A stretch of DNA of 64,000 nucleotides from Natrinema versiforme JCM 10478. Its GTDB lineage: Archaea > Halobacteriota > Halobacteria > Halobacteriales > Natrialbaceae. Position numbers and translations under genes: made by a program. Shown piece after piece: positions 1 through 64,000 of this stretch; the stretch's first letter is position 1, and every line of letters starts with the position of its first letter. The DNA lies in contig NZ_AOID01000051.1 of NCBI RefSeq assembly GCF_000337195.1, positions 1 through 64,000 on the forward strand, read 5' to 3'. Below the pieces are notes generated by a model. That model was not told where the DNA came from, did not search any database, and saw only the letters and a program-made list of their open reading frames with translations.

Positions 1-524
1 CTCGCCGCAACTTCCTCGCACTGACCGGTACCGGAGCAGCCGCGTCGCTCGCCGGCTGTTCCCAACTCGACTCGTTGACGCAGTCGGACGATTCGGGGGG
101 CGATGCGGTCACGGTGGCGGTTTCTCCGGATCAGGAAGACCTCGCGAGTCTCAACCAGGAGTACCAGAGCGGAAACCTTACCCAAGAGGAAGCGGTGGCA
201 CAACAGCGCGAGTTGATCGAGCAGGCCGGGAGCGAGTTCGAGGACTCGGCGTCCGACCGCGATTTCACGATCGAGGACTCCGAGACACAGTATGGCCTCT
301 TCCGCGTCACCGGGTCCGACGAAGCGATCATGGGGACGCTTCGAGACGGCACCGTCGACGGCATTTATCCCGGCGATCAGTACGAGGTATTCGTCCAGCA
401 ACAGCAACAACAGCAGGCGATGCGCGAACAACAACAGCAACAACAGGAGCAGACAGCGGGCAACGAGACCAACAGCTCCGACGGCGGCAACGAGACGGAT
501 TCCGGGAACGAAACGGCAAGCTAA
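1..524 (+). CDS. Tat lipoprotein with Gln-rich tract (5' partial)
   Basis: The reading frame is open from base 3 and begins inside a Tat signal: RRNFLALTGTG, a short hydrophobic stretch, then the lipobox LAGC, so the true start lies before the window. After the lipidated Cys the protein is acidic. Near residues 110-145 (counted from base 3) it carries two glutamine runs broken by AMRE, then an Asn/Gly/Thr/Glu-rich tail. The product should be exported folded and anchored to the outer face of the membrane. The Q-rich and N/G/T-rich tail looks like a flexible, possibly N-glycosylated surface segment (N-x-S/T sites are visible). I recognise no catalytic domain. A TTG at 75 could be mistaken for the start, but the upstream signal peptide argues against it. 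Confidence 0.8.
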   Translation, partial: RRNFLALTGTGAAASLAGCSQLDSLTQSDDSGGDAVTVAVSPDQEDLASLNQEYQSGNLTQEEAVAQQRELIEQAGSEFEDSASDRDFTIEDSETQYGLFRVTGSDEAIMGTLRDGTVDGIYPGDQYEVFVQQQQQQQAMREQQQQQQEQTAGNETNSSDGGNETDSGNETAS

Positions 525-582
525 CTCGTACTCGGCATACTTAGCGTACCCGGCGTCATTACCGCTCTCGCCAGTGGGTGAC

Positions 583-1068
583 TCAGCGCTCGAGGGCGAA
601 GGGACTCTCCCGTTCCGTCCAGTTCCAGCCGGGCAGTCGTTCCTGAAAGCCGGCGGCCAGCGCCGCCTCGCAGTCGTCGATACCGGCGTTTTCGTCGGCC
701 TCGCCGTGGACTCGAACGTCGGCGTAGTGGAAGGTGGCCTCGCCGAGCGTCCGCAGCGGCTGCGGGCCGGCGATCGTCGCGGCCAGTTCGCGGCCGAGGA
801 GTTCATCGACCACGAACCCCGGATAGTCCCCCTCCACGTCGAGCTCTCGTAGAATCGCGACCATCGCGGCGACGTTGACGGCCAGATCGCCGTCCGCAAA
901 GACGGCGTCGACCGCGTCGCGATAGTCCGACTCCGAGACCGAATCGACATCCGTCCCGAAGACCTCGCCGAGATCGTCGCGAACGTTGTTAATGAGCGGG
1001 ACGACGGTGTCGGCGCGGTTGATGACCCAATCGCGCTCCTCGGCGACTCGAGCGGGTGAAACGTGCAT
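583..1068 (-). CDS. Conserved-looking acidic protein of unknown function
   Basis: This 161-aa acidic, soluble protein begins MHVSPARVAEERDWV and has no signal peptide or membrane segment. It is rich in Asp/Glu/Val/Ala, and a helical pattern is likely through most of its length. I do not recognise the family. On the minus strand a TATA-like element (tataaaag, plus-strand 1113-1120) lies about 48 bp ahead of the ATG, which would give a leader of some 20 nt. The codon use and acidity match neighbouring real genes, and no better frame covers the region. It is transcribed away from fttA, so the 358-bp gap between them holds divergent promoters. Confidence 0.7.
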   Translation of the reverse strand: MHVSPARVAEERDWVINRADTVVPLINNVRDDLGEVFGTDVDSVSESDYRDAVDAVFADGDLAVNVAAMVAILRELDVEGDYPGFVVDELLGRELAATIAGPQPLRTLGEATFHYADVRVHGEADENAGIDDCEAALAAGFQERLPGWNWTERESPFALER

Positions 1069-1426
1069 GTGCAGGTGAGGACTATCGTCCCCACGGCCCT
1101 GGTTTTTGCGAAGGCTTTTATACCACGCAAAGAATAGCGTCGAGTAAGCGGGTTCTCCCTGGAATTGTCCCGCACGGACCAGGATAACCGATCCGGGAGC
1201 ATGTTCGTCACGACACGGAGTCGGATACGATGATTCGGGAGACGAACCGGCAGACGAGCGCCGTCGCCCCCGCGGGCGACGCGGTGCGCTCCCGATTCCG
1301 GCACGGCGGCCGTCGGTTGGCCGCCGTCGAACCGATCTCTCTCGGCCGTCTCCGATCTCCGACTCCTGTCCTGACGTCGTGTCCGGTTCCGGACGGTGAG
1401 TTCACGCAATCCACATTCGGCGACCT
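1069..1426 (+). promoter_or_regulatory. Long structured region upstream of fttA (candidate 5' leader)
   Basis: This 358-bp gap separates the divergent gene at 583-1068 from fttA. The only strong TATA-like sequence is cttttatacc at 1112-1121, readable in both directions; no good TATA box lies within 40 bp of the fttA ATG. If it drives fttA, the transcript would carry a leader of about 280 nt. That leader contains two hairpins: an 8-bp stem cgtcgccc/gggcgacg (1262-1281) and an 8-bp stem cggcggcc/ggccgccg (1304-1326). A frame opening at 1230 runs 66 codons and stops in an ATGA overlap with the fttA start. Its Arg-rich product is unlike neighbouring proteins, so it may be chance. Confidence 0.4.
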
Positions 1427-3361
1427 ATGAGCACTGTAGAGCAGCAACTCGACGATCTCAAAGCACAGATCACGAGCGAGTTACCGAGCGATATCTCGGT
1501 CTCCTCGGTGAAATACGAAGGCCCGGAACTGGTGGTCTACACGCGCGATCCGAAGAAATTCGCCCAGCAGGGCGATCTGATTCGGCAGCTCGCGAGCAAG
1601 CTCCGCAAGCGGATCACCGTCCGACCGGACCCGAGCGTCCTCTCGCGACCCGAGCAGGCTCGCGAGGAGATCATGAACGTCATCCCCGAGGACGCGGGGG
1701 TCACGGACCTCGACTTCCACGCCGACACCGGCGAGGTCGTCATCGAGGCCGAAAAGCCCGGCATGGTCATCGGCCGCCACGGGTCGACGCTCCGCGAAAT
1801 CACCAAAAACGTCGGCTGGACGCCCGAAGTCGTCCGCACGCCGCCGATCGAATCCTCGACGGTCTCGAACGTTCGCAGCTTCCTCAAGCAGGAACGCGAC
1901 GACCGACGGGACATCTTAGAGAAGGTCGGCCGACAGATCCACCGCGAGGAGATGTCCGACGACGAGTACGTCCGCATCACGACGCTGGGCTGCTGTCGCG
2001 AAGTCGGTCGGGCCTCCTTCATCCTCTCGACGCCGGAAACGCGCATCCTCATCGACTGTGGGGACAAGCCCGGCGCTGAAGGTGAAGTGCCCTACCTCCA
2101 CGCACCCGAGGCGCTCGGCGCGGGCCCACAGACCATCGACGCGGTCGTGCTGACCCACGCCCACCTCGACCACTCCGCGCTGATCCCGCTCCTGTTCAAG
2201 TACGGCTACGACGGCCCGATCTACTGTACCGAGCCCACACGGGACATGATGGGCCTGCTGACGCTTGACTACCTCGACGTCGCGGCCAAGGAAGGCCGCA
2301 GTCCGCCCTACGAGAGCGAGCAGGTCCGCGAAGCGATCAAACACTGCATCCCGCTCGAGTACGGCGATGTCACCGACATCGCGCCGGACGTCAAACTCAC
2401 CTTCCACAACGCCGGCCACATCCTCGGCTCGGCCGTCTCGCACTTCCACATCGGCGACGGCCTCTACAACGTGGCCTTCTCCGGCGACATTCACTACGAC
2501 GACACCCGCCTGTTCAACGGTGCGGTCAACGACTTCCCGCGGGTCGAAACGCTCGTCCTCGAGTCGACCTATGGCGGTCGCAACGACTACCAGACCGACC
2601 AGCAGGACTCCGAGGAGAGGCTCAAGGAAGTCATCAACGAAGCCTACGAACAGGACGGCAAGGTCGTCATTCCCGCCTTCGCGGTCGGCCGGTCACAGGA
2701 GATCATGCTCGTCTTAGAGGAGGCGATGCGCAGCGGCGACATCCCCGAGATGCCGGTCCACTTAGACGGGATGATCTGGGAAGCGACGGCGATCCACACG
2801 ACCTACCCCGAATACCTGCGCGACGACCTGCGCGACCGCATCTTCCACGAGGATGAGAACCCCTTCCTCGCCGACGAGTTCAACCACATCGACGGCGGCG
2901 AGGAGGAACGACAGGATGTCGCCGACGGCGAGCCCTGTATCATCCTCTCGACCTCCGGGATGGTCACCGGCGGCCCGATCATGTCCTGGCTCGGTCACAT
3001 CGGTCCCGATCCGGACTCGACGCTCGTCTTCGTCGGCTACCAGGCCCAGGGAACCCTCGGCCGACGCATCCAGAACGGCTGGGACGAGATCCCGACCAGC
3101 GAGGTCGGTGCCATGGGCAACGGCGGCGGTCGCGGCACCCTCTCGCTGAACATGGACGTCGAAACCGTCGACGGCTTCTCCGGCCACGCCGACCGCGCCG
3201 GCCTCGAGAACTTCGTCAAGACGATGAATCCCCGCCCCGAGAAGGTGCTCTGTGTCCACGGCGACGAACGCTCCACCCAGGACCTCTCGTCGGCGCTCTA
3301 CCACGACTACGACATGCGCACCTTCGCGCCGAAGAACCTCGAGACCTTCCGCTTCCTATAA
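1427..3361 (+). CDS. fttA: FttA / aCPSF1 transcription termination ribonuclease
   Basis: This is the archaeal CPSF73-like beta-CASP nuclease that cleaves nascent RNA and terminates transcription. The 644-aa length is the usual size for aCPSF1. Residues 1-145 hold the two KH-type RNA-binding domains (for example GRHGSTLREI). Residues from about 180 form the metallo-beta-lactamase fold with the zinc-binding HAHLDH at 244-249. The beta-CASP insertion follows and includes STSGMVTGG, and the C-terminal part has FSGHADRAG and VHGDE motifs. It acts in the cytoplasm, in this family usually as a dimer. The ATG at 1427 fits the conserved start MSTVEQQLDDLK. A T5 run at 3398-3402 and strong hairpins follow the gene. 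Gene identity is very secure. Confidence 0.97.
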   Translation: MSTVEQQLDDLKAQITSELPSDISVSSVKYEGPELVVYTRDPKKFAQQGDLIRQLASKLRKRITVRPDPSVLSRPEQAREEIMNVIPEDAGVTDLDFHADTGEVVIEAEKPGMVIGRHGSTLREITKNVGWTPEVVRTPPIESSTVSNVRSFLKQERDDRRDILEKVGRQIHREEMSDDEYVRITTLGCCREVGRASFILSTPETRILIDCGDKPGAEGEVPYLHAPEALGAGPQTIDAVVLTHAHLDHSALIPLLFKYGYDGPIYCTEPTRDMMGLLTLDYLDVAAKEGRSPPYESEQVREAIKHCIPLEYGDVTDIAPDVKLTFHNAGHILGSAVSHFHIGDGLYNVAFSGDIHYDDTRLFNGAVNDFPRVETLVLESTYGGRNDYQTDQQDSEERLKEVINEAYEQDGKVVIPAFAVGRSQEIMLVLEEAMRSGDIPEMPVHLDGMIWEATAIHTTYPEYLRDDLRDRIFHEDENPFLADEFNHIDGGEEERQDVADGEPCIILSTSGMVTGGPIMSWLGHIGPDPDSTLVFVGYQAQGTLGRRIQNGWDEIPTSEVGAMGNGGGRGTLSLNMDVETVDGFSGHADRAGLENFVKTMNPRPEKVLCVHGDERSTQDLSSALYHDYDMRTFAPKNLETFRFL

Positions 3362-3424
3362 AAGCCCTCGTTCGGCCTTGGCAGGCCTCACTCGCCCTTT
3401 TTATGTCCGCCAGGACCGCACTGG

Positions 3425-3450
3425 CGCGGTTCGCGGGTCCGCGAGCCGCG
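3425..3450. terminator. 12-bp stem hairpin between fttA and potC
   Basis: The sequence cgcggttcgcgg, then gt, then ccgcgagccgcg forms a 12-bp inverted repeat with a single G/T wobble. It lies in the 288-bp gap between the convergent fttA and pot operons, just after a T5 run (3398-3402). It is immediately followed by a second, stronger palindrome at 3475-3507. Placement suggests a transcript-end structure, but archaeal terminators are usually T tracts, so the role is inferred. Confidence 0.4.
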
Positions 3451-3474
3451 CGATCGGCCTGCCCTCCCCCGTGA

Positions 3475-3507
3475 CTCGAGGGCTCGCCGAATCGGCGAGC
3501 CCTCGAG
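3475..3507. terminator. 33-bp near-perfect palindrome between convergent operons
   Basis: Arms of 16 bp (ctcgagggctcgccga and its exact reverse complement) flank one central A. As RNA it would fold into a very stable hairpin from either strand; as DNA it is a symmetric site. It lies between the 3' ends of fttA and potC, so a bidirectional transcript-end or 3'-protecting structure is the simplest reading. No T tract follows directly on either side. Confidence 0.5.
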
Positions 3508-3649
3508 ACGGCCACCGCATCGGTGGAAGCCACTGCACTAGTCAGAGTCACTGCCACAGGTTTCTGCCGGCCGTTCGGGTTCGCTACGTTACCGACTGCT
3601 CGAGTCGGTGAGAAACCGATCGAAAAAAGAGCCGAACGGAACCGACCGA

Positions 3650-4453
3650 TCAGGACAGCTGTTTCGAGAGCCAGTCCAGGTTCGTGGCGATCGTTGCGAT
3701 CACGATCGCGATGAGCGAGATGACGATCAGGAACGTCGAGACGACGCTCACCATCGGGTCCAGGGACTGTCGGATCTGGGTCCACGCGACGACCGGGATG
3801 GTCTCCGTGCTGCGACTCGAGAGGAACAGCGCCATCACGAACTCCTGGAGGCTGATGATAAAGGCGAGCAGCGCGCCGACGAAGATCCCGTGTTTGACGT
3901 TGGGGAGGACGGCGTAGACGAACGACCGGATCGGTCCCGCGCCGAGGTCTTTCGCGGCGTCGAGGAGTTGCCAGTCGAACCGGCTGAACACCGATCGCAT
4001 CACGAAGTAGACGAGCGGCGTCGCCCACAGCGTGTGCGCAAGGACGATGCTCAGGTACGAGGCCTCGAGGCCGGCCCTGACGAAGTAGACCCGCATCGAG
4101 ATCCCGAGGATGATCGGCGGGATCAGCAGCGGGACAAGGACCAGCGGCGCGAGCACCTGTCCGGCGCGGCCGTCGTCGATTTCGTGACCGAACGCGGCCG
4201 TGACGCCGAGCGTGGTTGCGACGATCGTCGTCCCGACGCCGACGAGGAGGCTGTTGTCGAACGCCGACAGCCAGCGCGTCTGCTCGAAGAACGCGCGATA
4301 GTGGACCAGCGAGTAGCTCTCGGGCGGGAACGCGAGGTTCCCCGACTCCGCGAAGGAGGTCACGACGACCACCGCGAGCGGTAACAGCATGAACACCAAA
4401 ATCGCCAGATAGCCCGCCCGGAACAGGGCGTTCTCGAATTGTTCTCTATGCAT
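3650..4453 (-). CDS. potC: ABC transporter permease, PotC type
   Basis: Second permease of the pot-like importer: about 267 aa, six predicted hydrophobic segments, and the MalFG/PotC family EAA loop (DAAKDLGAGPIRSF near residues 160-175) that docks on the ATPase. An ATG at 4453 is chosen over the GTG at 4465 because a strong Shine-Dalgarno (ggaggtga, minus strand, 4462-4469) lies eight bases ahead of it. The start overlaps the end of potB by 8 bp, so the two are translationally coupled. Substrate cannot be read from the permease. Polyamine-type, iron or other small cations or organic ions remain open. Confidence 0.9.
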   Translation of the reverse strand: MHREQFENALFRAGYLAILVFMLLPLAVVVVTSFAESGNLAFPPESYSLVHYRAFFEQTRWLSAFDNSLLVGVGTTIVATTLGVTAAFGHEIDDGRAGQVLAPLVLVPLLIPPIILGISMRVYFVRAGLEASYLSIVLAHTLWATPLVYFVMRSVFSRFDWQLLDAAKDLGAGPIRSFVYAVLPNVKHGIFVGALLAFIISLQEFVMALFLSSRSTETIPVVAWTQIRQSLDPMVSVVSTFLIVISLIAIVIATIATNLDWLSKQLS

Positions 4454-5381
4454 ATTCGAACTCACCTCCGAAGTAGTTGAGCGTGGCTGTCAGAAGGACG
4501 ATACTCACGACCATTAGGAGCAACATGACGACCGCGTACGCGGTCGCGACCTCCCACTGAAGGTTCGTCAGCAGCTGCTCCTCGACCACGAGCGCGAACG
4601 CCCTCGCCTTGTTTTGCCCGTCGCCGAGGAGTCCCGGCGCGGCGTAGGCACCGACGCTCCAGGCAAAGGAGATCACCGTCGCGACGATGATGCCGGGCAT
4701 CGCTTGGGGCACGACGACCTCGAGCACCGAGCGCGGGCGGCTCGCGCCGAGGTCGCGAGCGGCTTCGACGATCCCCCAGTCCATCGTCGCGAGGACGCTG
4801 TAGATCGCCAGCACGGCGTAGGGCAGGACGATGTAGACCTGTCCGACGACGACGCCGACCGTCCCGGGGACGAACTGGATCGGCTCCGAGATGAGGTTCA
4901 GCGATAGCAGGACATCGTTGAGCGTCCCGTTGGGCGAGAGCAGCGGCATGAACGCGTAGGTCTTGATGACCAGCGTCGTCAGCAGGGGCAAGATGACCGA
5001 GAACAGCAGCGCCGACTTGACGAGCCCCTCGGATCGCCAGATCGCGTAGGCGTAAAACGTCGCGATCACGACCGTGATCGCCGTCGCGAGCAGTCCCAGC
5101 TTGATCGAGTAGGTGATCGCGTTCAGCAGTACGTCGGTGGTAAACACCTCGCCGTATCCGGAGATCGACCACGTTCCCGGCGCGTAGCGGAGGTCCTGTG
5201 ACCCGTCCGTGAGGCTGATCCGCAGCAGGATCAGAAACGGCGCGACGAACAGGAGCAACTCGAAGACCAGCAGCGGGGCCATCAACAGCAGCGCCCGCTT
5301 CGAGCGCGATCGCTCCCGTAACGACTCCCAGAGCCGCGCGATCGGAGCCGGCAGTGCGGACGATGAGTGCGTTCCGGACAT
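4446..5381 (-). CDS. potB: ABC transporter permease, PotB type
   Basis: First permease of the importer: 311 aa, with an N-terminal cytoplasmic stretch rich in Ser/Arg and a first membrane segment at about residues 30-55. Five further membrane segments and an EAA loop (EAARDLGASRPRSV) for contact with the ATPase follow. It belongs to the spermidine/putrescine-like (PotB/CysU) permease family. The ATG at 5381 lies 2 bp after the potA stop codon, which indicates a tight potD-potA-potB-potC operon on the minus strand. Confidence 0.9.
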   Translation of the reverse strand: MSGTHSSSALPAPIARLWESLRERSRSKRALLLMAPLLVFELLLFVAPFLILLRISLTDGSQDLRYAPGTWSISGYGEVFTTDVLLNAITYSIKLGLLATAITVVIATFYAYAIWRSEGLVKSALLFSVILPLLTTLVIKTYAFMPLLSPNGTLNDVLLSLNLISEPIQFVPGTVGVVVGQVYIVLPYAVLAIYSVLATMDWGIVEAARDLGASRPRSVLEVVVPQAMPGIIVATVISFAWSVGAYAAPGLLGDGQNKARAFALVVEEQLLTNLQWEVATAYAVVMLLLMVVSIVLLTATLNYFGGEFEYA

Positions 5382-5383
5382 CG

Positions 5384-6541
5384 TTACAGGTCGACCCTCG
5401 AGCCGTCGTCACGGAACGCGAGGACGTCCGCACCGTCCCAACTGATTCGGATCTCGTCGCCGGCGTCGAACGCGCCGGAGTCGGCAACGGTTCGTTCGAC
5501 GAACACCGACGTGTCCTCGACCGCGACGGAGTAGCGGATCGTCGAGCCCCGATAGAGGACGTTCTCGACGGTACCGACGACGGCGTTCGTCGTGTCTCCG
5601 TCGGTGCGAACCGGCTGTGTCCGGTCCGACTCGCCGTCGGATGTGGCCGCGTCCGCCGGCTCGATCGAGAGCACTTCGGGACGAAGCGACAGGGCCACCG
5701 ACTCGCCCTCGGTGAGGGCGTCCGCGTCGTCCGCGTCGCCCGTCCTCGGGAGGACGACTTCGCGGCCCAGTTCGGTCTCGACGTGGACTGACTCCGCCGT
5801 CGTCCGCTCGACCTCGCCGGCAACGAAGTTCGTATCCCCGAGAAAGGCCTCGATGAACCGGTTCTTCGGGTTCTCGTAGACCTCGTTCGGCTCGCCAACC
5901 TGCACGAGGCTCCCGTCGGCCATGATGCCGATTCGGTCGGCGAGGGTAAACGCCTCGTCCTGGTCGTGGGTGACGTGGACGAACGTCTCCTCGAGTTCCT
6001 CGTGGATCTCGCGGAGTTCGATCTGCATGTCCTCGCTGAGCCGCTTGTCGAGGTTCGACAGCGGCTCGTCGAGCAACAAGACGTCGGGGTTGACGGCGAG
6101 CGCCCGCGCGAGCGCGACGCGCTGTTTCTGCCCGCCGCTCAGGTTCATCGGGTCGTCGTCGGCGTACTCGCCCATCCGAACGCGCTCGAGCATCTCCTTG
6201 GCCCGCTCGCGGCGCTCGTCTTTCCCCGTCCCCTGCATCTTCAGCCCGAAGGCGACGTTCTCGAGGACCGTCTTGTGGGGGAACAGCGCCCAGTCCTGAA
6301 ACACCGTCGCGGTGGTGCGTTCGTAGGCCGGGCGGTCGGTCACGTCCTCGTCGCCAATGTGTATTTCGCCGTCGGTCGGCGTCTCGAGGCCGGCAAGCAT
6401 CCGCAGCGTCGTGGACTTGCCGCTGCCGCTGGGCCCGAGCAGGCACAGTAGTTCGCCGTCGTCGATCGTCACTGAGACGTCCTCGACGGCGAGCGTGTCT
6501 CCGTACCGTTTCTCGAGTCCGGAAAGCGTAATTTCAGACAT
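5384..6541 (-). CDS. potA: ABC transporter ATP-binding protein, PotA type
   Basis: This ATPase powers the importer at the inner face of the membrane. The 385-aa protein has Walker A GPSGSGKST (36-44), a Q-loop, the signature LSGGQKQR, Walker B LLLDEP and a switch His (HVTHDQDEA). A TOBE regulatory domain starts near residue 240. It is slightly longer than a standard PotA because of an acidic linker in the TOBE region (DAATSDGESDRT), a common haloarchaeal type of insertion. It lies 24 bp after potD and 2 bp before potB. Confidence 0.93.
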   Translation of the reverse strand: MSEITLSGLEKRYGDTLAVEDVSVTIDDGELLCLLGPSGSGKSTTLRMLAGLETPTDGEIHIGDEDVTDRPAYERTTATVFQDWALFPHKTVLENVAFGLKMQGTGKDERRERAKEMLERVRMGEYADDDPMNLSGGQKQRVALARALAVNPDVLLLDEPLSNLDKRLSEDMQIELREIHEELEETFVHVTHDQDEAFTLADRIGIMADGSLVQVGEPNEVYENPKNRFIEAFLGDTNFVAGEVERTTAESVHVETELGREVVLPRTGDADDADALTEGESVALSLRPEVLSIEPADAATSDGESDRTQPVRTDGDTTNAVVGTVENVLYRGSTIRYSVAVEDTSVFVERTVADSGAFDAGDEIRISWDGADVLAFRDDGSRVDL

Positions 6542-6565
6542 GAATGGTGTGGCGGTGGCGACCCG

Positions 6566-7714
6566 TTAGGCGTTCGACTGCATCTCGGTGAAGTCGTCGG
6601 AGAGATCGCCGCTGTGCTCCGAGAGGAACTCCCAGTCCGGGAAGGCGATGTTCCGTGCCTCCTCGCTGTTGCTCGGCAGATCGTCCGCTAGATCGCCGGC
6701 GTACTCGGTATTTTCGTTACAGAACAGGGTGGGCATCTCCTCGGACCACGCCGTCTGGACCTCGGAATCCATGAGGAAGTTGATGAACTCCTCGGCCTGA
6801 TCGCGTTTGTCGGTACCCTCGACGACACACCAGTGGTTCAGATAGCCGGTCGTCTCCTCCGGCATCGTGTGGGTCAGGCCGTCGTAGTCGTCGATGTCGT
6901 AGGCCGTCTGCTCGTAGTACCACTGGGCGACGTCGATGACGTCGTTCTGGAACGCCTGCCAGATGTCCTCGCCGGAGCTCGCCCAGCTCTCGACGGGCCA
7001 CTCGCGGACGGTCTCGAGGACGTCGTCGTGCAGGTCGGCGTCGTGCATCTCCTCGCCGAGTTCGGCCTCGTCCATGCCGACGGCGGCGGCGTACATCGGG
7101 TACCACCAGAAGCCGGTATCGACGCCGACGCCGTTGCTTTCGGCGACGGCCGGCGATGAGAGGTCGGCCCACGAGTCCGGCTCGAAATCCATCCCCTCGC
7201 GGTGGATGATCGTACAGGGAGCGCCATCGACCGGCATCCCGTACTCCGTGTTTCGGAACTCCGCGTAGTAGTCGATGACCTCGTCGAAGTTGGGAACGTT
7301 TTCCGTCCTGATCTCGTGGAAGAGATCGTCCTGTCTCCCGTAGTAGTAGAAGTTCCCCTCCGTGATCGTCACGTCGTACGGCGGATCGTCGTCCGGCGCG
7401 GTCTGAATGTCGCTGAGGATGTTGTTCCACCCCGGCTCGAGTTGGACTTCCGCGTCGAACTCGTCTTCGTATCTCGAGACGACCGATTCTTCGAATCGAT
7501 CGGCGTAGTTTCCGCTCCAGACGCTGACGCGCAGCGGGTCGCCGCCTCCGCCGGAGAGGAGTTCGGTACAGCCGGCGAGGGCGGTCGCCGAGCCGGCCGC
7601 AGTCGCCGACAACAGCCGTCGGCGCGAGACCGCGTTCCGCGCTCGGTCGGTCGGCGACGCTGCCGTCGACTCGCACCCGCTCGTCTCTGCATCCCGATCT
7701 GGGCCTGCAGGCAT
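6566..7714 (-). CDS. potD: ABC importer solute-binding lipoprotein, PotD type
   Basis: The extracellular solute-binding protein of the importer. The ATG at 7714 (MPAGPDRD) is preferred: it gives 382 aa with a Tat motif (SRRRLLSATAAG near residues 30-45) and the lipobox LAGC, so the protein is exported folded and lipid-anchored. The longer open frame to 7876 adds only implausible sequence. A TATA-like ggttatatgtc (minus strand, plus 7741-7751) lies about 32 bp upstream. The mature part has the two-lobe pattern of PotD/AfuA-type proteins (WSGNYADRFEE, then ITEGNFYYY and later GYLNHWCVV). Substrate is not certain; polyamine-family transporters in archaea are often mis-assigned. Confidence 0.88.
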   Translation of the reverse strand: MPAGPDRDAETSGCESTAASPTDRARNAVSRRRLLSATAAGSATALAGCTELLSGGGGDPLRVSVWSGNYADRFEESVVSRYEDEFDAEVQLEPGWNNILSDIQTAPDDDPPYDVTITEGNFYYYGRQDDLFHEIRTENVPNFDEVIDYYAEFRNTEYGMPVDGAPCTIIHREGMDFEPDSWADLSSPAVAESNGVGVDTGFWWYPMYAAAVGMDEAELGEEMHDADLHDDVLETVREWPVESWASSGEDIWQAFQNDVIDVAQWYYEQTAYDIDDYDGLTHTMPEETTGYLNHWCVVEGTDKRDQAEEFINFLMDSEVQTAWSEEMPTLFCNENTEYAGDLADDLPSNSEEARNIAFPDWEFLSEHSGDLSDDFTEMQSNA

Positions 7715-8145
7715 TGGTACCCCGGGTCTACCCCGATACCGACATATAACCGTTGTGAAGTCCGGAAAACGTGTCATAAATCGCGCATGGCGTGTCGAAG
7801 CTCCCGACTGCGGCGGGTTCGATCTCGTCTCCAGTTCGATTTCCGCCTGAGACCGTGACACGGAAAACCATGCCATACCGAAGGTAATAGCGTCGAATCG
7901 GCGGTCGATCGACTCGAGCAGCGACGGGAATCGGCCCGGCCGCGCGATCGAACGAGCGCCGCGTTATACAACGCTCATATACCTGTTATATTTCCTCGCC
8001 CTCGTCGGCTCTCGCACCCGTCAACGTCATCGGTTCCGTTCGGCACGTCATCCGGCGGTACGATTCGTGCTCGAGGAACGATGAGAATATCAGTACGGAT
8101 ACTTCGCCCAAATAGTTTAAAACAGTGCACAGGAACGCTGTGTAC
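7715..8145. promoter_or_regulatory. Divergent intergenic region, potD / STAS-like gene
   Basis: This 431-bp gap holds no convincing gene. It contains the potD TATA box (7741-7751, minus strand) with a second AT-rich spot (cataaatc, about 7773). An AT-rich cluster follows at about 7963-7992 (gttatac, catatacc, gttatatt). The plus-strand box tttaaaa at 8116-8122 lies about 26 bp before the ATG of the 8146 gene. The middle cluster could be a promoter for an unseen short transcript; nothing in the sequence proves this. Confidence 0.45.
8116..8122 (+). promoter_or_regulatory. TATA box for the 8146 gene
   Basis: The sequence tttaaaa is centred about 27 bp upstream of the ATG at 8146, the spacing expected for a leaderless haloarchaeal transcript. 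This supports ATG 8146 over the in-frame GTG at 8125, which lies between the box and the expected transcription start. Confidence 0.6.
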
Positions 8146-8553
8146 ATGACTACGACAGTCCTAGAGCGGACCGAGGAGTACACGATCGAACGAGCCGACG
8201 CGCTCGGCGTGCCGATTTTCACGTACAACGAATACCTCACGGGGGAACGGCTTCGGGAGGTCGCCCGCAGATGGGAGGCAATTATCGAAGCGACGGGCGT
8301 CGAACGGTACGTCGTCAACACCGAGGCGTTCATGGCGCACGAAGAGGAGGACAAGCAGTGGCTCGGCGAGACCTGGCTGCCGAACTTGATCGACCATGGC
8401 GTCAGGGCAGGGGCCGGCGTGTACGCGGACTCCGCGATCTCGAGTCTGGATATGGGTCGCATCGAATCGACGTTGAATGCGATCGATCCCGACTTCGAAT
8501 ACCGCACGTTCGGAAGCGAAGCGGACGCGTTGGAGTGGATCGCAGAGCAGTAG
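8146..8553 (+). CDS. Small STAS/SpoIIAA-like protein
   Basis: This 135-aa soluble protein begins MTTTVLERTEEYTIERA. The alternation of short strands and helices, and the ending EYRTFGSEADALEWIAEQ, resembles the STAS/SEC14-type (SpoIIAA-like) small domain proteins common in prokaryotes, whose role is generally unclear (anti-anti-sigma-like or lipid-binding fold). That assignment is tentative. The start is set by the leaderless promoter at 8116-8122. It is monocistronic: a palindromic repeat element begins 14 bp after its stop and the next gene is convergent. Confidence 0.7.
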   Translation: MTTTVLERTEEYTIERADALGVPIFTYNEYLTGERLREVARRWEAIIEATGVERYVVNTEAFMAHEEEDKQWLGETWLPNLIDHGVRAGAGVYADSAISSLDMGRIESTLNAIDPDFEYRTFGSEADALEWIAEQ

Positions 8554-8567
8554 CGGAGACTCTTCGG

Positions 8568-8653
8568 CTATAGTAGCCACTGAAAGTCATTGCACACTTG
8601 ATCGCACGACTGCGTCACGATCAGTGTGTAAATCGTTTCAGTGGCTACTATAG
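8568..8653. repeat. Palindromic MITE-like repeat, copy A
   Basis: An 86-bp element with perfect 18-bp terminal inverted repeats (ctatagtagccactgaaa at 8568-8585 and its reverse complement at 8636-8653). Inside is a second stem: cacac (8593-8597) and tgatcg (8599-8604) pair with cgatca (8618-8623) and gtgtg (8624-8628) around a 13-base loop. The reverse complement matches the repeat at 16096-16175 over most of its length, and one end recurs exactly at 62703-62721. It lies between two convergent genes. No coding potential and no obvious target duplication are seen. Confidence 0.85.
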
Positions 8654-8681
8654 TATCGCGTTCGCTGGTCGCCTCGAGTGC

Positions 8682-9500
8682 TCACTCGTCCTCGGGAGCG
8701 GCGGCGGGATCGACGACCTCGTCCGTCGCGGGATAGACGCCGACCTGATCGCAGATATCGGCCATCGGACAGGCGTCCGGGTCCTCGAGACAGGCGGGTG
8801 TGCGCGCCGTACAGTACTCGCGGCCGAACTGGATGGTCGCCGTGTGTCCGAAGCCGCATTTTTCGGCGGGCACGTCGCGCTCGAGGACGGCCCGAACGGC
8901 CTCGTGGTCCGCGTCCGGCGGCGCGATTCCCATGCGGCGGTAGATTCGGTGGACGTGAGTGTCGACGGGAAAGACGCCGCCGCGACCACCCGCGAAGAGC
9001 AGGACGCAATCGGCGGTCTTCGGCCCGACGCCGCGGACGGAAAGCAGCGTCTCGCGGACGGCCGACGGCTCCTCGTCCTTGACGAAGGTATCGAACGCGG
9101 CAGCCGAGCCGAACTCCGCGAGGACCCACTCGGCGGTGTCGATGAGCGTCTCGGACTTCTGGTTGTATAACCCCGCGCCGCTGATCGTCTCGGCAAGGGT
9201 CGACTGCTCGGCGCTCGCGAGCGATTCGGCGAGGTCGATATCGGGGCCGTCATACCGCTCGAGCAGCGCGTCGTGGGCCGGCTGGCTCGCCTTGTCGCTG
9301 GTGTTCTGGCTCAGGATCGTCCGGACGAGGCAGGTGAAGGCGTCTCGCCCACCGTACTGCTTCTGCCAGAACAGTTCCCCCAGTCGGTCGACGACCTCCT
9401 CCGCGCGGGTGTCCGCGGTCGCGGGATCGAACTCGGCCGCGACGCCGCCGCCGGTCGCACCGCCGCTGATGTTGACTGCGGGCTCCGGATCGTCGCTCAT
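8682..9500 (-). CDS. nth: Endonuclease III (HhH-GPD DNA glycosylase/AP lyase)
   Basis: Base-excision repair enzyme that removes oxidised pyrimidines and nicks AP sites. The 272-aa protein has the helix-hairpin-helix SVRGVGPKTAD with catalytic Lys161. The GPD Asp180 is in FPVDTHVHRI. Four cysteines at 230, 237, 244 and 250 bind the 4Fe-4S cluster; the middle spacing is six residues instead of the two common in bacteria. It is longer than bacterial Nth because of a 25-residue acidic N-terminal extension and a C-terminal acidic tail. Convergent with the 8146 gene, with the repeat element between them. Confidence 0.93.
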   Translation of the reverse strand: MSDDPEPAVNISGGATGGGVAAEFDPATADTRAEEVVDRLGELFWQKQYGGRDAFTCLVRTILSQNTSDKASQPAHDALLERYDGPDIDLAESLASAEQSTLAETISGAGLYNQKSETLIDTAEWVLAEFGSAAAFDTFVKDEEPSAVRETLLSVRGVGPKTADCVLLFAGGRGGVFPVDTHVHRIYRRMGIAPPDADHEAVRAVLERDVPAEKCGFGHTATIQFGREYCTARTPACLEDPDACPMADICDQVGVYPATDEVVDPAAAPEDE

Positions 9501-9582
9501 ATCGCCGCGTTAGGGCCGCAGGGTCAAAACCGCGGCGGAACCGGGGGCTCGAGCCCGCGCCCTCAATCCGACCTGCGAGCGA

Positions 9583-9996
9583 TCACTCGACGGAAATCGT
9601 CACCGTCGCCTCGGCCCCGTCGGCCAGCGCGGCGACGAGGCCGCGATCGAACCCCTCGGCCGCGAACTCGGCACCCACGACGATCGTCCGGTCGTCGACG
9701 TAGTCGCTCGTGCGCCCGACCGCGCTGCGCTCGTTCGCGAACTCGAGGTCGGGATCGCCGCGTCCCTCGACGGTCTCCGTGTGGCCGTCGGCCTCGACGG
9801 TGACGGTGATCGTCGCGTCGGCGTCTCGGCAGGCCGCGACGAACTCGGGGTCGAAATCGGCGGGGGCGCGGTCGGCCTCGATCGCGAGGATGCAGTCGCC
9901 GGCGGGAGTGAGGTAGTCGTCGGTCGTCACTTCGAAGGTGCTCGCGTGCTCGGCGCTGACGTTCTCGTGGCCGCGAGCGCGAATGACTTCGTCCAT
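9583..9996 (-). CDS. DUF371 family protein
   Basis: This 137-aa protein fits the archaeal DUF371 family: it opens with RARGHENVSAEHASTFEVT, followed by LTPAGDCILAIEAD and a closing ATVTISVE strand. The family is small, soluble and widespread in archaea, with no established function that I know. An 82-bp gap separates its stop from nth, which is on the same strand. Start chosen at the ATG at 9996; the upstream sequence lacks a better alternative. Confidence 0.85.
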   Translation of the reverse strand: MDEVIRARGHENVSAEHASTFEVTTDDYLTPAGDCILAIEADRAPADFDPEFVAACRDADATITVTVEADGHTETVEGRGDPDLEFANERSAVGRTSDYVDDRTIVVGAEFAAEGFDRGLVAALADGAEATVTISVE

Positions 9997-10115
9997 GGAC
10001 GGCGGTTCGGTGCCGGGCGGAAAACGGGATCGAATCGCGGTCGTCGCGCGACGGCGCGTGTCGCGTTCGGTGCGGTGGTGCGGTCCAGTCCGCGTTGCGA
10101 TGCGAGACGGACGAC

Positions 10116-10484
10116 CTACGACGCGGAGCGGTAGCCGGACCGGAACTCGCGGAGGCCGGCACCGACGGCGTTGCCGAGGACGACGAGGAGCAAGATCGCG
10201 ACGAATCCGGGGCCTGAGTCGTCGTGGAGCGTTCCCGTCGCGACGCCGGCGGCCACGACACTCGCCGCAGCGCCGATCGCGAGGACGGCAAGTCCGACCT
10301 GGAGTGTCGACCCGCGCCGGCGCGAGAGCAGGTACTGCGGGAGGCCGATGCCGACGGCCAGATAGATCGCGATTCCGGCTGCCGTGATCCCGAGGACGGC
10401 CGGGCTCTCGGTGAGCGCGCCGACGATGCCGGCGAGCACGATCGCGGCGACGAGGCTGCTCCCGACGGTCAGGGTATCGTTCAT
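10116..10484 (-). CDS. Small integral membrane protein, four TM segments
   Basis: This 122-aa, strongly hydrophobic protein has probable membrane helices at about residues 8-26, 29-49, 61-82 and 90-108. A short Arg-rich cytoplasmic loop (SRRRGST) separates helices 2 and 3, and the C-terminus is basic (REFRSGYRSAS). No catalytic motif is visible and I do not recognise the family. It lies alone between DUF371 and the phosphatase gene, all on the minus strand. Confidence 0.7.
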   Translation of the reverse strand: MNDTLTVGSSLVAAIVLAGIVGALTESPAVLGITAAGIAIYLAVGIGLPQYLLSRRRGSTLQVGLAVLAIGAAASVVAAGVATGTLHDDSGPGFVAILLLVVLGNAVGAGLREFRSGYRSAS

Positions 10485-10537
10485 ATCCGCACGTGACTGG
10501 CAGCGGAGAAATACCTACTGGCGCTCGAGGCCGCCGC

Positions 10538-11881
10538 TTAGACGAGGCTCGCGCCGTCGAAATCGCCGCGGCTGTAGTCGATCTCCAGCAGGTCGAGGAT
10601 CGTCGGCGTGATGTCGAACAGGTCGGCGTCGTCGATCGTCGCCTCGGGGTGGTCGATGTACAGCGATGTGTTGTCGAAGCTGTGCATCCCGTTTCGCGGT
10701 CCGGTGGTGAAGATGTCGGAGTCGCCCTTGAACCCGGACTTGAGGTCGAAGCCCTTGTTCGGGATCGCGACCAGATCCGGCGCGATGTCGTCGTGGTCGC
10801 CGCGGAAGGCCTCTTCCTTCTCGACGACGCGTTCGACGACCTTGTTGCCGTTTGGCCCCTCGAGGGCCTCGAGGTCGGCCTTGAGTTCGTCCCGAACTGC
10901 GTCGTACTCGTCTTCGGGGACGGACCCGTGGGGCTCGCGACCCTCGAGGTTGATGTAGAAGCGGCCGGGGATGAACGAGTAGGCCGTGGTGTCGTCGGAG
11001 ATGTCGCCCAGTTCCTCGGGGTCGTCAGTCCCGAAGGAGAGCCAGCCTTCCTGGCGGAGCCACTCGTTGAAGTGGACCTCGTAGTCGAGGCTGGTAAAGC
11101 CGTGGTCGGAGGCGACGATCATGGTCACGTCGTCGGGCAGTGAGTCGCGCAGGCGGCCGATGTAGTCGTCGACCTTCTGGTAGAACTCGATGAACGCGTC
11201 CTTGTTCTCGCCGTCGCGCTCGTAGTCCTTGAACAGGAAGTGGTTGACCCGGTCGGTCGTCATGAAGACGCCGAAGAAGAGATCCCAGTCGTCCTCGTCG
11301 ATGTAGTGCTGGAAGGCCTCATACTGGGCGTCGACGGTTGCGTGGGCGTCCTCGATGAACTCGGATTTGTCCGCCTGATGGCCGAGTTTCGGATTGACGT
11401 CGATCCGGTAATCGAGCGTCTCGAGGTAGTCGCGCACGTCGTCGGGGTAGGCGGCCTTATCGAGGCCGGGTGAGAGAAAGCCCGAGACCATTCGCTGGAC
11501 GTCGCGCTGGGGCGGGAACGTGACGGGAACGTTCATCACGGTGGCCTTGCGGCCGTCCTCCTGTACGCGGTCCCAGACGCGGTCGGCCTGGACGTCCCGG
11601 CCCATCGGGACGTAGGTGTCGTACGTGCCGACCTCTCGGTCTTGGAAGCCGTAGACGCCCGTCTCGCCGGGGTTCATGCCGGTCGTCAGCGACGGCCAGC
11701 AAGCGCTCGACTCCGGCGGGACGATGCTCGAGATTTCCGCGGCGGTCCCGTCGTCGGCGAGCGCAGCGAAGTTCGGAAACAGTTCCTCGTTCTCCGAGAG
11801 GAGACTATACGGTACGCCGTCGACCCCGATAAATGCGACCCGGGGGTCGCCGTCGCCCCGCAATCGATCGAACAGACCCAT
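10538..11881 (-). CDS. Alkaline phosphatase superfamily phosphodiesterase/pyrophosphatase
   Basis: A member of the nucleotide pyrophosphatase/phosphodiesterase branch of the AP superfamily. Metal-site motifs appear in order: FIGVDGVPYSL (first Asp), the nucleophile region WPSLTTGMNPGETG, TTDRVNHFLF (Asp and His), ASDHGFTS (Asp-His) and NGMHSFDN (His). With the ATG at 11881 the product is 447 aa. A TATA-like ttgtatg (minus strand, plus about 11904-11912) lies about 27 bp ahead of it, supporting this start over 11908. There is no signal peptide, so the enzyme is cytoplasmic. The physiological substrate is unknown; nucleotide or phospholipid-sugar phosphodiesters are typical. Confidence 0.85.
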   Translation of the reverse strand: MGLFDRLRGDGDPRVAFIGVDGVPYSLLSENEELFPNFAALADDGTAAEISSIVPPESSACWPSLTTGMNPGETGVYGFQDREVGTYDTYVPMGRDVQADRVWDRVQEDGRKATVMNVPVTFPPQRDVQRMVSGFLSPGLDKAAYPDDVRDYLETLDYRIDVNPKLGHQADKSEFIEDAHATVDAQYEAFQHYIDEDDWDLFFGVFMTTDRVNHFLFKDYERDGENKDAFIEFYQKVDDYIGRLRDSLPDDVTMIVASDHGFTSLDYEVHFNEWLRQEGWLSFGTDDPEELGDISDDTTAYSFIPGRFYINLEGREPHGSVPEDEYDAVRDELKADLEALEGPNGNKVVERVVEKEEAFRGDHDDIAPDLVAIPNKGFDLKSGFKGDSDIFTTGPRNGMHSFDNTSLYIDHPEATIDDADLFDITPTILDLLEIDYSRGDFDGASLV

Positions 11882-12062
11882 GGACGGACGTAGTTCGACC
11901 GCATACAAGAAGGTTCGTTTCGAGATAGTGTTTTGCGAACCGCTGACACTCCGTGTGCTGGTGTCCCACCGTCCGGCGCTATAGTGATGTCAGATTTCGC
12001 ATCTCAGCGGTGAATTGAGCGAGAGACACCGATCTGGAGTCTCGGCAATCCGCGGGCGAGGA

Positions 12063-12197
12063 TTACTCGTCGCGGTCGCTCGAGTCCTCAGGATCGAAGT
12101 TGGCCGGGACGACCGTGGGGTGGGCCATGCCGGCGGCGGACTCGACCGCGTCGTCGGCCGACGGTGACGGTCGCGGGGAAGGGTCGGGTGCTACCAT
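12063..12197 (-). CDS. Small acidic 44-aa protein
   Basis: A short frame translating to MVAPDPSPRPSPSADDAV at its start and ending FDPEDSSDRDE. It is Pro/Ser/Asp-rich, acidic like the rest of the proteome, and has no Cys or hydrophobic helix. Support comes from a TATA-like sequence (taattttatcc on the minus strand, plus 12223-12233) about 31 bp ahead of the ATG, and from haloarchaeal-style codon third positions. An internal Met (MAHPTVVPANFDPED) could be an alternative start. It lies alone between the phosphatase and pyrophosphatase genes. No function can be assigned. Confidence 0.5.
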   Translation of the reverse strand: MVAPDPSPRPSPSADDAVESAAGMAHPTVVPANFDPEDSSDRDE

Positions 12198-12222
12198 ACA
12201 GGAACGACTACGGCGTGTTCGG

Positions 12223-12233
12223 GGATAAAATTA
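12223..12233 (-). promoter_or_regulatory. TATA box for the 12063-12197 small gene
   Basis: On the minus strand this reads taattttatcc, centred about 31 bp before the ATG at 12197. It is the only AT-rich block in the neighbourhood, and points at the small ORF. Confidence 0.5.
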
Positions 12234-12367
12234 CCCATGCTCATAATGCATCTCCCGAACGGGCGCGGATAACTCTCGGGAATCAACTCGAGTCGCCGAT
12301 AACTGCGAGAACAGGACCACCGCAGACGCGGTGGGTCCGTCGGTGACCGTCTTGCCGTCGATCGGCT

Positions 12368-12898
12368 CTAGAAGTTCTCGTCGTAGAGGTCCTGTGCGTG
12401 CTCGATTGCGTCGTAGGCCGCCTGCTTGTCCTCCCAGCCCAGCGTCTCGACTTCCTTGCCTTCCTCGAGGTTCTTGTAGCTCGAGAAGAACTCGTCGATT
12501 TCGTCGAGTTCCTGCTGTGGGATGTCCTCGAGGTCCTCGATGTGATCGTAGCGCGGGTCCTCGCTCGGGACGGCGATGACCTTGTCGTCTTGCTCGCCGT
12601 CGTCGTCCATCTTCATCAGGGCGACGGGACGGGCTTCGATGACACAGCCGGGGAACGTCTGGTCCTCGACGAGGACGAGCACGTCGAAGGGATCCTCGTC
12701 GTCGTAGTACGACTGCGGAATGAAGCCGTAGTCGCTCGGATAGTGGACGTTGCTGTGGAGCACGCGGTCCAGCACGACGCCGGGAACGTCCTTGTCGTAC
12801 TCGTATTTGTTTCGCTCGCCCTTGAGACACTCCACGACGGCGTAGATCTCTTCTGGCGGATTCGGTCCGGTTTCGAGGTCTTCCCAGAGGTTGACCAT
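12368..12898 (-). CDS. ppa: Inorganic pyrophosphatase (family I)
   Basis: Hydrolyses PPi to phosphate and so pulls biosynthetic reactions forward in the cytoplasm. The 176-aa length is standard for the hexameric soluble family. Signature pieces: KYEYDKD, the substrate-binding VHYPSDYGFIPQSY, the metal-binding core DEDPFDVLVL and PFGCVIEARP-like FPGCVIEARP, and a Lys-rich active-site strand replaced partly by acidic residues as in halophiles. The ATG at 12898 (MVNLWEDL) matches the family start; the longer frame to 12910 is unlikely. A T-rich TATA-like element lies near 12924-12932 on the minus strand. Confidence 0.95.
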   Translation of the reverse strand: MVNLWEDLETGPNPPEEIYAVVECLKGERNKYEYDKDVPGVVLDRVLHSNVHYPSDYGFIPQSYYDDEDPFDVLVLVEDQTFPGCVIEARPVALMKMDDDGEQDDKVIAVPSEDPRYDHIEDLEDIPQQELDEIDEFFSSYKNLEEGKEVETLGWEDKQAAYDAIEHAQDLYDENF

Positions 12899-13073
12899 GT
12901 ACCGGAGCATCCACCGTCGATCAAAAAGTACTTTCGTAATCGAGTGTCACTATTGACGCGACGGTTGCCAGATAATCGACAGACACGAATCGGACACGTA
13001 CACCAGTGTCCGGCGGTGTAGCGGTCGGTAACGGCCTGTCCGGCCGACTGATACGAAGGAATAGTTGACAAGT

Positions 13074-13082
13074 CTTAAATAG
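13074..13082 (+). promoter_or_regulatory. TATA box for the padR-family gene
   Basis: The sequence cttaaatag is centred about 26 bp upstream of the ATG at 13104, consistent with a leaderless transcript of the PadR-type regulator. Confidence 0.6.
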
Positions 13083-13103
13083 TCTGGTGACATTTGCATA
13101 CGT

Positions 13104-13463
13104 ATGTCAGAGGCACAATCAATCACCGGCGAACAGAGTATTGCACGCGAACTCACAGCGTTCCAGAACAACATCCTCGTCATCCTCGCCAAGGAGCCGA
13201 TGTACGGCCTGGCGATCAAGCGGGAACTCGAGGATTACTACGGGACCGAAGTCAATCACGGCCGACTCTACCCCAACCTCGACGAACTCGTCGATCTCGG
13301 ACTGGTCGAGAAGAGCGAACTCGACAAGCGAACCAACCAGTACTCGCTGACCGACGACGGCTACGACGCCGTCCTCGACGGCATCCAGTGGTCGCTCTCG
13401 AAGATCGTCACGGGCGACGACCGCGCCGACGAGATCAGCGAGATCGTCGAAAACAGCTACTAG
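13104..13463 (+). CDS. PadR-family winged-helix transcriptional regulator
   Basis: A 119-aa PadR-type regulator. The winged helix spans about residues 18-95, with the typical EPMYGLAIKRELEDYYG, GRLYPNLDELVDLGLVEK and TNQYSLTDDGYDAV. The C-terminal helix that usually makes the dimer is short, as in the small PadR-like (PadR-s1) type. The ligand is unknown. Its stop codon overlaps the stop of the convergent gene at 13460 by 4 bp, so the two transcripts must be complementary at their 3' ends. Confidence 0.9.
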   Translation: MSEAQSITGEQSIARELTAFQNNILVILAKEPMYGLAIKRELEDYYGTEVNHGRLYPNLDELVDLGLVEKSELDKRTNQYSLTDDGYDAVLDGIQWSLSKIVTGDDRADEISEIVENSY

Positions 13464-14077
13464 AACCGGATCTCCGGGACCGGCTCTTCGGCGGTCTCGA
13501 AGACGAGTTCGATCGATTCCGCGATCACTTCCTGTTGTTTTGCCGACGGCCACGCGTTCCGAACCACGTAGTCAGTGCCGAACTCGGCGAGTTCCTCGCT
13601 CGTCAATGATTCCATCGGCTTCGCGTAGTGATTGCCCGCGAAATCAGCGAGCATGGCGGCGTTATCGCCGTGGACATCGCCGTGGGCCTCCTTGACCGCT
13701 GCGACGAGATCCCGATTGTGCTCGTCGACGGCCGCCCAGTCGTCCGGGTCGGCCGTCCCCTCGAGCGCGATCTCGACCGCGCGGTCGATGTTGTCGATCC
13801 GCTCGGTCCTGATGACGCCGTTTTCCTCGTCATGCCACTCCTCGGGGTGGCAGACGAGGATGTCGTCGCCGTCGTCGTCCCGGACACGGGCCGTAAAGTC
13901 GTGGTCGTCGAGCAGTTCGTCGCGCCGCTGTTCGTAGGCCTCGCTTTCGTTCTCGTCGACCGCACCGCGCTCGAGGCGCGTTAGGCGTTCGACTTCGTCG
14001 ACGACATCCCGTGGAAGCCCGTCGTCGCTCGTACCGTCTCCGTCCTCGGCAGGGTCGCTCGCGTTCGACTCGGTCAT
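13460..14077 (-). CDS. Haloarchaeal 'rnhA operon protein' (DUF7108-like)
   Basis: This 205-aa acidic soluble protein matches what haloarchaeal annotations call the rnhA operon protein. Recognisable pieces are DVVDEVERLTRLERGAV, HDFTARVRDDDGDD, GVIRTERIDNIDRAVEI, HGDVHGDNAAMLADFAGNH and YVVRNAWPSAKQQEV. No catalytic motif is evident and its function is unknown. The ATG at 14077 is chosen because upstream codons in the frame are Arg/Ser-rich and unlike the family. In other haloarchaea it is expected next to rnhA (from memory); here a histidine kinase gene and a repeat element stand between them. Confidence 0.85.
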   Translation of the reverse strand: MTESNASDPAEDGDGTSDDGLPRDVVDEVERLTRLERGAVDENESEAYEQRRDELLDDHDFTARVRDDDGDDILVCHPEEWHDEENGVIRTERIDNIDRAVEIALEGTADPDDWAAVDEHNRDLVAAVKEAHGDVHGDNAAMLADFAGNHYAKPMESLTSEELAEFGTDYVVRNAWPSAKQQEVIAESIELVFETAEEPVPEIRF

Positions 14078-14183
14078 AGGAGCGTCTACGCACTCGAGCG
14101 GTTTTGCGCTTGACGATCCGGTCCGGCGTGGCTGGCGGGGGGAGACGGACAGCGGTGGGTCCTCCCGCAGTTCCCTTCGGGCG

Positions 14184-15962
14184 TCAGTCGTCGGCCGACT
14201 CGAGGCCGACGACATCGAACCGCGCGCCGCCGTGCTCGCTGTCGGAGACGGTGACGGACCAGCCGTGGGCGTCGGCGACCTGCTCGACGATCGAGAGTCC
14301 GAAGCCGGTTCCCTCGGCCGCCGTCGAGTAGCCGTCGCGGAACACCTCCTCGCGCTCCTGTTCGGCGATTCCCCTCCCGTCGTCCGCGACGTAGAACCCG
14401 TCCGGCCGCTCCCCGACGGTGATCGACACCTCGTCGCCGCCGTGTTCGACCGCGTTTCGGAACAGGTTCTCTAAGAGCTGTGCCAGTCGGGTCGGATCGG
14501 CTCGAACCGTTCTATCGATGTCGGTCCGCACGGTCGCGTTCGCCGTGGCGACGTTTTGCCAACAGTGGTCGACGGTCGCCCCGAGATCGACCGACTCCAC
14601 GTCGCCGATCCGAGCGCCCGCACGCGAGAGCGCCAGCAGATCATCGACCAGCGCCGCCATCCGTTCGTGGGCGCGAGCGACGTGCTCGAGGTGCTCGCTG
14701 TCGCGCTCCTCGCGAGCCGACTCGAGGTGGCCCTGCGCGACGTTAAGCGGGTTCCGAAGGTCGTGACTGACGATGGAGGCAAAGCGCTCCAGTTGCTCCT
14801 CGCGTTCTTTCCGATCGGAGATGTCCCGCGCGATGCTCAAGACGACCGTGTCGCCGTGATAGGGGATCAGACTGGAACTGATCTCGACGGGGATCCGCTC
14901 GCCGTCTTTGGTCTCGTGGACGGTCTCGAAGACCTGTATCCCGTCTGTCGGCATGGTTTCGATGAGTTCCGAGAGTTCGGCTTCGTCGAGACCGATATCG
15001 AAATCGTGGGGCCTCATCGACCGGAGTTCCTCGCGCGAGTAGCCCATCGTCTCGACGGCGGCGTCGTTCACTGCGAGGATCGTGCCGTCGATATCGAGGA
15101 CCCACGCGGTGTCGTTCATGCCGTTGATCAGCGCCCCGTACTCCTCGCGGGCCCGTCGGAGCTCGCGCTCGCGCCGTTTCTGCTCAGTGACGTCCGTGAT
15201 GAACCCTTCCAACGTCTCCGGATCGCCGTCAGCTTCGTCAATACCGCGCCCGCGCTCCCAGACCCACTTCGTGGTCCTGTCGGCCGTGACGATCCGGTAG
15301 GTCACTTCGAAGGTTCCGTCGGCCGACAGTGAGTCCTGGATCGTCTCCCACGTCTCCGCCTGATCCGCAGGATGGACCACCGACTCGCCCCACTTCACCT
15401 CGTTGCGTTCCAGTTCGCGGGCCGTGTACCCCGACAGCGATTCGACTTCGCCCTCGACGGTTTCCATGGGCCAGTCGGGCACGTTTCGACACCGGTAGAC
15501 CATCCCCGGGAGGTTGTCGATCAGGGTCTCGAGGCGGCGCGTTCGCTCGGTGAACAGCCGTTGGTAGCGCCGCGCCTCGACGGCGTTTGCGATTCGGTTC
15601 GCGAGGATGGCGTACTGGTCGGTTCCGCGTTCCTTCTGGAGGTAATCGGTGACGCCGGCGGAGATGGCGTCGCTGGCGACCGCTTCGGACCCCTTTCCCG
15701 TGTAGAGGATAAAGGGGAGATCCGGATCGTCGCTCCGGACGGCTTCGAGGAACTCGAGGCCGTCCCGGCCGGGCATGTCGTAGTCGGAGACGATGCAGTC
15801 GACATCGCGCTCGGCGAGGGAGGCCAGCCCCTCGCTGACGTCTGGGGCGGTCGTGACATCGAACCGATCGTCCTCGCGCTCGAGGAACCGGCCGACCGCC
15901 TCGGAGAACTCGGGATCGCCGTCGACGTGGAGCACACGAATCGGATCATGGCCGTGGCCCAT
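14184..15962 (-). CDS. Hybrid sensor: receiver-PAS-PAS-histidine kinase
   Basis: A 592-aa cytoplasmic histidine kinase. Order: receiver domain (residues 8-125, phospho-acceptor Asp60 in VSDYDMPG, Lys in YTGKGSE); two PAS domains (about 145-270 and 275-385) with PAC-type ends (VTEQKRRERELRR and ISDRKEREEQLER); then the H-box SIVSHDLRNPLN with His400. The HATPase_c domain follows (ENLFRNAVEHGG, DDGRGI, GTGFGLSIVEQV). No membrane segment is seen. The N-terminal receiver lets it act downstream of another kinase. ATG 15962 is supported by a TATA-like tttaag about 28 bp upstream. No dedicated response regulator lies nearby. It appears inserted between rnhA and its usual partner gene. Confidence 0.92.
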   Translation of the reverse strand: MGHGHDPIRVLHVDGDPEFSEAVGRFLEREDDRFDVTTAPDVSEGLASLAERDVDCIVSDYDMPGRDGLEFLEAVRSDDPDLPFILYTGKGSEAVASDAISAGVTDYLQKERGTDQYAILANRIANAVEARRYQRLFTERTRRLETLIDNLPGMVYRCRNVPDWPMETVEGEVESLSGYTARELERNEVKWGESVVHPADQAETWETIQDSLSADGTFEVTYRIVTADRTTKWVWERGRGIDEADGDPETLEGFITDVTEQKRRERELRRAREEYGALINGMNDTAWVLDIDGTILAVNDAAVETMGYSREELRSMRPHDFDIGLDEAELSELIETMPTDGIQVFETVHETKDGERIPVEISSSLIPYHGDTVVLSIARDISDRKEREEQLERFASIVSHDLRNPLNVAQGHLESAREERDSEHLEHVARAHERMAALVDDLLALSRAGARIGDVESVDLGATVDHCWQNVATANATVRTDIDRTVRADPTRLAQLLENLFRNAVEHGGDEVSITVGERPDGFYVADDGRGIAEQEREEVFRDGYSTAAEGTGFGLSIVEQVADAHGWSVTVSDSEHGGARFDVVGLESADD

Positions 15963-16095
15963 TACTGGGAACAGACTACTCAGGTAGCGCTTAAATCGAT
16001 ACTGGCTCTGTATGTTCGTCACTCGCCCGAATCCGGTCGCTACCGACCGATCCGTCGACCCGGAGAGCACACCGGGGCCACCGAACCGGCGACGC

Positions 16096-16175
16096 TGTAG
16101 TAGCCACTGAAACGGGGTATACACTGATTGCGACGGAGTCGTGCGATCAGGCGTGCAATGACTGTCAGTGGCTAC
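16096..16175. repeat. Palindromic MITE-like repeat, copy B
   Basis: This element is in the opposite orientation to copy A. Ends are tgtagtagccactgaaa (16096-16112) and gtcagtggctac (16164-16175). The interior (acactgattgcgacgg, then agtcgtgcgatcag and gtgcaatgac) lines up with the reverse complement of copy A with scattered substitutions, so the interior as well as the ends is conserved. It abuts the stop codon of rnhA and lies about 130 bp upstream of the histidine kinase start. The imperfect ends suggest an older copy. Confidence 0.8.
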
Positions 16176-16176
16176 G

Positions 16177-16770
16177 CTACGCCTGATCCAGCGCTTCGTT
16201 GACGAGGCCGTCCGCGCGGTCGTTGACCTCTCGAGGAACGTACTCCAGCGTCCACTCGTCGAACGCTTGCAGGATTTCGTGGGCGGTGACCCGCTTCTCG
16301 CGGAGTTCGGGGTTGTTGGTGTCGTACTCGCCGCGGACCTGCTTGACGATGAGTTCGGAGTCACCGCGGACGTGGACCTCGTCGTAGCCGTAGTCGCGGG
16401 CGGCCTCGAGGCCCGCGATCAGCGCCTCGTACTCGGCCTGATTGTTCGTCGCCGTCCCGATGGTCTCGCCGTCCTCGGCGACGATCCCGTCGCCGGTGAC
16501 GATCACCCAGCCGATCGCGGCCGGGCCGGGGTTGCCCCGCGAGCCGCCGTCGAAGTAGACGTGTGCGCGCCCGCCGTCCTCGCGGAGCAGGGCCTCGATC
16601 TCCCGCGGCTCGGCACCCTGAATGACGACCTTGTCGTCGTAGGCGACGGCGGTCGCACCGCCCCGGCTCGCCCGCCAGCGCTCGTGGTCAGTGTTTCCCG
16701 AGTCGACGGTCACGCCCGCCGCCTCGAGTCGTTCGCGAGCCGTCTCGACGTCGCACTCGATAACCGGCAT
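16177..16770 (-). CDS. rnhA: Ribonuclease HI
   Basis: Cleaves RNA in RNA-DNA hybrids during replication and repair. The 197-aa protein has the DEDD catalytic set in VYFDGGSRGNPG (Asp74), NNQAEYEALIAGL (Glu113), HVRGDSELIVKQV (Asp137) and EVNDRADGLVNEAL (Asp187). Residues 1-65 form an extra N-terminal region containing WRASRGG, found in haloarchaeal RNase HI. Start ATG 16770 is supported by the TATA element at 16793-16801 about 27 bp away. A longer frame runs antisense through tfb, but it is a shadow. The repeat copy B starts right after the stop. Confidence 0.93.
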   Translation of the reverse strand: MPVIECDVETARERLEAAGVTVDSGNTDHERWRASRGGATAVAYDDKVVIQGAEPREIEALLREDGGRAHVYFDGGSRGNPGPAAIGWVIVTGDGIVAEDGETIGTATNNQAEYEALIAGLEAARDYGYDEVHVRGDSELIVKQVRGEYDTNNPELREKRVTAHEILQAFDEWTLEYVPREVNDRADGLVNEALDQA

Positions 16771-16792
16771 TCGTCTCCGTGATCGGCCATAT

Positions 16793-16801
16793 CCGTATAA
16801 A
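16793..16801 (-). promoter_or_regulatory. TATA box for rnhA
   Basis: On the minus strand this reads ctttatacg, about 27 bp ahead of the rnhA ATG, implying a leaderless mRNA. Confidence 0.6.
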
Positions 16802-16894
16802 GGCTTTCCGGTACCGAATCGTAAACCTCGGTCTGTAACGCTTGTACTCGCTGTTTTCGGCAGATATCCGCCCGTGGTGCAAAACTGCCACCAA

Positions 16895-16926
16895 ATATTT
16901 ATATAGCATGGTGATACTACTATAAA
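16895..16926 (+). promoter_or_regulatory. Double TATA region upstream of tfb
   Basis: An AT-rich block holds tatttatatag (about 16895-16905), 30 bp before the ATG, and a second TATA-like ctactataaaag (16916-16926) only 7 bp before it. The first fits a near-leaderless start. The second is too close to drive the full gene and overlaps the expected transcription start, where TBP binding could block initiation. Confidence 0.55.
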
Positions 16927-16932
16927 AGTGCG

Positions 16933-17895
16933 ATGACACGGTCCACCCGCCAGCGGGAGCGAACGCGCGAGACGGACGAGACCGAGGATCAGGAGGGGGT
17001 ACGTGCCTGCCCCGAGTGTGAATCGGATAATCTCGTTAAGGACTCCGACCGGGGTGAGCTCATCTGTGAAGACTGTGGGCTCGTCGTGGAGGAAGAACAG
17101 ATCGATCCTGGCCCGGAGTGGCGGGCGTTCAACCACCAGGAACGACAGGAGAAGTCCCGCGTCGGCGCGCCGACGACCCAGACGATGCACGACAAGGGAC
17201 TGACGACGACGATCGACTGGAAGGACAAGGACGACTACGGACGCTCGATTTCTTCGAAAAAGCGCAGTCAGATGCACCGGCTGCGCAAGTGGCAGGAACG
17301 GATCCGTACCAAAGACGCCGGCGAACGGAACCTGCAGTTCGCGCTCAGCGAGATCGATCGGATGGCCTCCGCGCTCGGTGTTCCGCGCTCGGTCCGCGAG
17401 GTCGCGTCGGTCATCTACCGCCGCGCGCTCAAGGAAGACCTCATCCGCGGCCGCTCCATCGAGGGGGTCGCGACCTCGGCACTGTACGCCGCCTGTCGAA
17501 AGGAGGGGATTCCGCGAAGCCTCGAGGAGATCTCGGAAGTCTCCCGCGTCGAACGCAAAGAGATCGGTCGCACGTATCGATACATCTCGCAGGAACTCGG
17601 CCTCGAGATGCGACCCGTCGACCCGAAAAAGTACGTCCCTCGTTTCTGTTCCGAACTCGAACTCTCCGAAGAGGTCCAGACCAAGGCCAACGAGATCATC
17701 GAGAAGACGGCCGAGGAAGGATTGCTTTCGGGCAAGTCGCCCACCGGCTACGCCGCGGCCGCGATTTACGCCGCGTCGCTGCTCTGTAACGAGAAGAAGA
17801 CCCAGCGGGAGGTCGCCGACGTCGCACAGGTGACCGAAGTGACGATCCGGAACCGGTATCAGGAACAGATCGAAGCGATGGGCATTCACGGGTAA
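16933..17895 (+). CDS. tfb: Transcription initiation factor IIB (TFB)
   Basis: General transcription factor that bridges TBP-TATA and RNA polymerase and selects the start site. The 320-aa protein has a zinc ribbon (Cys26, Cys29, Cys45, Cys48), the B-reader/linker region ([18 protein letters not shown]), and two cyclin folds, about 120-210 and 215-305, each with the repeat pattern ([18 protein letters not shown] and [17 protein letters not shown]). Haloarchaea carry several TFB paralogues with different promoter preferences; which one this is cannot be told here. It is divergent from rnhA, sharing a 162-bp promoter region. Confidence 0.96.
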
Positions 17896-18130
17896 CGCCG
17901 CGCCGTTTCCAGCCGTTTTCTTTCGTTGCGATTTCGAATCCGAGCGACTGCGCTGTTGTCGTCGTCGCCGGGATCGCTGCCGAAACCGTCACGTGGTCAG
18001 CACTCGAGCGGGAGCTGTATAATCCGACAGGAGGCGTGATCGCCTGCTTACGCGCAAAATTCGACCGTGTACTGCCGCGGCCGCGTGGCTGCTCGATCGC
18101 GCAGTCGCCGGTCTCGAGTCCCGGACTCGA

Positions 18131-18784
18131 CTACTCGTCTTTGCCGACGCTGATGACCTGCAACAGCGAGTAGACGGGGACGCCCTCGAGTTCCTCGAGG
18201 CCCTGCTTGTCCGCGAGGACGACGCAGGCGAGGGGTTTCCCGCCCTCGGCGCGGATCGCTTCGATGGTCTCGCGCATGGTGGTGCCGCTGGTGACGGTGT
18301 CGTCGACGATGTAGCACTCGCGGTCACGGATGCCGGCGAAGTTCCGCGAGAAGGTGCCGCCGAGTTCGTCGATGTCGCCTTCCTCCCACTGGTGTTTCGC
18401 AGGGGTGTAAGTCCCGAGGTCGGTCTCGAGTTCGCGGGCGACGAGGGTGGCGATGGGGCCGCCGGCTTTCTCGATCCCGATCGTCAGGTCGACGTCCTCG
18501 CCGTGTTTGGCGAGCATGTCGGCCATGGCCTCCGCGATGGCACCCATTCGTTTGCTGTCCCGACCGATCGCGGACCAGTCGACGTGGATGTCCTGCGGGC
18601 TGCTCCCGCCGTTGTTCGGTCGCTGGGTCGATTGGTCGGCCGGCTGCGGGCTCGTGCTGCTGCGCTCGACGAGCCAGCTCGCGGTCTCTCGAGAAACGTT
18701 CAGCTCGTCTGCGATTTCGCCCTTCGAGAGGCCCCGGGCCGCGAGCTCGGCCGCGCTCTCGATGAGGTCGTCGACGTTTTTCAT
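18131..18784 (-). CDS. gfcR: GfcR, PRTase-like regulator of sugar catabolism
   Basis: A regulator built from an N-terminal helix-turn-helix (residues 1-45: LAARGLSKGEIADELNVSRETASWL) and a phosphoribosyltransferase-like domain with the PRPP loop YIVDDTVTSGTTM. In Haloferax volcanii GfcR activates genes of the semiphosphorylative Entner-Doudoroff pathway and lower glycolysis in response to glucose or fructose. A Gln/Asn/Pro-rich linker joins the domains (about 45-65). The start overlaps the gdh stop by 4 bp (ATGA), so gdh and gfcR form one translationally coupled operon. It was formerly often labelled orotate phosphoribosyltransferase-like. Confidence 0.93.
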   Translation of the reverse strand: MKNVDDLIESAAELAARGLSKGEIADELNVSRETASWLVERSSTSPQPADQSTQRPNNGGSSPQDIHVDWSAIGRDSKRMGAIAEAMADMLAKHGEDVDLTIGIEKAGGPIATLVARELETDLGTYTPAKHQWEEGDIDELGGTFSRNFAGIRDRECYIVDDTVTSGTTMRETIEAIRAEGGKPLACVVLADKQGLEELEGVPVYSLLQVISVGKDE

Positions 18785-19905
18785 ATGCCTTCGAATTCGA
18801 CCGCCGTTTTTATAGTCGTGTCGTCATCCACGGTTCCTGCCGATCCGCGGCCGCCAGCCGGGACGCGCGCGGTCGCTTCCGGGAACGCCCGATCGACCGA
18901 CTCGAGATCGTAGATGCCAGAGACGATCCCCTCGAGTACCCACTCGGGGAGGTCGGCGAGGGTGTCGATGGCCGCCTCGAAGTGGCCGCGGTTCGAGTTG
19001 ACGCTGCCGACGAGGGACTTGTTGTGGAGCACCAGTTCGCGGTGGAGGCGACCGCCGTCGACCTCGAACGCCCAGTCGCCGGGGACGCCGAGCAGCGCCG
19101 CGACGCCGTTCGGCGCGAGCGCCTCGATCGATTCGAAGGCGTGTTTCGCGTAGCCGGTCGCCTCGTAGACGACGTCCATCGGCTCGTACGCGTCCGGGAT
19201 CTCCGGTACCGGCGTCTCGCGGGAGTCGATGTACGTCGCGCCGAGTCGCTCGACGATGTCGACCGTCGGATGCGACCGATCCTTCCGGCCGAGACAGTAG
19301 ACCCGATCGTAGCCGAGGGTCTCGGTGAACATCGCGGCGGTCAGAAGCCCCAGTGAGCCGGTGCCGAGCACGAGGGCGGACTCGGGGTGCCAGTCGAACG
19401 CTGAGCGCGTCGCGCGAGCGTGCTCGAGGGCCTTCTCGGTGATGCTGATCGGCTCGACGAGAAAGCCCCACTGTGCCAGATCGTCGGCGATCGGCACGAG
19501 GTCGTCGGCTGGGCTCGTGACGTACTCCGCCATGAAGCCGTGGGCTCCGACGATGCCGCGTTCGACGTACTCGCCGTCGGGTGCCATGTCGGGCTCGCCG
19601 CGCTCGAAGTAGGCGTTGGTCTCGACGCCGGTGGGCGGCCGTCGGACCGTCGGCACGACGTACTGGCCCGCCTCGAGGGCGGTCCCGTTCGCATCCTCGA
19701 CGACGCCGACGGCCTCGTGGCCGAGAATTAGCTCGTTGTCGCCATCCGGGAGCCCGCCGTGAGAGCCCTCGATGACCTCGTAATCGGTTCCGTCGACGCC
19801 CACGCGACAGATCCGCACGAGCGCCTCGCCGGGAGCCGGCTCGGGAACGGACCGCTCGACGACTTCGGGGACGCCCGCTCCGGGCGCGACTGCGATGGCT
19901 TTCAT
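18781..19905 (-). CDS. gdh: Glucose 1-dehydrogenase (MDR family)
   Basis: First step of the haloarchaeal Entner-Doudoroff pathway: glucose + NAD(P)+ to gluconolactone. The 374-aa zinc MDR protein has Asp38 in VGVDGTD, and His63-Glu64 in LGHEAVG as catalytic zinc ligands. These match the unusual Asp38/His63 zinc set known for Haloferax glucose dehydrogenase. The nucleotide-binding fold carries LVLGTGSLGLLTA, and YCLGRKDRSHPT suggests a NADP-type contact (inferred). Its promoter (19930-19954) has a TATA box and an adjacent palindrome. Coupled to gfcR downstream. Confidence 0.94.
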   Translation of the reverse strand: MKAIAVAPGAGVPEVVERSVPEPAPGEALVRICRVGVDGTDYEVIEGSHGGLPDGDNELILGHEAVGVVEDANGTALEAGQYVVPTVRRPPTGVETNAYFERGEPDMAPDGEYVERGIVGAHGFMAEYVTSPADDLVPIADDLAQWGFLVEPISITEKALEHARATRSAFDWHPESALVLGTGSLGLLTAAMFTETLGYDRVYCLGRKDRSHPTVDIVERLGATYIDSRETPVPEIPDAYEPMDVVYEATGYAKHAFESIEALAPNGVAALLGVPGDWAFEVDGGRLHRELVLHNKSLVGSVNSNRGHFEAAIDTLADLPEWVLEGIVSGIYDLESVDRAFPEATARVPAGGRGSAGTVDDDTTIKTAVEFEGI

Positions 19906-19929
19906 ACGAACCCGGTAGGAACCGTGATG

Positions 19930-19954
19930 TTAAATATTTATTCCTACTCGAGTA
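19930..19954 (-). promoter_or_regulatory. gdh-gfcR promoter with palindromic upstream site
   Basis: Read on the minus strand, a TATA-like aaatatttaac (plus about 19930-19941) lies some 30 bp before the gdh ATG. Immediately upstream of it, tactcgagta (19945-19954) is a perfect 10-bp palindrome with AT-rich flanks. A symmetric site just upstream of TATA is where an archaeal activator would bind. GfcR, encoded by the same operon, is the obvious candidate; that link is inference. Confidence 0.5.
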
Positions 19955-20061
19955 AATAGCTGTGCGGTCGGGACAGTGAGTCGAGAGCCACGGACGCGGC
20001 GGCGGTCGTCGGGCGACCGATACTGAAAACGATTATCCGACTGCCCCTGCCTGTAGGTCAC

Positions 20062-21327
20062 ATGGAACGATACGACCTCGTCTATCGGCTCTACGACGAG
20101 TACGACACGAAGACGCTGCGAGAGTACCAGGAGTTCGTCGACATCTTTCCGGCCGTCGATTCGCGGGTCGCCCTGGAGCACTGGCAGGGTGCTACGGAGG
20201 AACTCGAGGAGCGCAAGGACGAGATCCGCTCGGCGTTTGCGGCCGGCGAAACGTTCGCCGAGGTCGCCGCGCGGGCGACCCGGGACCAGGCCTTTACCGC
20301 GCTCGACCTCGAGGCGAAGTACGGCCGCGCGGTGAACGTGCTCGTGCTCGACGTCGACGAGACGCTGCGCTCAGCCGGCGGAACCGACAACGAGATTCCG
20401 CGGGAGACGCTGCACCTCCTGACCGAGTTCTACGACGCCGGGGTCCCGATCGTCATCTGTACCGGCCAGACCTTAGAGAACGTCAAAGGGTTCGCGATTC
20501 AGGGACTGGGCAGCGAGATCGTCCACTCGGGTGACCTCTCGATCGTCTACGAGGCGGGAACCGGCGTGTTCACGCCGGGCCACGGCGCGGAGACGAAGCA
20601 GTTGCTCTACGAGGACCTCGAAGAGTCGATCCGGACCGTTTTCGACGACGTGCGCTCGCGCGTGCTCCCCGAAGCGCCCGAGGAACTCCGCCGGGGCTGT
20701 CACCTGCAGGGCAACGAGTTCAACGTCACGATGAAACCCAATTACGAGACCGGCTCCGCGGACGCTCGCGAGGTCATCGACGAGGCGCTGGTCTATCTCA
20801 TCGATCTGCTCGCGGACGCCGCCGGGACGACGCTCGACGGCAACGACGGCAGCACAGAACTTGCCGACGAGGCGGTCGTCGACTGGACCCGCGCGTTCTA
20901 TGCCGCACAGGACCCTGAGATCAGGGCCGTCCTCGAGGGAGAAGGCGCGTATCCCGACCTCGAGGCCGATGCGGTGCCCGAGGAACTCGCGGCGCTCCTC
21001 GAGCGCATCGACGTGGCCTACTACGAGGCCGATGCGGCCGAGATCGGCAGCCTCGAACTGAACAAGGTGGTCGGCGTCGAGCGGGCACTGGACGTGCTAG
21101 GTGTCGATGATCCCTTCGCGCTCGTGATGGGCGACTCCAAGAGCGATCTGCGGGTCATGGAGTGGGTCGCCGAGACCGACGCCGGGATCGCAGCGGCCCC
21201 GGAACACGCCTCCCAAGACACCTTAGAGCACGTTCTCGAGACGGACGAACTCGTCTTCGATCGCGGGAAAAGCGGGGACGTGCTCCGGACGGTCTACGCG
21301 CTGAATCGACTCGCCCGACTCGGGTGA
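20062..21327 (+). CDS. HAD-superfamily hydrolase, 421 aa
   Basis: A long HAD phosphatase. Residues 1-85 are an unrelated helical, charged N-terminal region. The HAD core starts with VLDVDETLRSAG (Asp97 nucleophile, Asp99), followed by the motif II Thr in VICTGQT and a cap region of about 150 residues. Lys is in LELNKVVGV and the metal-binding DSKSD in LVMGDSKSDLRVM. The cap position and the closing motif resemble Cof-type sugar-phosphate phosphatases. Its position directly beside gdh-gfcR suggests a role in sugar phosphate turnover, but the substrate is unknown. A TATA-like gattatcc lies about 25 bp upstream of the ATG. Confidence 0.85.
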   Translation: MERYDLVYRLYDEYDTKTLREYQEFVDIFPAVDSRVALEHWQGATEELEERKDEIRSAFAAGETFAEVAARATRDQAFTALDLEAKYGRAVNVLVLDVDETLRSAGGTDNEIPRETLHLLTEFYDAGVPIVICTGQTLENVKGFAIQGLGSEIVHSGDLSIVYEAGTGVFTPGHGAETKQLLYEDLEESIRTVFDDVRSRVLPEAPEELRRGCHLQGNEFNVTMKPNYETGSADAREVIDEALVYLIDLLADAAGTTLDGNDGSTELADEAVVDWTRAFYAAQDPEIRAVLEGEGAYPDLEADAVPEELAALLERIDVAYYEADAAEIGSLELNKVVGVERALDVLGVDDPFALVMGDSKSDLRVMEWVAETDAGIAAAPEHASQDTLEHVLETDELVFDRGKSGDVLRTVYALNRLARLG

Positions 21328-21630
21328 GCCCACCCGCCGAGTGACTCGTCCGGAATCCGCTTCCGTCACGGGATTCTGACCGTCGCAACGGGTGACGTGC
21401 TCTCTTAAACGGCCGGAACACAAAGGCCCGCTCATCAACCGTGTCGGAATCCTCCCTTCTATCAGCACGATCCGAGCGAACGGGGTCGGCAGCGACTGCC
21501 TCACGGCCGCTGGCGGCCCGTTCGTGACGAGGCCGAGCGGATCGGCGAACCGACGAGACGACTCGAGTCCCGTTCTCACGGCGGCGTCGGTTGCCGGTCG
21601 GACTCGAGCCAGCGCTATGAGGTGATCCCA
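21328..21630 (+). promoter_or_regulatory. Intergenic region and candidate long leader of the 21631 regulator
   Basis: No gene is seen in these 303 bp. A TATA-like ctcttaaac occurs at about 21403-21411; if it is the promoter, the transcript has a leader near 190 nt. The leader ends with gaggtgatcc (21619-21628), a ten-base match to the complement of the archaeal 16S rRNA 3' end, unusually strong for this group. The rest of the gap is GC-rich with no long open frame worth noting. Confidence 0.45.
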
Positions 21631-22311
21631 ATGACGACGATCGCAGAACTTTCGCTTTCGACGACCGAGTTCGCACTCGCAGAGACCTTCCAGCAACTAC
21701 CGGCCCTCGAGGTCCGCGTCGAAAGCGTCGTCGCGGAGGGGCCGTCCCGAACGGTCCCGCTCGTCTGGTTCTCGAACGTCGACCGGGACGATCTCGAGCC
21801 CGTTCTCGAGGACGATCCGACCGTCGCCGAGCACCGCCAGTTGCTCGAGAACACCGCAGACGGCGAACTGTTCTACCGGCTCGAGTACACCGAGGAAGTC
21901 GGGTCGGTCTGTTGCTGTGTCTACCGACACGGCGGGACGGTACTCGACGCCCACGTTTCGGACGGCCAGTGGACGCTCCGCCTGCTCTTTCCCCACCGCG
22001 AGGAGCTCTCGAGTGCCGTTTCGGCCATCGAAGACCGCGGCGTCCGAATCGATGTCAAGCGCATGGTCGAGGCCGGGCAAGACGAGGACCTCGAGACGAC
22101 GGCGGCGCTGACCGAACCCCAGCAGGAGGCCATCGCCGAGGCCTACCGGCAGGGCTACTACGACGTGCCCCGCGAAATCTCGCTCGAGGAACTCGCGAAC
22201 GAACTCGATATCTCCCATCAGGCCCTCTCCGAGCGGCTCCGTCGGGCGAATCGCGTGCTCGCGGGCGAACAGTTAGACGAGCCGGCGGGCGAGATGGCAA
22301 CGCCCGACTGA
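21631..22311 (+). CDS. Bat-type HTH regulator (HTH_10 family)
   Basis: A 226-aa haloarchaeal regulator with a variable sensor part (about 1-155) and a C-terminal HTH_10 domain (LTEPQQEAIAEAYRQGYYDVP, then [20 protein letters not shown]). This domain was first described in the bacterio-opsin activator. The N-terminal sensor contains the cluster VCCCVYRH, which could bind a metal or sense redox. The start ATG 21631 is fixed by a near-perfect Shine-Dalgarno 2-9 bases ahead. The gene at 37388-38071 is a clear paralogue with the same N-terminal opening. It ends in a hairpin plus T6 run. Target genes are unknown; the DapA-family aldolase gene follows. Confidence 0.88.
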   Translation: MTTIAELSLSTTEFALAETFQQLPALEVRVESVVAEGPSRTVPLVWFSNVDRDDLEPVLEDDPTVAEHRQLLENTADGELFYRLEYTEEVGSVCCCVYRHGGTVLDAHVSDGQWTLRLLFPHREELSSAVSAIEDRGVRIDVKRMVEAGQDEDLETTAALTEPQQEAIAEAYRQGYYDVPREISLEELANELDISHQALSERLRRANRVLAGEQLDEPAGEMATPD

Positions 22312-22345
22312 GCCGCCCGAGGCGGGCCGACGGCGGGCGTTTTTT
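22306..22345 (+). terminator. GC hairpin plus T6 tract
   Basis: The end of the regulator gene overlaps cgcccg (from 22306), which can pair with cgggcg just before a run of six T (22340-22345). A nested stem gcccg/cgggc lies inside. This looks like an intrinsic-type terminator and would insulate the aldolase gene, whose ATG is 26 bp further on. Confidence 0.55.
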
Positions 22346-22370
22346 GACCGTGCCGGGCGGAGGGGCGTTC

Positions 22371-23288
22371 ATGGCGAATCACGACCCCGGTGTTGCCGAT
22401 CCGTTGTCGCTTCACGGTATCGTCCCGCCGACTGTCACCGCCTTTCAGGAGGACGAGTCCGTCGACTACGAAACGACCGCCGCACACGCCCGGTTCGTCG
22501 TCGACCGCGGGGCACACGGCGTCTTTCCGCTGGGAACTAACGGCGAGTTCCCGCTGCTGTCGGGCGAGGAACGCGACCAAGTCATCGACGCGGTCGTCGA
22601 CGAAGTCGGCGGCGAGGTACCGGTCATCGCCGGCGTCGGTGCGCCGAGTACCCACCAGACCGTCGGCCACGCCGAACACGCCGAGTCCGTCGGCGCGGAC
22701 GGCATCGTCGTCGTCACGCCCTACTACTACCCGCTGGATCGCGAGGGGGCCCTCGAGCACTACCGCCGGGTCGCCGAGTCCGTCTCCCTGCCGGTCTACA
22801 TCTACCACATTCCCAGCAAGACCGGGAACGAACTCTCGCTGGACACCCTCGCCGAACTCACCGACATCGACACCATCGCCGGCGTCAAGGACTCGAGCAA
22901 GAACGTGCCGTGGCTCGCACAGGGGATCGATTCCCACCCCGACCTGACCTTCCTCGCCGGCTCGGACTCGCTGATATTCACCGGGCTCGAGGTCGGCTGT
23001 TCGGGCGCGGTCAGCGCCGTCGCGAACGCGTTCCCGGAACTCGTCGTCGACTGTTACGAGGCCTACGACGCGGGCGACGAGGACCGTGCGCGAGAACTGC
23101 AGAGCAAGATTTTCCAGGTACGAGACGCGTTCAAGGCCGGCGGCGCGTACATGTCCGGCGTCAAGACCGCGCTCCGGATACGGGGCTTCGACGCCGGCCC
23201 GCTCCGGAGCCCGCTGCGACTCAAGGACGACGACGGCGTGGCGGAGTTGCGCGAAGAGCTGCAGGCGCTCAACCTCGAGGGGGTCTGA
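22371..23288 (+). CDS. DapA/NAL-family aldolase, candidate KD(P)G aldolase
   Basis: A 305-aa TIM-barrel aldolase of the dihydrodipicolinate synthase/N-acetylneuraminate lyase family. The substrate-carboxylate loop is PLGTNGEFPLLS, the catalytic Tyr is in VYIYHIPSKTG, and the Schiff-base Lys is in IAGVKDSSKN. In haloarchaea several members cleave 2-keto-3-deoxy(phospho)gluconate rather than make dihydrodipicolinate. The gdh-gfcR neighbourhood favours that role here, but the sequence alone does not exclude DapA or another keto-deoxy sugar acid aldolase. The start ATG 22371 follows the T6 terminator; the open frame further upstream is out-of-frame shadow of the regulator gene. Confidence 0.83.
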   Translation: MANHDPGVADPLSLHGIVPPTVTAFQEDESVDYETTAAHARFVVDRGAHGVFPLGTNGEFPLLSGEERDQVIDAVVDEVGGEVPVIAGVGAPSTHQTVGHAEHAESVGADGIVVVTPYYYPLDREGALEHYRRVAESVSLPVYIYHIPSKTGNELSLDTLAELTDIDTIAGVKDSSKNVPWLAQGIDSHPDLTFLAGSDSLIFTGLEVGCSGAVSAVANAFPELVVDCYEAYDAGDEDRARELQSKIFQVRDAFKAGGAYMSGVKTALRIRGFDAGPLRSPLRLKDDDGVAELREELQALNLEGV

Positions 23289-23377
23289 GTCCCGCCCGCG
23301 GTCTGAGCCGCATCCGAGACCGATACTGAGTCCGAATCCGACACGGAGATTTTTGCCACGGCCGTCGAATGGCCGCC

Positions 23378-24502
<1,125 letters not shown>

Positions 24503-24608
24503 GGACGGTCGTTCGATGGCCGCCGCTCGGCTCGAGCGGCCGACCGGTCGCCACGCCGCGACCGCCGCGACCGAAGTTCCTATTCTCCTGTCGCCCGTAG
24601 AGCCGGCT

Positions 24609-25148
24609 ATGACCGACTACGACGCCGTCGTCTACGATCTGGACGGCACCCTCGTCAATCTCGATGTCGACTGGAATGCCGTCGCCGTCGATGTCCGCGA
24701 GGTGTACGACAGCGCTGCCGTCGACCCGCCGAGCGATGGGCTCTGGGACATGCTCGAGGCCGCGGCCGATGTCGGACTGGCCGACGAAGTGGAGGCCGTG
24801 ATCGCCGCACACGAACACGACGGGGCACGGACCGCCGATCGGCTCGCCCACGCCGACGGGTTACTCGAGCGATCGCTGCCGGCGGGCATCTGCTCGCTGA
24901 ACTGCGAGCGGGCGTGTCGGATCGCGCTCGAGGAACACGCGCTGACGCCGGCGATCGACGCCGTCGTCGGCCGGGATTCCGTCGGAACGTGGAAACCCGA
25001 TCCGGAGCCGTTGCTCGCGACCGTGAGCGCACTCGGGGTCGAACCAGAGCGGGCGCTGTTCATCGGTGACTCCGCGCGGGATCAGCGGACGGCAGAACGG
25101 GCGGGCGTCGACTTCGAGTACGTCGGCGAGGGGCCGTCCGGTGTCTGA
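24609..25148 (+). CDS. HAD-superfamily hydrolase, phosphoglycolate phosphatase-like
   Basis: A 179-aa HAD protein with all core motifs: VYDLDGTLVNLDVDW (nucleophile and acid/base Asp), a small helical C1 cap, GICSLNCER at motif II (Ser), Lys in VGTWKPDPEP, and ALFIGDSARDQRTAE (motif IV). This is the Gph/phosphoglycolate phosphatase-like subtype. The longer open frame from 24516 adds an Ala/Arg-rich stretch and lacks a promoter, so the ATG at 24609 is preferred. Function beyond small-molecule phosphate hydrolysis is not predictable. Confidence 0.85.
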   Translation: MTDYDAVVYDLDGTLVNLDVDWNAVAVDVREVYDSAAVDPPSDGLWDMLEAAADVGLADEVEAVIAAHEHDGARTADRLAHADGLLERSLPAGICSLNCERACRIALEEHALTPAIDAVVGRDSVGTWKPDPEPLLATVSALGVEPERALFIGDSARDQRTAERAGVDFEYVGEGPSGV

Positions 25149-25184
25149 GTCTGAGTCCGAATCCGGGCTCGCGTCGCCGGATGG

Positions 25185-25418
25185 CTACGTCTGTTTTCGT
25201 TTCGCGTAAGCGAACACCGCGATCGACGTGACTAACCAGACGGGGGCCCCGACCCGGATCGCGAACTCGAGTCGATCGGCCCACGTGGGGAGGGTCGCGG
25301 TCGTCGATAGCGCGGCGACGAGCGGCGCGCCGACGACGATCGTCGCGACGAAGGTGGTCTGCATGACCCAGCCGTAGTCGACGCCGTCGGGCGAACTCGT
25401 CTCGACGCGTTCTGGCAC
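25185..25418 (-). CDS. Small two-TM membrane protein (DUF5822-like)
   Basis: A 77-aa protein starting at GTG 25418: MPERVETSSPDGVDYGWVMQ, then two membrane helices (about residues 19-39 and 50-70) and a basic end AKRKQT. It fits the pattern I associate with haloarchaeal DUF5822, a family of unknown role. The GTG start is backed by a TATA-like cttaag about 26 bp upstream on the minus strand (25441-25446), giving a leaderless transcript. The longer frame to 25607 is Arg/Pro-rich antisense sequence and is rejected. Confidence 0.75.
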   Translation of the reverse strand: MPERVETSSPDGVDYGWVMQTTFVATIVVGAPLVAALSTTATLPTWADRLEFAIRVGAPVWLVTSIAVFAYAKRKQT

Positions 25419-25557
25419 GCGTGAGTATGGCGACCGGTCCCTCTTAAGCGCGCCGGGTCGCCCCCGGGCCGGTGCGGTGCGAGGGGGTGACGGCGCTTGC
25501 GGTCGATCGATTGCCGGAGAACAACGACGTTTAATCACGGGGGACCGACCTGTGGGT

Positions 25558-26370
25558 ATGCCTAGCGTGCGGGATCTCAGAGCGAAGGCGGGCGAGGAAC
25601 CGATCACGATGCTGACGGCCTACGACGCGCCCACGGCGTCGATCGTCGACGAGGCCGGCGTCGACATCATCCTCGTCGGAGACAGCCTCGGGAACACCAG
25701 TCTGGGCTACGAGGACACCCTTCCGGTGACCGTCGACGACATGGCTCGCCACACCGGCGCGGTCGCACGCGCGACCGACGACGCCCTCGTCGTCGCCGAC
25801 ATGCCGTTTCTCTCCGTCGGGGTCGACGAGCGCGCGAGCGTCGAGAACGCCGGGCGGATGCTCAAAGAGGAGGACGCCCACGCGGTCAAACTCGAGTGTG
25901 GCCCCCACACTGTCGACCTCACGGAGAAACTGGTCCAGCTCGGGATTCCGGTGATGGCCCACCTCGGCCTGACCCCCCAGCACGTCAATCAGTACGGCGG
26001 CTATCCGCGACAGGGAACCGACCAGGAGGCCGCCGAGCGCATCCTCGAGTTGGCGGAAGCCCACGAGGAGGCGGGCGCGTTCTCGCTGGTCCTCGAGCAC
26101 GTGCCGTCGAACCTCGCGGCCGACGTGACGGCGGCGCTCGACATCCCGACGATCGGGATCGGTGCCGGCCCCGACTGCGACGGACAGGTGCTCGTGGTCG
26201 ACGACGCGATCGGGCTCAGCGAGTGGACGCCCTCGTTCTCGAAGCAGTTCGGCGACGTTCGCGGGGAGATGGAATCCGCGATCGGCGCGTACGTGTCGGC
26301 GGTCGAGTCCGGCGAGTTTCCCGCCGACGAACACAGCCACGAGGAGCGCGACCTCGAGGAGATTTACTGA
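25558..26370 (+). CDS. panB: Ketopantoate hydroxymethyltransferase
   Basis: Transfers a hydroxymethyl group from methylene-tetrahydrofolate to 2-oxoisovalerate, giving ketopantoate for coenzyme A. The 270-aa TIM-barrel protein shows ITMLTAYDAPTASI, the metal-binding VGDSLGN and VADMPFLS, KLECG, HLGLTPQHVNQYGGY, the catalytic Glu in LVLEHVPS, and GIGAGPDCDGQVLVV. The ATG at 25558 lies 26 bp after a TATA-like tttaatc (25530-25536), so the mRNA is leaderless. The upstream in-frame extension to 25477 is not supported. It is monocistronic, convergent with the next gene. Confidence 0.95.
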   Translation: MPSVRDLRAKAGEEPITMLTAYDAPTASIVDEAGVDIILVGDSLGNTSLGYEDTLPVTVDDMARHTGAVARATDDALVVADMPFLSVGVDERASVENAGRMLKEEDAHAVKLECGPHTVDLTEKLVQLGIPVMAHLGLTPQHVNQYGGYPRQGTDQEAAERILELAEAHEEAGAFSLVLEHVPSNLAADVTAALDIPTIGIGAGPDCDGQVLVVDDAIGLSEWTPSFSKQFGDVRGEMESAIGAYVSAVESGEFPADEHSHEERDLEEIY

Positions 26371-26412
26371 GAACAGCGCAGGGAGGCGGCGTCTCGGGCT
26401 GTCGGCCGACTC

Positions 26413-27210
26413 TCAGTACCAGTCTCGGCTGCGATCCTCGCCGACGGTCGCCAGGAATTCCTCGATGGCCCCGTTGAACGCGGCCGCTTGCTCGACCATC
26501 GCCAGATGGGCCGCGTCCTCGATCTCGGCGAGGCCGGCCCCGTCGATCTCGTCGGCCAGATACTCGTGGAACCACGGCGGCGTCAGTTGGTCGTACTCCC
26601 CGTAGACCGCGAGGACGGGGGCCTCGATCTCGCCGACGCGGTCGCGAACGTCGAACCCGTGACAAGTCAGGAAATCCCGCCGCGTCACCGCCTGTCCACA
26701 GTCGTGCATCCGCTCCATCGAGCGCTCTCGGATCTCGGGATCGGGGTCGTGAAAGAGCCGGTCCGGCCCGTGCAGGAACTCGACCGCCCGCTCGAAGTCC
26801 GACTCGAGCCACGACAGCAGGTCCTCGAGAACGCCGAGCCGGGCACCGGTGCCCGTCAACACGGCCGCCTCGGGGGAGAAATCGCGCTCGAGCAGGATCT
26901 GTAAGACGACGGCACCGCCGAGCGAGTTCCCGACGAGGATATCCGCATCCGTTGTTTCCGCGACGGCCAGTACGTCGTCGGCGTAGGCCGACAGCGCCGT
27001 GTAGCCGGCGCTCGCATCGATGTCGTCCGACTCCCCGTGGCCGCTGAGATCGACCGAGACGATCGGGTGGTGGTCCGCGAGCGGGTGTTGGCCGGTCCAT
27101 ACCTCGCGCGAGCCGCCGCTGCCGTGGACACAACAGATCGGCGGGCCGTCGCCGCCGCGGTCGACAACGTCGTAGGCCGTCTCCCGTCCGTGGTGTGATA
27201 CCGTTTCCAT
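26413..27210 (-). CDS. Alpha/beta hydrolase
   Basis: A 265-aa alpha/beta-fold hydrolase. Oxyanion HGSGGSREVW, nucleophile Ser in VGNSLGGAV, acid Asp in VYGEYDQLTP and His in EDAAHLAMVEQ form a complete triad. A helical lid occupies about residues 130-185. Closest in style to the MhpC/BioH esterase group; substrate unknown. The ATG at 27210 (METVSHHG) fits a TATA-like ctttatgc on the minus strand about 27 bp upstream (27230-27240). The frame continues to 27258, but that would put the start upstream of the expected transcript. Confidence 0.88.
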   Translation of the reverse strand: METVSHHGRETAYDVVDRGGDGPPICCVHGSGGSREVWTGQHPLADHHPIVSVDLSGHGESDDIDASAGYTALSAYADDVLAVAETTDADILVGNSLGGAVVLQILLERDFSPEAAVLTGTGARLGVLEDLLSWLESDFERAVEFLHGPDRLFHDPDPEIRERSMERMHDCGQAVTRRDFLTCHGFDVRDRVGEIEAPVLAVYGEYDQLTPPWFHEYLADEIDGAGLAEIEDAAHLAMVEQAAAFNGAIEEFLATVGEDRSRDWY

Positions 27211-27407
27211 ACGAAAGGACACGAGCGGGGCGGGCATAAAGACTCGATTCGGGGCCACCGGAGTACGCCAGCAACGGGGCTATCCTCCTCGCGGGCCGAG
27301 TAGCAGCTACCGCTTGACTGACCAGCGTGGGCGTTGTCGCTGTGAACTACGAACAATGAACTACAGATCGACCGTGCCGCCTTCCTGCGATTAGTCGGCG
27401 GAAGATT

Positions 27408-27418
27408 TATATATTAGC
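27408..27418 (+). promoter_or_regulatory. Strong TATA box for the 27445-CDC48 operon
   Basis: The sequence tttatatatta is centred about 32 bp before the ATG at 27445, leaving a leader of around 5 nt. It is one of the most AT-rich promoters in the window, consistent with high expression of the downstream ATPase. Confidence 0.6.
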
Positions 27419-27444
27419 AGTGCTTACCTTGGGTTAGTTACAGC

Positions 27445-27693
27445 ATGACTCTCGAACAATTCACCCGCGAAGAGGGGCAAGTGGCCCGTCGATACGAGTA
27501 CGAGGACAGCACGGTGATGGCCGTCGACTTCGGTACCGAGGAGGCTGATGCCTCGGTGGACGTCGTCGATGGAACCGTTATCGTCGTCCTCGCGGACGAT
27601 CAGTACGAAATCGAACTGCCCGAGACCGCCGAGAACGCGCACACGTTTATGAAAAACGGCGTTCTCACTGTCGAACTGGAGGAGGAACTATGA
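27445..27693 (+). CDS. Small Hsp20-fold-like acidic protein (DUF7127-like)
   Basis: An 82-aa acidic protein whose beta-strand pattern ([36 protein letters not shown] and a closing [14 protein letters not shown]) resembles the alpha-crystallin/Hsp20 or CS fold. The final KNGVLTVEL is typical of Hsp20 proteins. It is too short for a full small heat-shock protein. It ends in an ATGA overlap with the CDC48-type gene, so translation is coupled and a working partnership (adaptor or co-chaperone) is plausible but inferred. Confidence 0.75.
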
Positions 27694-29951
27694 AGCTCAC
27701 CGTCAAACCACTGAAACAGAAAGACGCCGGCCGCGGACTCGCCGCGATCGACCGCGTCTCCATGAACGAACTCGACCTCGAGAACGGCGATTACATCGTC
27801 ATCAAGGGGAAGGGTGACAGTCAGGCCGTCGCTCGCGTCTGGCCCGGCTACCCCGAAGACGAAGGACGCGGCATCGTCCGCATCGACGGCCGCCTGCGCC
27901 AAGAGGCCGACGTCGGGATCGACGACAACGTCACGATCGAACCCGCGGATGTCAAACCCGCCACGTCGGTCACCGTCGCGCTGCCCCAGAACCTCCGCAT
28001 TCGCGGGGATATCGGCCCGCTCGTCCGGGACAAGCTGTCCGGACAGGCCGTCACCGAGGGCCAGACGGTACCGTTCTCGCTCTCGTTCGGTCCCATGGCC
28101 AGCTCCGGCCAGTCGGTGCCGCTGAAGATCGCGAGCACCTCGCCGTCGGGGACCGTCGTCATCACGGACTCGACGAGCATCGAAATCTCCGAGACCCCCG
28201 CCGAACAGGTCCAGTCCGGCGGCGGCGCGTCCGCCGAAGGCGTCCCGAACGTCGCCTACGAGGACATCGGCGGGCTGGACGACGAACTCGATCAGGTCCG
28301 CGAGATGATCGAGCTGCCGATGCGCCACCCCGAGCTGTTCCAGCAGCTGGGCATCGAGCCGCCGAAGGGCGTGCTCCTGCACGGCCCGCCGGGCACCGGG
28401 AAGACGCTGATGGCGAAAGCCGTCGCCAACGAGATCGACGCCCACTTCGAGACGATCTCCGGCCCGGAGATCATGTCGAAGTACTACGGTGAGAGCGAGG
28501 AGCAGCTCCGCGAGGTCTTCGAGGAAGCCGAGGAGAACGCCCCCTCGATCATCTTCATCGACGAGCTCGACTCCATCGCGGCAAAGCGCGAGGAGGCCGG
28601 CGGTGACGTCGAACGACGCGTCGTCGCTCAACTGCTCTCGCTGATGGACGGCCTCGAGGAACGGGGCCGCGTCACGGTCATCGCCGCGACCAACCGCGTC
28701 GACGCGATCGACCCCGCGCTCCGGCGCGGCGGTCGCTTCGACCGCGAGATCGAGATCGGCGTCCCCGACAAGGAGGGCCGCAAGGAGATCCTGCAGGTCC
28801 ACACCCGCGGGATGCCCCTCCACGAGGGGATCGATCTTGATCAGTACGCCGAGAGCACGCACGGCTTCGTCGGTGCCGACCTCGAGTCGCTCGCACGCGA
28901 AAGCGCGATGAACGCGCTCCGTCGCATCCGCCCCGAACTCGACCTCGAGTCCGAGGAGATCGACGCCGACGTGCTCGACTCGCTGGAAGTCTCCGAACGG
29001 GACTTCAAGGAGGCGCTCAAGGGCATCCAGCCCTCCGCGATGCGCGAGGTCTTCGTCGAAGTCCCCGATGTCACGTGGAACGACGTCGGCGGACTCGGCG
29101 AGACCAAAGAGCAGCTCCGCGAGACGATCCAGTGGCCGCTCGACTACCCCGAGGTGTTCGAGCAGATGGACATGCAGGCCGCCAAGGGCGTCCTCATGTA
29201 CGGCCCGCCGGGCACGGGGAAGACCCTGCTCGCGAAGGCCGTCGCCAACGAGGCCCAGTCGAACTTCATCTCGATCAAGGGCCCCGAACTGCTGAACAAG
29301 TACGTCGGGGAGTCCGAGAAGGGGGTCCGCGAGGTCTTCGAGAAGGCGCGGTCGAACGCACCGACCGTGATCTTCTTCGACGAGATCGACTCGATCGCGG
29401 GCGAACGCGGCCAGCGTCAGGGTGACTCCGGCGTCGGCGAACGAGTCGTCTCCCAGCTCCTGACGGAACTGGACGGCCTCGAGGAACTCGAGGACGTCGT
29501 CGTGATCGCCACGACCAACCGACCGGACCTGATCGACAGCGCCCTGCTCCGTCCCGGACGGCTCGACCGCCACGTCCACGTGCCGGTCCCCGACGAGGAC
29601 GCGCGCAAGGCGATCTTCGACGTCCACACCCGCAACAAGCCCCTGGCCGAATCCGTCGACCTCGAGTGGCTTGCCAGTCGGACGGACGGCTACGTCGGTG
29701 CCGACATCGAAGCGGTCTGCCGCGAGGCGTCGATGGCCGCCAGCCGCGAGTTCATCAACTCGGTCGACCCCGAGGACATGGACGACACCATCGGCAACGT
29801 CCGCATCAGCCGCGAACACTTCGAGACGGCGCTCGAGGAGGTCAACCCGAGCGTCGCCCCCGAGACCCGCGAGCAGTACGAGGACCTCGAAGAGGAGTTC
29901 CAGCAGGCAGAACCCGGACAGGACGAACAGCTCGGACGGACCTTCCAGTAA
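27690..29951 (+). CDS. cdc48: CDC48/VAT-type AAA ATPase
   Basis: Hexameric unfoldase that extracts and unfolds proteins, often feeding the proteasome. The 753-aa protein has an N-domain of two sub-domains (1-195: double-psi barrel start [18 protein letters not shown]). Two AAA modules follow: D1 Walker A GPPGTGKT at 232-239 with Walker B IFIDELD around Asp291, and D2 Walker A at 505-512 with Walker B IFFDEIDS. Both have an arginine-finger pattern ([17 protein letters not shown]). A C-terminal acidic tail ([17 protein letters not shown]) may dock partners. Haloarchaea carry several paralogues. It is coupled to the small upstream gene. Confidence 0.96.
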
Positions 29952-30007
29952 GGTCGCCACGCGGTCACGACACGTGACCGCTCCCGGGCCCGTTCTATAC
30001 TGTCATC

Positions 30008-30844
30008 TCATTCTTCGCAGGCCGTGCACTCCCCGTTTTGCTCACCCGAGTCGACCGGCCCGCCGGTTTCGAACGCGACCGTCGCTAACCGTTCCTCGAG
30101 GACGTACCGGAACCAGACGATCAGGCCGTGGCCGCGTTCGCTCGACCAGATCCCGGTCTCCGCCGTTTCCCGCGGGACGAGTCCCTCCGTCAGCGCGCTT
30201 ATCACGACCGTCTCCCGGTCGACGAAGAGGAGACGGCCCAGCGACCGCTCCGCCGGTCCTTTCGAATCGAACGCGAAGTCGGTGACGGAGACCCGAGCCG
30301 TCTCGACGGCCTCCCGAACGGCGTGCCGGGCCGACGCCGACGGTACCTCGACGAACACCGCGACGCCCCGATCGCGCGCCGCGGCGAGTGCCTCGAGGAG
30401 GGCTGGCTCGAGCAGGTCTCCGTCCGCCACGAGCAGGTAGATCTCGCTCGTCGCGTTCTCGACGGCCGCCGTCGTCCGGTGGGACAGATCCCGCTGGTCG
30501 GCGACCTTCCAGACGCCGTCGCCCTCGGTCGTCCGTCGCTCGAGGTCCCGGAGGTTCGTGGTCGCAGTCTCGAGGTGGTCGCGGTACTCCTGTCGGAGTC
30601 GTTCTCGGGCGACATCGACGGAGACGACGGCGTATCGCCGCGGGTCGGACGCTTGGACGTCGACGAGCCCGAGCCGGTGTAACTGTTCGACGACGTCGTA
30701 GACGCGCGACTGGGGAACGTCGGCGACCTGACTGATCTCCTTTGCCGTTCCCTCAGAGAGCTGCGTCAGCGCTACGAAACACCGCGCCTCGTACGTGCGA
30801 AGCCCCAACTCCTCCAGCGCGTCGATGGCATCAGCTTCAGACAT
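30008..30844 (-). CDS. TrmB-family transcriptional regulator
   Basis: A 278-aa TrmB-type regulator. The N-terminal winged helix (residues 6-75: LEELGLRTYEARCFVAL, QVADVPQSRVYDVVEQLHRLG) is followed by a short coiled helix (about 80-110). A phospholipase-D-like effector domain (about 120-255) is the usual TrmB sugar-sensing part without the catalytic HKD set. The C-terminus has two cysteines in ECTACEE, an optional metal or redox element. It resembles the short TrmB type without a full sugar-binding domain. Target and ligand are unknown. Confidence 0.88.
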   Translation of the reverse strand: MSEADAIDALEELGLRTYEARCFVALTQLSEGTAKEISQVADVPQSRVYDVVEQLHRLGLVDVQASDPRRYAVVSVDVARERLRQEYRDHLETATTNLRDLERRTTEGDGVWKVADQRDLSHRTTAAVENATSEIYLLVADGDLLEPALLEALAAARDRGVAVFVEVPSASARHAVREAVETARVSVTDFAFDSKGPAERSLGRLLFVDRETVVISALTEGLVPRETAETGIWSSERGHGLIVWFRYVLEERLATVAFETGGPVDSGEQNGECTACEE

Positions 30845-31160
30845 GGGTGAACCGACCGCTCGTTGAGGGAGCCATAGTGTGGGAGTAATCGGCGTGAAAC
30901 GCGGAAAAGCTATGCCACTTCTTCAGTCCGGTAAAATCGGGTTGTGCGGCCGGCACGCGGAGAGTAATATCAGCTTACTCGCTCGGCAGCTGTGCATGTC
31001 ACGAACAGTGTCCCCACGGAGGTACGTCGATCGGACTCACCTATTCAAGCCAAAGCTTGGTAGTAGCCGATCGGCTACCACTGGTAATGGTCGGACAATC
31101 GATCGACCGGATCAAGGAGATCGACGAGCGACGAGCGAACCGCCGGAGGGCAAGCGGCTA
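30845..31160. promoter_or_regulatory. Divergent intergenic region with a 16-bp palindrome
   Basis: This 316-bp gap lies between the TrmB-type gene and the HalOD1 gene. It contains the perfect 16-bp palindrome gtagccgatcggctac at 31063-31078, preceded by the near-symmetric ccaaagcttgg (31050-31060). A symmetric site between a regulator and a divergent gene is a natural operator candidate. No gene is apparent; the in-frame extension of the HalOD1 ORF to 30879 is Lys/Arg/Ser-rich and unlikely. No ideal TATA box is obvious. Confidence 0.45.
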
Positions 31161-31487
31161 ATGTCCGGACCCGATCGCGATCCCGCGGACGAACGGCCGG
31201 TGCTGGCCGAACGGTCCCACGACGAGACGACGCCGGCCAGCATCGCCGTCGTCTACGCGATCGCCGCCGCGCTCGATACCGATCCGATCGAGTGTACGAC
31301 CGAACACGGCTTCACGCTGTACGACCACATCGATCCCGAGGCCCTCGATTCGCTGATGGGTGACGACCGACGGGAGGAGTCCGTCACCGTCGAACTGCGA
31401 CTAAACGAGCACCTGCTCCGCGTCTCCGATCGCGGTTCCGTTCGCGTTCTGGGTCCGACCGACGCCGACGACGACTCCAACGGCTAA
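31161..31487 (+). CDS. HalOD1 output-domain protein
   Basis: A 108-aa acidic protein with a single HalOD1 domain (about residues 20-100: PASIAVVYAIAAALDTDPIE, YDHIDPEALDSLM, VTVELRLNEHLLRVSDRG). These single-domain proteins are numerous in haloarchaea and are thought to be signalling outputs, without a known biochemical activity. Chosen start ATG 31161; ggaggg lies about 10 bp upstream. A second HalOD1 gene is at 63580. Confidence 0.8.
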   Translation: MSGPDRDPADERPVLAERSHDETTPASIAVVYAIAAALDTDPIECTTEHGFTLYDHIDPEALDSLMGDDRREESVTVELRLNEHLLRVSDRGSVRVLGPTDADDDSNG

Positions 31488-31520
31488 CAACGGGACCGAG
31501 AACGGACCGCGCGAACCCCG

Positions 31521-32003
31521 TCAGTGGGCGATATCTGCCGGGTCGAGTTCCTCGAGGTCCTCGAGGAGGTCGTCTGCGTGGCCCTCCGGCGAGACGCCCT
31601 CGTAGGTCGCCTCGATCCGACCGTCCGGACCGATGACGTAGGTGTTCCGGAAGACGCCGTCGAAGGTGTTGCCGAACATCTGCTTTTCCCCGTAGGACTC
31701 GTAGAGCGTCGCGACCTCGCCGAACTCGTCGGAGAGGAGGTCGAATTCAAGGTCGTAGTCGTCAGCGAAGTCGGCGAGGTCGTCGACGGGGTCGTCGCTG
31801 ATACCGACGACCGACACGTCGCGGTCCTCGAACTGCGGCAGCGCGTCGTTGAACCCGCAGGCTTCGGTGGTACAGCCCTCCGTGTTGGCACGGGGATAGA
31901 AGTAGACGACGAGCCGCCGCCCCTCGAAATCGGAGCGGCTGACCGTCTCGCCGTGTTGGTTTGGCAGTTCGAACTCCGGCGCTTCGTCGCCGACATCGAG
32001 CAT
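31521..32003 (-). CDS. bcp: Thioredoxin-dependent peroxiredoxin, BCP/PrxQ type
   Basis: Reduces hydrogen peroxide and organic peroxides. The 160-aa protein has the peroxidatic Cys44 in ANTEGCTTEACGF with a resolving Cys49 five residues on, the atypical two-Cys arrangement of BCP. DRDVSVVGISDDP and the closing TYVIGPDGRIEATYEGVSPEGHA are typical thioredoxin-fold strands. Cytoplasmic. Its start ATG 32003 sits 116 bp from the GINS gene stop (same strand). Confidence 0.93.
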   Translation of the reverse strand: MLDVGDEAPEFELPNQHGETVSRSDFEGRRLVVYFYPRANTEGCTTEACGFNDALPQFEDRDVSVVGISDDPVDDLADFADDYDLEFDLLSDEFGEVATLYESYGEKQMFGNTFDGVFRNTYVIGPDGRIEATYEGVSPEGHADDLLEDLEELDPADIAH

Positions 32004-32119
32004 GGGTTCGACTTAGCGACCGCTGCCGTATACGTTGCGATTTCACACGGCGACACACCGCGCCGGAAACTCGGCCGCGGCGGAAACGGACCGGGACCGG
32101 CGGCGAGTCGAACGCCGAC

Positions 32120-33112
32120 TCACTCGAGCCGTTCGGCGGCCTCTCGGTCGACGAGGGGAGCGGCGTTTTGCTCCGGGAGCGTGACGACGTCGTCGCTCGT
32201 CAACGTGTACTCGCGGTCGTCGACGCCGAGGATCGAGCCGATGTCGCTTGTGATCCGAACCGTCGTCCGATCGATGTCGGCGGGCTCGTCATCGTCCCGT
32301 GTGCCGGCCGCCGAGTCGGCGTCGGGATTCGGCGGGGTCGGCGCGGAATCCGGCCCAGTGGCCCCGTCGGGCCCACCCGAACCCTGCGCGGCGTTGGGGC
32401 CGTCCGGTCGGTCGTTCGACGGGTTGGCGGGCTCGCTCCGGTCGACGGCGTCCGCCTCCGGCGCGTCCGTCGACGGCCCTTCTCCGCCCATGACGTCGGC
32501 GGGAGAGACGCCGCTCGAGTCGCCTGCTCCCGGTTTTCCGCCCGCTTCGGAGGCTTCGGGACCGGCCGGTTCCTCGGGCGGTGCCGGCGGGGTCTCGTCC
32601 GTGGTCGCACCGGGTGGTGACGGGTCGTCAGGACGGGACTCGCGGCCGCTGGGTCCGTCGGTCGCGGTGGGATCGGAGTCGGCCGCGGCGTCGATCCGCG
32701 CGTCCGGTTCGGTGGCCGCACCCTCGACGCCCTCGAGGACGTCGAGCACCCGGCTCTTGTTCGAGCCGATGCGGTCGACCAGATCGTCGAAGAGGTCGGC
32801 CTCTTCGGCGGTCAGGCCCTCGTCGTTGGCTGCCATTCCGGCCGCGGCGAGGCTGGCCTGTTTGACGAGTTTGCCCATCCGGCGCTCGTAGATCGCCTCG
32901 ACGACGTCCTTGGCGGTCTCGATCTCGTCGGTCAGCCGGCCGACCTCGGGCGCGGAAAAGGGATCTTCGGCCTGCTCGGCGACGCGGTCGCGTTCGTCCT
33001 CGAGATCGGCAATGTACTCGCCGACCTCTTGGTAGAACGAGGGGCGAAGGTTCTGGAGGCTGTCCTTCTGGCGCTCCTTGCTCTGGACCGAACGCAGTTC
33101 GTCGAGGTTCAT
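32120..33112 (-). CDS. GINS complex protein (Gins51-like)
   Basis: Subunit of the replicative CMG-like helicase, linking MCM, primase and GAN/Cdc45. The N-terminal 125 residues (SVQSKERQKDSLQNLRPSFYQEVGEYI, IYERRMGKLVKQASLAAAGM) are the GINS A-domain, and the last ~60 (TVRITSDIGSILGVDDREYTL) the small B-domain. Between them lies an about 140-residue low-complexity insert rich in Gly/Pro/Asp/Ala/Ser, so the protein (330 aa) is about 1.7 times a standard archaeal GINS51. Its ATG overlaps the priS stop by 4 bp, so primase and GINS are translated together. Confidence 0.9.
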   Translation of the reverse strand: MNLDELRSVQSKERQKDSLQNLRPSFYQEVGEYIADLEDERDRVAEQAEDPFSAPEVGRLTDEIETAKDVVEAIYERRMGKLVKQASLAAAGMAANDEGLTAEEADLFDDLVDRIGSNKSRVLDVLEGVEGAATEPDARIDAAADSDPTATDGPSGRESRPDDPSPPGATTDETPPAPPEEPAGPEASEAGGKPGAGDSSGVSPADVMGGEGPSTDAPEADAVDRSEPANPSNDRPDGPNAAQGSGGPDGATGPDSAPTPPNPDADSAAGTRDDDEPADIDRTTVRITSDIGSILGVDDREYTLTSDDVVTLPEQNAAPLVDREAAERLE

Positions 33113-34284
33113 TCTTTCTCCTTCTCGGCGCGGCCGCGTGCCATCAGGAACACGGCGACGTACTCGGGTAGTGACTGGTCACCCTCGGAGACCGTAAAAG
33201 TATCTCCTCCGAGTTCGACCTCGCCACCGTCGCTGACGTCGACCGTGATCTCGTGACCGACGAACGTCTCGGGGACGGCGTCGACCAGCGGGTCGAAATC
33301 GGCGATTTCGTCGCGCTCGAGTCGCACCGTCTTCAGCCCGCTCCCGCCGTGGAGACTGCCGGGGAGCCGGATGAGTCGGTTCGTGTCCGTCGTGACGGGT
33401 TCGTCGATGGGCGCGTTATCTCGCTCGACGGCCGTGCTCGCGAACCGTTCGGCTAACTGCGCGACGGCAGTGTGGACCGTTACGTTGCCCGCCTCGAGTT
33501 GCTCGCGATTGTTGCGGGCCGCGTTCAGCGTGGCCTGTGCCTTCCCCTCGCCGATGCCGTCGAACGCCTGCAGTCGCTCGAGGGCGTCGTCCTCGTCGGC
33601 CGCGAGCAGGTCGTCGATGAAGGCCATGAAGTGGTCGTGGATGCGAGCACCCCAGCCGCCCTCGACTCGCAGCGTTCGGCGTTCCGTCGGCGTCTTCCGG
33701 CCCAACCCGGCGACGGTCTCGGTCTCGATCAGTTCGTCGAACTCGAGGCCGATGCCCCGGACGTAGTCGACGATTTCGCGCCGGTGCTCCCGATCGAGTT
33801 CCAGGACGTTCGTATCGCGGACGTGGACGTGATAGCCGCGGCCGCCCGAGAAGACGATCTCGAGGTCCTCGAAGGCGAAGTCGTCCTCGAGGAAATCGAG
33901 CAGTCGGAGCAGGGCGTCCTTACACTGGGCGAGCATCTCGGCGTAGCTGTCCTCGCCGAGCGTCACACCCGGCAGGTGGTCGGCGTCGAGGTCGAAGACG
34001 AGATCCGCGGACTGCCAGTCTTTCTCGTGCATCGAACTCGCGCCCGGATCGCGAAAGCGCCCCGCCGAGAAGTAGACGTGGCGCGGGCGTTTCCGGACGA
34101 GGAACTCCGAGAGGTCGCCTAACTCGAGCAGCGAACGGTGGCGGACCATGGTCGTGTCCGGGCCCTCCGTCCAGGGGATGAACCCCCACTCGCGTTCGTT
34201 GGCCGCGGGCGGCGGCGTGATCGCTGTCCGTCGATAGTGATCGCGGAACCGGCCCCGCAGATAGGCCCTCGTTCGCTCCTCCAT
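33109..34284 (-). CDS. priS: DNA primase small (catalytic) subunit
   Basis: Synthesises replication primers with the large subunit PriL. The 391-aa length is normal. Catalytic metal Asp98 and Asp100 are in VFDLDADHLPG, SGGRGYHVHV is the nucleotide-binding motif of archaeo-eukaryotic primases, and RLPGSLHGGSGLK is the conserved C-terminal strand. ATG 34284. Coupling to the GINS gene downstream (ATGA overlap) is the common archaeal arrangement of the replication pair. Confidence 0.95.
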   Translation of the reverse strand: MEERTRAYLRGRFRDHYRRTAITPPPAANEREWGFIPWTEGPDTTMVRHRSLLELGDLSEFLVRKRPRHVYFSAGRFRDPGASSMHEKDWQSADLVFDLDADHLPGVTLGEDSYAEMLAQCKDALLRLLDFLEDDFAFEDLEIVFSGGRGYHVHVRDTNVLELDREHRREIVDYVRGIGLEFDELIETETVAGLGRKTPTERRTLRVEGGWGARIHDHFMAFIDDLLAADEDDALERLQAFDGIGEGKAQATLNAARNNREQLEAGNVTVHTAVAQLAERFASTAVERDNAPIDEPVTTDTNRLIRLPGSLHGGSGLKTVRLERDEIADFDPLVDAVPETFVGHEITVDVSDGGEVELGGDTFTVSEGDQSLPEYVAVFLMARGRAEKEKE

Positions 34285-34379
34285 GCGCTTCGGGTAGTCG
34301 TCGGTGGTGGTGTATAACCCTGCCGAATGGGACGGAGTCGTGACTCAACTATGTATGACAACGCGACGCTCGACCCGAC

Positions 34380-34856
34380 TCACCGACGGATCAGGTCGGA
34401 AATTCGGTCGGCGAGGCCGACGTCGGCGCCGAGTTTCAGGTAGTAGGCGTCGCCGCCGTCCTCGTAGTAGTTGTCGATCCGGCGCTTGATCTCGAAGCCG
34501 AGGTGTTCGTAGAACTGCAACGCGTTCTCGTTGCTCGTGCGGGCGTGACACGTGATCGTGTCGTGGTCGTCGGCCACGTGGGCGACGAGCCGTTTGCCGA
34601 TCCCTTCACCGCGGTAGTCGGGGGAGACCGCCAGAAAGAGAATGTAGCCGTCGCGACGAACGGCGGCGAATCCGATGAGGTCGCCGTCTTGAACGTAACA
34701 GTGGACCGTCGACCGGCGATACGCGTCGGTAAAGAAGTCGTGTCGCTGTTTGAGCACATCCTCCTGACGGTTGATCTCCTCTTTTAGCTGCCAGGCTTCG
34801 TCGACGAAATCGTCGCTCCCCGGGGCGACGACGCGACTGTCGATGTTGACGCTCAC
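34380..34856 (-). CDS. GNAT-family N-acetyltransferase
   Basis: A 158-aa acetyltransferase with the acetyl-CoA loop AVSPDYRGEGIGKRLVAHV and the RimI-like end NALQFYEHLGFEIKRRIDNYYED. It may acetylate protein N-termini or small amines; substrate not known. GTG 34856 (MSVNIDSRV) is chosen over GTG 34865 because the minus-strand TATA-like tatattg (34879-34887) is then about 27 bp away. Nearest neighbour priS is 95 bp downstream on the same strand. Confidence 0.85.
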   Translation of the reverse strand: MSVNIDSRVVAPGSDDFVDEAWQLKEEINRQEDVLKQRHDFFTDAYRRSTVHCYVQDGDLIGFAAVRRDGYILFLAVSPDYRGEGIGKRLVAHVADDHDTITCHARTSNENALQFYEHLGFEIKRRIDNYYEDGGDAYYLKLGADVGLADRISDLIRR

Positions 34857-35024
34857 TACCGTCACATACCATCGTCGTCAATATAATTCCACCGGCAGTC
34901 GATCCGCGGGAACGTCAGACGGAGCCGACATGTCCGTAACAGGTTCCGTTCGCGGGCGACTAGATCGCCGGCGACGCGGCCGAAACGACGGGCATAGAAG
35001 TCACGCCGGCGAACGGGCGATCAG

Positions 35025-35486
35025 ATGGGGTTCGAACTGCGCGATCACACGGCCGATGTCGCGGTGGCGGCGACCGGACACTCGCTCGAGGCGGTCTTCG
35101 CCGCGGTCGCCGACGGCCTCGCGGCCGCGTCGTGCGACGAGATACCGGCCGAGACCGGCGACCGCTTTTCGCTCTCCGTGACCGCGGAGAGCCGCGAGGC
35201 GCTCCTGTTCGACTACCTCGACGAACTGATCTACCTGCGGGACACCCGCGCGGAACTGCCGGTCGACCACCGCGTCGACTCGATCGCCGGGCCGGCGTCG
35301 GGCGACAGATCGGGCGCGGACGACAGACCGGCGGAGTGGTACCTTGAGGCCAGCGCCCGCGGTGTCCCCCTTGACGCGGTCGACGCTCGCGAAGTGAAGG
35401 CGGTAACCTACTCGGAGATGCGCCTCGAGCGGGTTGGAGAGGACGAGGCCGGCGGCTGGGAGGCGTACGTCGTCTTCGATGTCTAA
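35025..35486 (+). CDS. Archease
   Basis: Small metal-binding partner that speeds RtcB RNA ligation by helping guanylate transfer. The 153-aa protein begins GFELRDHTADVAVAATG, with further typical pieces ALLFDYLDELIYLRD, AREVKAVTYSEMRLE and the final WEAYVVFDV. A Gly/Asp insert at about 90-100 is a haloarchaeal variation. A TATA-like gcatagaag lies about 28 bp ahead. The rtcB gene follows after 117 bp on the same strand, a classic pairing. Confidence 0.93.
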   Translation: MGFELRDHTADVAVAATGHSLEAVFAAVADGLAAASCDEIPAETGDRFSLSVTAESREALLFDYLDELIYLRDTRAELPVDHRVDSIAGPASGDRSGADDRPAEWYLEASARGVPLDAVDAREVKAVTYSEMRLERVGEDEAGGWEAYVVFDV

Positions 35487-35603
35487 CCCGAGACGCAACT
35501 GCTTGCATCAGCTCCGGTCGTCGTCGCAATCCGTCAATGAGACGGTCTCTCGGAGTCGCTGGCAAGACGAACATCTTTCATCGCCGGGGCTCGAGTCTCG
35601 AGT

Positions 35604-37070
35604 ATGACCACTTTCGACGCAAACGGCATCACGTTAGAGCGGGTGCGCGAGCACGTCTGGGAGATTCCACAGGAGGGCGACATGCGCGCCCCCGCACGGG
35701 TGCTGGCGAGCGAAGCACTGCTCGAGGAGATTAAAGAGGACAAGAGCCTCGAGCAGATCAAAAACACGACCCACCTGCCCGGCATCACCAACCACGCGAT
35801 CTGTATGCCCGACACCCATCAGGGCTATGGCTTCCCGGTCGGCGGGGTCGGCGCACTCGATGCCGAAGACGGCTGTATTTCGCCGGGAGCGGTCGGCTAC
35901 GACATCAATTGCGGCGTCCGGATGATGCGGACGAACCTGACCTACGACGAGTTGCAGGGCCGCGAGGAGGAACTCGTCGACTCCCTCTTCGCGAATATCC
36001 CGTCGGGGCTGGGCGGCGGCGGCATCGTCGAACCCGGCATCGACGCCGTCGACGAGATCCTCGCCCGCGGCGTCGACTGGGCGCTCGAGAACGGCCACGC
36101 CGTCGAGGAGGACCTGTTACACTGCGAGGACGAAGGGATGCGCGAGGGCGCGGCCCCCGAAAAGGTGAGCCAGAAGGCCAAGGACCGCGGGAAGAACCAG
36201 ATCGGCTCGCTGGGCTCGGGCAACCACTTCCTCGAGGTCCAGCGCGTGACCGACGTCTTCGATTCGGGCGTGGGAGAAGCCTACGGGCTCGAGGAAGACC
36301 AGATCGTCGTGTTGATCCACTGTGGCTCCCGCGGACTGGGCCACCAGACCTGCAACGACTACCTGCGGAAGATCGAGCAGCAACACAAGGGGCTGTTGGA
36401 TCAGTTGCCCGACAAGGAACTCGCGGCCGCGCCCGCTGGCTCACAACTCGCCGAGGACTACTACGGCGCGATGAACGCGGCGATCAACTTCGCGTGGGTC
36501 AACCGCCAGCTGATCATGCACCGCACGCGGCAGGTCTTCGAGCGCGTCTTCGACCGCTCGTGGGAGTCCATGGACATGCACCTGCTGTACGACGTGGCCC
36601 ACAATATCGCGAAGAAAGAGACCCACACGGTGAACGCTGACGGCGACGAACGCGAACTTTACGTCCACCGGAAGGGTGCGACGCGGGCGTTCCCCGCGGG
36701 CCACCCCGAAGTCCCCAAAGCCTACCGCGATGTCGGCCAGCCGGTGATCATCCCCGGCAGCATGGGCGCGGGCAGCTACGTCCTCCGCGGCGGCGAGAAC
36801 TCGATGGACCTCACCTTCGGCTCCACCGCCCACGGTGCGGGGCGGCTGATGAGCCGTACGCAGGCCAAAAACGAGTACTGGGGTGGCGACGTTCAGCAAG
36901 ACCTCGAGGACCAGCAGGCGATTTACGTGAAGGCCCAGTCCGGTGCCACGATCGCCGAGGAAGCGCCGGGGGTCTACAAGGACGTCGACGAGGTCGTCCG
37001 CGTCTCCGACGAGCTAGGGATCGGCGACAAGGTCGCGCGGACGTTCCCCGTGTGTAACATCAAGGGGTGA
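35604..37070 (+). CDS. rtcB: RNA-splicing ligase RtcB
   Basis: Joins tRNA halves after intron removal, and repairs RNA, using GTP and Mn2+. The 488-aa length is typical. Metal-binding Asp70/His72 in CMPDTHQGYGFPVGG, Asp100/Cys103 in VGYDINCGVRM, GSLGSGNHFLEVQ, HCGSRGLGHQ and the guanylated His region GSMGAGSYVLRG-like segment (about 385-400) are all present. Archease lies just upstream. A TATA-like atctttcatc sits near 35570-35579. Confidence 0.97.
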   Translation: MTTFDANGITLERVREHVWEIPQEGDMRAPARVLASEALLEEIKEDKSLEQIKNTTHLPGITNHAICMPDTHQGYGFPVGGVGALDAEDGCISPGAVGYDINCGVRMMRTNLTYDELQGREEELVDSLFANIPSGLGGGGIVEPGIDAVDEILARGVDWALENGHAVEEDLLHCEDEGMREGAAPEKVSQKAKDRGKNQIGSLGSGNHFLEVQRVTDVFDSGVGEAYGLEEDQIVVLIHCGSRGLGHQTCNDYLRKIEQQHKGLLDQLPDKELAAAPAGSQLAEDYYGAMNAAINFAWVNRQLIMHRTRQVFERVFDRSWESMDMHLLYDVAHNIAKKETHTVNADGDERELYVHRKGATRAFPAGHPEVPKAYRDVGQPVIIPGSMGAGSYVLRGGENSMDLTFGSTAHGAGRLMSRTQAKNEYWGGDVQQDLEDQQAIYVKAQSGATIAEEAPGVYKDVDEVVRVSDELGIGDKVARTFPVCNIKG

Positions 37071-37104
37071 TCGATCGAGGCCATCGGTTCCGGTCGTTCG
37101 AGCC

Positions 37105-37329
37105 CTACTTCAGCCGGTACGGACTCTCGTTGTCTCCGCCGTCATCCTCGCCGTCGTTTCTGTCGCCCTCGTACGGTTTTCTCGCGGTGATCGTCACCGT
37201 CGCTTCGGGGTCGTCCTCGTCGGCCCACGGGCTGTCGTAGGCCGAAATCTCGAGGTCGGTCACGTCCCATCCTTCCTCCTCGACGAGTTCTACGAGGCGA
37301 CGCTGGTCTGCGAGCATGTCCTCGTCCAT
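37105..37329 (-). CDS. Small acidic haloarchaeal protein of unknown function
   Basis: A 74-aa acidic protein beginning MDEDMLADQRRLVELVEE and containing one likely ferredoxin-like or beta-alpha unit (VEEEGWDVTDLEISAYDS, ATVTITARKPYEG), then a Gly/Asp-rich tail. It lacks Cys, membrane helices and signal peptide. I do not recognise the family. Convergent with rtcB. Confidence 0.65.
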   Translation of the reverse strand: MDEDMLADQRRLVELVEEEGWDVTDLEISAYDSPWADEDDPEATVTITARKPYEGDRNDGEDDGGDNESPYRLK

Positions 37330-37387
37330 ACCGTTTCCTTCGAGCGTGGACGGGGTAGGTCTTCCGCCGGCCGGTGGCTGACGCGGG

Positions 37388-38071
37388 TCACTCGCGTTCG
37401 TCGCTCCCAGCGGTTTCGCCGACGTCGATCACCTCCTCGACGAGCGTGCGGTGTGCGCGCCGGAGCCGCTCGGAGAGCGCCTGATGGGAGATACCGAGTT
37501 CGTCCGACAACCCGTCCATGTCCATCCCGCGCGGAATCTCGTAGTAGCCGCGCTCGAGGGCCGCGACCAGCGTCTCGTACTGCGGCTCGGTGAGCCCGAA
37601 CCGGTCATGGCGGTTCTCCTCGAGTCGGTGAATCTTCTGAATCTCGACGCTCAATCCCGCTTCGGTCGCGAAGTCGTAGGTCCGGGAGAGCGCCTCCCGT
37701 TCCGGGAAGAGGACGCGGAATCGCCACTGTTTGCCCTCCACGTGCGCATCGAGGACCGTCGCCCGTTCCTCGGTCAGCAGGTGGAGGATGACGGTCACGT
37801 CGTCCACCCAGTTCATCCGGTAGAGACACTCGTCGCCGAGGTTCGTCAGCCGTTCTGCCGCCTCGACGCTGGGGTCGTCCGCCAGCGCGTCGTCGACGGT
37901 CTCGAGCGTCGATTCAGAGCCCGAAAACCAGACGTAGGGCATGACGTGACCCGGGTCGTACGCGACGACGCGTTCGATCTCGATCTCGATGTCGAGGTCG
38001 TCCGTCGCCTCGAGCGTGTGCCGGAGCGCGAACGCCGCGGCGGGCACGGCGAGTTCGGCGATGGTACTCAT
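37388..38071 (-). CDS. Bat-type HTH regulator (HTH_10 family), paralogue
   Basis: A 227-aa protein with the same layout as the regulator at 21631: opening [20 protein letters not shown], an about 155-residue sensor part, and a C-terminal HTH_10 domain ([41 protein letters not shown]). The 21631 copy has a Cys triplet in the sensor that this one lacks. The ATG at 38071 is chosen by ggag at spacing 5 on the minus strand. The longer frame to 38152 is not supported. moaA is divergent. Confidence 0.88.
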
Positions 38072-38210
38072 GTGACTCCTCATCACGCGGACGACCAAGA
38101 GTGTCCGACTCCGCTGAACCCCGGCGTTCTCGTTCCCGTTCCATCGTTGCACCGCGCTGACAGCATTCGGAACCGAAATCGGTTACGACCCCGTCAGATT
38201 CCCGGCGTGC

Positions 38211-38216
38211 TTAAGC
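38211..38216 (+). promoter_or_regulatory. TATA box for moaA
   Basis: cttaag, centred about 27 bp ahead of the moaA ATG at 38240, supports a leaderless mRNA and this start. Confidence 0.55.
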
Positions 38217-38239
38217 GGATCCGGCTGCAACTCGGTAGC

Positions 38240-39256
38240 ATGCTCACCGACGACTTCGGGCGGGAGGTCTCTGGGGTTCGCGTCTCCCTCACCGATCGGT
38301 GTAACTTCGACTGCGTCTACTGTCACAACGAGGGGCTCGGCGACACCCGCGGGCCGATGGACCCACAGGACGACGAGATGTCGACCGACGATGTCGTCCG
38401 GTTCCTCGAGGTCGCCGCCGAGTTCGGGGTCGACGCGGTCAAGTTCACCGGTGGGGAGCCGATGCTCCGGCAGGACTTAGCGGAGATTATCGAACGCACG
38501 CCCGATCAGATGGAGGTCTCGCTGACCACGAACGGGACGTTCCTTCCCGGGCGAGCCGAGGACCTCGTCGACGCCGGCCTCGAGCGAGTCAACGTCTCCC
38601 AGGACGCGCTCGATCCGGAGGACTTCGCCGCGGTGACCAAAAGCGGAGCCTACGAGAAGGTCCTCGAGGGGGTCGACGCGGCGCTCGAGGCGGGCTTAGA
38701 TCCGGTCAAACTCAACATGGTCGTCTTCGAGCACACGGCGGGGTACGTGCCGGAGATGGTCGACCACGTCGCGGCAAACGACGGGCTCCAGCTGCAGTTG
38801 ATCGAGTACATGCCCGAACTGACGGGCAAGCCGGAGTGGAACATCGACATCCAGCGGGTTCACGACTGGCTGGCCGAACAGGCCGACGAGATCGAACACC
38901 GCGAGATGCACGATCGCAAGCGATACTGGGTCAGCGACGGATCGACCGATGCGGCCGATGCCGGACCGGACGCCGCCGGCCGCGGGATGGTCGAAATCGT
39001 CGACCCCGTCGAGAACCCCACCTTCTGTGCGAACTGCCATCGCGTCCGCGTGACTCACGAGGGCTATCTCAAAGGTTGTCTCAACCGCAACGACGACCTC
39101 AAAACGATGGGTGAGATGACCAAGCCGGAGATCCGCGAGGCGTTTCGAGACGTCGTCGCCAACCGGGTGCCCTACTACGGCGAGTACATGATCCAAAACG
39201 ACGAGGGCGAGTGGGAGATCAACGAGAAGTACATCGAGGAGTACGCCGGAGCCTGA
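38240..39256 (+). CDS. moaA: GTP 3',8-cyclase (molybdenum cofactor biosynthesis)
   Basis: Radical SAM enzyme that makes the first molybdenum cofactor intermediate from GTP. The 338-aa protein has the SAM-cluster cysteines 21, 25 and 28 ([15 protein letters not shown]), [10 protein letters not shown] for SAM, and a second cluster set in [19 protein letters not shown]. The C-terminus EEYAGA replaces the double-Gly tail typical of many MoaA; it ends Gly-Ala. The frame is open for 260 codons upstream in antisense to the regulator gene and must not be taken as part of it. Confidence 0.93.
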
Positions 39257-39358
39257 TTCGGATTCGTTTTCGGGTGCCGACTCGAGTCGAATCTCCGGGA
39301 CTCGAGCGGGGCAGAGTACGAGAGAGAAACACACGATCGGCCGCCACCTTTCGTTGCC

Positions 39359-39366
39359 CTTAAGTA
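39359..39366 (+). promoter_or_regulatory. TATA box upstream of tRNA-Ser / ribosomal operon
   Basis: cttaagta is the only good TATA-like box in the 190 bp before the tRNA. It lies 80 bp from the tRNA 5' end, so the expected transcript would start near 39388 and carry a leader of about 58 nt before the tRNA. Confidence 0.5.
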
Positions 39367-39400
39367 GAAGACGGGGGTAGGACCGAGTGCGTTACGTGTA

Positions 39401-39414
39401 GGGGAGCGATCCCC
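39401..39414 (+). other. GNRA-tetraloop hairpin in the tRNA-Ser leader
   Basis: ggggagcgatcccc forms a perfect 5-bp stem closed by a GCGA tetraloop, 32 bp ahead of the tRNA-Ser. Its position inside the expected leader suggests an RNA-processing or stability element. Function is unproven. Confidence 0.5.
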
Positions 39415-39445
39415 GAGTCCGCAAGGGCGACGATAGACCGACGGT

Positions 39446-39528
39446 GTTGTGGTAGCCAAGCGGCCCAAGGCGCATGGTTGCTAACCATGTGGCGTCAAGC
39501 CTCCGGGGTTCAAATCCCCGCCACAACG
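39446..39528 (+). tRNA. tRNA-Ser (GCT)
   Basis: An 83-nt class II tRNA. Acceptor stem gttgtgg/ccacaac pairs perfectly with G73. The anticodon stem catgg/ccatg holds loop ttgctaa with anticodon GCU, reading AGC/AGU serine codons. A variable arm (ggc gtcaa gcc) and T-arm cgggg-ttcaaat-ccccg follow. No intron. It begins the ribosomal protein run, 71 bp before rps13. Confidence 0.95.
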
Positions 39529-39599
39529 TCGGACATTTGCTGGCGCTTTCCCGCCAGTCAATTTGCAACGCGCGCAGACCAGACACAGATATACGACAC

Positions 39600-40130
39600 A
39601 TGAGCGCCGAAGAACCTCAAGAACAAGAAGACGACGAAGATCTTCGATACTTCGTCCGCATCGGGCAAACCGACCTCGATGGGACGAAGTCCGTCGAGCG
39701 CTCGCTCTCGGAGATGAACGGGATCGGTCGCCGAACCGCCCGGCTCATCGCCGAGGAAGCGGGTGTCGACCGAACGGCGACGTTCGGCCGACTCGACGAC
39801 GACGTCATCGATGGCGTCATCGAGGTCGTCGAGAACTACGCTGACGAAGTCCCCGACTGGCTCAACAACCGACAGGACGACTTTTACAGCGGTGAGACGA
39901 CCCACGAGATCGGCAACGATCTCCAGTTGACTCGACAGCACGACATCAACCGGATGAAGATGATCGACTCCTACAAGGGCACGCGCCACAAGCGCGGCCA
40001 GAAGGTTCGCGGTCAGCGAACCAAGTCCACCGGCCGAACGGAGGGCACTATCGGAGTCAACGTCGAAGAGATCCGCGAAGAACAGGCCGAGGAGGCCGCC
40101 GCCGAAGAAGAAGAGGACGAGGGTGAATAA
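39600..40130 (+). CDS. rps13: 30S ribosomal protein S13
   Basis: Head protein of the small subunit contacting the large subunit and P-site tRNA. The 176-aa protein has the helix-hairpin-helix [19 protein letters not shown] and the basic tail [16 protein letters not shown]. Like other haloarchaeal S13 it has acidic extensions at both ends ([13 protein letters not shown] and [11 protein letters not shown]). Its stop overlaps the rps4 ATG by one base. Confidence 0.96.
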
Positions 40131-40651
40131 TGCCACTCGGCACTGACACCAAGCAATACGAAACGCCGAACCACCCCTACCAGGGTGAACGCATCGCAAG
40201 CGAGCACTCCCTCGTCGACCGCTACGGTCTCAAGAACAAGGAAGAGCTCTGGCGAGCACAGTCCGAGCTTCGCTCCTACCGGCGCGAGGCCCGAGAACTG
40301 CTCGGTCAGGCCCAGGACGACGAAACCGTCATCCGCCGCTCCGAGGAGTTCCTCGGTCGGCTCAAGCGCGTCGGCATCCTCGACGAGACCGACGAACTCG
40401 GCGACATCCTGTCGCTCGAGATCGAGGACGTCCTCGAGCGCCGACTCCAGACGGTCGTCTACCGCTCCGGACTGGCGAATACGGCCCAGCAGGCCCGCCA
40501 GTACATCACGCACGGACACATCATCGTTGACGGCCAGCGCCACCGCGTTCCGTCCTACGTCGTCGACATCGACGAGGAGGATCTGGTGGCCTTCGACGAG
40601 AACAGTCCGCTCGCGGACGAACTCCACCCCGAACGCGCGGAGGGTCAATAA
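40130..40651 (+). CDS. rps4: 30S ribosomal protein S4
   Basis: Primary assembly protein of the small subunit body. The 173-aa protein has the N-terminal [20 protein letters not shown] and the S4 RNA-binding domain [29 protein letters not shown]. Positioned in the rps13-rps4-rps11 order of the archaeal alpha operon. Confidence 0.96.
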
Positions 40652-40652
40652 C

Positions 40653-41042
40653 ATGAGTCAGGACGACGAGAAATGGGGCATTGCCCACGTACACGCATCG
40701 TTCAACAACACCGTCATGACCGTGACCGACCTCACGGGCGCGGAGACGATCGCCAAGTCCTCCGGTGGGACGGCGGTCAAGCAGAACCGCGACGAGGCGT
40801 CGCCGTACGCGGCCATGCAGATGGCCGAGTCCGTCGCCGAAGAGGTCAAAGCGGCCGGCATCACGGGCCTGCACGTTCACGTGCGCGGCCCCGGTGGCAA
40901 CCTCCAGAAGTCCCCCGGTCCGGGCGCGCAGGCGACGATTCGCGCGCTCGCCCGCTCGGGCATCGAGATCGGGCGCATCGAGGACGTCACGCCGATCCCC
41001 CACGACGGATCGCGCGCTCCGAAAGGCAAGGGCGGCTACTAG
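40653..41042 (+). CDS. rps11: 30S ribosomal protein S11
   Basis: Platform protein at the mRNA exit site. The 129-aa protein has [40 protein letters not shown] and the [19 protein letters not shown] end. A ggagg sits 9 bases ahead of the ATG at 40653. Three bases separate it from rpoD. Confidence 0.96.
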
Positions 41043-41045
41043 ATC

Positions 41046-41795
41046 ATGACTGAGGAGTACGACGTCGAGTTCGTCGAACGCGAGGATCGTGAAGCACGGT
41101 TCCTCATTCGCGGCGTGACACCCGGGTTCGCCAACGGCATCCGTCGAGCGATGGTCGCCGACGTGCCGACGATGGCCGTCGACACCGTCCGGTTCGTCGA
41201 GAACTCGTCGGTCATGTTCGACGAGCAACTCGCGCTCCGAATGGGACTCGTCCCGCTGACGACACCGCCGGTCGGCGAGTTTGGCGAAGACGAGACCGTC
41301 ACGCTCTCGATCGACGTCGAAGGGCCGGCGACCGCCTACTCCGGCGACCTCGTCTCCGAGGACGACCTCGTCCAACCCGCGGACGACAACGTCCCGATTA
41401 TCGAACTCAAAGACGGCCAGCGCCTCGAGGCCGAGGCGGATGCGGTCGTCAACCGCGGGAAGAACCACGCCAAACACCAGGGCGGGGTCGCAGTCGGTTA
41501 CCGACACCTCCAGCGCGTGGAGGTCGACGGTGACCTCCCCGAGTTCGAGGACGAAGAGAGCCGGATCATCCGTGGCGTCATTGAGGACGACGGCGAACTC
41601 GTTGCAACGAGCGAGTTCGACCACGACCTCTCGAATCGCTATCCGGGCAAGGAGGTCCGGGTCGAGGACGTGCCAAACGCCTTCGTCTTTCACGTGGAGA
41701 CGGACGGCTCGTTCCCGATCGAGGAGCTCGCGACGCGGGCCGCGGACACGATCGCGGCGCGTGCGACTGAACTCGAAGACGCAGTACAGCTGTAG
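41046..41795 (+). CDS. rpoD: DNA-directed RNA polymerase subunit D (Rpo3)
   Basis: Assembly-platform subunit, the archaeal counterpart of Rpb3 and bacterial alpha-NTD (not the sigma factor rpoD). The 249-aa protein has [19 protein letters not shown] and NKIRFVE-like [24 protein letters not shown]. The protein has no Cys at all, so the Fe-S domain found in some archaeal RpoD is absent, as is common in haloarchaea. Cotranscribed with rps11. Confidence 0.95.
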
Positions 41796-41924
41796 ATATG
41801 AACCGACGCCCCCAACCCAATTCGGGCACGCCGCTCGCCGATGCCGTGAGCCACGAGACCGGCGATCGCGTGTCCACTGGAATCGAAAGGGGTTTGAAGG
41901 GGCGACGGGTAGACGGAAGTGCGA

Positions 41925-42009
41925 GCAGGGATAGCCAAGTCAGGCCAACGGCGCAGCGTTCAGGGCGCTGTCTCGTAGGAGTCCGCAGGTTCAAATCCTG
42001 CTCCCTGCA
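41925..42009 (+). tRNA. tRNA-Leu (CAG)
   Basis: An 85-nt class II tRNA. Acceptor gcaggga/tccctgc with A73; anticodon arm cagcg-ttcaggg-cgctg gives anticodon CAG, reading CUG. Variable arm tctcgtaggagt and T-arm cgcagg-ttcaaat-cctg follow. It sits between rpoD and rpl18e; no intron is seen. A weak TATA-like gtttgaag lies about 30 bp upstream, so it may have its own promoter. Confidence 0.95.
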
Positions 42010-42165
42010 TCACTTCTCTACTGTCGACCGACAGTCCGTCTCCGACAGCTCGCAGATCGACTGCGAGCACCGCGGACACGTCGGCCGTCAGGGCAACAAT
42101 TTCGATTCCATCGTCGACGGCGCAGTTCCTCGCGTCGTCGATCAGTTAGCAGTTGGAGGATACCA

Positions 42166-42519
42166 ATGAGTAGCAAGACTAATCCGAGGCTCAACGATCT
42201 TATCGCCGAGCTGAAGTCGACGTCCCGCGAAACGGACGCCGGCATCTGGCGAGACGTTGCGGATCGACTCGAGAAGCCCCGGCGCACCCACGCTGAGGTG
42301 AACCTGGGCCGCATCGAGCGGTACGCACGCGAAGAAGAGACTGTCGTCGTTCCCGGCAAAGTGCTGGGCTCCGGCGCACTACAGAAAAACGTCACCGTCG
42401 CCGCCGTCAAGTTCTCCTCGTCCGCAGAGACGAAGATCGAACAGGTCGGCGAGTCGGTCACCCTCGAGGAAGCCCTCGAGGACAACCCCGAAGGGTCTAA
42501 CGTCCGGGTGATTCGATGA
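42166..42519 (+). CDS. rpl18e: 50S ribosomal protein L18e
   Basis: Large-subunit protein of archaea and eukaryotes related to L15. The 117-aa protein has [38 protein letters not shown] and [17 protein letters not shown] ggagg Shine-Dalgarno lies 7 bases ahead of the ATG. Its stop overlaps rpl13 by 4 bp. Confidence 0.96.
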
Positions 42520-42965
42520 GTCTCGCAGAGTTCGACGCAGATCTCGTCGTCGACGCACAGGACTGTATTCTCGGCCGGGTCGCAAGCGAAGTCGCCCAGC
42601 GCGCGCTGGACGGCGACCGCGTTGCGATCGTCAACGCCGAGGACGCGGTCATCACCGGCGACGAAGACGACATCTTCGAGACGTACCGCACGCGGCAAAA
42701 CCTGGGCTCGGACCGCGGGCCGTACTACCCCAAACGACCGGACATGATCTTCAAGCGGTCCGTTCGCGGGATGCTGCCGTACAAGAAAACGCGTGGCCGC
42801 GAGGCACTCGACAGCGTCCGCGTCTACGTCGGCAACCCCTACGAGAACGACGACGACCACGAGTCGGAGGTCCTCGAGGGGACGTCGCTGGATCGACTGT
42901 CGAACATCCGCTTCGTCCACCTACACGAAGTGTCCGAACAGTTAGGTGCTAACGTCACATGGTAA
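42516..42965 (+). CDS. rpl13: 50S ribosomal protein L13
   Basis: Early assembly protein of the large subunit. The 149-aa protein has [38 protein letters not shown] and [20 protein letters not shown]. An acidic insert (DDDHESE) is typical for halophiles. It overlaps rps9 by 7 bp. Confidence 0.96.
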
Positions 42966-43357
42966 CCAACACGAGTGGCAAGAAAAAGACGGCCGTCGCT
43001 CGCGCTACGGTGCGCGAAGGCGAGGGTCGAGTTCGAATCAACTCCCAGCCCGTCGAACTGGTCGAACCCGAGATGTCCCGGCTCAAGATGCTCGAGCCGT
43101 TCCGCATCGTCGGCGACGACCTGCGCGGCGAGATGGATATCGACGTTCGCGTCGAGGGTGGCGGCATCAGCGGCCAGGCAGACGCCGTCCGCACCGCCAT
43201 CGCGCGCGGCATCGTCCAGCACACGAACGACGCCGAACTCCGCGACGCGTTCATGGAGTTCGACCGGTCGCTGCTGGTCAACGACGTCCGCCAGTCCGAA
43301 CCGAAGAAATGGGGCGGCCCGGGCGCTCGGGCGCGCTACCAGAAGTCCTACCGCTGA
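42959..43357 (+). CDS. rps9: 30S ribosomal protein S9
   Basis: Small-subunit head protein contacting P-site tRNA through its C-terminal Arg-rich tail. The 132-aa protein has [20 protein letters not shown] and the end [19 protein letters not shown] 42959 overlaps rpl13. Confidence 0.96.
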
Positions 43358-43369
43358 GGTGATTCAAGC

Positions 43370-43564
43370 ATGATGGTACCGGTCCGGTGTTTCACCTGTG
43401 GCAACGTCGTCGCCGAACACTGGGAGGAGTTCGACGAGCGAGCCAACGAGGGCGACGAGGACCCCGAAGAGGTTCTTGACGAACTCGGCGTCGAGCGCTA
43501 CTGCTGTCGGCGCATGCTCGTCAGTCACAAGGACCTCGTCGACGTCGTCTCCCCGTACCAGTAA
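43370..43564 (+). CDS. rpoN: DNA-directed RNA polymerase subunit N (Rpo10)
   Basis: Zinc-binding small polymerase subunit equivalent to Rpb10. The 64-aa protein has the invariant [12 protein letters not shown] (Cys7, Cys10) and RYCCRRM (Cys45, Cys46) zinc site. The tandem ATG at 43370/43373 leaves a one-codon uncertainty. Next to rps9 and rpoK, as in many archaea. Confidence 0.96.
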
Positions 43565-43566
43565 CA

Positions 43567-43752
43567 ATGCAACAACAACAGCACAACCGCTACGAGAAGG
43601 CACGCATCCTCGGCGCTCGAGCGCTGCAGATCTCCTACGGCGCGCCGGTGCTGACCGAGACCGAGCAGACCCAACCGATCCTCATCGCCGCCGAGGAGTA
43701 CGACGCTGGCGTGTTGCCGTTTACCGTCAAGCGGGGGTACGACAGGAAATGA
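43567..43752 (+). CDS. rpoK: DNA-directed RNA polymerase subunit K (Rpo6)
   Basis: Clamp-contacting subunit equivalent to Rpb6/omega. The 61-aa protein has [21 protein letters not shown] and the final [12 protein letters not shown]. Its stop overlaps the enolase ATG at 43749. Confidence 0.95.
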
Positions 43753-44954
43753 CGCTTATCACCGACATCCGGCTGCGTCGGATCCTCGACTCCCGAGGCA
43801 ATCCGACGGTCGAGGCCGATGTCGTAACCGAGAGCGGCGGCTTCGGCCGTGCCGCGGCACCGAGCGGTGCCAGTACCGGCGAGTACGAGGCCGTCGAGCG
43901 GCCGCCGGGCGAGGCGATCGCCGCGGCCCGGGAACACGCCGTTCCCCGGCTCGTCGGTGAGGTCTACGCGGGCAACCAGCGCGATGTCGATGCCGCACTG
44001 CACGCCGCCGACGGCACCGACGACTTCTCGGAGATTGGTGCCAACAGCGCGGTCGCGATCTCGATGGCCGCCGCGAAGGCCGGTGCCGACGTGCTCGGTG
44101 CTCCGCTCTTTCAGCATCTCGGCGGGACCTTCCGTGGCGAGAACTTCCCGATTCCGCTCGGGAACGTCGTCGGCGGCGGCGAACACGCCGCCGACGCGAC
44201 CGACATTCAGGAGTTCCTCGCCGCACCCGTCGGCGCGCCGAGCGTCGCCGACGCCGTCTTCGCGAACGCGGCCGTCCACGCCGCCGTCGCAGACCTACTC
44301 GAGGAACGCGACGTTCCGTGTGGCAAGGGCGACGAGGGCGCATGGGCACCGTCGATCGACGACGGCGAGGCGTTCGACGTCGTCGCCGAGGCGGTCTCGA
44401 TGGTTCAGGACGAGGTCGGTTTCAACATCGGCTTCGGACTGGACGTCGCCGGCGCGGAGCTGTACGATTCCGTGTCCGGAACGTACGAGTACAGCGACGT
44501 GAGCCGCGACACCGACGAACAGATCGAGTACATCGCCGAGTTGGTCGAGGAGTACGACCTCGTCTACGTCGAGGACCCGCTCGATGAGGACGATTACGAC
44601 GCCTTCGCCGACCTCACGGACGAAGTCGGCGACCAGACGCTGATCTGTGGTGACGACCTGTTCGTCACGAACACCGATCGGCTCATCGAGGGAATCGATC
44701 GCGGCGCGGCAAACAGCATCCTGATCAAGCCAAACCAGATCGGGACGCTGACGGACGCCTTCGACGCGATCGAACTCGCGACGGAGAACGGCTACGACTC
44801 GGTCGTCTCCCACCGGTCGGGCGAGACCGAAGACGCGACGATCGCACACCTCGCCGTTGCGACCGACGCGCCCTTCATCAAGACGGGTGCCGTCGGCGGC
44901 GAGCGAACTGCAAAGCTCAACGAGCTCATCCGAATCGCAGACGACGCGACATGA
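43749..44954 (+). CDS. eno: Enolase
   Basis: Converts 2-phosphoglycerate to phosphoenolpyruvate. The 401-aa protein has [27 protein letters not shown], the catalytic Glu-rich loop, [25 protein letters not shown], Lys in [12 protein letters not shown] and the closing [19 protein letters not shown]. The mature start [11 protein letters not shown] overlaps rpoK by 4 bp, so a glycolytic gene is embedded in the ribosome/RNA polymerase operon, a known archaeal arrangement. Confidence 0.96.
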
Positions 44955-45757
44955 CAGAGAACGACGCAACCCAGGAAGGGCTCGACGCCGCCGAGGAGGC
45001 GATCGACGAGGAGCCAGCCGAAGGGGCTGGCCCCGCCGCCGACGCCGACGACGTCGAGCCAGTAGACGAACAGCCCGCCGACGCCGAGGGATCGCCCGCG
45101 GCCGACGCAGAACAAGCCGACGACGCCGAGGACGACGCCGGTCCGACCCTCGACGACGACGTGATGTCCGACGAGGAAGCGGACCTGTTGATCCCCGTCG
45201 AAGACTACCTCGGCGCTGGCGTCCACATCGGGACCCAGCAGAAGACCGAGGACATGGGCCGGTTCATCCACCGCGTCCGGACCGACGGGCTCTACGTGCT
45301 CGACGTCTCGAAGACCGACGGCCGTATCCGCACGGCCGCGGACTTCCTCGCGAACTACGACCCCGAGCAGATTCTGGTCACGTCCTCACGCCAGTACGGC
45401 CGGTTTCCGGCGGAGAAGTTCGCCGACGCCGTGGGCGCTCGCGCCCGCACCGGTCGCTTCATCCCGGGCACCCTGACGAACCCGAAGTACGACGGCTACA
45501 TCGAGCCGGACGTGCTCGTCGTCACTGACCCGATCGGCGACGCCCAGGCCGTCAAGGAGGCTATCACGGTCGGCATCCCGGTCATCGCGATGTGTGACTC
45601 CAACAACCAAGTCAGTAACGTCGACCTCGTCGTCCCGACGAACAACAAGGGTCGCAAGGCTCTCTCGGTCGTCTACTGGCTGCTCGCCAACGAGGTCCTC
45701 GACCGACGCGGCGCAGAGCCGTCCTACTCGCTCGAGGACTTCGAGAGCGGCGTCTAA
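44951..45757 (+). CDS. rps2: 30S ribosomal protein S2
   Basis: Last gene of the ribosomal run, overlapping eno by 4 bp. The 268-aa protein has [51 protein letters not shown] and [14 protein letters not shown]. An acidic low-complexity N-terminal region of about 70 residues (Asp/Glu/Ala/Pro) is the haloarchaeal extension seen on S2. Confidence 0.95.
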
Positions 45758-45927
45758 CGCGTTCGATATTGATACTGTTCGTTTTCTCACGACGTTTGCG
45801 CGCCCAGCGGTGCGTTCGGCGTTCGAAGCGGGTCTGACACTACGTTTGAGGAGGCAAGCGTCGCAGTTACTGTGCCAACTGACAGCTCCCCACAAGGTTT
45901 ACCGTGTGATAGAAAGGTAATGATCGT

Positions 45928-46344
45928 ATGGATAGGTCACGGTCACACGTCGCTGACGATACGATTCGTCGGTGGGACCGCGCGTTTACTGCACTCTCGG
46001 CCGAACCGCGACGGCAGGTCGTCAGGTCGTTGATCGATGTCGCCGCCGGCGAGTCCATCCGGTTGCCCGAGGCCGTCTCGAACTCGAGCATGGCGACGGA
46101 GTTCGATCAGTTGCGGATTCGATTGCGCCACCACCACCTCCCGCTGTTAGCGGAGGCGGAGCTCGTCCAGTGGGAGGACGATCCGTTGCGCGCCTACCGC
46201 GGTCGCGATTTCGAGGAAGTAAGTGTTATCATCGAGAGCCTGTATGCGAACGCCGACGAGATTCCCGATCGGTTGGTCAGTGGCTGTCGGACCCTCGAGC
46301 GGAAACGCGAGAGCAGTAGTTCGGAGTGTGGGCTGAGCGGGTAA
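45928..46344 (+). CDS. Small HTH-type protein (DUF7344-like)
   Basis: A 138-aa protein beginning MDRSRSHVADDTIRRWDRAF with a predicted winged helix: FTALSAEPRRQVVRSLIDV, then LRIRLRHHHLPLLAEAELVQW and a C-terminal helix. It fits the haloarchaeal DUF7344-type regulators, often annotated as hypothetical. Target unknown. A TATA-like gtttacc near 45896 precedes it by about 30 bp. It stands alone between rps2 and thiR. Confidence 0.75.
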   Translation: MDRSRSHVADDTIRRWDRAFTALSAEPRRQVVRSLIDVAAGESIRLPEAVSNSSMATEFDQLRIRLRHHHLPLLAEAELVQWEDDPLRAYRGRDFEEVSVIIESLYANADEIPDRLVSGCRTLERKRESSSSECGLSG

Positions 46345-46442
46345 TTCCGCCGCGAGACGCTGTGTTCTGCGATCGGGTGTACAGTGACATTCAAGAGCGA
46401 CTAGAGCGCTGAGCACAGCCCGGAGTGGTGGCCAGTATCTGG

Positions 46443-47366
46443 TTACGACGCGGCCGCCTCGAGCAAATCGTCGATCAGTTCAGCGGCGTCGGCGGCCGTC
46501 GCGCCGAAAACGTAGGTCGCGGGTTCGATCCCGAACGCGCCGCGGTGGTAGGCGACGCGGGGGACCGTTCCGCGGTCCGCGAACTGGCGACGGAGGTGTG
46601 CGCCGCGGTCTTCGTAGTCGGCGTCGAACTCAAGTGGGTCGAGTCCGCGTTTTCGGGCGGCCTCGAGCAGGTCGTCGTCGGTGGCGATGTTGATAGCGCC
46701 CCGGACCTCGGGTTCGACGGCATTCGCGGCGATGACCGCCGTCGCGACGTGTTTCGACGCGCCGAACTCCGGATTCGCCGGGATCTCAATGCGACCGCCC
46801 ATGGCGTAGATCCGGCCGGGGATCGCGGCCACGTCGGTTTCGTCACGGGGATCCGGCAGGCACATGCCGACGTTCGTCCCGACGTTCGGCACGGCGTCGA
46901 CCATGCCGGGAATCGAGGCGAGGGTCCGTGTGGCAGTGCGGACGTTCGCGAGCACGTCCCGTTCGGCCCGCACGTCGGGGTCGAGTCCGCGAACACAGAG
47001 ATCACAGCCCAGTCCGCGCAGTTCAGGCATCTCCTCTTCGTGGAGTTCGCAGATGGGGCCCCGATCCTCGAGGCTGCGGACGAGCGAGAGGAGTTCGGCG
47101 AGGGCGTCGTAGCCGTCTAACTCGCCGCTCGCGAGGCCGTCCGCGATGCGTTCGACGGTCGCGACGGTTTCGGGGTCGTTCCGGAACCGGTCGTCGCCGC
47201 CGCTTTCGCCGCCGACGTACTTGCTGACGGCGGCTTGGGTCACGCCGAGTTCGTCGGCGATCTCCCGTTGGGTCAGGCCGCGCTCGGCGAGTCGGACGGC
47301 CAGCATCGCCCGTACCGTCGGCAGGAACCGATCGACGACGAGTTCACTCGGCAAGACGAGCGACAT
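46443..47366 (-). CDS. thiR: ThiR, HTH-ThiN regulator of thiamine genes
   Basis: A regulator with an N-terminal HTH (LAERGLTQREIADELGVTQAAVSKYVGG) and a C-terminal ThiN-like domain that binds thiamine phosphate (IPGRIYAMGGRIEIPANPEFG, VRGAINIATDDDLLEAARKRGL, PRVAYHRGAFGIEPATYVFGA). The middle contains the Cys pair GCDLCVRG. In archaea it represses thiamine biosynthesis and transport genes when thiamine phosphate is present. ATG 47366 gives 307 aa; the frame to 47618 is antisense-like. It is divergent from mvk with a 135-bp gap. Confidence 0.9.
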   Translation of the reverse strand: MSLVLPSELVVDRFLPTVRAMLAVRLAERGLTQREIADELGVTQAAVSKYVGGESGGDDRFRNDPETVATVERIADGLASGELDGYDALAELLSLVRSLEDRGPICELHEEEMPELRGLGCDLCVRGLDPDVRAERDVLANVRTATRTLASIPGMVDAVPNVGTNVGMCLPDPRDETDVAAIPGRIYAMGGRIEIPANPEFGASKHVATAVIAANAVEPEVRGAINIATDDDLLEAARKRGLDPLEFDADYEDRGAHLRRQFADRGTVPRVAYHRGAFGIEPATYVFGATAADAAELIDDLLEAAAS

Positions 47367-47501
47367 ACGACCGAGGTTCGACTGCAGGCACATAAGTCCC
47401 CTCTGCCGGCACGGGATCGGTCGACTGTCCGAGGACGGTCGCCGGCGGGTGGCAACAACGACAAAGATAGCTATTAACCGTCGTCGGACGAACGGCCGGG
47501 C

Positions 47502-48488
47502 ATGACACTCTCGAGCGCTCCCGGGAAGGTGTATCTGTTCGGGGAGCACGCAGTGGTTTACGGCGAGCCCGCCGTTCCGTGTGCGATCGAGCGACGGGCA
47601 CGGGTCGAGGCGACCCAACGGGACGACGGCCGCCTCCGAGTCAACGCTGAGGATCTCAGCCTCGACGGGTTCACCGTCGAGTACGGCGCGACTGCGGACA
47701 GCCGTCCCGACGTTGACGTACCGGAGTCGCTGGTGACGGCGGCGACACAGTACGTCGACGGCGCGATCGAGCAGGTCCGGGCGGTCACCGGCGAGGACGA
47801 CGCCGGCTTCGACGTCACGATCGAGAGCGACATCCCGCTGGGTGCCGGACTCGGCTCCTCGGCGGCGGTCGTCGTCGCCGCCATCGACGCTGCGACCCGC
47901 GAACTCGGCGTCACGCTCGAGCCCGAGGAACTCGCGGAGCGGGCCTATCAGACGGAGTCACAGGTCCAAGAGGGACAGGCTTCGCGGGCCGACACGTTCT
48001 GTTCGGCGACCGGCGGTGCGGTCCGCGTCGAGGGCGACGACTGCCGCTCGCTCGAGGCTCCGGACCTGCCGATCGTGATCGGGTTCGACGGCGGCGCGGG
48101 GGACACCGGCCGATTGGTTGCGGGCGTCCGCTCCCTGCGCGAGGAGTACGATTTCGCGGCCGACACGGTCGAAGCGATCGGGGACATCGTCCGGAACGGC
48201 GAGGACGCGCTCGCCGACGGCGACGTCGAGGAGATCGGGCGGCTGATGGACTTCAATCACGGCCTCCTCTCCGCGCTCGGCGTCTCCTCGCGCTCGCTCG
48301 ATACGATGGTCTGGGCGGCCCGGGACGCGGGTGCCCACGGCGCGAAGCTCACCGGGGCCGGCGGCGGCGGTTGTATCGTCGCGCTCGACCCCACCGAAGA
48401 GACGGAGACCGGGCTGTCCTTTACGCCGGGCTGTGAGGACGCCTTCCGCGCGGAACTCGCCGAAACCGGGGTGAAGCGGCTCGAATGA
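47502..48488 (+). CDS. mvk: Mevalonate kinase
   Basis: Phosphorylates mevalonate on the way to isoprenoid lipids. The 328-aa GHMP kinase has SSAPGKVYLFGEHAVVYGEPA, the ATP-binding PLGAGLGSSAAVVVAAI and KLTGAGGGGCIVALDP. A TATA-like tattaac (47472-47478) lies about 27 bp upstream. It is translationally coupled to ipk (ATGA overlap). Confidence 0.96.
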   Translation: MTLSSAPGKVYLFGEHAVVYGEPAVPCAIERRARVEATQRDDGRLRVNAEDLSLDGFTVEYGATADSRPDVDVPESLVTAATQYVDGAIEQVRAVTGEDDAGFDVTIESDIPLGAGLGSSAAVVVAAIDAATRELGVTLEPEELAERAYQTESQVQEGQASRADTFCSATGGAVRVEGDDCRSLEAPDLPIVIGFDGGAGDTGRLVAGVRSLREEYDFAADTVEAIGDIVRNGEDALADGDVEEIGRLMDFNHGLLSALGVSSRSLDTMVWAARDAGAHGAKLTGAGGGGCIVALDPTEETETGLSFTPGCEDAFRAELAETGVKRLE

Positions 48489-49225
48489 TCGTCTTGAAAC
48501 TCGGTGGGAGCGTCATCACCGAGAAGGACCGCCCGGAAACCCTCGACGGCGCGGCCCTCGAGCGAGCGGCCGACGCGATCGCCGCGGCGCTCGACGCCGG
48601 ACTCGAGAATCTCGTGATCGTCCACGGCGGCGGGAGTTTCGGCCACCACAACGCCAGCGAACACGGCATCAGCACGACTGCTGGGACCCGCGACGCGAGC
48701 GCGGCGCTCGACGTCCACGGTGCGATGAAAACGTTGAACCAGTTCGTCTTGAGCCGCCTGCTCGACCGCGATGTGGACGCGGTGCCAGTCCACCCGTTCT
48801 CGGCGGCCCACCGGGATGGCGCGGGGCAACTCAGCCTGCCGACCGGCCAGATCGAAACGATGCTCGGCGAGGGGTTCGTCCCGGTCATCCACGGCGACAT
48901 GATCGCCCACGCCGGCGCGGGCGCGACCGTGATCAGCGGGGACGAACTGGTCGCGGCCCTCGCTCGCGCCCTCGAGGCCGACCGGGTCGGCCTCTGCTCG
49001 ACGGTCCCCGGCGTGTTAGACGACGATAATGCGGTAATCGACCGGATCGGCGACTTCGAGACCGTCGCCGACGTGCTGGGGGCCAGCGACGCGACGGACG
49101 TAACCGGCGGGATGGCCGGCAAGGTGCAGACGTTGCTCGAACTCGAGGCCGAGGCGTCGATCTTCGGGCTCGAGGCGCTCGCCTCGTTCCTCGAGGGCGA
49201 GAATCCGGGGACGACGATCGACTGA
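48485..49225 (+). CDS. ipk: Isopentenyl phosphate kinase
   Basis: Makes isopentenyl diphosphate in the archaeal mevalonate variant. The 246-aa amino-acid-kinase-fold protein has VLKLGGSVITEKDRP, the active-site His motif HGGGSFGHH (47-55), GDMIAHAGAGATVISGDEL and VTGGMAGKVQTLLEL. Overlaps mvk by 4 bp. The usual haloarchaeal continuation of this cluster, rnj-idsA, is found 6.6 kb away, after the K+ transport block. Confidence 0.95.
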   Translation: MIVLKLGGSVITEKDRPETLDGAALERAADAIAAALDAGLENLVIVHGGGSFGHHNASEHGISTTAGTRDASAALDVHGAMKTLNQFVLSRLLDRDVDAVPVHPFSAAHRDGAGQLSLPTGQIETMLGEGFVPVIHGDMIAHAGAGATVISGDELVAALARALEADRVGLCSTVPGVLDDDNAVIDRIGDFETVADVLGASDATDVTGGMAGKVQTLLELEAEASIFGLEALASFLEGENPGTTID

Positions 49226-49317
49226 GCCCGTCGCGACCGCTCGCACTCACTCTCTTTTGACCGGTAGAACTGCGAGAACTGGCGGTATTCGGGAAGCGTT
49301 CGAAATCCGGCGGCAGC

Positions 49318-50862
49318 TCAGCGGGTCCAGAACCCGCCGGTAAACATGACGAGCACGGGAATAATCTCGAGGCGACCGATCCACATCAGGAAGATCATCA
49401 GGAGCTTCGAGGGGATCGGGAAGTCCAGATAACTGCCGAACGGACCGAGGAATCCGAATCCGGGACCGATGTTCCCGATCGTGGCGAGGCTCGCGCTGAA
49501 CGCCTCGAGCGGCGTTATGTTGTCGATGGCGGCGACGCGGCTGGCGTCGAGTGCGATGAGCAGCGTCGCGATCGCGAAGATGAGGAGGTACATGAACGTA
49601 AAGCCGAGCACGCCGCGAATGGCGTCCTCGTCGACGACGTTGCCGGCGAGCCGGATCGGGCGGACAACCTCGGGATGGGAGGCCGTAAACAGCTCTCGAC
49701 GGAGTACCTTGAAGACGATCAGCCACCGGACGACCTTGACGCCGCCGCCGGTCGAGCCGGCACAGCCGCCGACGAGCATGGCAAAGAGAAGGACGATTCT
49801 GCCCGTCGAATTCCAGTCGGCGAAGTCACTCGTCGCGTAGCCGGTCGAGGTCAGCAGCGACGCGATCTGGAACGCGCTCTGTCGCAGCGAGTTCTCGAGG
49901 ACCCCGTCGGTCACGCCGCCGAGGTCGCCGAGCGCCGGCGCGGCACCGGTATAGAGGACCCCGGCGAGGAGAACGGTCAGCGCACCGATCGCGCCGATAT
50001 AGGCACGAAACTCCGAGTTGCGGACGAATCGATGCCCCTCCCCGCTGAAGACGTGCCAGAACAGGGCGAAGTTCATCCCCGCGATGATCATGAACGGGAT
50101 TGCGGTCCACTGGACGATCGCGGAGAACGCCGCGACGCTGTCGGATTCCGGCGAGAACCCGCCCGTCGGCAGGGTCGTGAACCCGTGGGCAATGGCATTG
50201 TAGAGGTTCATTTCGGGTGCCATCCCCGCGAGGTGGAGCCCGTAGAGAATGGCCATGTACACGATGGTAAAGGCGAAGTAGACGAGCCAGAGGATCCGCG
50301 CGGTTTCGGCGATTCGCGGCGTGAGCTTCTGTAGCTCCGGCCCCGGCGCTTCCGACTCGACGAGCTGTGCGCCGCTGACGGCGATCTCCGGCAGGATCGC
50401 GACCATCAACACGATGATCCCCATCCCGCCGAGCCACTGGGTGAGCTGTCGCCACATCATCACGGCATGCGAGTGGCGCTCGAGGGAAATCTCGCTGAGC
50501 ACCGTCGCTCCGGTCGTCGTGAACCCGGACATCGACTCGAACAGGGCGTTGACGGGATGGGCGAGCGTCGATTCGGTCCCCCAGCCCGCGAGCACGTACG
50601 GCACCGCGCCGATGATCGCGACGGCCAGCCACGAAATCGCCACGAACAACATCGCCTCACGGACCTCCAAGTCCGGCTCGGGACTGAGTCGCTCGAGGCC
50701 GTGGCCGACGGCGACCGTCAGCGCGATCGTCGCGACGAACGGGAACGCGGGATCGCCGTAGATGAGCGCCACGACGAGCGGGATCACCAGCGGGACGGAG
50801 AGGTACTTGAGGACGGTTCCGACCAGCGCCAGACTGGCCCGCCAATCAGTACGGAGCCGCAT
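49318..50862 (-). CDS. trkH: TrkH-family K+ transporter membrane subunit
   Basis: Membrane channel-like subunit for K+ uptake. The 514-aa protein has about 11-12 membrane segments and the repeated pore regions with Gly filters (FESMSGFTTTGAT, HGFTTLPTGGFSP, LLTSTGYATSDF, ASLATIGNIGPGFG). The start ATG 50862 is preferred over 50886. The upstream TATA-like ttaata is at about 50925. It is divergent from the small 51073 gene and trkA. A second TrkH gene lies 1.4 kb away (52274-53821). Confidence 0.93.
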   Translation of the reverse strand: MRLRTDWRASLALVGTVLKYLSVPLVIPLVVALIYGDPAFPFVATIALTVAVGHGLERLSPEPDLEVREAMLFVAISWLAVAIIGAVPYVLAGWGTESTLAHPVNALFESMSGFTTTGATVLSEISLERHSHAVMMWRQLTQWLGGMGIIVLMVAILPEIAVSGAQLVESEAPGPELQKLTPRIAETARILWLVYFAFTIVYMAILYGLHLAGMAPEMNLYNAIAHGFTTLPTGGFSPESDSVAAFSAIVQWTAIPFMIIAGMNFALFWHVFSGEGHRFVRNSEFRAYIGAIGALTVLLAGVLYTGAAPALGDLGGVTDGVLENSLRQSAFQIASLLTSTGYATSDFADWNSTGRIVLLFAMLVGGCAGSTGGGVKVVRWLIVFKVLRRELFTASHPEVVRPIRLAGNVVDEDAIRGVLGFTFMYLLIFAIATLLIALDASRVAAIDNITPLEAFSASLATIGNIGPGFGFLGPFGSYLDFPIPSKLLMIFLMWIGRLEIIPVLVMFTGGFWTR

Positions 50863-51020
50863 AGAACACCCCGATTTCGCAGTCACGTCTGGGCACGATA
50901 TCTAACGGCATTTCGGCTCGGTCCTATTAATCCATCGTAAGCACCCGCCACCGCGACGATAATCGATCCCGGATCACTGCGAATCGTGGCGTCATTCGGA
51001 CCGGTTCGGCGTGACTATCG

Positions 51021-51038
51021 TATCAATATAATTTGATA
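51021..51038. promoter_or_regulatory. 18-bp AT-rich palindrome in the divergent trk promoter region
   Basis: tatcaatataatttgata is an inverted repeat (tatcaa/ttgata around tataat). It lies 8-25 bp upstream of the TATA-like ctatatacg (51044-51051) that fits the 51073 gene with leaderless spacing. It could be an operator for a K+ or osmotic regulator, or simply a TATA-type element. Inference only. Confidence 0.4.
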
Positions 51039-51072
51039 AGGGCCTATATACGAACGGCACGTATACTTATCT

Positions 51073-51315
51073 ATGAGCGTTCGACCACCAAGCGTTCGTC
51101 ACCCGCACTCGTTTTACGACGTGTTCAGCGTCGTTGCCGCAGCGGTGGCGATCATGGCCCTCGTCCTCGCAGTGCGATACGGGTCGGTCATCCGACTCGA
51201 GATGGTCGTCTTCATGGCGGCCGTCTTCCTGTGGGTCGGCTGGGCGATCGAACGGATTCTGGCCGAATCCGAAGCACGGTCGAAACGGCGTCGGCAGACG
51301 CCACCGTGGAAGTGA
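51073..51315 (+). CDS. Small two-TM membrane protein in the trk block
   Basis: An 80-aa protein: MSVRPPSVRHPHSFYDVFSV, two membrane helices (about 17-37 and 43-63), and a charged basic C-terminus (RILAESEARSKRRRQTPPWK). The family is not recognised. The ATG is 27 bp from the TATA element at 51044-51051. Its position between divergent trkH and trkA suggests a role in K+ transport, such as an accessory or anchoring subunit, but this is inferred from context. Confidence 0.7.
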   Translation: MSVRPPSVRHPHSFYDVFSVVAAAVAIMALVLAVRYGSVIRLEMVVFMAAVFLWVGWAIERILAESEARSKRRRQTPPWK

Positions 51316-51453
51316 CCTCGCGGTCGGCCCGTCGATAGCGGCCTGCGCGGTACCGGGGCGGAGACAGCTCGGCGGATTCGGACTCGAGATCGGGTCCCGA
51401 TCGAGGTCAGTAAAGCGATATATTTTCAACGAATACCCGACAAGACCGACGTA

Positions 51454-52140
51454 ATGTATATCGTCATCGTCGGTGCGGGCGATATCGGAATGCCCCTCAT
51501 CGATATCGCGACCCGATCGGGCAACGAGGTCGTCGTCATCGAGAACGACCCCGAACGGGCGGATCACGTCGCCGGTGAGTACGACTGTCTGGTCCTGAAC
51601 GACGATGCGACGGCCCACAATGCGCTTATCGACGCCGGAATCGAGAAAGCTGACGCCTTGATCAGCACAACCGATCGGGACCCGACAAACATCATGGTCT
51701 GCCTGCTCGGGCAGGAACACGAGGTCCCCACGATCGTCTCGGTGGTCCACGATCCCGAGCACATGAACGTGTTCCGCCAGATCGGCGTCAACACGATGGA
51801 AAACCCCCAAGAACTCATCGCCGAATACCTCTACCGAGCGGTCGCTCGCCCGGCGATCGTCGACTACATGCAGATCGGCGAACAAGCGGAGGTCTTCGAG
51901 ATCCGGGTCACCGAAAACGCGCCGATCGCCGGGAAGACACTCATCGAGGCGGCGGACGAAGACCTCCTCTCCGAGGACGTCCTGATCGTCGCGATCGAAC
52001 GCGATGGGCGAGAGCAACCGATCACGCCGCGCGGAGGGACAACGGTTCAGGCCGGCGATTTGCTCACCGTCTACTCGGCGTTCGGTGCCGATCCCGAACT
52101 CACGGACGTGTTCGGCCACCCCGAAGACCGGTTACGATGA
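51454..52140 (+). CDS. trkA: TrkA-type K+ channel regulatory protein
   Basis: Cytoplasmic gating ring protein binding NAD(H)/ATP. The 228-aa protein has one RCK unit: TrkA-N with the Rossmann motif MYIVIVGAGDIGMPL (residues 1-130), and TrkA-C (about 145-225, ITPRGGTTVQAGDLLTVY). It probably assembles as an octamer under one of the TrkH proteins. It is followed by a coupled 46-codon ORF and trkH. A TATA-like gatatatttt lies about 33 bp upstream. Confidence 0.93.
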   Translation: MYIVIVGAGDIGMPLIDIATRSGNEVVVIENDPERADHVAGEYDCLVLNDDATAHNALIDAGIEKADALISTTDRDPTNIMVCLLGQEHEVPTIVSVVHDPEHMNVFRQIGVNTMENPQELIAEYLYRAVARPAIVDYMQIGEQAEVFEIRVTENAPIAGKTLIEAADEDLLSEDVLIVAIERDGREQPITPRGGTTVQAGDLLTVYSAFGADPELTDVFGHPEDRLR

Positions 52141-52277
52141 TGTCGGACACGCACGAGCGGGACACTGCTCTCGATCGACCGCACCGGACGGCCTCGAGCG
52201 AGCGGCCCTCGACTCGAGTGCGTGATCGACAGCGCGGTGCGAACTCGAGTCCATCGGGAGCGAGGAGAGAGACATGA
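52137..52277 (+). CDS. Candidate coupled small ORF between trkA and trkH
   Basis: ATG 52137 overlaps the trkA stop (ATGA), and its own TGA overlaps the trkH ATG (ATGA at 52274). The 46-aa product (MMSDTHERDTALDRPHRTAS...) is Arg/Ser-rich and not acidic, unlike most proteins here. Either it is a small expressed peptide or a translated linker that couples trkA to trkH. A gaggag lies close before the trkH ATG, so trkH could also start without it. Low certainty. Confidence 0.3.
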   Translation: MMSDTHERDTALDRPHRTASSERPSTRVRDRQRGANSSPSGARRET

Positions 52278-53821
52278 ACGAGGCGGTGGAAACGATCGGC
52301 CGGGACTTGGGGCGCATGTTTCAGGCACTGGCCGGTCTCCTGTTCGTCTCGACGCTCATTCCGCTGGTTTGGGGCGAGTACTACGCGATTCCGGCATTGG
52401 TCGTCTCCGGGCTGATTCCGTTCGCGATCGGCTACGCCCTGAGTTCACGGTTCCGGAAGGCGACCAGGCCCGGCAAACTTCACGGGATGATCATCGCCGC
52501 ACTGGGGTGGTTCTGCGTCGCGATCTTCGGCTCGCTCCCCTTCGTCCTCATCGCGTGGACGGTCGAGTTCGCGCCGCCGATCCTCGGAGAGCCGTCACAG
52601 ACATCGACGCTGGCGGCATTTACGAACCCGCTCAATGCGCTGTTCGAGAGCATGAGCGGCTTTACGGGCACCGGCCTGACGATGACCGACAACGAGGAGG
52701 TCCTGCCCCGAACCCTGCAGTGGTGGCGCTCGTTCATCGAGTGGGTCGGCGGCGTCGGCGTCATCGTCCTCACGACGGCGATCCTCGCTCGGCCGGGGAG
52801 CGGCTCGCTCACCCTCTACGAGAGCGAGGCTCGCTCGGAGCGGATCCATCCGAGCATCGTCTCGACGGTGCAGACGATCTGGTGGATCTTCATCCTGTTT
52901 ACCTTCGTCTCGATCCTGCTGCTCTGGGTCGTCGGGATGCCGATCTGGGGCGCGATCAACCACGGGATGACCGGCCTCGCGACCGGCGGGTTCTCGATCA
53001 CCGACAACTCGATCGCGACCTACGACAGCGCCGCCATCGACTTCGCACTCCTGCCGATCATGCTGCTCGGCAGCATCGCGTTCCCGGTCCACTACCTCAT
53101 CCTGCAGGGCGACCTGCGGAACCTCTATGCCGACCTCCAGACCCGCTGGGTATTCATCTATATGGGGCTCGGAACGGCCCTGCTCACCGCGTTGGTGTAC
53201 GTCGGCGACACGTACGACTCCCTGTTTACGGCGTTTCGGTACGGCTCGTTCCAGTTCGTCTCGGCGGCGACCTGTGCCGGCTTCCAGACCGCCGTCGACG
53301 CGACCAACGTGGCGCTCGGGCGCTGGCCGACCCAAGCTCAGCTCACCGTCTCCTTCGGGATGCTCATCGGCGGCGCGGCCGGGTCGACGGTCGGCGGGAT
53401 CAAGCTGATCCGGGCGCTCACGCTGGTGAAGGGCATCCGGTTCCGGATCTCGGATGTCTTCTATCCCGAGACGGCCGTCCGCCGACTGCGGATCAACGGC
53501 CGCCGCCTCAACGAACAGGAGATGCGCCAGGAGTTCGAAGAAGCGGCGATCATCACCGCGCTCTGGTTGATCTTTCTCGGCATCGGCACGTTCGTGCTCC
53601 TCTTGCTGCTCCCGCAGGGCGAGTACACGCTCGAGAACGTGCTCTTCGAAGTCGCGAGCGCACAGGGTAACGTCGGCCTCTCTGCAGGGATCACCGGCCC
53701 CGAATCGCTGCCGACGCTCGGCAAGATCATGTTCCTCTTCAACATGTGGATCGGCCGCCTCGAGATCATTCCCGTCTTGGTGCTGTTACGAGCCGGCTTC
53801 CGCCGCGGAGGGCTCTACTGA
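52274..53821 (+). CDS. trkH: TrkH-family K+ transporter membrane subunit (second)
   Basis: A 515-aa TrkH with about 11 membrane helices and four pore loops (FESMSGFTGTGLT, HGMTGLATGGFSIT, SAATCAGFQTA, SAQGNVGLSAGIT), each with the Gly of the selectivity filter. It differs from the 49318-50862 copy in the pore-loop sequence, so the two are old paralogues rather than a recent duplication. It is coupled to trkA through the small ORF and followed by a tiny membrane gene overlapping by one base. Confidence 0.93.
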   Translation: MNEAVETIGRDLGRMFQALAGLLFVSTLIPLVWGEYYAIPALVVSGLIPFAIGYALSSRFRKATRPGKLHGMIIAALGWFCVAIFGSLPFVLIAWTVEFAPPILGEPSQTSTLAAFTNPLNALFESMSGFTGTGLTMTDNEEVLPRTLQWWRSFIEWVGGVGVIVLTTAILARPGSGSLTLYESEARSERIHPSIVSTVQTIWWIFILFTFVSILLLWVVGMPIWGAINHGMTGLATGGFSITDNSIATYDSAAIDFALLPIMLLGSIAFPVHYLILQGDLRNLYADLQTRWVFIYMGLGTALLTALVYVGDTYDSLFTAFRYGSFQFVSAATCAGFQTAVDATNVALGRWPTQAQLTVSFGMLIGGAAGSTVGGIKLIRALTLVKGIRFRISDVFYPETAVRRLRINGRRLNEQEMRQEFEEAAIITALWLIFLGIGTFVLLLLLPQGEYTLENVLFEVASAQGNVGLSAGITGPESLPTLGKIMFLFNMWIGRLEIIPVLVLLRAGFRRGGLY

Positions 53822-54024
53822 TGCGGGTCAGTGAGCTGCCGATCGTCGGCGACCTCCTCGAGTCGGGTGCCGAAGACCGGGTCTTCGATTCGCTCCTGCT
53901 CGTCGGCCCGCTGCTGATACTCGTAATCGCGGTCGCCGGCAGGTCGGCTCTGACGACGGGACTCGCCGCCGCATACGTCATGTTCTTCGTCGCGTACGTC
54001 CTCTACCGCGGCGTTCGCCACTGA
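53821..54024 (+). CDS. Small membrane protein coupled to trkH
   Basis: A 67-aa protein: amphipathic start MRVSELPIVGDLLESGAEDR, then two hydrophobic helices (about 24-40 and 44-64), ending YRGVRH. Its ATG shares one base with the trkH stop (TGATG). The tight coupling suggests a small accessory subunit of the transporter, comparable in size to KdpF of the Kdp system, but no homology is claimed. Family not recognised. Confidence 0.65.
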   Translation: MRVSELPIVGDLLESGAEDRVFDSLLLVGPLLILVIAVAGRSALTTGLAAAYVMFFVAYVLYRGVRH

Positions 54025-54183
54025 ATCGGTGGGTCGGAATCGAGAATCGGGTTCGGGAAGTAGGGGTCGAGATCGGGGGTCAGAGACTCGAGCGGTCGCG
54101 AATACTGGCCGAAACCAGATTCGTCTACCAGCTTTCTAGCAGTGATCGACTGTGTATATCGAGAGAAGACGAAGACAGAAGTC

Positions 54184-55515
54184 CTAAATCAGTTCGACGA
54201 CCTCGTCGAGCGCGGCCGCGTCGACGAAGACGATGACGTGGTCGCCGGGCTGGACGACCGTGGACCCGCGCGGCGTGATGTGTTCGCCGCCCCGGGAGAT
54301 CGCACCGATGACGACGCCGTCGGGGAGGTCGTTCGTCGCGGCGGCGATGTTCCGGCCGACGAGGACGCTCTCTTCCCCGACCTCGATCTCGATGACCTCC
54401 GCGCGGTCGTGCTCGAGCATCGCCACTTTCTCCGTGTTATCGGTTCGGGTAAAGCGGACGATTTCCTCGGCCGTCTCCTCGCGGGGGTTGATCGCGACAT
54501 CGATGCCGACCGTCTCGAAGAGGTCGGCGTACTCGGGGTTCTCGATGATGGCGACGGTCCGATCGACGCCGAGCCGGTCGGCGAGCAGGGAGACAAGCAG
54601 GTTTTTCTCGTCGCTGTCGAGGGCGGCGATCACGACGTCGGCCTCGCCGACGTGTTCGCGGGCGAGGAACTCGGAGTTGGTCGCGTCGCTTTCCATGACC
54701 ATCGTGTTCGGGAGCGCTTCGGCGACCTCGCGGGCCCGTTCGGGGTCGCGTTCGATCAGTCGCGGCCGGAACCCGTGGTCTTCGAACTCGCGAGCGGTCT
54801 GGAAGCCGATCTCGCTCGCGCCGACGATGACGACCTCTTCTGCCTCGTCCGGCGTGCAGGCGACCTCGTCGGCGAACTCGTTGATCGACTCCGGACTGCC
54901 GATCACGACGATCCGGTCCCCGCCCCGAATCACCGTGTCGCCTCTGGTGACGACCATTTCGTCGTCCCGGAAGATCGCGGCGAACGTGAGCGAATCGTAA
55001 CAGTCGGCCTCGCTGACGGTCCGATCCGCGATCGGGCTGTCGGTCGCGATATCGAACTCGGCCATACGGACGAGCCCGCCGGCGAACGTATCGACGTCGT
55101 GAGCGCTTGGCAGGCCGGAAATACGGAATATCGCCTGCGCGGTCAGCAGGTCCGTACAGACCATGAAGTCGACGCCGAAGGCTCCCTGTGAGCCCTGCCA
55201 CGTCTCGAGCAGCGTCCGGCGGCGGACCCGCGCGATGGTAAACACCTCGCTCGTCGCCTTCGCCGCGCCACAGACGACCGCGTTCGTCTCGTCGTTGTCC
55301 GTACAGGCGATGACGAGACTCGCCTGTTCGAGGCCGCCCTCGCGCAGCGTCTCGAGGTCGGTCCCGTCGCCACGGATCGTAAGCACGTCGAGCGAGTAGG
55401 TGAGCTCTTCGACGAGATCGGCGTCCTGATCGACGACGGCCACGTCGTGGCCGTCCTCCAGATTGGCGGCGATCGACCGGCCGACTTCGCCGGCTCCGAC
55501 GATGATTACGTACAC
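54184..55515 (-). CDS. trkA: Two-repeat TrkA-type K+ transport regulator
   Basis: A 443-aa protein with two full RCK units in tandem: TrkA-N at 1-120 (MYVIIVGAGEVGRSIAANL) and 230-345 (EEVVIVGASEIGFQTAREF), each followed by a TrkA-C domain (about 140-220; 360-440, GGEHITPRGSTVVQPGD). This is the E. coli TrkA-like double layout, in contrast to the single-unit TrkA at 51454. The start codon is GTG (55515). It is transcribed towards the trkH block, away from rnj. Confidence 0.93.
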   Translation of the reverse strand: MYVIIVGAGEVGRSIAANLEDGHDVAVVDQDADLVEELTYSLDVLTIRGDGTDLETLREGGLEQASLVIACTDNDETNAVVCGAAKATSEVFTIARVRRRTLLETWQGSQGAFGVDFMVCTDLLTAQAIFRISGLPSAHDVDTFAGGLVRMAEFDIATDSPIADRTVSEADCYDSLTFAAIFRDDEMVVTRGDTVIRGGDRIVVIGSPESINEFADEVACTPDEAEEVVIVGASEIGFQTAREFEDHGFRPRLIERDPERAREVAEALPNTMVMESDATNSEFLAREHVGEADVVIAALDSDEKNLLVSLLADRLGVDRTVAIIENPEYADLFETVGIDVAINPREETAEEIVRFTRTDNTEKVAMLEHDRAEVIEIEVGEESVLVGRNIAAATNDLPDGVVIGAISRGGEHITPRGSTVVQPGDHVIVFVDAAALDEVVELI

Positions 55516-55881
55516 GACGATCCCTCCGAGAGCATGTTAGTGGCAATCGGTTTCGGAGCGACCGGCAAATGAATTGCGGTGTCAGAAGGATCCGGAGCGA
55601 TCCCGCCGAGGTGCCCTGAGACGGCAATACGACCGACCTAACGGCGGACGAGCTAACCCACTGCGTTTTTAACACCCGGGCGTGTATGGGCCAGTAGCGA
55701 AACCCGCGGGCAAGTGCGTTCGGGGCTTGCGATGTCGCGAGCTATCGAAGACGGAACCGCCGTCGCACCGAGCGCATAGCGGGATGGCCGACGCGCTGCA
55801 AGACGCCGGGGCCGGACACGACTAGGCGTCCGCGGACCGTTTCGATGAGAGTCCATAGAGCGGCTTTCAGTGCTACGAACC
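55516..55881. promoter_or_regulatory. Intergenic region and probable leader of rnj
   Basis: These 366 bp separate divergent trkA and rnj. A T-rich TATA-like gtttttaac at 55665-55673 would start a plus-strand transcript near 55697, giving about 185 nt before the rnj ATG. A frame from GTG 55681 (47 aa, with a KCVRGLRC stretch, ending MADALQDAGAGHD at 55824) crosses that start and is a weak coding candidate. No C/D-box or tRNA features are seen. It may hold a conserved leader. Confidence 0.35.
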
Positions 55882-57228
55882 ATGGAAATCGAAATCGCAA
55901 CCATTGGCGGCTACGAAGAAGTCGGACGGCAGATGACCGCCGTCCGCGCCGGCGACGACGTCGTCATCTTCGACATGGGTCTGAACCTCTCGCAGGTCCT
56001 GATCCACGACAACGTCGAAACCGAGCGGATGCACAGCCTCGACCTGATCGATATGGGCGCTATCCCCGACGACCGGGTCATGAGCGACCTCGAGGGCGAC
56101 GTCAAAGCCATCGTGCCGACCCACGGCCACCTCGACCACATCGGTGCTATCTCGAAGCTGGCACACCGATACGACGCGCCGATCGTCGCGTCGCCGTTTA
56201 CGATCGAGCTGGTCAAACAGCAGATCGAGAGCGAACAGAAGTTCGGCGTCGAGAACGACCTCGTCAAGATGGAGGCCGGCGAGACGATGTCGATCGGCGA
56301 CCGCAACGAACTCGAGTTCGTCAACGTCACCCACTCGATCATCGACGCGATCAACCCGGTCCTCCACACGCCCGAAGGGGCTATCGTCTACGGCCTCGAC
56401 AAGCGGATGGACCACACGCCCGTCATCGGCGACCCGATCGACATGGAGCGGTTCCGCGAGATCGGCCGTGAAGGCGAGGGCGTCCTCTGTTACATCGAGG
56501 ACTGTACCAACGCGAACAAGAAGGGTCGTACGCCATCCGAGAGCGTCGCCCGCGAACACCTCCGCGATGTCCTCTACAGCATCGAGGACTACGACGGCGG
56601 CATCGTCGCGACCACCTTCTCGAGTCACATCGCCCGCGTGAAGAGCCTCGTCGAGTTCGCCGACGATATCGGCCGCCAGCCGGTCTTGCTCGGCCGCTCG
56701 ATGGAGAAGTACTCCGGGACCGCCGAACGGCTCGACTTCGTCGACTTCCCCTCGGACCTGGGGATGTTCGGCCACCGCAAGTCCGTCGACCGCACGTTCA
56801 AGCGGATCATGAACGAGGGCAAGGAGAACTACCTGCCGATCGTCACCGGCCACCAGGGCGAGCCCCGCGCGATGCTTACCCGGATGGCTCGCGGCGAGAC
56901 GCCCTACGAACTCGAGGAGGGGGACAAGGTCGTCTTCTCCGCTCGCGTCATTCCGGAACCGACCAACGAGGGCCAGCGCTATCAGGCCGAGAAACTGCTC
57001 GGCATGCAGGGCGCACGGGTCTACGACGACATCCACGTCTCCGGCCACCTCAACCAGGAGGGCCACTACGAGATGCTCGATGCGCTCCAGCCCGAGAACA
57101 TCATCCCGGCCCACCAGGACATGAGCGGCTACTCGAGCTACGTCAACCTCTGTGAGAGCGAGGGCTACAAGATGGGTCGAGACCTTCACGTCACACGCAA
57201 CGGCAACCTCATCCAACTAGTCGACTGA
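55882..57228 (+). CDS. rnj: Ribonuclease J (aRNase J, 5'-3' exonuclease)
   Basis: Beta-CASP exonuclease for RNA decay, the second such enzyme in the window after FttA. The 448-aa protein starts [18 protein letters not shown] and has the zinc motif THGHLDH (His81-x-His83-x-Asp85-His86), [14 protein letters not shown] in the beta-CASP part, and [15 protein letters not shown] near the C-terminus. No KH domain, unlike FttA. The GTG at 55870 in frame is not preferred. Followed one base later by idsA. Confidence 0.95.
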
Positions 57229-57229
57229 T

Positions 57230-58282
57230 ATGACGAGTCCCGAGGCACGCGAAGAGGCGGTGCTCGAGGCGATTCGGCAGCGCCGCGAGCGGGTTAACGA
57301 AGCGATTCCAGAGGAGTTACCGATCCAGCGGCCCGAACGGCTCTACGAGGCCTCCCGATACCTCCTGGACGCGGGCGGCAAGCGACTGCGGCCAGCAGTG
57401 CTCCTGACGACCGCGGAGGCACTGACCGATACCGAGCCGCTGTCGGGCGAGTACCGGTCGTTTACCTCGCTCCAGCAGGGCCACGCGGTGGACGTGATGG
57501 CCGCCGCGGTCAGCGTCGAGGTCATCCAGTCGTTTACCCTGATCCACGACGACATCATGGACGACGACGACCTCCGGCGCGGCGTCCCCGCCGTTCACAA
57601 GGAATACGACCTCGAGACGGCCATTCTCGCGGGCGATACGCTCTACTCGAAGGCCTTCGAGATCATGCTCGAGACCGGCGCGGAGTCGGACCGCATCGTC
57701 GAGGCCTTAGACGTACTCGCGACCACCTGCACGAAGATCTGCGAGGGTCAGTCGCTCGATGTCACGTTCGAGGAACGGATCGACGTTTCGCCGGACGAAT
57801 ACCTCGAGATGGTCGAGCAGAAGACGGCCGTGCTGTATGCTGCCTCGGCGTCGCTCCCAGCGATATTGCTGGGGGCCGACGAGGAGACGATCGACGCGCT
57901 CTATGGCTACGGACTCGACATCGGCCGCGCGTTCCAGATCCAGGACGACGTGCTCGATCTGACGGTGCCGAGCGAGCAACTCGGCAAACAGCGCGGTAGC
58001 GACCTCGTCGAGAACAAACAGACGCTGATCACCGTCCACGCCCGCGAACAGGGCGTCGACGTCGACAATCTGGTCGACACCGACGACGTCGATGCGGTCA
58101 CCGAGGCCGAGATCGACGACGCCGTCACCGAACTCGAGGCCGCCGGGTCGATCTCCTACGCCAACGAAACGGCCCAGGACCTCGTCGAACAGGGGCAGAA
58201 CCGACTCGAGGTGCTGCCGGACAACGAGGCCCGTGACCTGCTCTGTGAGATCGCGGACTACCTGATCCAGCGCGGTTACTGA
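57230..58282 (+). CDS. idsA: Geranylgeranyl/farnesyl diphosphate synthase
   Basis: Trans-prenyl synthase producing the C20 (or C25) chains of archaeal lipids. The 350-aa protein has the first Asp-rich motif LIHDDIMDDDDLRRG, GGKRLRPAVLL, and the second Asp motif FQIQDDVLDL. It is transcribed with rnj. Together with mvk and ipk this rebuilds the isoprenoid cluster, split by the trk block. Confidence 0.95.
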   Translation: MTSPEAREEAVLEAIRQRRERVNEAIPEELPIQRPERLYEASRYLLDAGGKRLRPAVLLTTAEALTDTEPLSGEYRSFTSLQQGHAVDVMAAAVSVEVIQSFTLIHDDIMDDDDLRRGVPAVHKEYDLETAILAGDTLYSKAFEIMLETGAESDRIVEALDVLATTCTKICEGQSLDVTFEERIDVSPDEYLEMVEQKTAVLYAASASLPAILLGADEETIDALYGYGLDIGRAFQIQDDVLDLTVPSEQLGKQRGSDLVENKQTLITVHAREQGVDVDNLVDTDDVDAVTEAEIDDAVTELEAAGSISYANETAQDLVEQGQNRLEVLPDNEARDLLCEIADYLIQRGY

Positions 58283-58435
58283 ACGTCAGCGCGCTCGAGG
58301 CGGCTATTCTCGCCTCGGGTCACGAGCTTCTGACAGTCGTGTGCCGCTGGATCGAGGCACGGTCCCTGTTCCCGGCCGAACTCACCGTTCGATATCGTCC
58401 GGGTCTTTTTGCAGGTACCACCCCGAGCGGTGAGT

Positions 58436-59143
58436 ATGACTGACGACTCCCCGCACGGACCATCCGGCTCCTCCCGGCGGCGATTTCTCGGCACGGCCGC
58501 GGCCGTCGGCATGGCCGCGACTGCCGGCTGCGTCGGCTCGCTGCTCGGGACGACCGGATCGGACGACAACGAAATCGAACCCGTCGAGCCGAGCGAGCCG
58601 CGGAAGGGAACGCCCGGGGAGTTCTACACGCTCGTCGAACGAAACGATCTCTCGGTCCAGTCGCTCCGAAAGGACGGCTCCGATCTGGTACTGGTCTACG
58701 AGTCCAACGCCGCGACCGAATCGGAGTCGACGACCGAACTCGAGGTCATCACGACCGTTTACAACGAGAACCTCGTGAAAAACGACGCGGAGGTGGACAT
58801 GCTCTACGCGGAGGTAGCGAACCCGTTCGACGGGCAGGCACACGGCTGGGGCGTCAAGACCGAGTGGTGTGAGCGGTACAACGCGGCCGTCGAGGGTAGC
58901 GCCGAGGACGGCGGCAACGAGAGCAGTAGCGACGACGGCGGGTCGAGTGACGGAACCGAGGACGACGACGGGCCCGGCAATACCGAACCCGAGAGCGGTA
59001 ACACAAGCGCTGACGACGGCGCGACCGGCAACGCGAGCGCAAACGAGACCGACGGTGGGGCGGCCGCCGCGAGCACGGCCGCCATGGTCCTCATGAGCAA
59101 CGTCTTCAACTCGAGAGTGTACGCCGAGGACCTCGAGGACTGA
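58436..59143 (+). CDS. Tat lipoprotein with N/S/D-rich tail
   Basis: A 235-aa protein with a Tat motif (SRRRFLGTAAAVGMAATAGC), lipobox Cys, a short folded domain (about 60-145, FYTLVERNDLSVQSLRKD, VDMLYAEVANPFDG) and a long Ser/Gly/Asp/Asn/Thr-rich tail carrying N-x-T sites. It ends with AAASTAAMVLMSNVFNS. Related in style to the lipoprotein at the window start but with a different core. It sits between idsA and gltX. Function unknown. Confidence 0.8.
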   Translation: MTDDSPHGPSGSSRRRFLGTAAAVGMAATAGCVGSLLGTTGSDDNEIEPVEPSEPRKGTPGEFYTLVERNDLSVQSLRKDGSDLVLVYESNAATESESTTELEVITTVYNENLVKNDAEVDMLYAEVANPFDGQAHGWGVKTEWCERYNAAVEGSAEDGGNESSSDDGGSSDGTEDDDGPGNTEPESGNTSADDGATGNASANETDGGAAAASTAAMVLMSNVFNSRVYAEDLED

Positions 59144-59228
59144 GACCGAAACTGAGACCCGTGGTCTTCGGACCGGACGACACGGTGAATCGCGAGGGTT
59201 TTGGGCCGGGCGCGACTATCCCGAGGTA

Positions 59229-60983
59229 ATGAACGACGAGTTACGCGAGCGCATCGAGCGCGAGGCCGAGAAGCACGCGCTGTTAAACGCCGTCAAACAC
59301 GAGAGCGACGCCGATGTCGGCGCGATCATGGGGCCGCTGATGGGCGACAACCCCGACTTTCGCGAGCACGGCGACGAGATTCCGGGCATCGCCGGCGGCG
59401 TCATCGGTCGGGTCAACGACCTCGAGTACGAGGCCAAACGCGAGCGCCTCGAGGAACTCGCCCCCGAGGAACTCGCGGAGATCGAGGCCGAGGACGAGGA
59501 AGACGAACACGACCTGCCGGACCTGCCGAACGCCGAGGCGTACGACGAGATCCGGATGCGGTGTGCGCCGAACCCGAACGGGCCGTGGCACGTCGGCCAC
59601 GCTCGGATGCCCGCGGTCATCGGCACCTATCGCGAGCGCTACGACGGCTGGTTCTGCGTGCGGTTCGACGACACCGACCCCGAAACCAAGCGCCCCGATC
59701 TCGAGGCCTACGACGCGATTCTCGACGACCTGGACTACCTCGGCTTCGAGCCCGACGCGACGTACAAGGCGAGCGACCGGCTCGAGACCTACTACGACCA
59801 CGCCCGCGACCTCATCGAGATGGGCGGGGCCTACACCTGCTCGTGTTCCGGCGAGGCGTTCTCGGAACTGAAGAACTCCGGCGAGGCCTGTCCCCACCGC
59901 GACAAGGAGTCGGAGACGGTACTCGAGGAGTTCGAGGCCATGATCGACGGCGAGTACAGCAGCGGCGAGATGGTCCTCCGCGTGAAAACGGACATCGAAC
60001 ACAAGAATCCCGCCCTGCGTGACTGGGTCGCCTTCCGGATGATCGATACGCCACATCCCCGCGAGGAGGCCAGCGAGTACCGCTGCTGGCCGATGCTCGA
60101 CTTCCAGTCCGGCGTCGACGACCACCTGATCGAGGTCACCCACATCATCCGCGGGATCGACCTGCAGGATTCGGCGAAGCGCCAGCAGTTCGTCTACGAC
60201 TACTTCGGCTGGGACTACCCCGAGGTCATCCACTGGGGCCACGTCCAGCTCGACGACTACGACGTGAAAATGAGCACGTCGACCATCTCGGAACTGATCG
60301 AGAACGGGGAACTCGACGGCTGGGACGACCCGCGAGCCCCGACGCTGAAGAGCCTGCGCCGGCGGGGCATCCGCGGCGAGGCCATCGTCGAGGCGATGAC
60401 CGGCCTCGGCACCTCGACTACCGACGTCGACCTCGCGATGAGTTCGGTTTACGCGAACAACCGCGACCTGATCGACGACGAGACCGACCGCCGCTTCTTC
60501 GTTCGCGACGGCAATCAGATCCCCCTCGCCGGGGAGCCGCCGGCCGAAGCGGCCCCGCCGCTGCACCCCAACCACGAGGACCGTGGCGTTCGGGAGATCC
60601 CCGTCGGCGACTCCGTCATGCTCGAGGTCGCTGATATTCCCGACGCTGAGGAAGACGGAGACCGGCGCATCTGGCTGAAAGGCTTCGGCTGTTTCCGCTT
60701 CGACGACGGCGTCCTCCGGTACACGGACGACGATATCGACGCGGTCCGCGAGGGCGGCGTCGACGTCGTCCACTGGGTCCCCGCGGACGAGAGCGTGCCG
60801 GTCCGCATGCGGACGATCGAGGGCGACGTGCGAGGCCATGCCGAACCCGGTGTCGGCGACCTCGAGCCCGACGAGATGGTACAGTTCGAGCGCGTCGGAT
60901 TCGCCCGAATCGACCGACACGAAACCGAAAGCGACGATGGCGACGGCGACGAGGAGACGGTCGCGTACTACGCCCACCCCTGA
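59229..60983 (+). CDS. gltX: Glutamyl-tRNA synthetase (archaeal GluRS/GluQ type)
   Basis: Charges tRNA-Glu, and in archaea also tRNA-Gln, which is then amidated. The 584-aa protein is the eukaryal/archaeal type: an N-terminal acidic helical region (about 1-105), Rossmann active site with the HIGH motif HVGH (121-124) in PNPNGPWHVGHARM, RFDDTDPETKRP, and the KMSKS equivalent KMSTS (347-351). The anticodon domain is a beta-barrel. Start ATG 59229. Confidence 0.95.
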   Translation: MNDELRERIEREAEKHALLNAVKHESDADVGAIMGPLMGDNPDFREHGDEIPGIAGGVIGRVNDLEYEAKRERLEELAPEELAEIEAEDEEDEHDLPDLPNAEAYDEIRMRCAPNPNGPWHVGHARMPAVIGTYRERYDGWFCVRFDDTDPETKRPDLEAYDAILDDLDYLGFEPDATYKASDRLETYYDHARDLIEMGGAYTCSCSGEAFSELKNSGEACPHRDKESETVLEEFEAMIDGEYSSGEMVLRVKTDIEHKNPALRDWVAFRMIDTPHPREEASEYRCWPMLDFQSGVDDHLIEVTHIIRGIDLQDSAKRQQFVYDYFGWDYPEVIHWGHVQLDDYDVKMSTSTISELIENGELDGWDDPRAPTLKSLRRRGIRGEAIVEAMTGLGTSTTDVDLAMSSVYANNRDLIDDETDRRFFVRDGNQIPLAGEPPAEAAPPLHPNHEDRGVREIPVGDSVMLEVADIPDAEEDGDRRIWLKGFGCFRFDDGVLRYTDDDIDAVREGGVDVVHWVPADESVPVRMRTIEGDVRGHAEPGVGDLEPDEMVQFERVGFARIDRHETESDDGDGDEETVAYYAHP

Positions 60984-61007
60984 CTACTGCCGCCGATCGC
61001 TTACTCT

Positions 61008-61907
61008 CTACTCTCGTTCTGGGACGCCTCGTGACGCGCTCGTCCGTAGCGTGACGTTCAGTTCCGTCATCCGGCCGAATTTGACCTGCATGTCGCCCAC
61101 GACGCGCCGATACCCGGCCGCATCGACCACGACGCGGTGGCGGCCGTGCTCGAGTTCGAGATCGAATTCGCCCTCGCCGTCGACCGATACCCGCGCGCCG
61201 CCGGCCCGGACCGTCGCGTCGGTGATAGCGGTTCCGTTCGGGTCGACGACGCGCCCCTCGATCTGCCCCGTTTCTGAAATCTCGTCGTCGCCCGCCTCGA
61301 GTTGGACCCAGCCGAAGGCCGTCTCGCCGTCCTCGACGAGCACTTCCTGATAGCCGTCGCTGTATCCCTCGGCGTCCGTGACTAAGATCTCCCACCAGCC
61401 CTCGCTCACGTCGAAGCCGCTCCCCCAGCGGTCGCCGTCGGGGACCGAGCCCCGCGATGCGGTGACATCGTACCGGTCGGCACCGAAAACCGCGATCTCA
61501 CACGGGATCGTGCTGCCGCCACCGACCGGCGTCGCGAACACCTCGAGTTCGCCGGTTCCCGGCCCCCACTCGCGCTCGAGATCGAAGTCCCGTGTGCGTC
61601 TCTCGTTCCCCGCGACGGCGATGTCGGTCGATACCGGTGCATATCCGGGGGCGGTGACCGTGAGGGTATACTCGCCGGGCGCGAGGGCCAGCGTGTACGC
61701 ACCTGTTTCGTCGGTCGCGGCCTCGGTCCCGTCGTCGGCAGCCACCGTCGCTTCAGTGACCGGTGTCCCGAAATGGGTTACCGTTCCCTCGAGCCGTCCC
61801 GCATCGGTGTCACTGGCAGCCGCTGCGGTGGTTCCGGACGCGGTTGCGAACAGTCCCGAACCGAGCAGCGCCGTCCGCCGAAGAACCTGCCGGCGATAGT
61901 TCGACAT
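61008..61907 (-). CDS. Secreted Tat protein with carboxypeptidase-regulatory-like domains
   Basis: A 299-aa exported protein: Tat-type signal (RRQVLRRTALLGSGLFATASG, residues 5-25) with an Ala-rich cleavage region and no lipobox. Two carboxypeptidase-regulatory-like beta-sandwich repeats follow (about 37-110, GRLEGTVTHFGTPVTEATV; and 218-290, GQIEGRVVDPNGTAITDATV). Between them is an all-beta region. Such domains usually mediate adhesion or act as structural modules. Not an enzyme by sequence. Convergent with gltX. Confidence 0.8.
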   Translation of the reverse strand: MSNYRRQVLRRTALLGSGLFATASGTTAAAASDTDAGRLEGTVTHFGTPVTEATVAADDGTEAATDETGAYTLALAPGEYTLTVTAPGYAPVSTDIAVAGNERRTRDFDLEREWGPGTGELEVFATPVGGGSTIPCEIAVFGADRYDVTASRGSVPDGDRWGSGFDVSEGWWEILVTDAEGYSDGYQEVLVEDGETAFGWVQLEAGDDEISETGQIEGRVVDPNGTAITDATVRAGGARVSVDGEGEFDLELEHGRHRVVVDAAGYRRVVGDMQVKFGRMTELNVTLRTSASRGVPERE

Positions 61908-62096
61908 GGGTTTCGACCGTACTGGCGGGAGGTCTGTGCATAACAGTTCCGTCCGAGAAAACCGTCAGAAGCGCCGACAGACACGGAATACTGTCTTTCC
62001 AATACACTCGACCGATCGCGGAGACGGCTCGGTCTCGTAGTCGGAACACTCCACTCGCTCGTGTGAACGATACCCACGGATACACTCTCGCCGTGA

Positions 62097-62582
62097 TCAG
62101 AGCAGGAAGACGGCCACGAGAAAGCCGAGGAGGATCGTTGCCGTCAACAGGACCTGAACCGCGGTCGACGCGAGCGTCCCGACGGTCGTGTAGACCGCCG
62201 ACCTGGCGCTGCCCTCGAGTTCCTCGCCGCGGACGAACTCGAGGACGAAGACGGTGCCGAAGAGGCCGGCAAGCAGCCCCAGCGGGCCGGTGACGAGCAT
62301 GAGGGCGATCCCGACCACGGCGGCGACCGCCGTCGTCACCCACGATGCGCCGCCGGCGCGTGCGGCGATCGACCCGCCGAAGAACTCGACGAGCGCGGTG
62401 ACGACGGCGATAACGGCGAGGACGGCGAAGGTGAGGGCGCTCAGTTCGGCGAGCCCGGAACCCCACCAGTAGACGCCGAGGCCGGCCAGCGAGAGGAGAC
62501 CGCTCGGCACCATCGGGACGGCCGCGCCGACGATTGCGCCCGCGAGCAACACGATGGCGACGACGAGAGCGACATCAACCAT
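62097..62582 (-). CDS. DUF456 family membrane protein
   Basis: A 161-aa hydrophobic protein with five to six predicted membrane helices. The DUF456 pattern is seen in AGAIVGAAVPMVPSGLLSLAG, VEFFGGSIAARAGGASW and TGPLGLLAGLFGTVFVLEFVRG. The Gly-zipper-like repeats fit helix packing. Function is unknown. Divergent from the SDR gene. Confidence 0.85.
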   Translation of the reverse strand: MVDVALVVAIVLLAGAIVGAAVPMVPSGLLSLAGLGVYWWGSGLAELSALTFAVLAVIAVVTALVEFFGGSIAARAGGASWVTTAVAAVVGIALMLVTGPLGLLAGLFGTVFVLEFVRGEELEGSARSAVYTTVGTLASTAVQVLLTATILLGFLVAVFLL

Positions 62583-62702
62583 ATCGGGGCGACGACGGAC
62601 CGCGGCAAAGGCCTACCGCCTTCAGGAGGAGCAGCAGCGACGACTGCCCGTCGCTGCAGACCTGATTGGGTGGTCGCTGCCTACTATTACCAGTGGGACA
62701 CC

Positions 62703-62721
62703 CGTTTCAGTGGCTACTATA
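62703..62721. repeat. Solo end of the palindromic repeat (copy C)
   Basis: cgtttcagtggctactata is identical over 19 bp to the right end of copy A (8634-8652). No matching left end occurs in the preceding 120 bp, so this is a truncated remnant or a recruited single end. Its last bases supply a TATA-like ctatac about 27 bp ahead of the SDR ATG at 62746. Confidence 0.7.
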
Positions 62722-62745
62722 CGTGGACAGTACCGAACCGTGGAC

Positions 62746-63486
62746 ATGACGAACCCGCGCGGAGCGATCATCGTCGGCGCGTCGTCGGGGATCGGCGAAG
62801 CGCTGGCCCGACGGCTCGCAGCGGACGGCTATCGGATCGGTCTGACGGCACGGCGAACGGAGCGACTACGGGAGATCGGCGAGGAACTGCCGACCAAATC
62901 GTACGTCGCGACGATGGACGTTACAGAACCCGACGCCGCTCGAGACGCGTTTTTCGAATTGGCCGAGGCAATGCCCGCGGTCGACCTCGTCGTCGTCAGC
63001 GCCGGGGTCGCGAGCGTCAACCGGGACCTCGAGTGGGAGCCGGAACGACAGACGGTCGACGTCAACGTGGGCGGCTTTACCGCCATCGCGACGGCGGCGA
63101 TGGAGTACTTCGAGCGCGACCGGGACCCCGCGAGCGAGGCCGATGGACATCTCGTCGGGATTTCGTCGGTCGCGGCCCACATCGGCAGCGGCGACGCACC
63201 GGCGTACAACGCCTCCAAGGCCTACGTCTCGACGTACCTCGAGGGGCTTCGGTATCGGCAGACCGATCGAGACGCCGACGTGACGATCACGACCGTCGAG
63301 CCCGGCTTCGTCGACACCAAACTCTCGCTGGGCGGGTTTTGGGAGTGTTCACCCGAGACGGCGGCCGCACAGATCGCTCGAGCGATCCGGAACGAGCGGA
63401 CGCACGTGTACGTGACGCGGCGGTGGCGAGCCGTCGCATGGGTACTGGATCTCCTGCCGGAGCGGCTGTGTCGGCGACTGTTCTGA
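62746..63486 (+). CDS. Short-chain dehydrogenase/reductase
   Basis: A 246-aa classical SDR: cofactor motif VGASSGIGEALARR (residues 7-20), the NNAG-like VVSAGVAS, catalytic Ser in GISSVAAHIGSG, and the YNASKAY Tyr-Lys pair. ARRTER after the second strand suggests NADP preference. ATG 62746 is chosen; a TATA-like element formed by the repeat end at 62703-62721 lies about 27 bp upstream. Substrate unknown. The C-terminal segment (AVAWVLDLLPERLCRRLF) is hydrophobic and may touch the membrane. Confidence 0.9.
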   Translation: MTNPRGAIIVGASSGIGEALARRLAADGYRIGLTARRTERLREIGEELPTKSYVATMDVTEPDAARDAFFELAEAMPAVDLVVVSAGVASVNRDLEWEPERQTVDVNVGGFTAIATAAMEYFERDRDPASEADGHLVGISSVAAHIGSGDAPAYNASKAYVSTYLEGLRYRQTDRDADVTITTVEPGFVDTKLSLGGFWECSPETAAAQIARAIRNERTHVYVTRRWRAVAWVLDLLPERLCRRLF

Positions 63487-63579
63487 GTTCAGCCTGCGGA
63501 GCCACATTTATTCCACACTCACGTACACGGGATACTATATGAACGACTATACCAGCAGTTACCGATAGGCCGTTCCACA

Positions 63580-63852
63580 GTGACAGATCAAACCGAGAGT
63601 GAGATCGTCCATCGCACGCTCGATCCGGACGGCGACAACCCGGCAGTACAGGTCATCGAAGCGGTCATGGACCTCGAAGGCGTCGATTCGACCGAGCTAC
63701 CAACGATATACGACTGCATAGACGGGATGCTCACCGAACTGTTTTCGAACCCGCCGTCACCGGAGGCACAGATGGAGGTCGAGTTCAGTTATCACCGGTA
63801 TCGAATCACCGTCGAGCAAAACGGGACGGCGAAGTTCGTGAAGACGGGGTAA
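63580..63852 (+). CDS. HalOD1 output-domain protein (second)
   Basis: A 90-aa protein with GTG start 63580 and a single HalOD1 domain (VQVIEAVMDLEGVDSTELPTIYDCID and VEFSYHRYRITVEQNGTAKF). The strands match the 31161 protein. A TATA-like gactatacc lies about 30 bp before the GTG. A short decoy ATG at 63540 stops after nine codons. Role: signalling output of unknown kind. Confidence 0.8.
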   Translation: MTDQTESEIVHRTLDPDGDNPAVQVIEAVMDLEGVDSTELPTIYDCIDGMLTELFSNPPSPEAQMEVEFSYHRYRITVEQNGTAKFVKTG

Positions 63853-63946
63853 GCGGGTATTTCGCTGCCGGGAGAGCCCTCCGCCGCTCGCTGAGTAGCG
63901 AACGGGAGTCCGACTCATCCGTCAGTACTGACCCAGGTCCACTGGA

Positions 63947-64000
63947 TCACTCGTCGACGAACCGGTCTCGAACCTCGAATGCCGTCTCCGTCCCGTAGAG
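63947..64000 (-). CDS. 3' end of a gene leaving the window
   Basis: On the minus strand a frame open to the window edge ends at TGA (63947-63949) and encodes the last 17 residues LYGTETAFEVRDRFVDE. Composition is acidic and typical, but too short for any assignment; the start lies beyond 64000. Confidence 0.4.
   Translation of the reverse strand, partial: LYGTETAFEVRDRFVDE

Follow-up and report, generated by a model that had tools for sequence, protein, structure and literature searches.

The palindrome and its relatives in the window

The window, meaning the whole stretch of 64,000 nucleotides of Natrinema versiforme DNA analysed here, contains an 86-bp palindrome at positions 8568-8653, which raises the question of whether such a sequence works for its host or moves, and, if it moves, by which enzymes. 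The reading developed below is that the palindrome is a copy of a MITE, very probably moved by the enzymes of larger IS630 elements, and that no host function is needed to explain it.

The 18-mer CTATAGTAGCCACTGAAA is exact at 8568-8585 on the plus strand and at 8636-8653 on the minus strand, confirming the perfect 18-bp inverted ends reported in the initial annotation. Two further matches with one mismatch occur in the window, at 16095 and 62705, and none is expected by chance even at three mismatches or fewer (0 in 100 shuffles). The arms of this palindrome, copy A, extend to 31 nt with 84% complementarity and lie 24 nt apart. Taken as RNA, positions 8560-8661 reach -52.3 kcal/mol on the plus strand (shuffled mean -23.6; z -9.9) and -47.4 kcal/mol on the minus strand (z -7.6). 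The features of the window are as follows, the minus strand for copy A denoting that its CGAT end lies at the high coordinate.

8568..8653, minus strand: copy A with its target bases, C-TA-(80-bp core)-TA-G; target bases predicted from the empty sites of other copies
8571..8650, minus strand: 80-bp transposable core of copy A, TAGTAGCC...GGCTACTA, ends at 8571-8585 and 8636-8650; length taken from the empty sites of other copies
8569..8570, no strand: putative left duplicated target TA of copy A, from the family rule
8651..8652, no strand: putative right duplicated target TA of copy A, from the family rule
16095..16180, plus strand: copy B, with worn ends, inverted relative to copy A; family model match
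62705..62722, minus strand: decayed copy with a single end and an interior beyond the model's recognition; not among the covariance-model matches

The family model matches copy A on the minus strand and copy B on the plus strand, in agreement with the earlier observation that the two share their interior in opposite orientation. Both copies listed earlier are thus members of the family, but the ends of copy B are imperfect, no inverted repeat being found in 16000-16300 at the settings used, and the site at 62705 is a lone end with a decayed interior. No Rfam family reaches its gathering score at either copy, the only matches in the window being two tRNAs, and the seven window proteins that were scanned include no transposase. 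Copy A sits between convergent genes, of which the left one (window 8125-8553, plus strand) has no Pfam match at E<=0.001 and the right one encodes an endonuclease III-like HhH-GPD protein. An RNase HI gene on the minus strand takes part of its stop codon from the right edge of copy B.

Copy number and spread

In the 4.19-Mb genome of the strain, the 15-base end core TAGTAGCCACTGAAA has 11 exact matches and 33 when up to two mismatches are allowed, against 0 and 6 for the same sequence read backwards. A covariance model built from 15 copies of this genome matches 24 distinct places in it at E<=1, 22 of which score at least 74 bits. More copies therefore exist than the initial annotation had listed, and the intact ones have their interior in common; with two ends at nearly constant spacing, the length of the element is almost fixed.

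Beyond the strain, all 29 genus genomes searched match at E<=0.01. Across the class, where at most 15 candidates per genome were scored under strict filters, 117 of 292 genomes match at E<=1e-4, spanning 33 of 77 genera, and 175 have no match. Plasmids also carry the element: 50 of 72,556 records match at 188 places, led by Natrinema (10), Haloarcula (7), Natronorubrum (5) and Halomontanus (5), with 14 and 19 places on two N. magadii plasmids. Among 50,697 phage records there is no match. Viral carriage was also considered on the basis of a 16-base end that hits 12 viral contigs, and was rejected, the family model finding nothing at those 12 loci.

This spread bears directly on the possibility that the two copies are unrelated intrinsic terminators. 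A hairpin between convergent genes, as at copy A, is what such a terminator would offer, but the same sequence of the same length recurs at dozens of sites in many genera, and we regard this explanation as scarcely credible.

Several irregular arrangements were seen during these searches. Apparent tandem arrays in two genomes (G026, G134) were dismissed, since at the four loci read the neighbouring copies are joined via a stretch with a single N and are taken as scaffold gaps. Single-N joins occur at these element copies (L129-L132) and also at an IS630 element of the strain (L178, G000:C34), so that repeats of this sort interrupt draft assemblies and pass for tandem copies. At two loci (L078, L079; 1501-1614) the matches measure 114 bp as against 86, and a longer variant with an insertion may exist. 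Another locus (L009, G000:C63) has a lone exact end at about 1498-1515; unrelated AT-rich DNA follows, and gccactgaaatgc recurs at about 1690-1702, some 185 bp on and in direct orientation. Finally, an end pair of the TAGTAGTCGTTGAAA type about 108 bp apart (L189, G003:C2, about 2349-2457) possibly represents a second, related mini-element.

Evidence for mobility

The copies read for identity, empty sites, structure and flanks were high-scoring matches, so decayed copies are under-represented among them. Identical copies occur in several genomes: eight of the 11 read in G010 are identical through all 86 bases within unrelated flanks, and sets of six in G012 and of four (of ten read) in G016 were found as well.

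Empty sites were sought by joining the element-free flanks of 31 copies from three genomes (G001, G026, G014) and comparing them with six genomes; 30 of the matched loci were read, and in these the junction could be aligned for 14 of the 31 copies. Seven of these 14 have an exact N-TA-N empty site, which reads CTAG for L220 (in four relatives), L243 (in two), L237, L240 and L245, ATAG for L241 and GTAG for L247. Since the filled copies of the last two start with ATA and GTA, the outermost base is part of the target and not of the element. Five others (L218, L219, L226, L229, L249) show four junction bases that differ from those expected at one or two positions, and L227 and L238 have a junction without a clear four-base reading. 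A target-site duplication, which the initial annotation had named as a check on mobility, is accordingly found as a duplicated TA, exact in seven and approximate in five of the alignable copies. The net gain per insertion is 82 bases, made up of the 80-base core TAGTAGCC...GGCTACTA and one TA.

The preference for CTAG is visible among 76 fetched copies, 67 of which start with CTA and 64 of which end with TAG, 56 doing both. Direct repeats of three bases outside the ends occur in 6/76, somewhat above the 1.2 expected under even base use, an excess not seen for repeats of two bases (2/76) or of four bases (0/76). In the nearest relative (G027), the site of copy A holds unrelated filler and not the element, so no clean empty site is available there.

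The element is thus short, has terminal inverted repeats and no transposase, occurs in dispersed copies with insertion polymorphism (not clean for copy A) and duplicates TA, as a MITE does. Its copy number, the identical copies in unrelated flanks, the unoccupied sites of relatives and an end and target signature shared with IS630 all support the proposal of a mobile, non-autonomous element over that of two unrelated terminators.

Genomic placement

A simple gene finder trained on the window placed 68 loci: 32 between tandem, 17 between convergent and 11 between divergent genes, one inside a gene and seven undecided at an edge. The single in-gene copy is copy B, which on reading merely abuts the RNase HI stop codon. 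Compared with 105 background gaps (59 tandem, 21 convergent, 25 divergent), neither convergent placement (17/60 copies versus 21/105 gaps, p 0.25) nor divergent placement (11/60 versus 25/105, p 0.44) is significantly biased. A terminator role was rejected on this count as well, placement at gene ends being not beyond chance.

Over the window's first 62.6 kb, there are six CTAG in 9.7 kb of intergenic DNA and eight in 52.9 kb of genic DNA, which makes the motif about four times denser between genes (p 0.013), and the choice of target by itself thus favours sites outside genes. The element has a G+C content of 47%, as against 63% in the measured flanks.

At 14 of the 68 loci (e.g. L034, L071, L083), a predicted gene enters the element by 16 bases and ends at a TGA of the element. 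An insertion into a CTAG whose TAG is a stop codon is predicted to lengthen the protein by four residues before it stops again.

Hairpin structure and covariation

The structure was assessed on 82 copies of exactly 86 bases (81 distinct), hand-chosen from best-strand matches; copies of other lengths, second matches per locus and several duplicates, whether of a copy or of a sequence, were left out. The proposed hairpin is paired in 93.2% of cells over these 82 copies, and 17 of its 33 pairs are changed on both sides. Double-change cells number 105, against a mean of 26 in shuffles that ignore kinship and at most 23 with partners slid. Both stems covary strongly; the small apical helix holds poorly, with 73.7% paired. 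In the inner stem, covariation is carried by 24 sequences at columns 31/55 and by one to three at six other pairs, and it lies partly outside the 27 positions of end similarity to IS630.

Covariation of the outer stem is expected if both ends have to suit one transposase, and end recognition accounts for that stem only. Arm-to-arm copying suffices as an explanation. Hybrid copies whose arms do not match (e.g. L221, L242, L246) argue against a strict need for pairing. It is conceivable, though we doubt it, that the hairpin itself is selected, both stems, with the portion of the inner one that extends past the IS630-like end, being kept paired across genera by compensatory changes because the fold acts in transposition or as a host RNA; a fold acting in transposition would, with the same doubt, mean an extruded or single-stranded form that is unexpected for IS630. 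If true, a selected hairpin could help to explain the abundance of the element in genomes where no IS630 transposase was found.

A structured regulatory RNA or DNA that is retained because it serves the host, for instance at 3' ends, and whose mobility is incidental or ended long ago, would accommodate the strong covariation of both stems, the conserved unpaired bases and the convergent genes around copy A. We nevertheless consider it very improbable, given that gene context shows no significant bias, that empty sites are precise and copies identical, and that 175 of the 292 class genomes do without a match.

IS630 elements as the likely mobilisers

The duplicated TA and the preference for CTAG point to the IS630 group, and CTAG is a target of IS630 itself. 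IS630 transposases were detected by PF13358 in 18 of the 29 genus genomes. Among 30 IS630 loci fetched in the genus, 18 hold both ends of an element that starts with TAGTA; 17 of these measure 1051-1055 bp and one 930 bp, all 18 lie between TAs, and 14 of them lie between CTA and TAG. The one element that was profile-checked is IS630 in both reading frames. One IS630 of this type, L178, is present in the genome of the strain, where assembly gaps lie close to its ends.

In an ungapped comparison, the GTCA end of the MITE and the consensus of the IS end that lies downstream of the transposase agree at 19 of 27 positions; when only positions 6-27 are counted, they agree at 14 of 22 (permutation p 0.00012). 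The CGAT end agrees with the same IS end at 17 of 27 positions, and at 12 of 22 over positions 6-27 (p 0.004). Against the other IS630 end, the GTCA and CGAT ends agree at 15 and 16 of 27 positions, respectively. A subterminal ATTGC.CAC is common to MITE and IS630 ends, and beyond the first eight bases the match is partial. Because the pattern used to pick the IS630 ends contained TAGTA and TTA.AA, agreement at these letters is not independent evidence, and the permutation from position 6 still includes TTA.AA. Both MITE ends are closest to the same IS630 end, which would fit an origin by inverted duplication.

Across the 292 class genomes, 65 carry the element together with IS630, 52 the element alone and 60 IS630 alone, a co-occurrence with an odds ratio of 2.4 (p 0.0004, kinship ignored). 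The class-wide IS630 survey required TA flanks, so these flanks are no evidence there. In one genome (L285, G056:C3, about 1364-2501), a 1055-bp IS630 lies inside an apparent copy of the mini-element, whose outer ends are 1137 bp apart, i.e. 1055 + 82.

From these similarities, the following mechanism is proposed. An IS630 transposase made elsewhere would recognise both TAGTAGCC... ends, act in trans to move the 80-bp core and insert it at TA, preferably within CTAG, whereby the TA would be duplicated. The palindrome itself may have arisen through inverted duplication of one IS end. The parent element, which had been left without a name in the initial annotation, can in this way be replaced by a mobiliser placed in the IS630 family through its end and target signature.

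Some genomes fit this mechanism less readily. PF13358 has no match in 11 of the 29 genus genomes, and in these NF033545 also gives nothing in nine and sub-threshold matches in two; G016, with its four identical copies, is among the nine. In the class, PF13358 likewise finds nothing in 52 of the 117 genomes that carry the element. A transposase gene between two such ends, as the initial annotation had envisaged, was looked for in G016, where 99 ends with at most one mismatch occur and 20 stretches around a part of the apparently unpaired ends were fetched. Sixteen of them have a partner 77-81 bp away and four do not (L316, L318, L323, L330). The longer end pairs seen in these stretches are combinations with neighbouring copies or lone ends, including a 761-bp pair (L315) that encloses an ORF. 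An exact-end parent in G016 was rejected, no transposon with these ends being seen in the 20 stretches, and no element with exact MITE ends and a transposase was seen among all stretches examined. In genomes with copies and no detectable IS630, either the transposase has been lost, or it is on an unsampled replicon, or the element has another mover.

Another mover is the essence of a further alternative, in which the same mobile element depends on a different, unrecognised transposase that also uses TA or CTAG, its likeness to IS630 being convergent. The many-copy genomes just described and the partial end match past the first eight bases agree with it. The TAGTA start, the TA duplication, the CTAG preference and the subterminal ATTGC.CAC shared with IS630 speak against it, as does the partial search, which met no other candidate with such ends, and we judge it unlikely. 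We retain mobilisation by IS630 enzymes as the most probable reading.

Comparison with known systems and significance

A literature search, with ISfinder and supplements outside its scope, recognised no paper describing the element, although an earlier description is possible; papers containing 12-base stretches of it are unrelated by title. The main texts of the Natrialba magadii (PMC3403918) and Natrinema J7-2 (PMC3402447) genome papers, in the portions available, do not mention MITE as a term. On this basis, the element is a new, widespread archaeal IS630-type MITE. A mini-element present in a good part of the haloarchaea thereby gains a target rule (CTAG, with duplication of TA), a family of likely mobilisers and exact boundaries, and the boundaries would let annotators name many unlabelled intergenic repeats. 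Additionally, the many-copy genomes without a detectable IS630 transposase make the persistence of such elements testable.

Haloarchaeal IS630 elements of about 1055 bp share with it the TAGTA ends, the TA flanks, the CTAG preference and a partial subterminal match. They differ in having a transposase in two reading frames and two ends that are unlike each other, whereas both MITE ends most resemble one IS630 end. REP/BIME sequences are likewise short, dispersed intergenic palindromes; a duplicated TA and ends like those of IS630 are not known from REPs. REPs measure 20-40 bp, according to PMC3733652.

The closest haloarchaeal category is the SMR (small mobile repeats) of Haloquadratum walsbyi, described in the available part of PMC3119063 as 80-110 bp long, with prominent terminal inverted repeats and without a transposase. 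That text calls the movement of small repeats in haloarchaea enigmatic and defines SMR as lacking a target duplication and as having ends without relation to known transposons. With its duplicated TA and IS630-like ends, the present element falls outside this definition, a distinction drawn from the SMR description and not from SMR sequences.

The closest working analogue is RUP (repeat unit of pneumococcus) with IS630-Spn1, by which RUP is proposed to be moved (PMC2229807, PMC3049150, in the parts available). RUP resembles the element in its length of about 100 bp, its many intergenic copies, its IS630-like ends, its TA target and a predicted fold with paired ends. It differs in being 107 bp long, AT-rich and nearly limited to one species and its near relative, whereas the haloarchaeal element has an 80-bp core and spans 33 of 77 sampled genera; the two are likened by description and not by sequence kinship.
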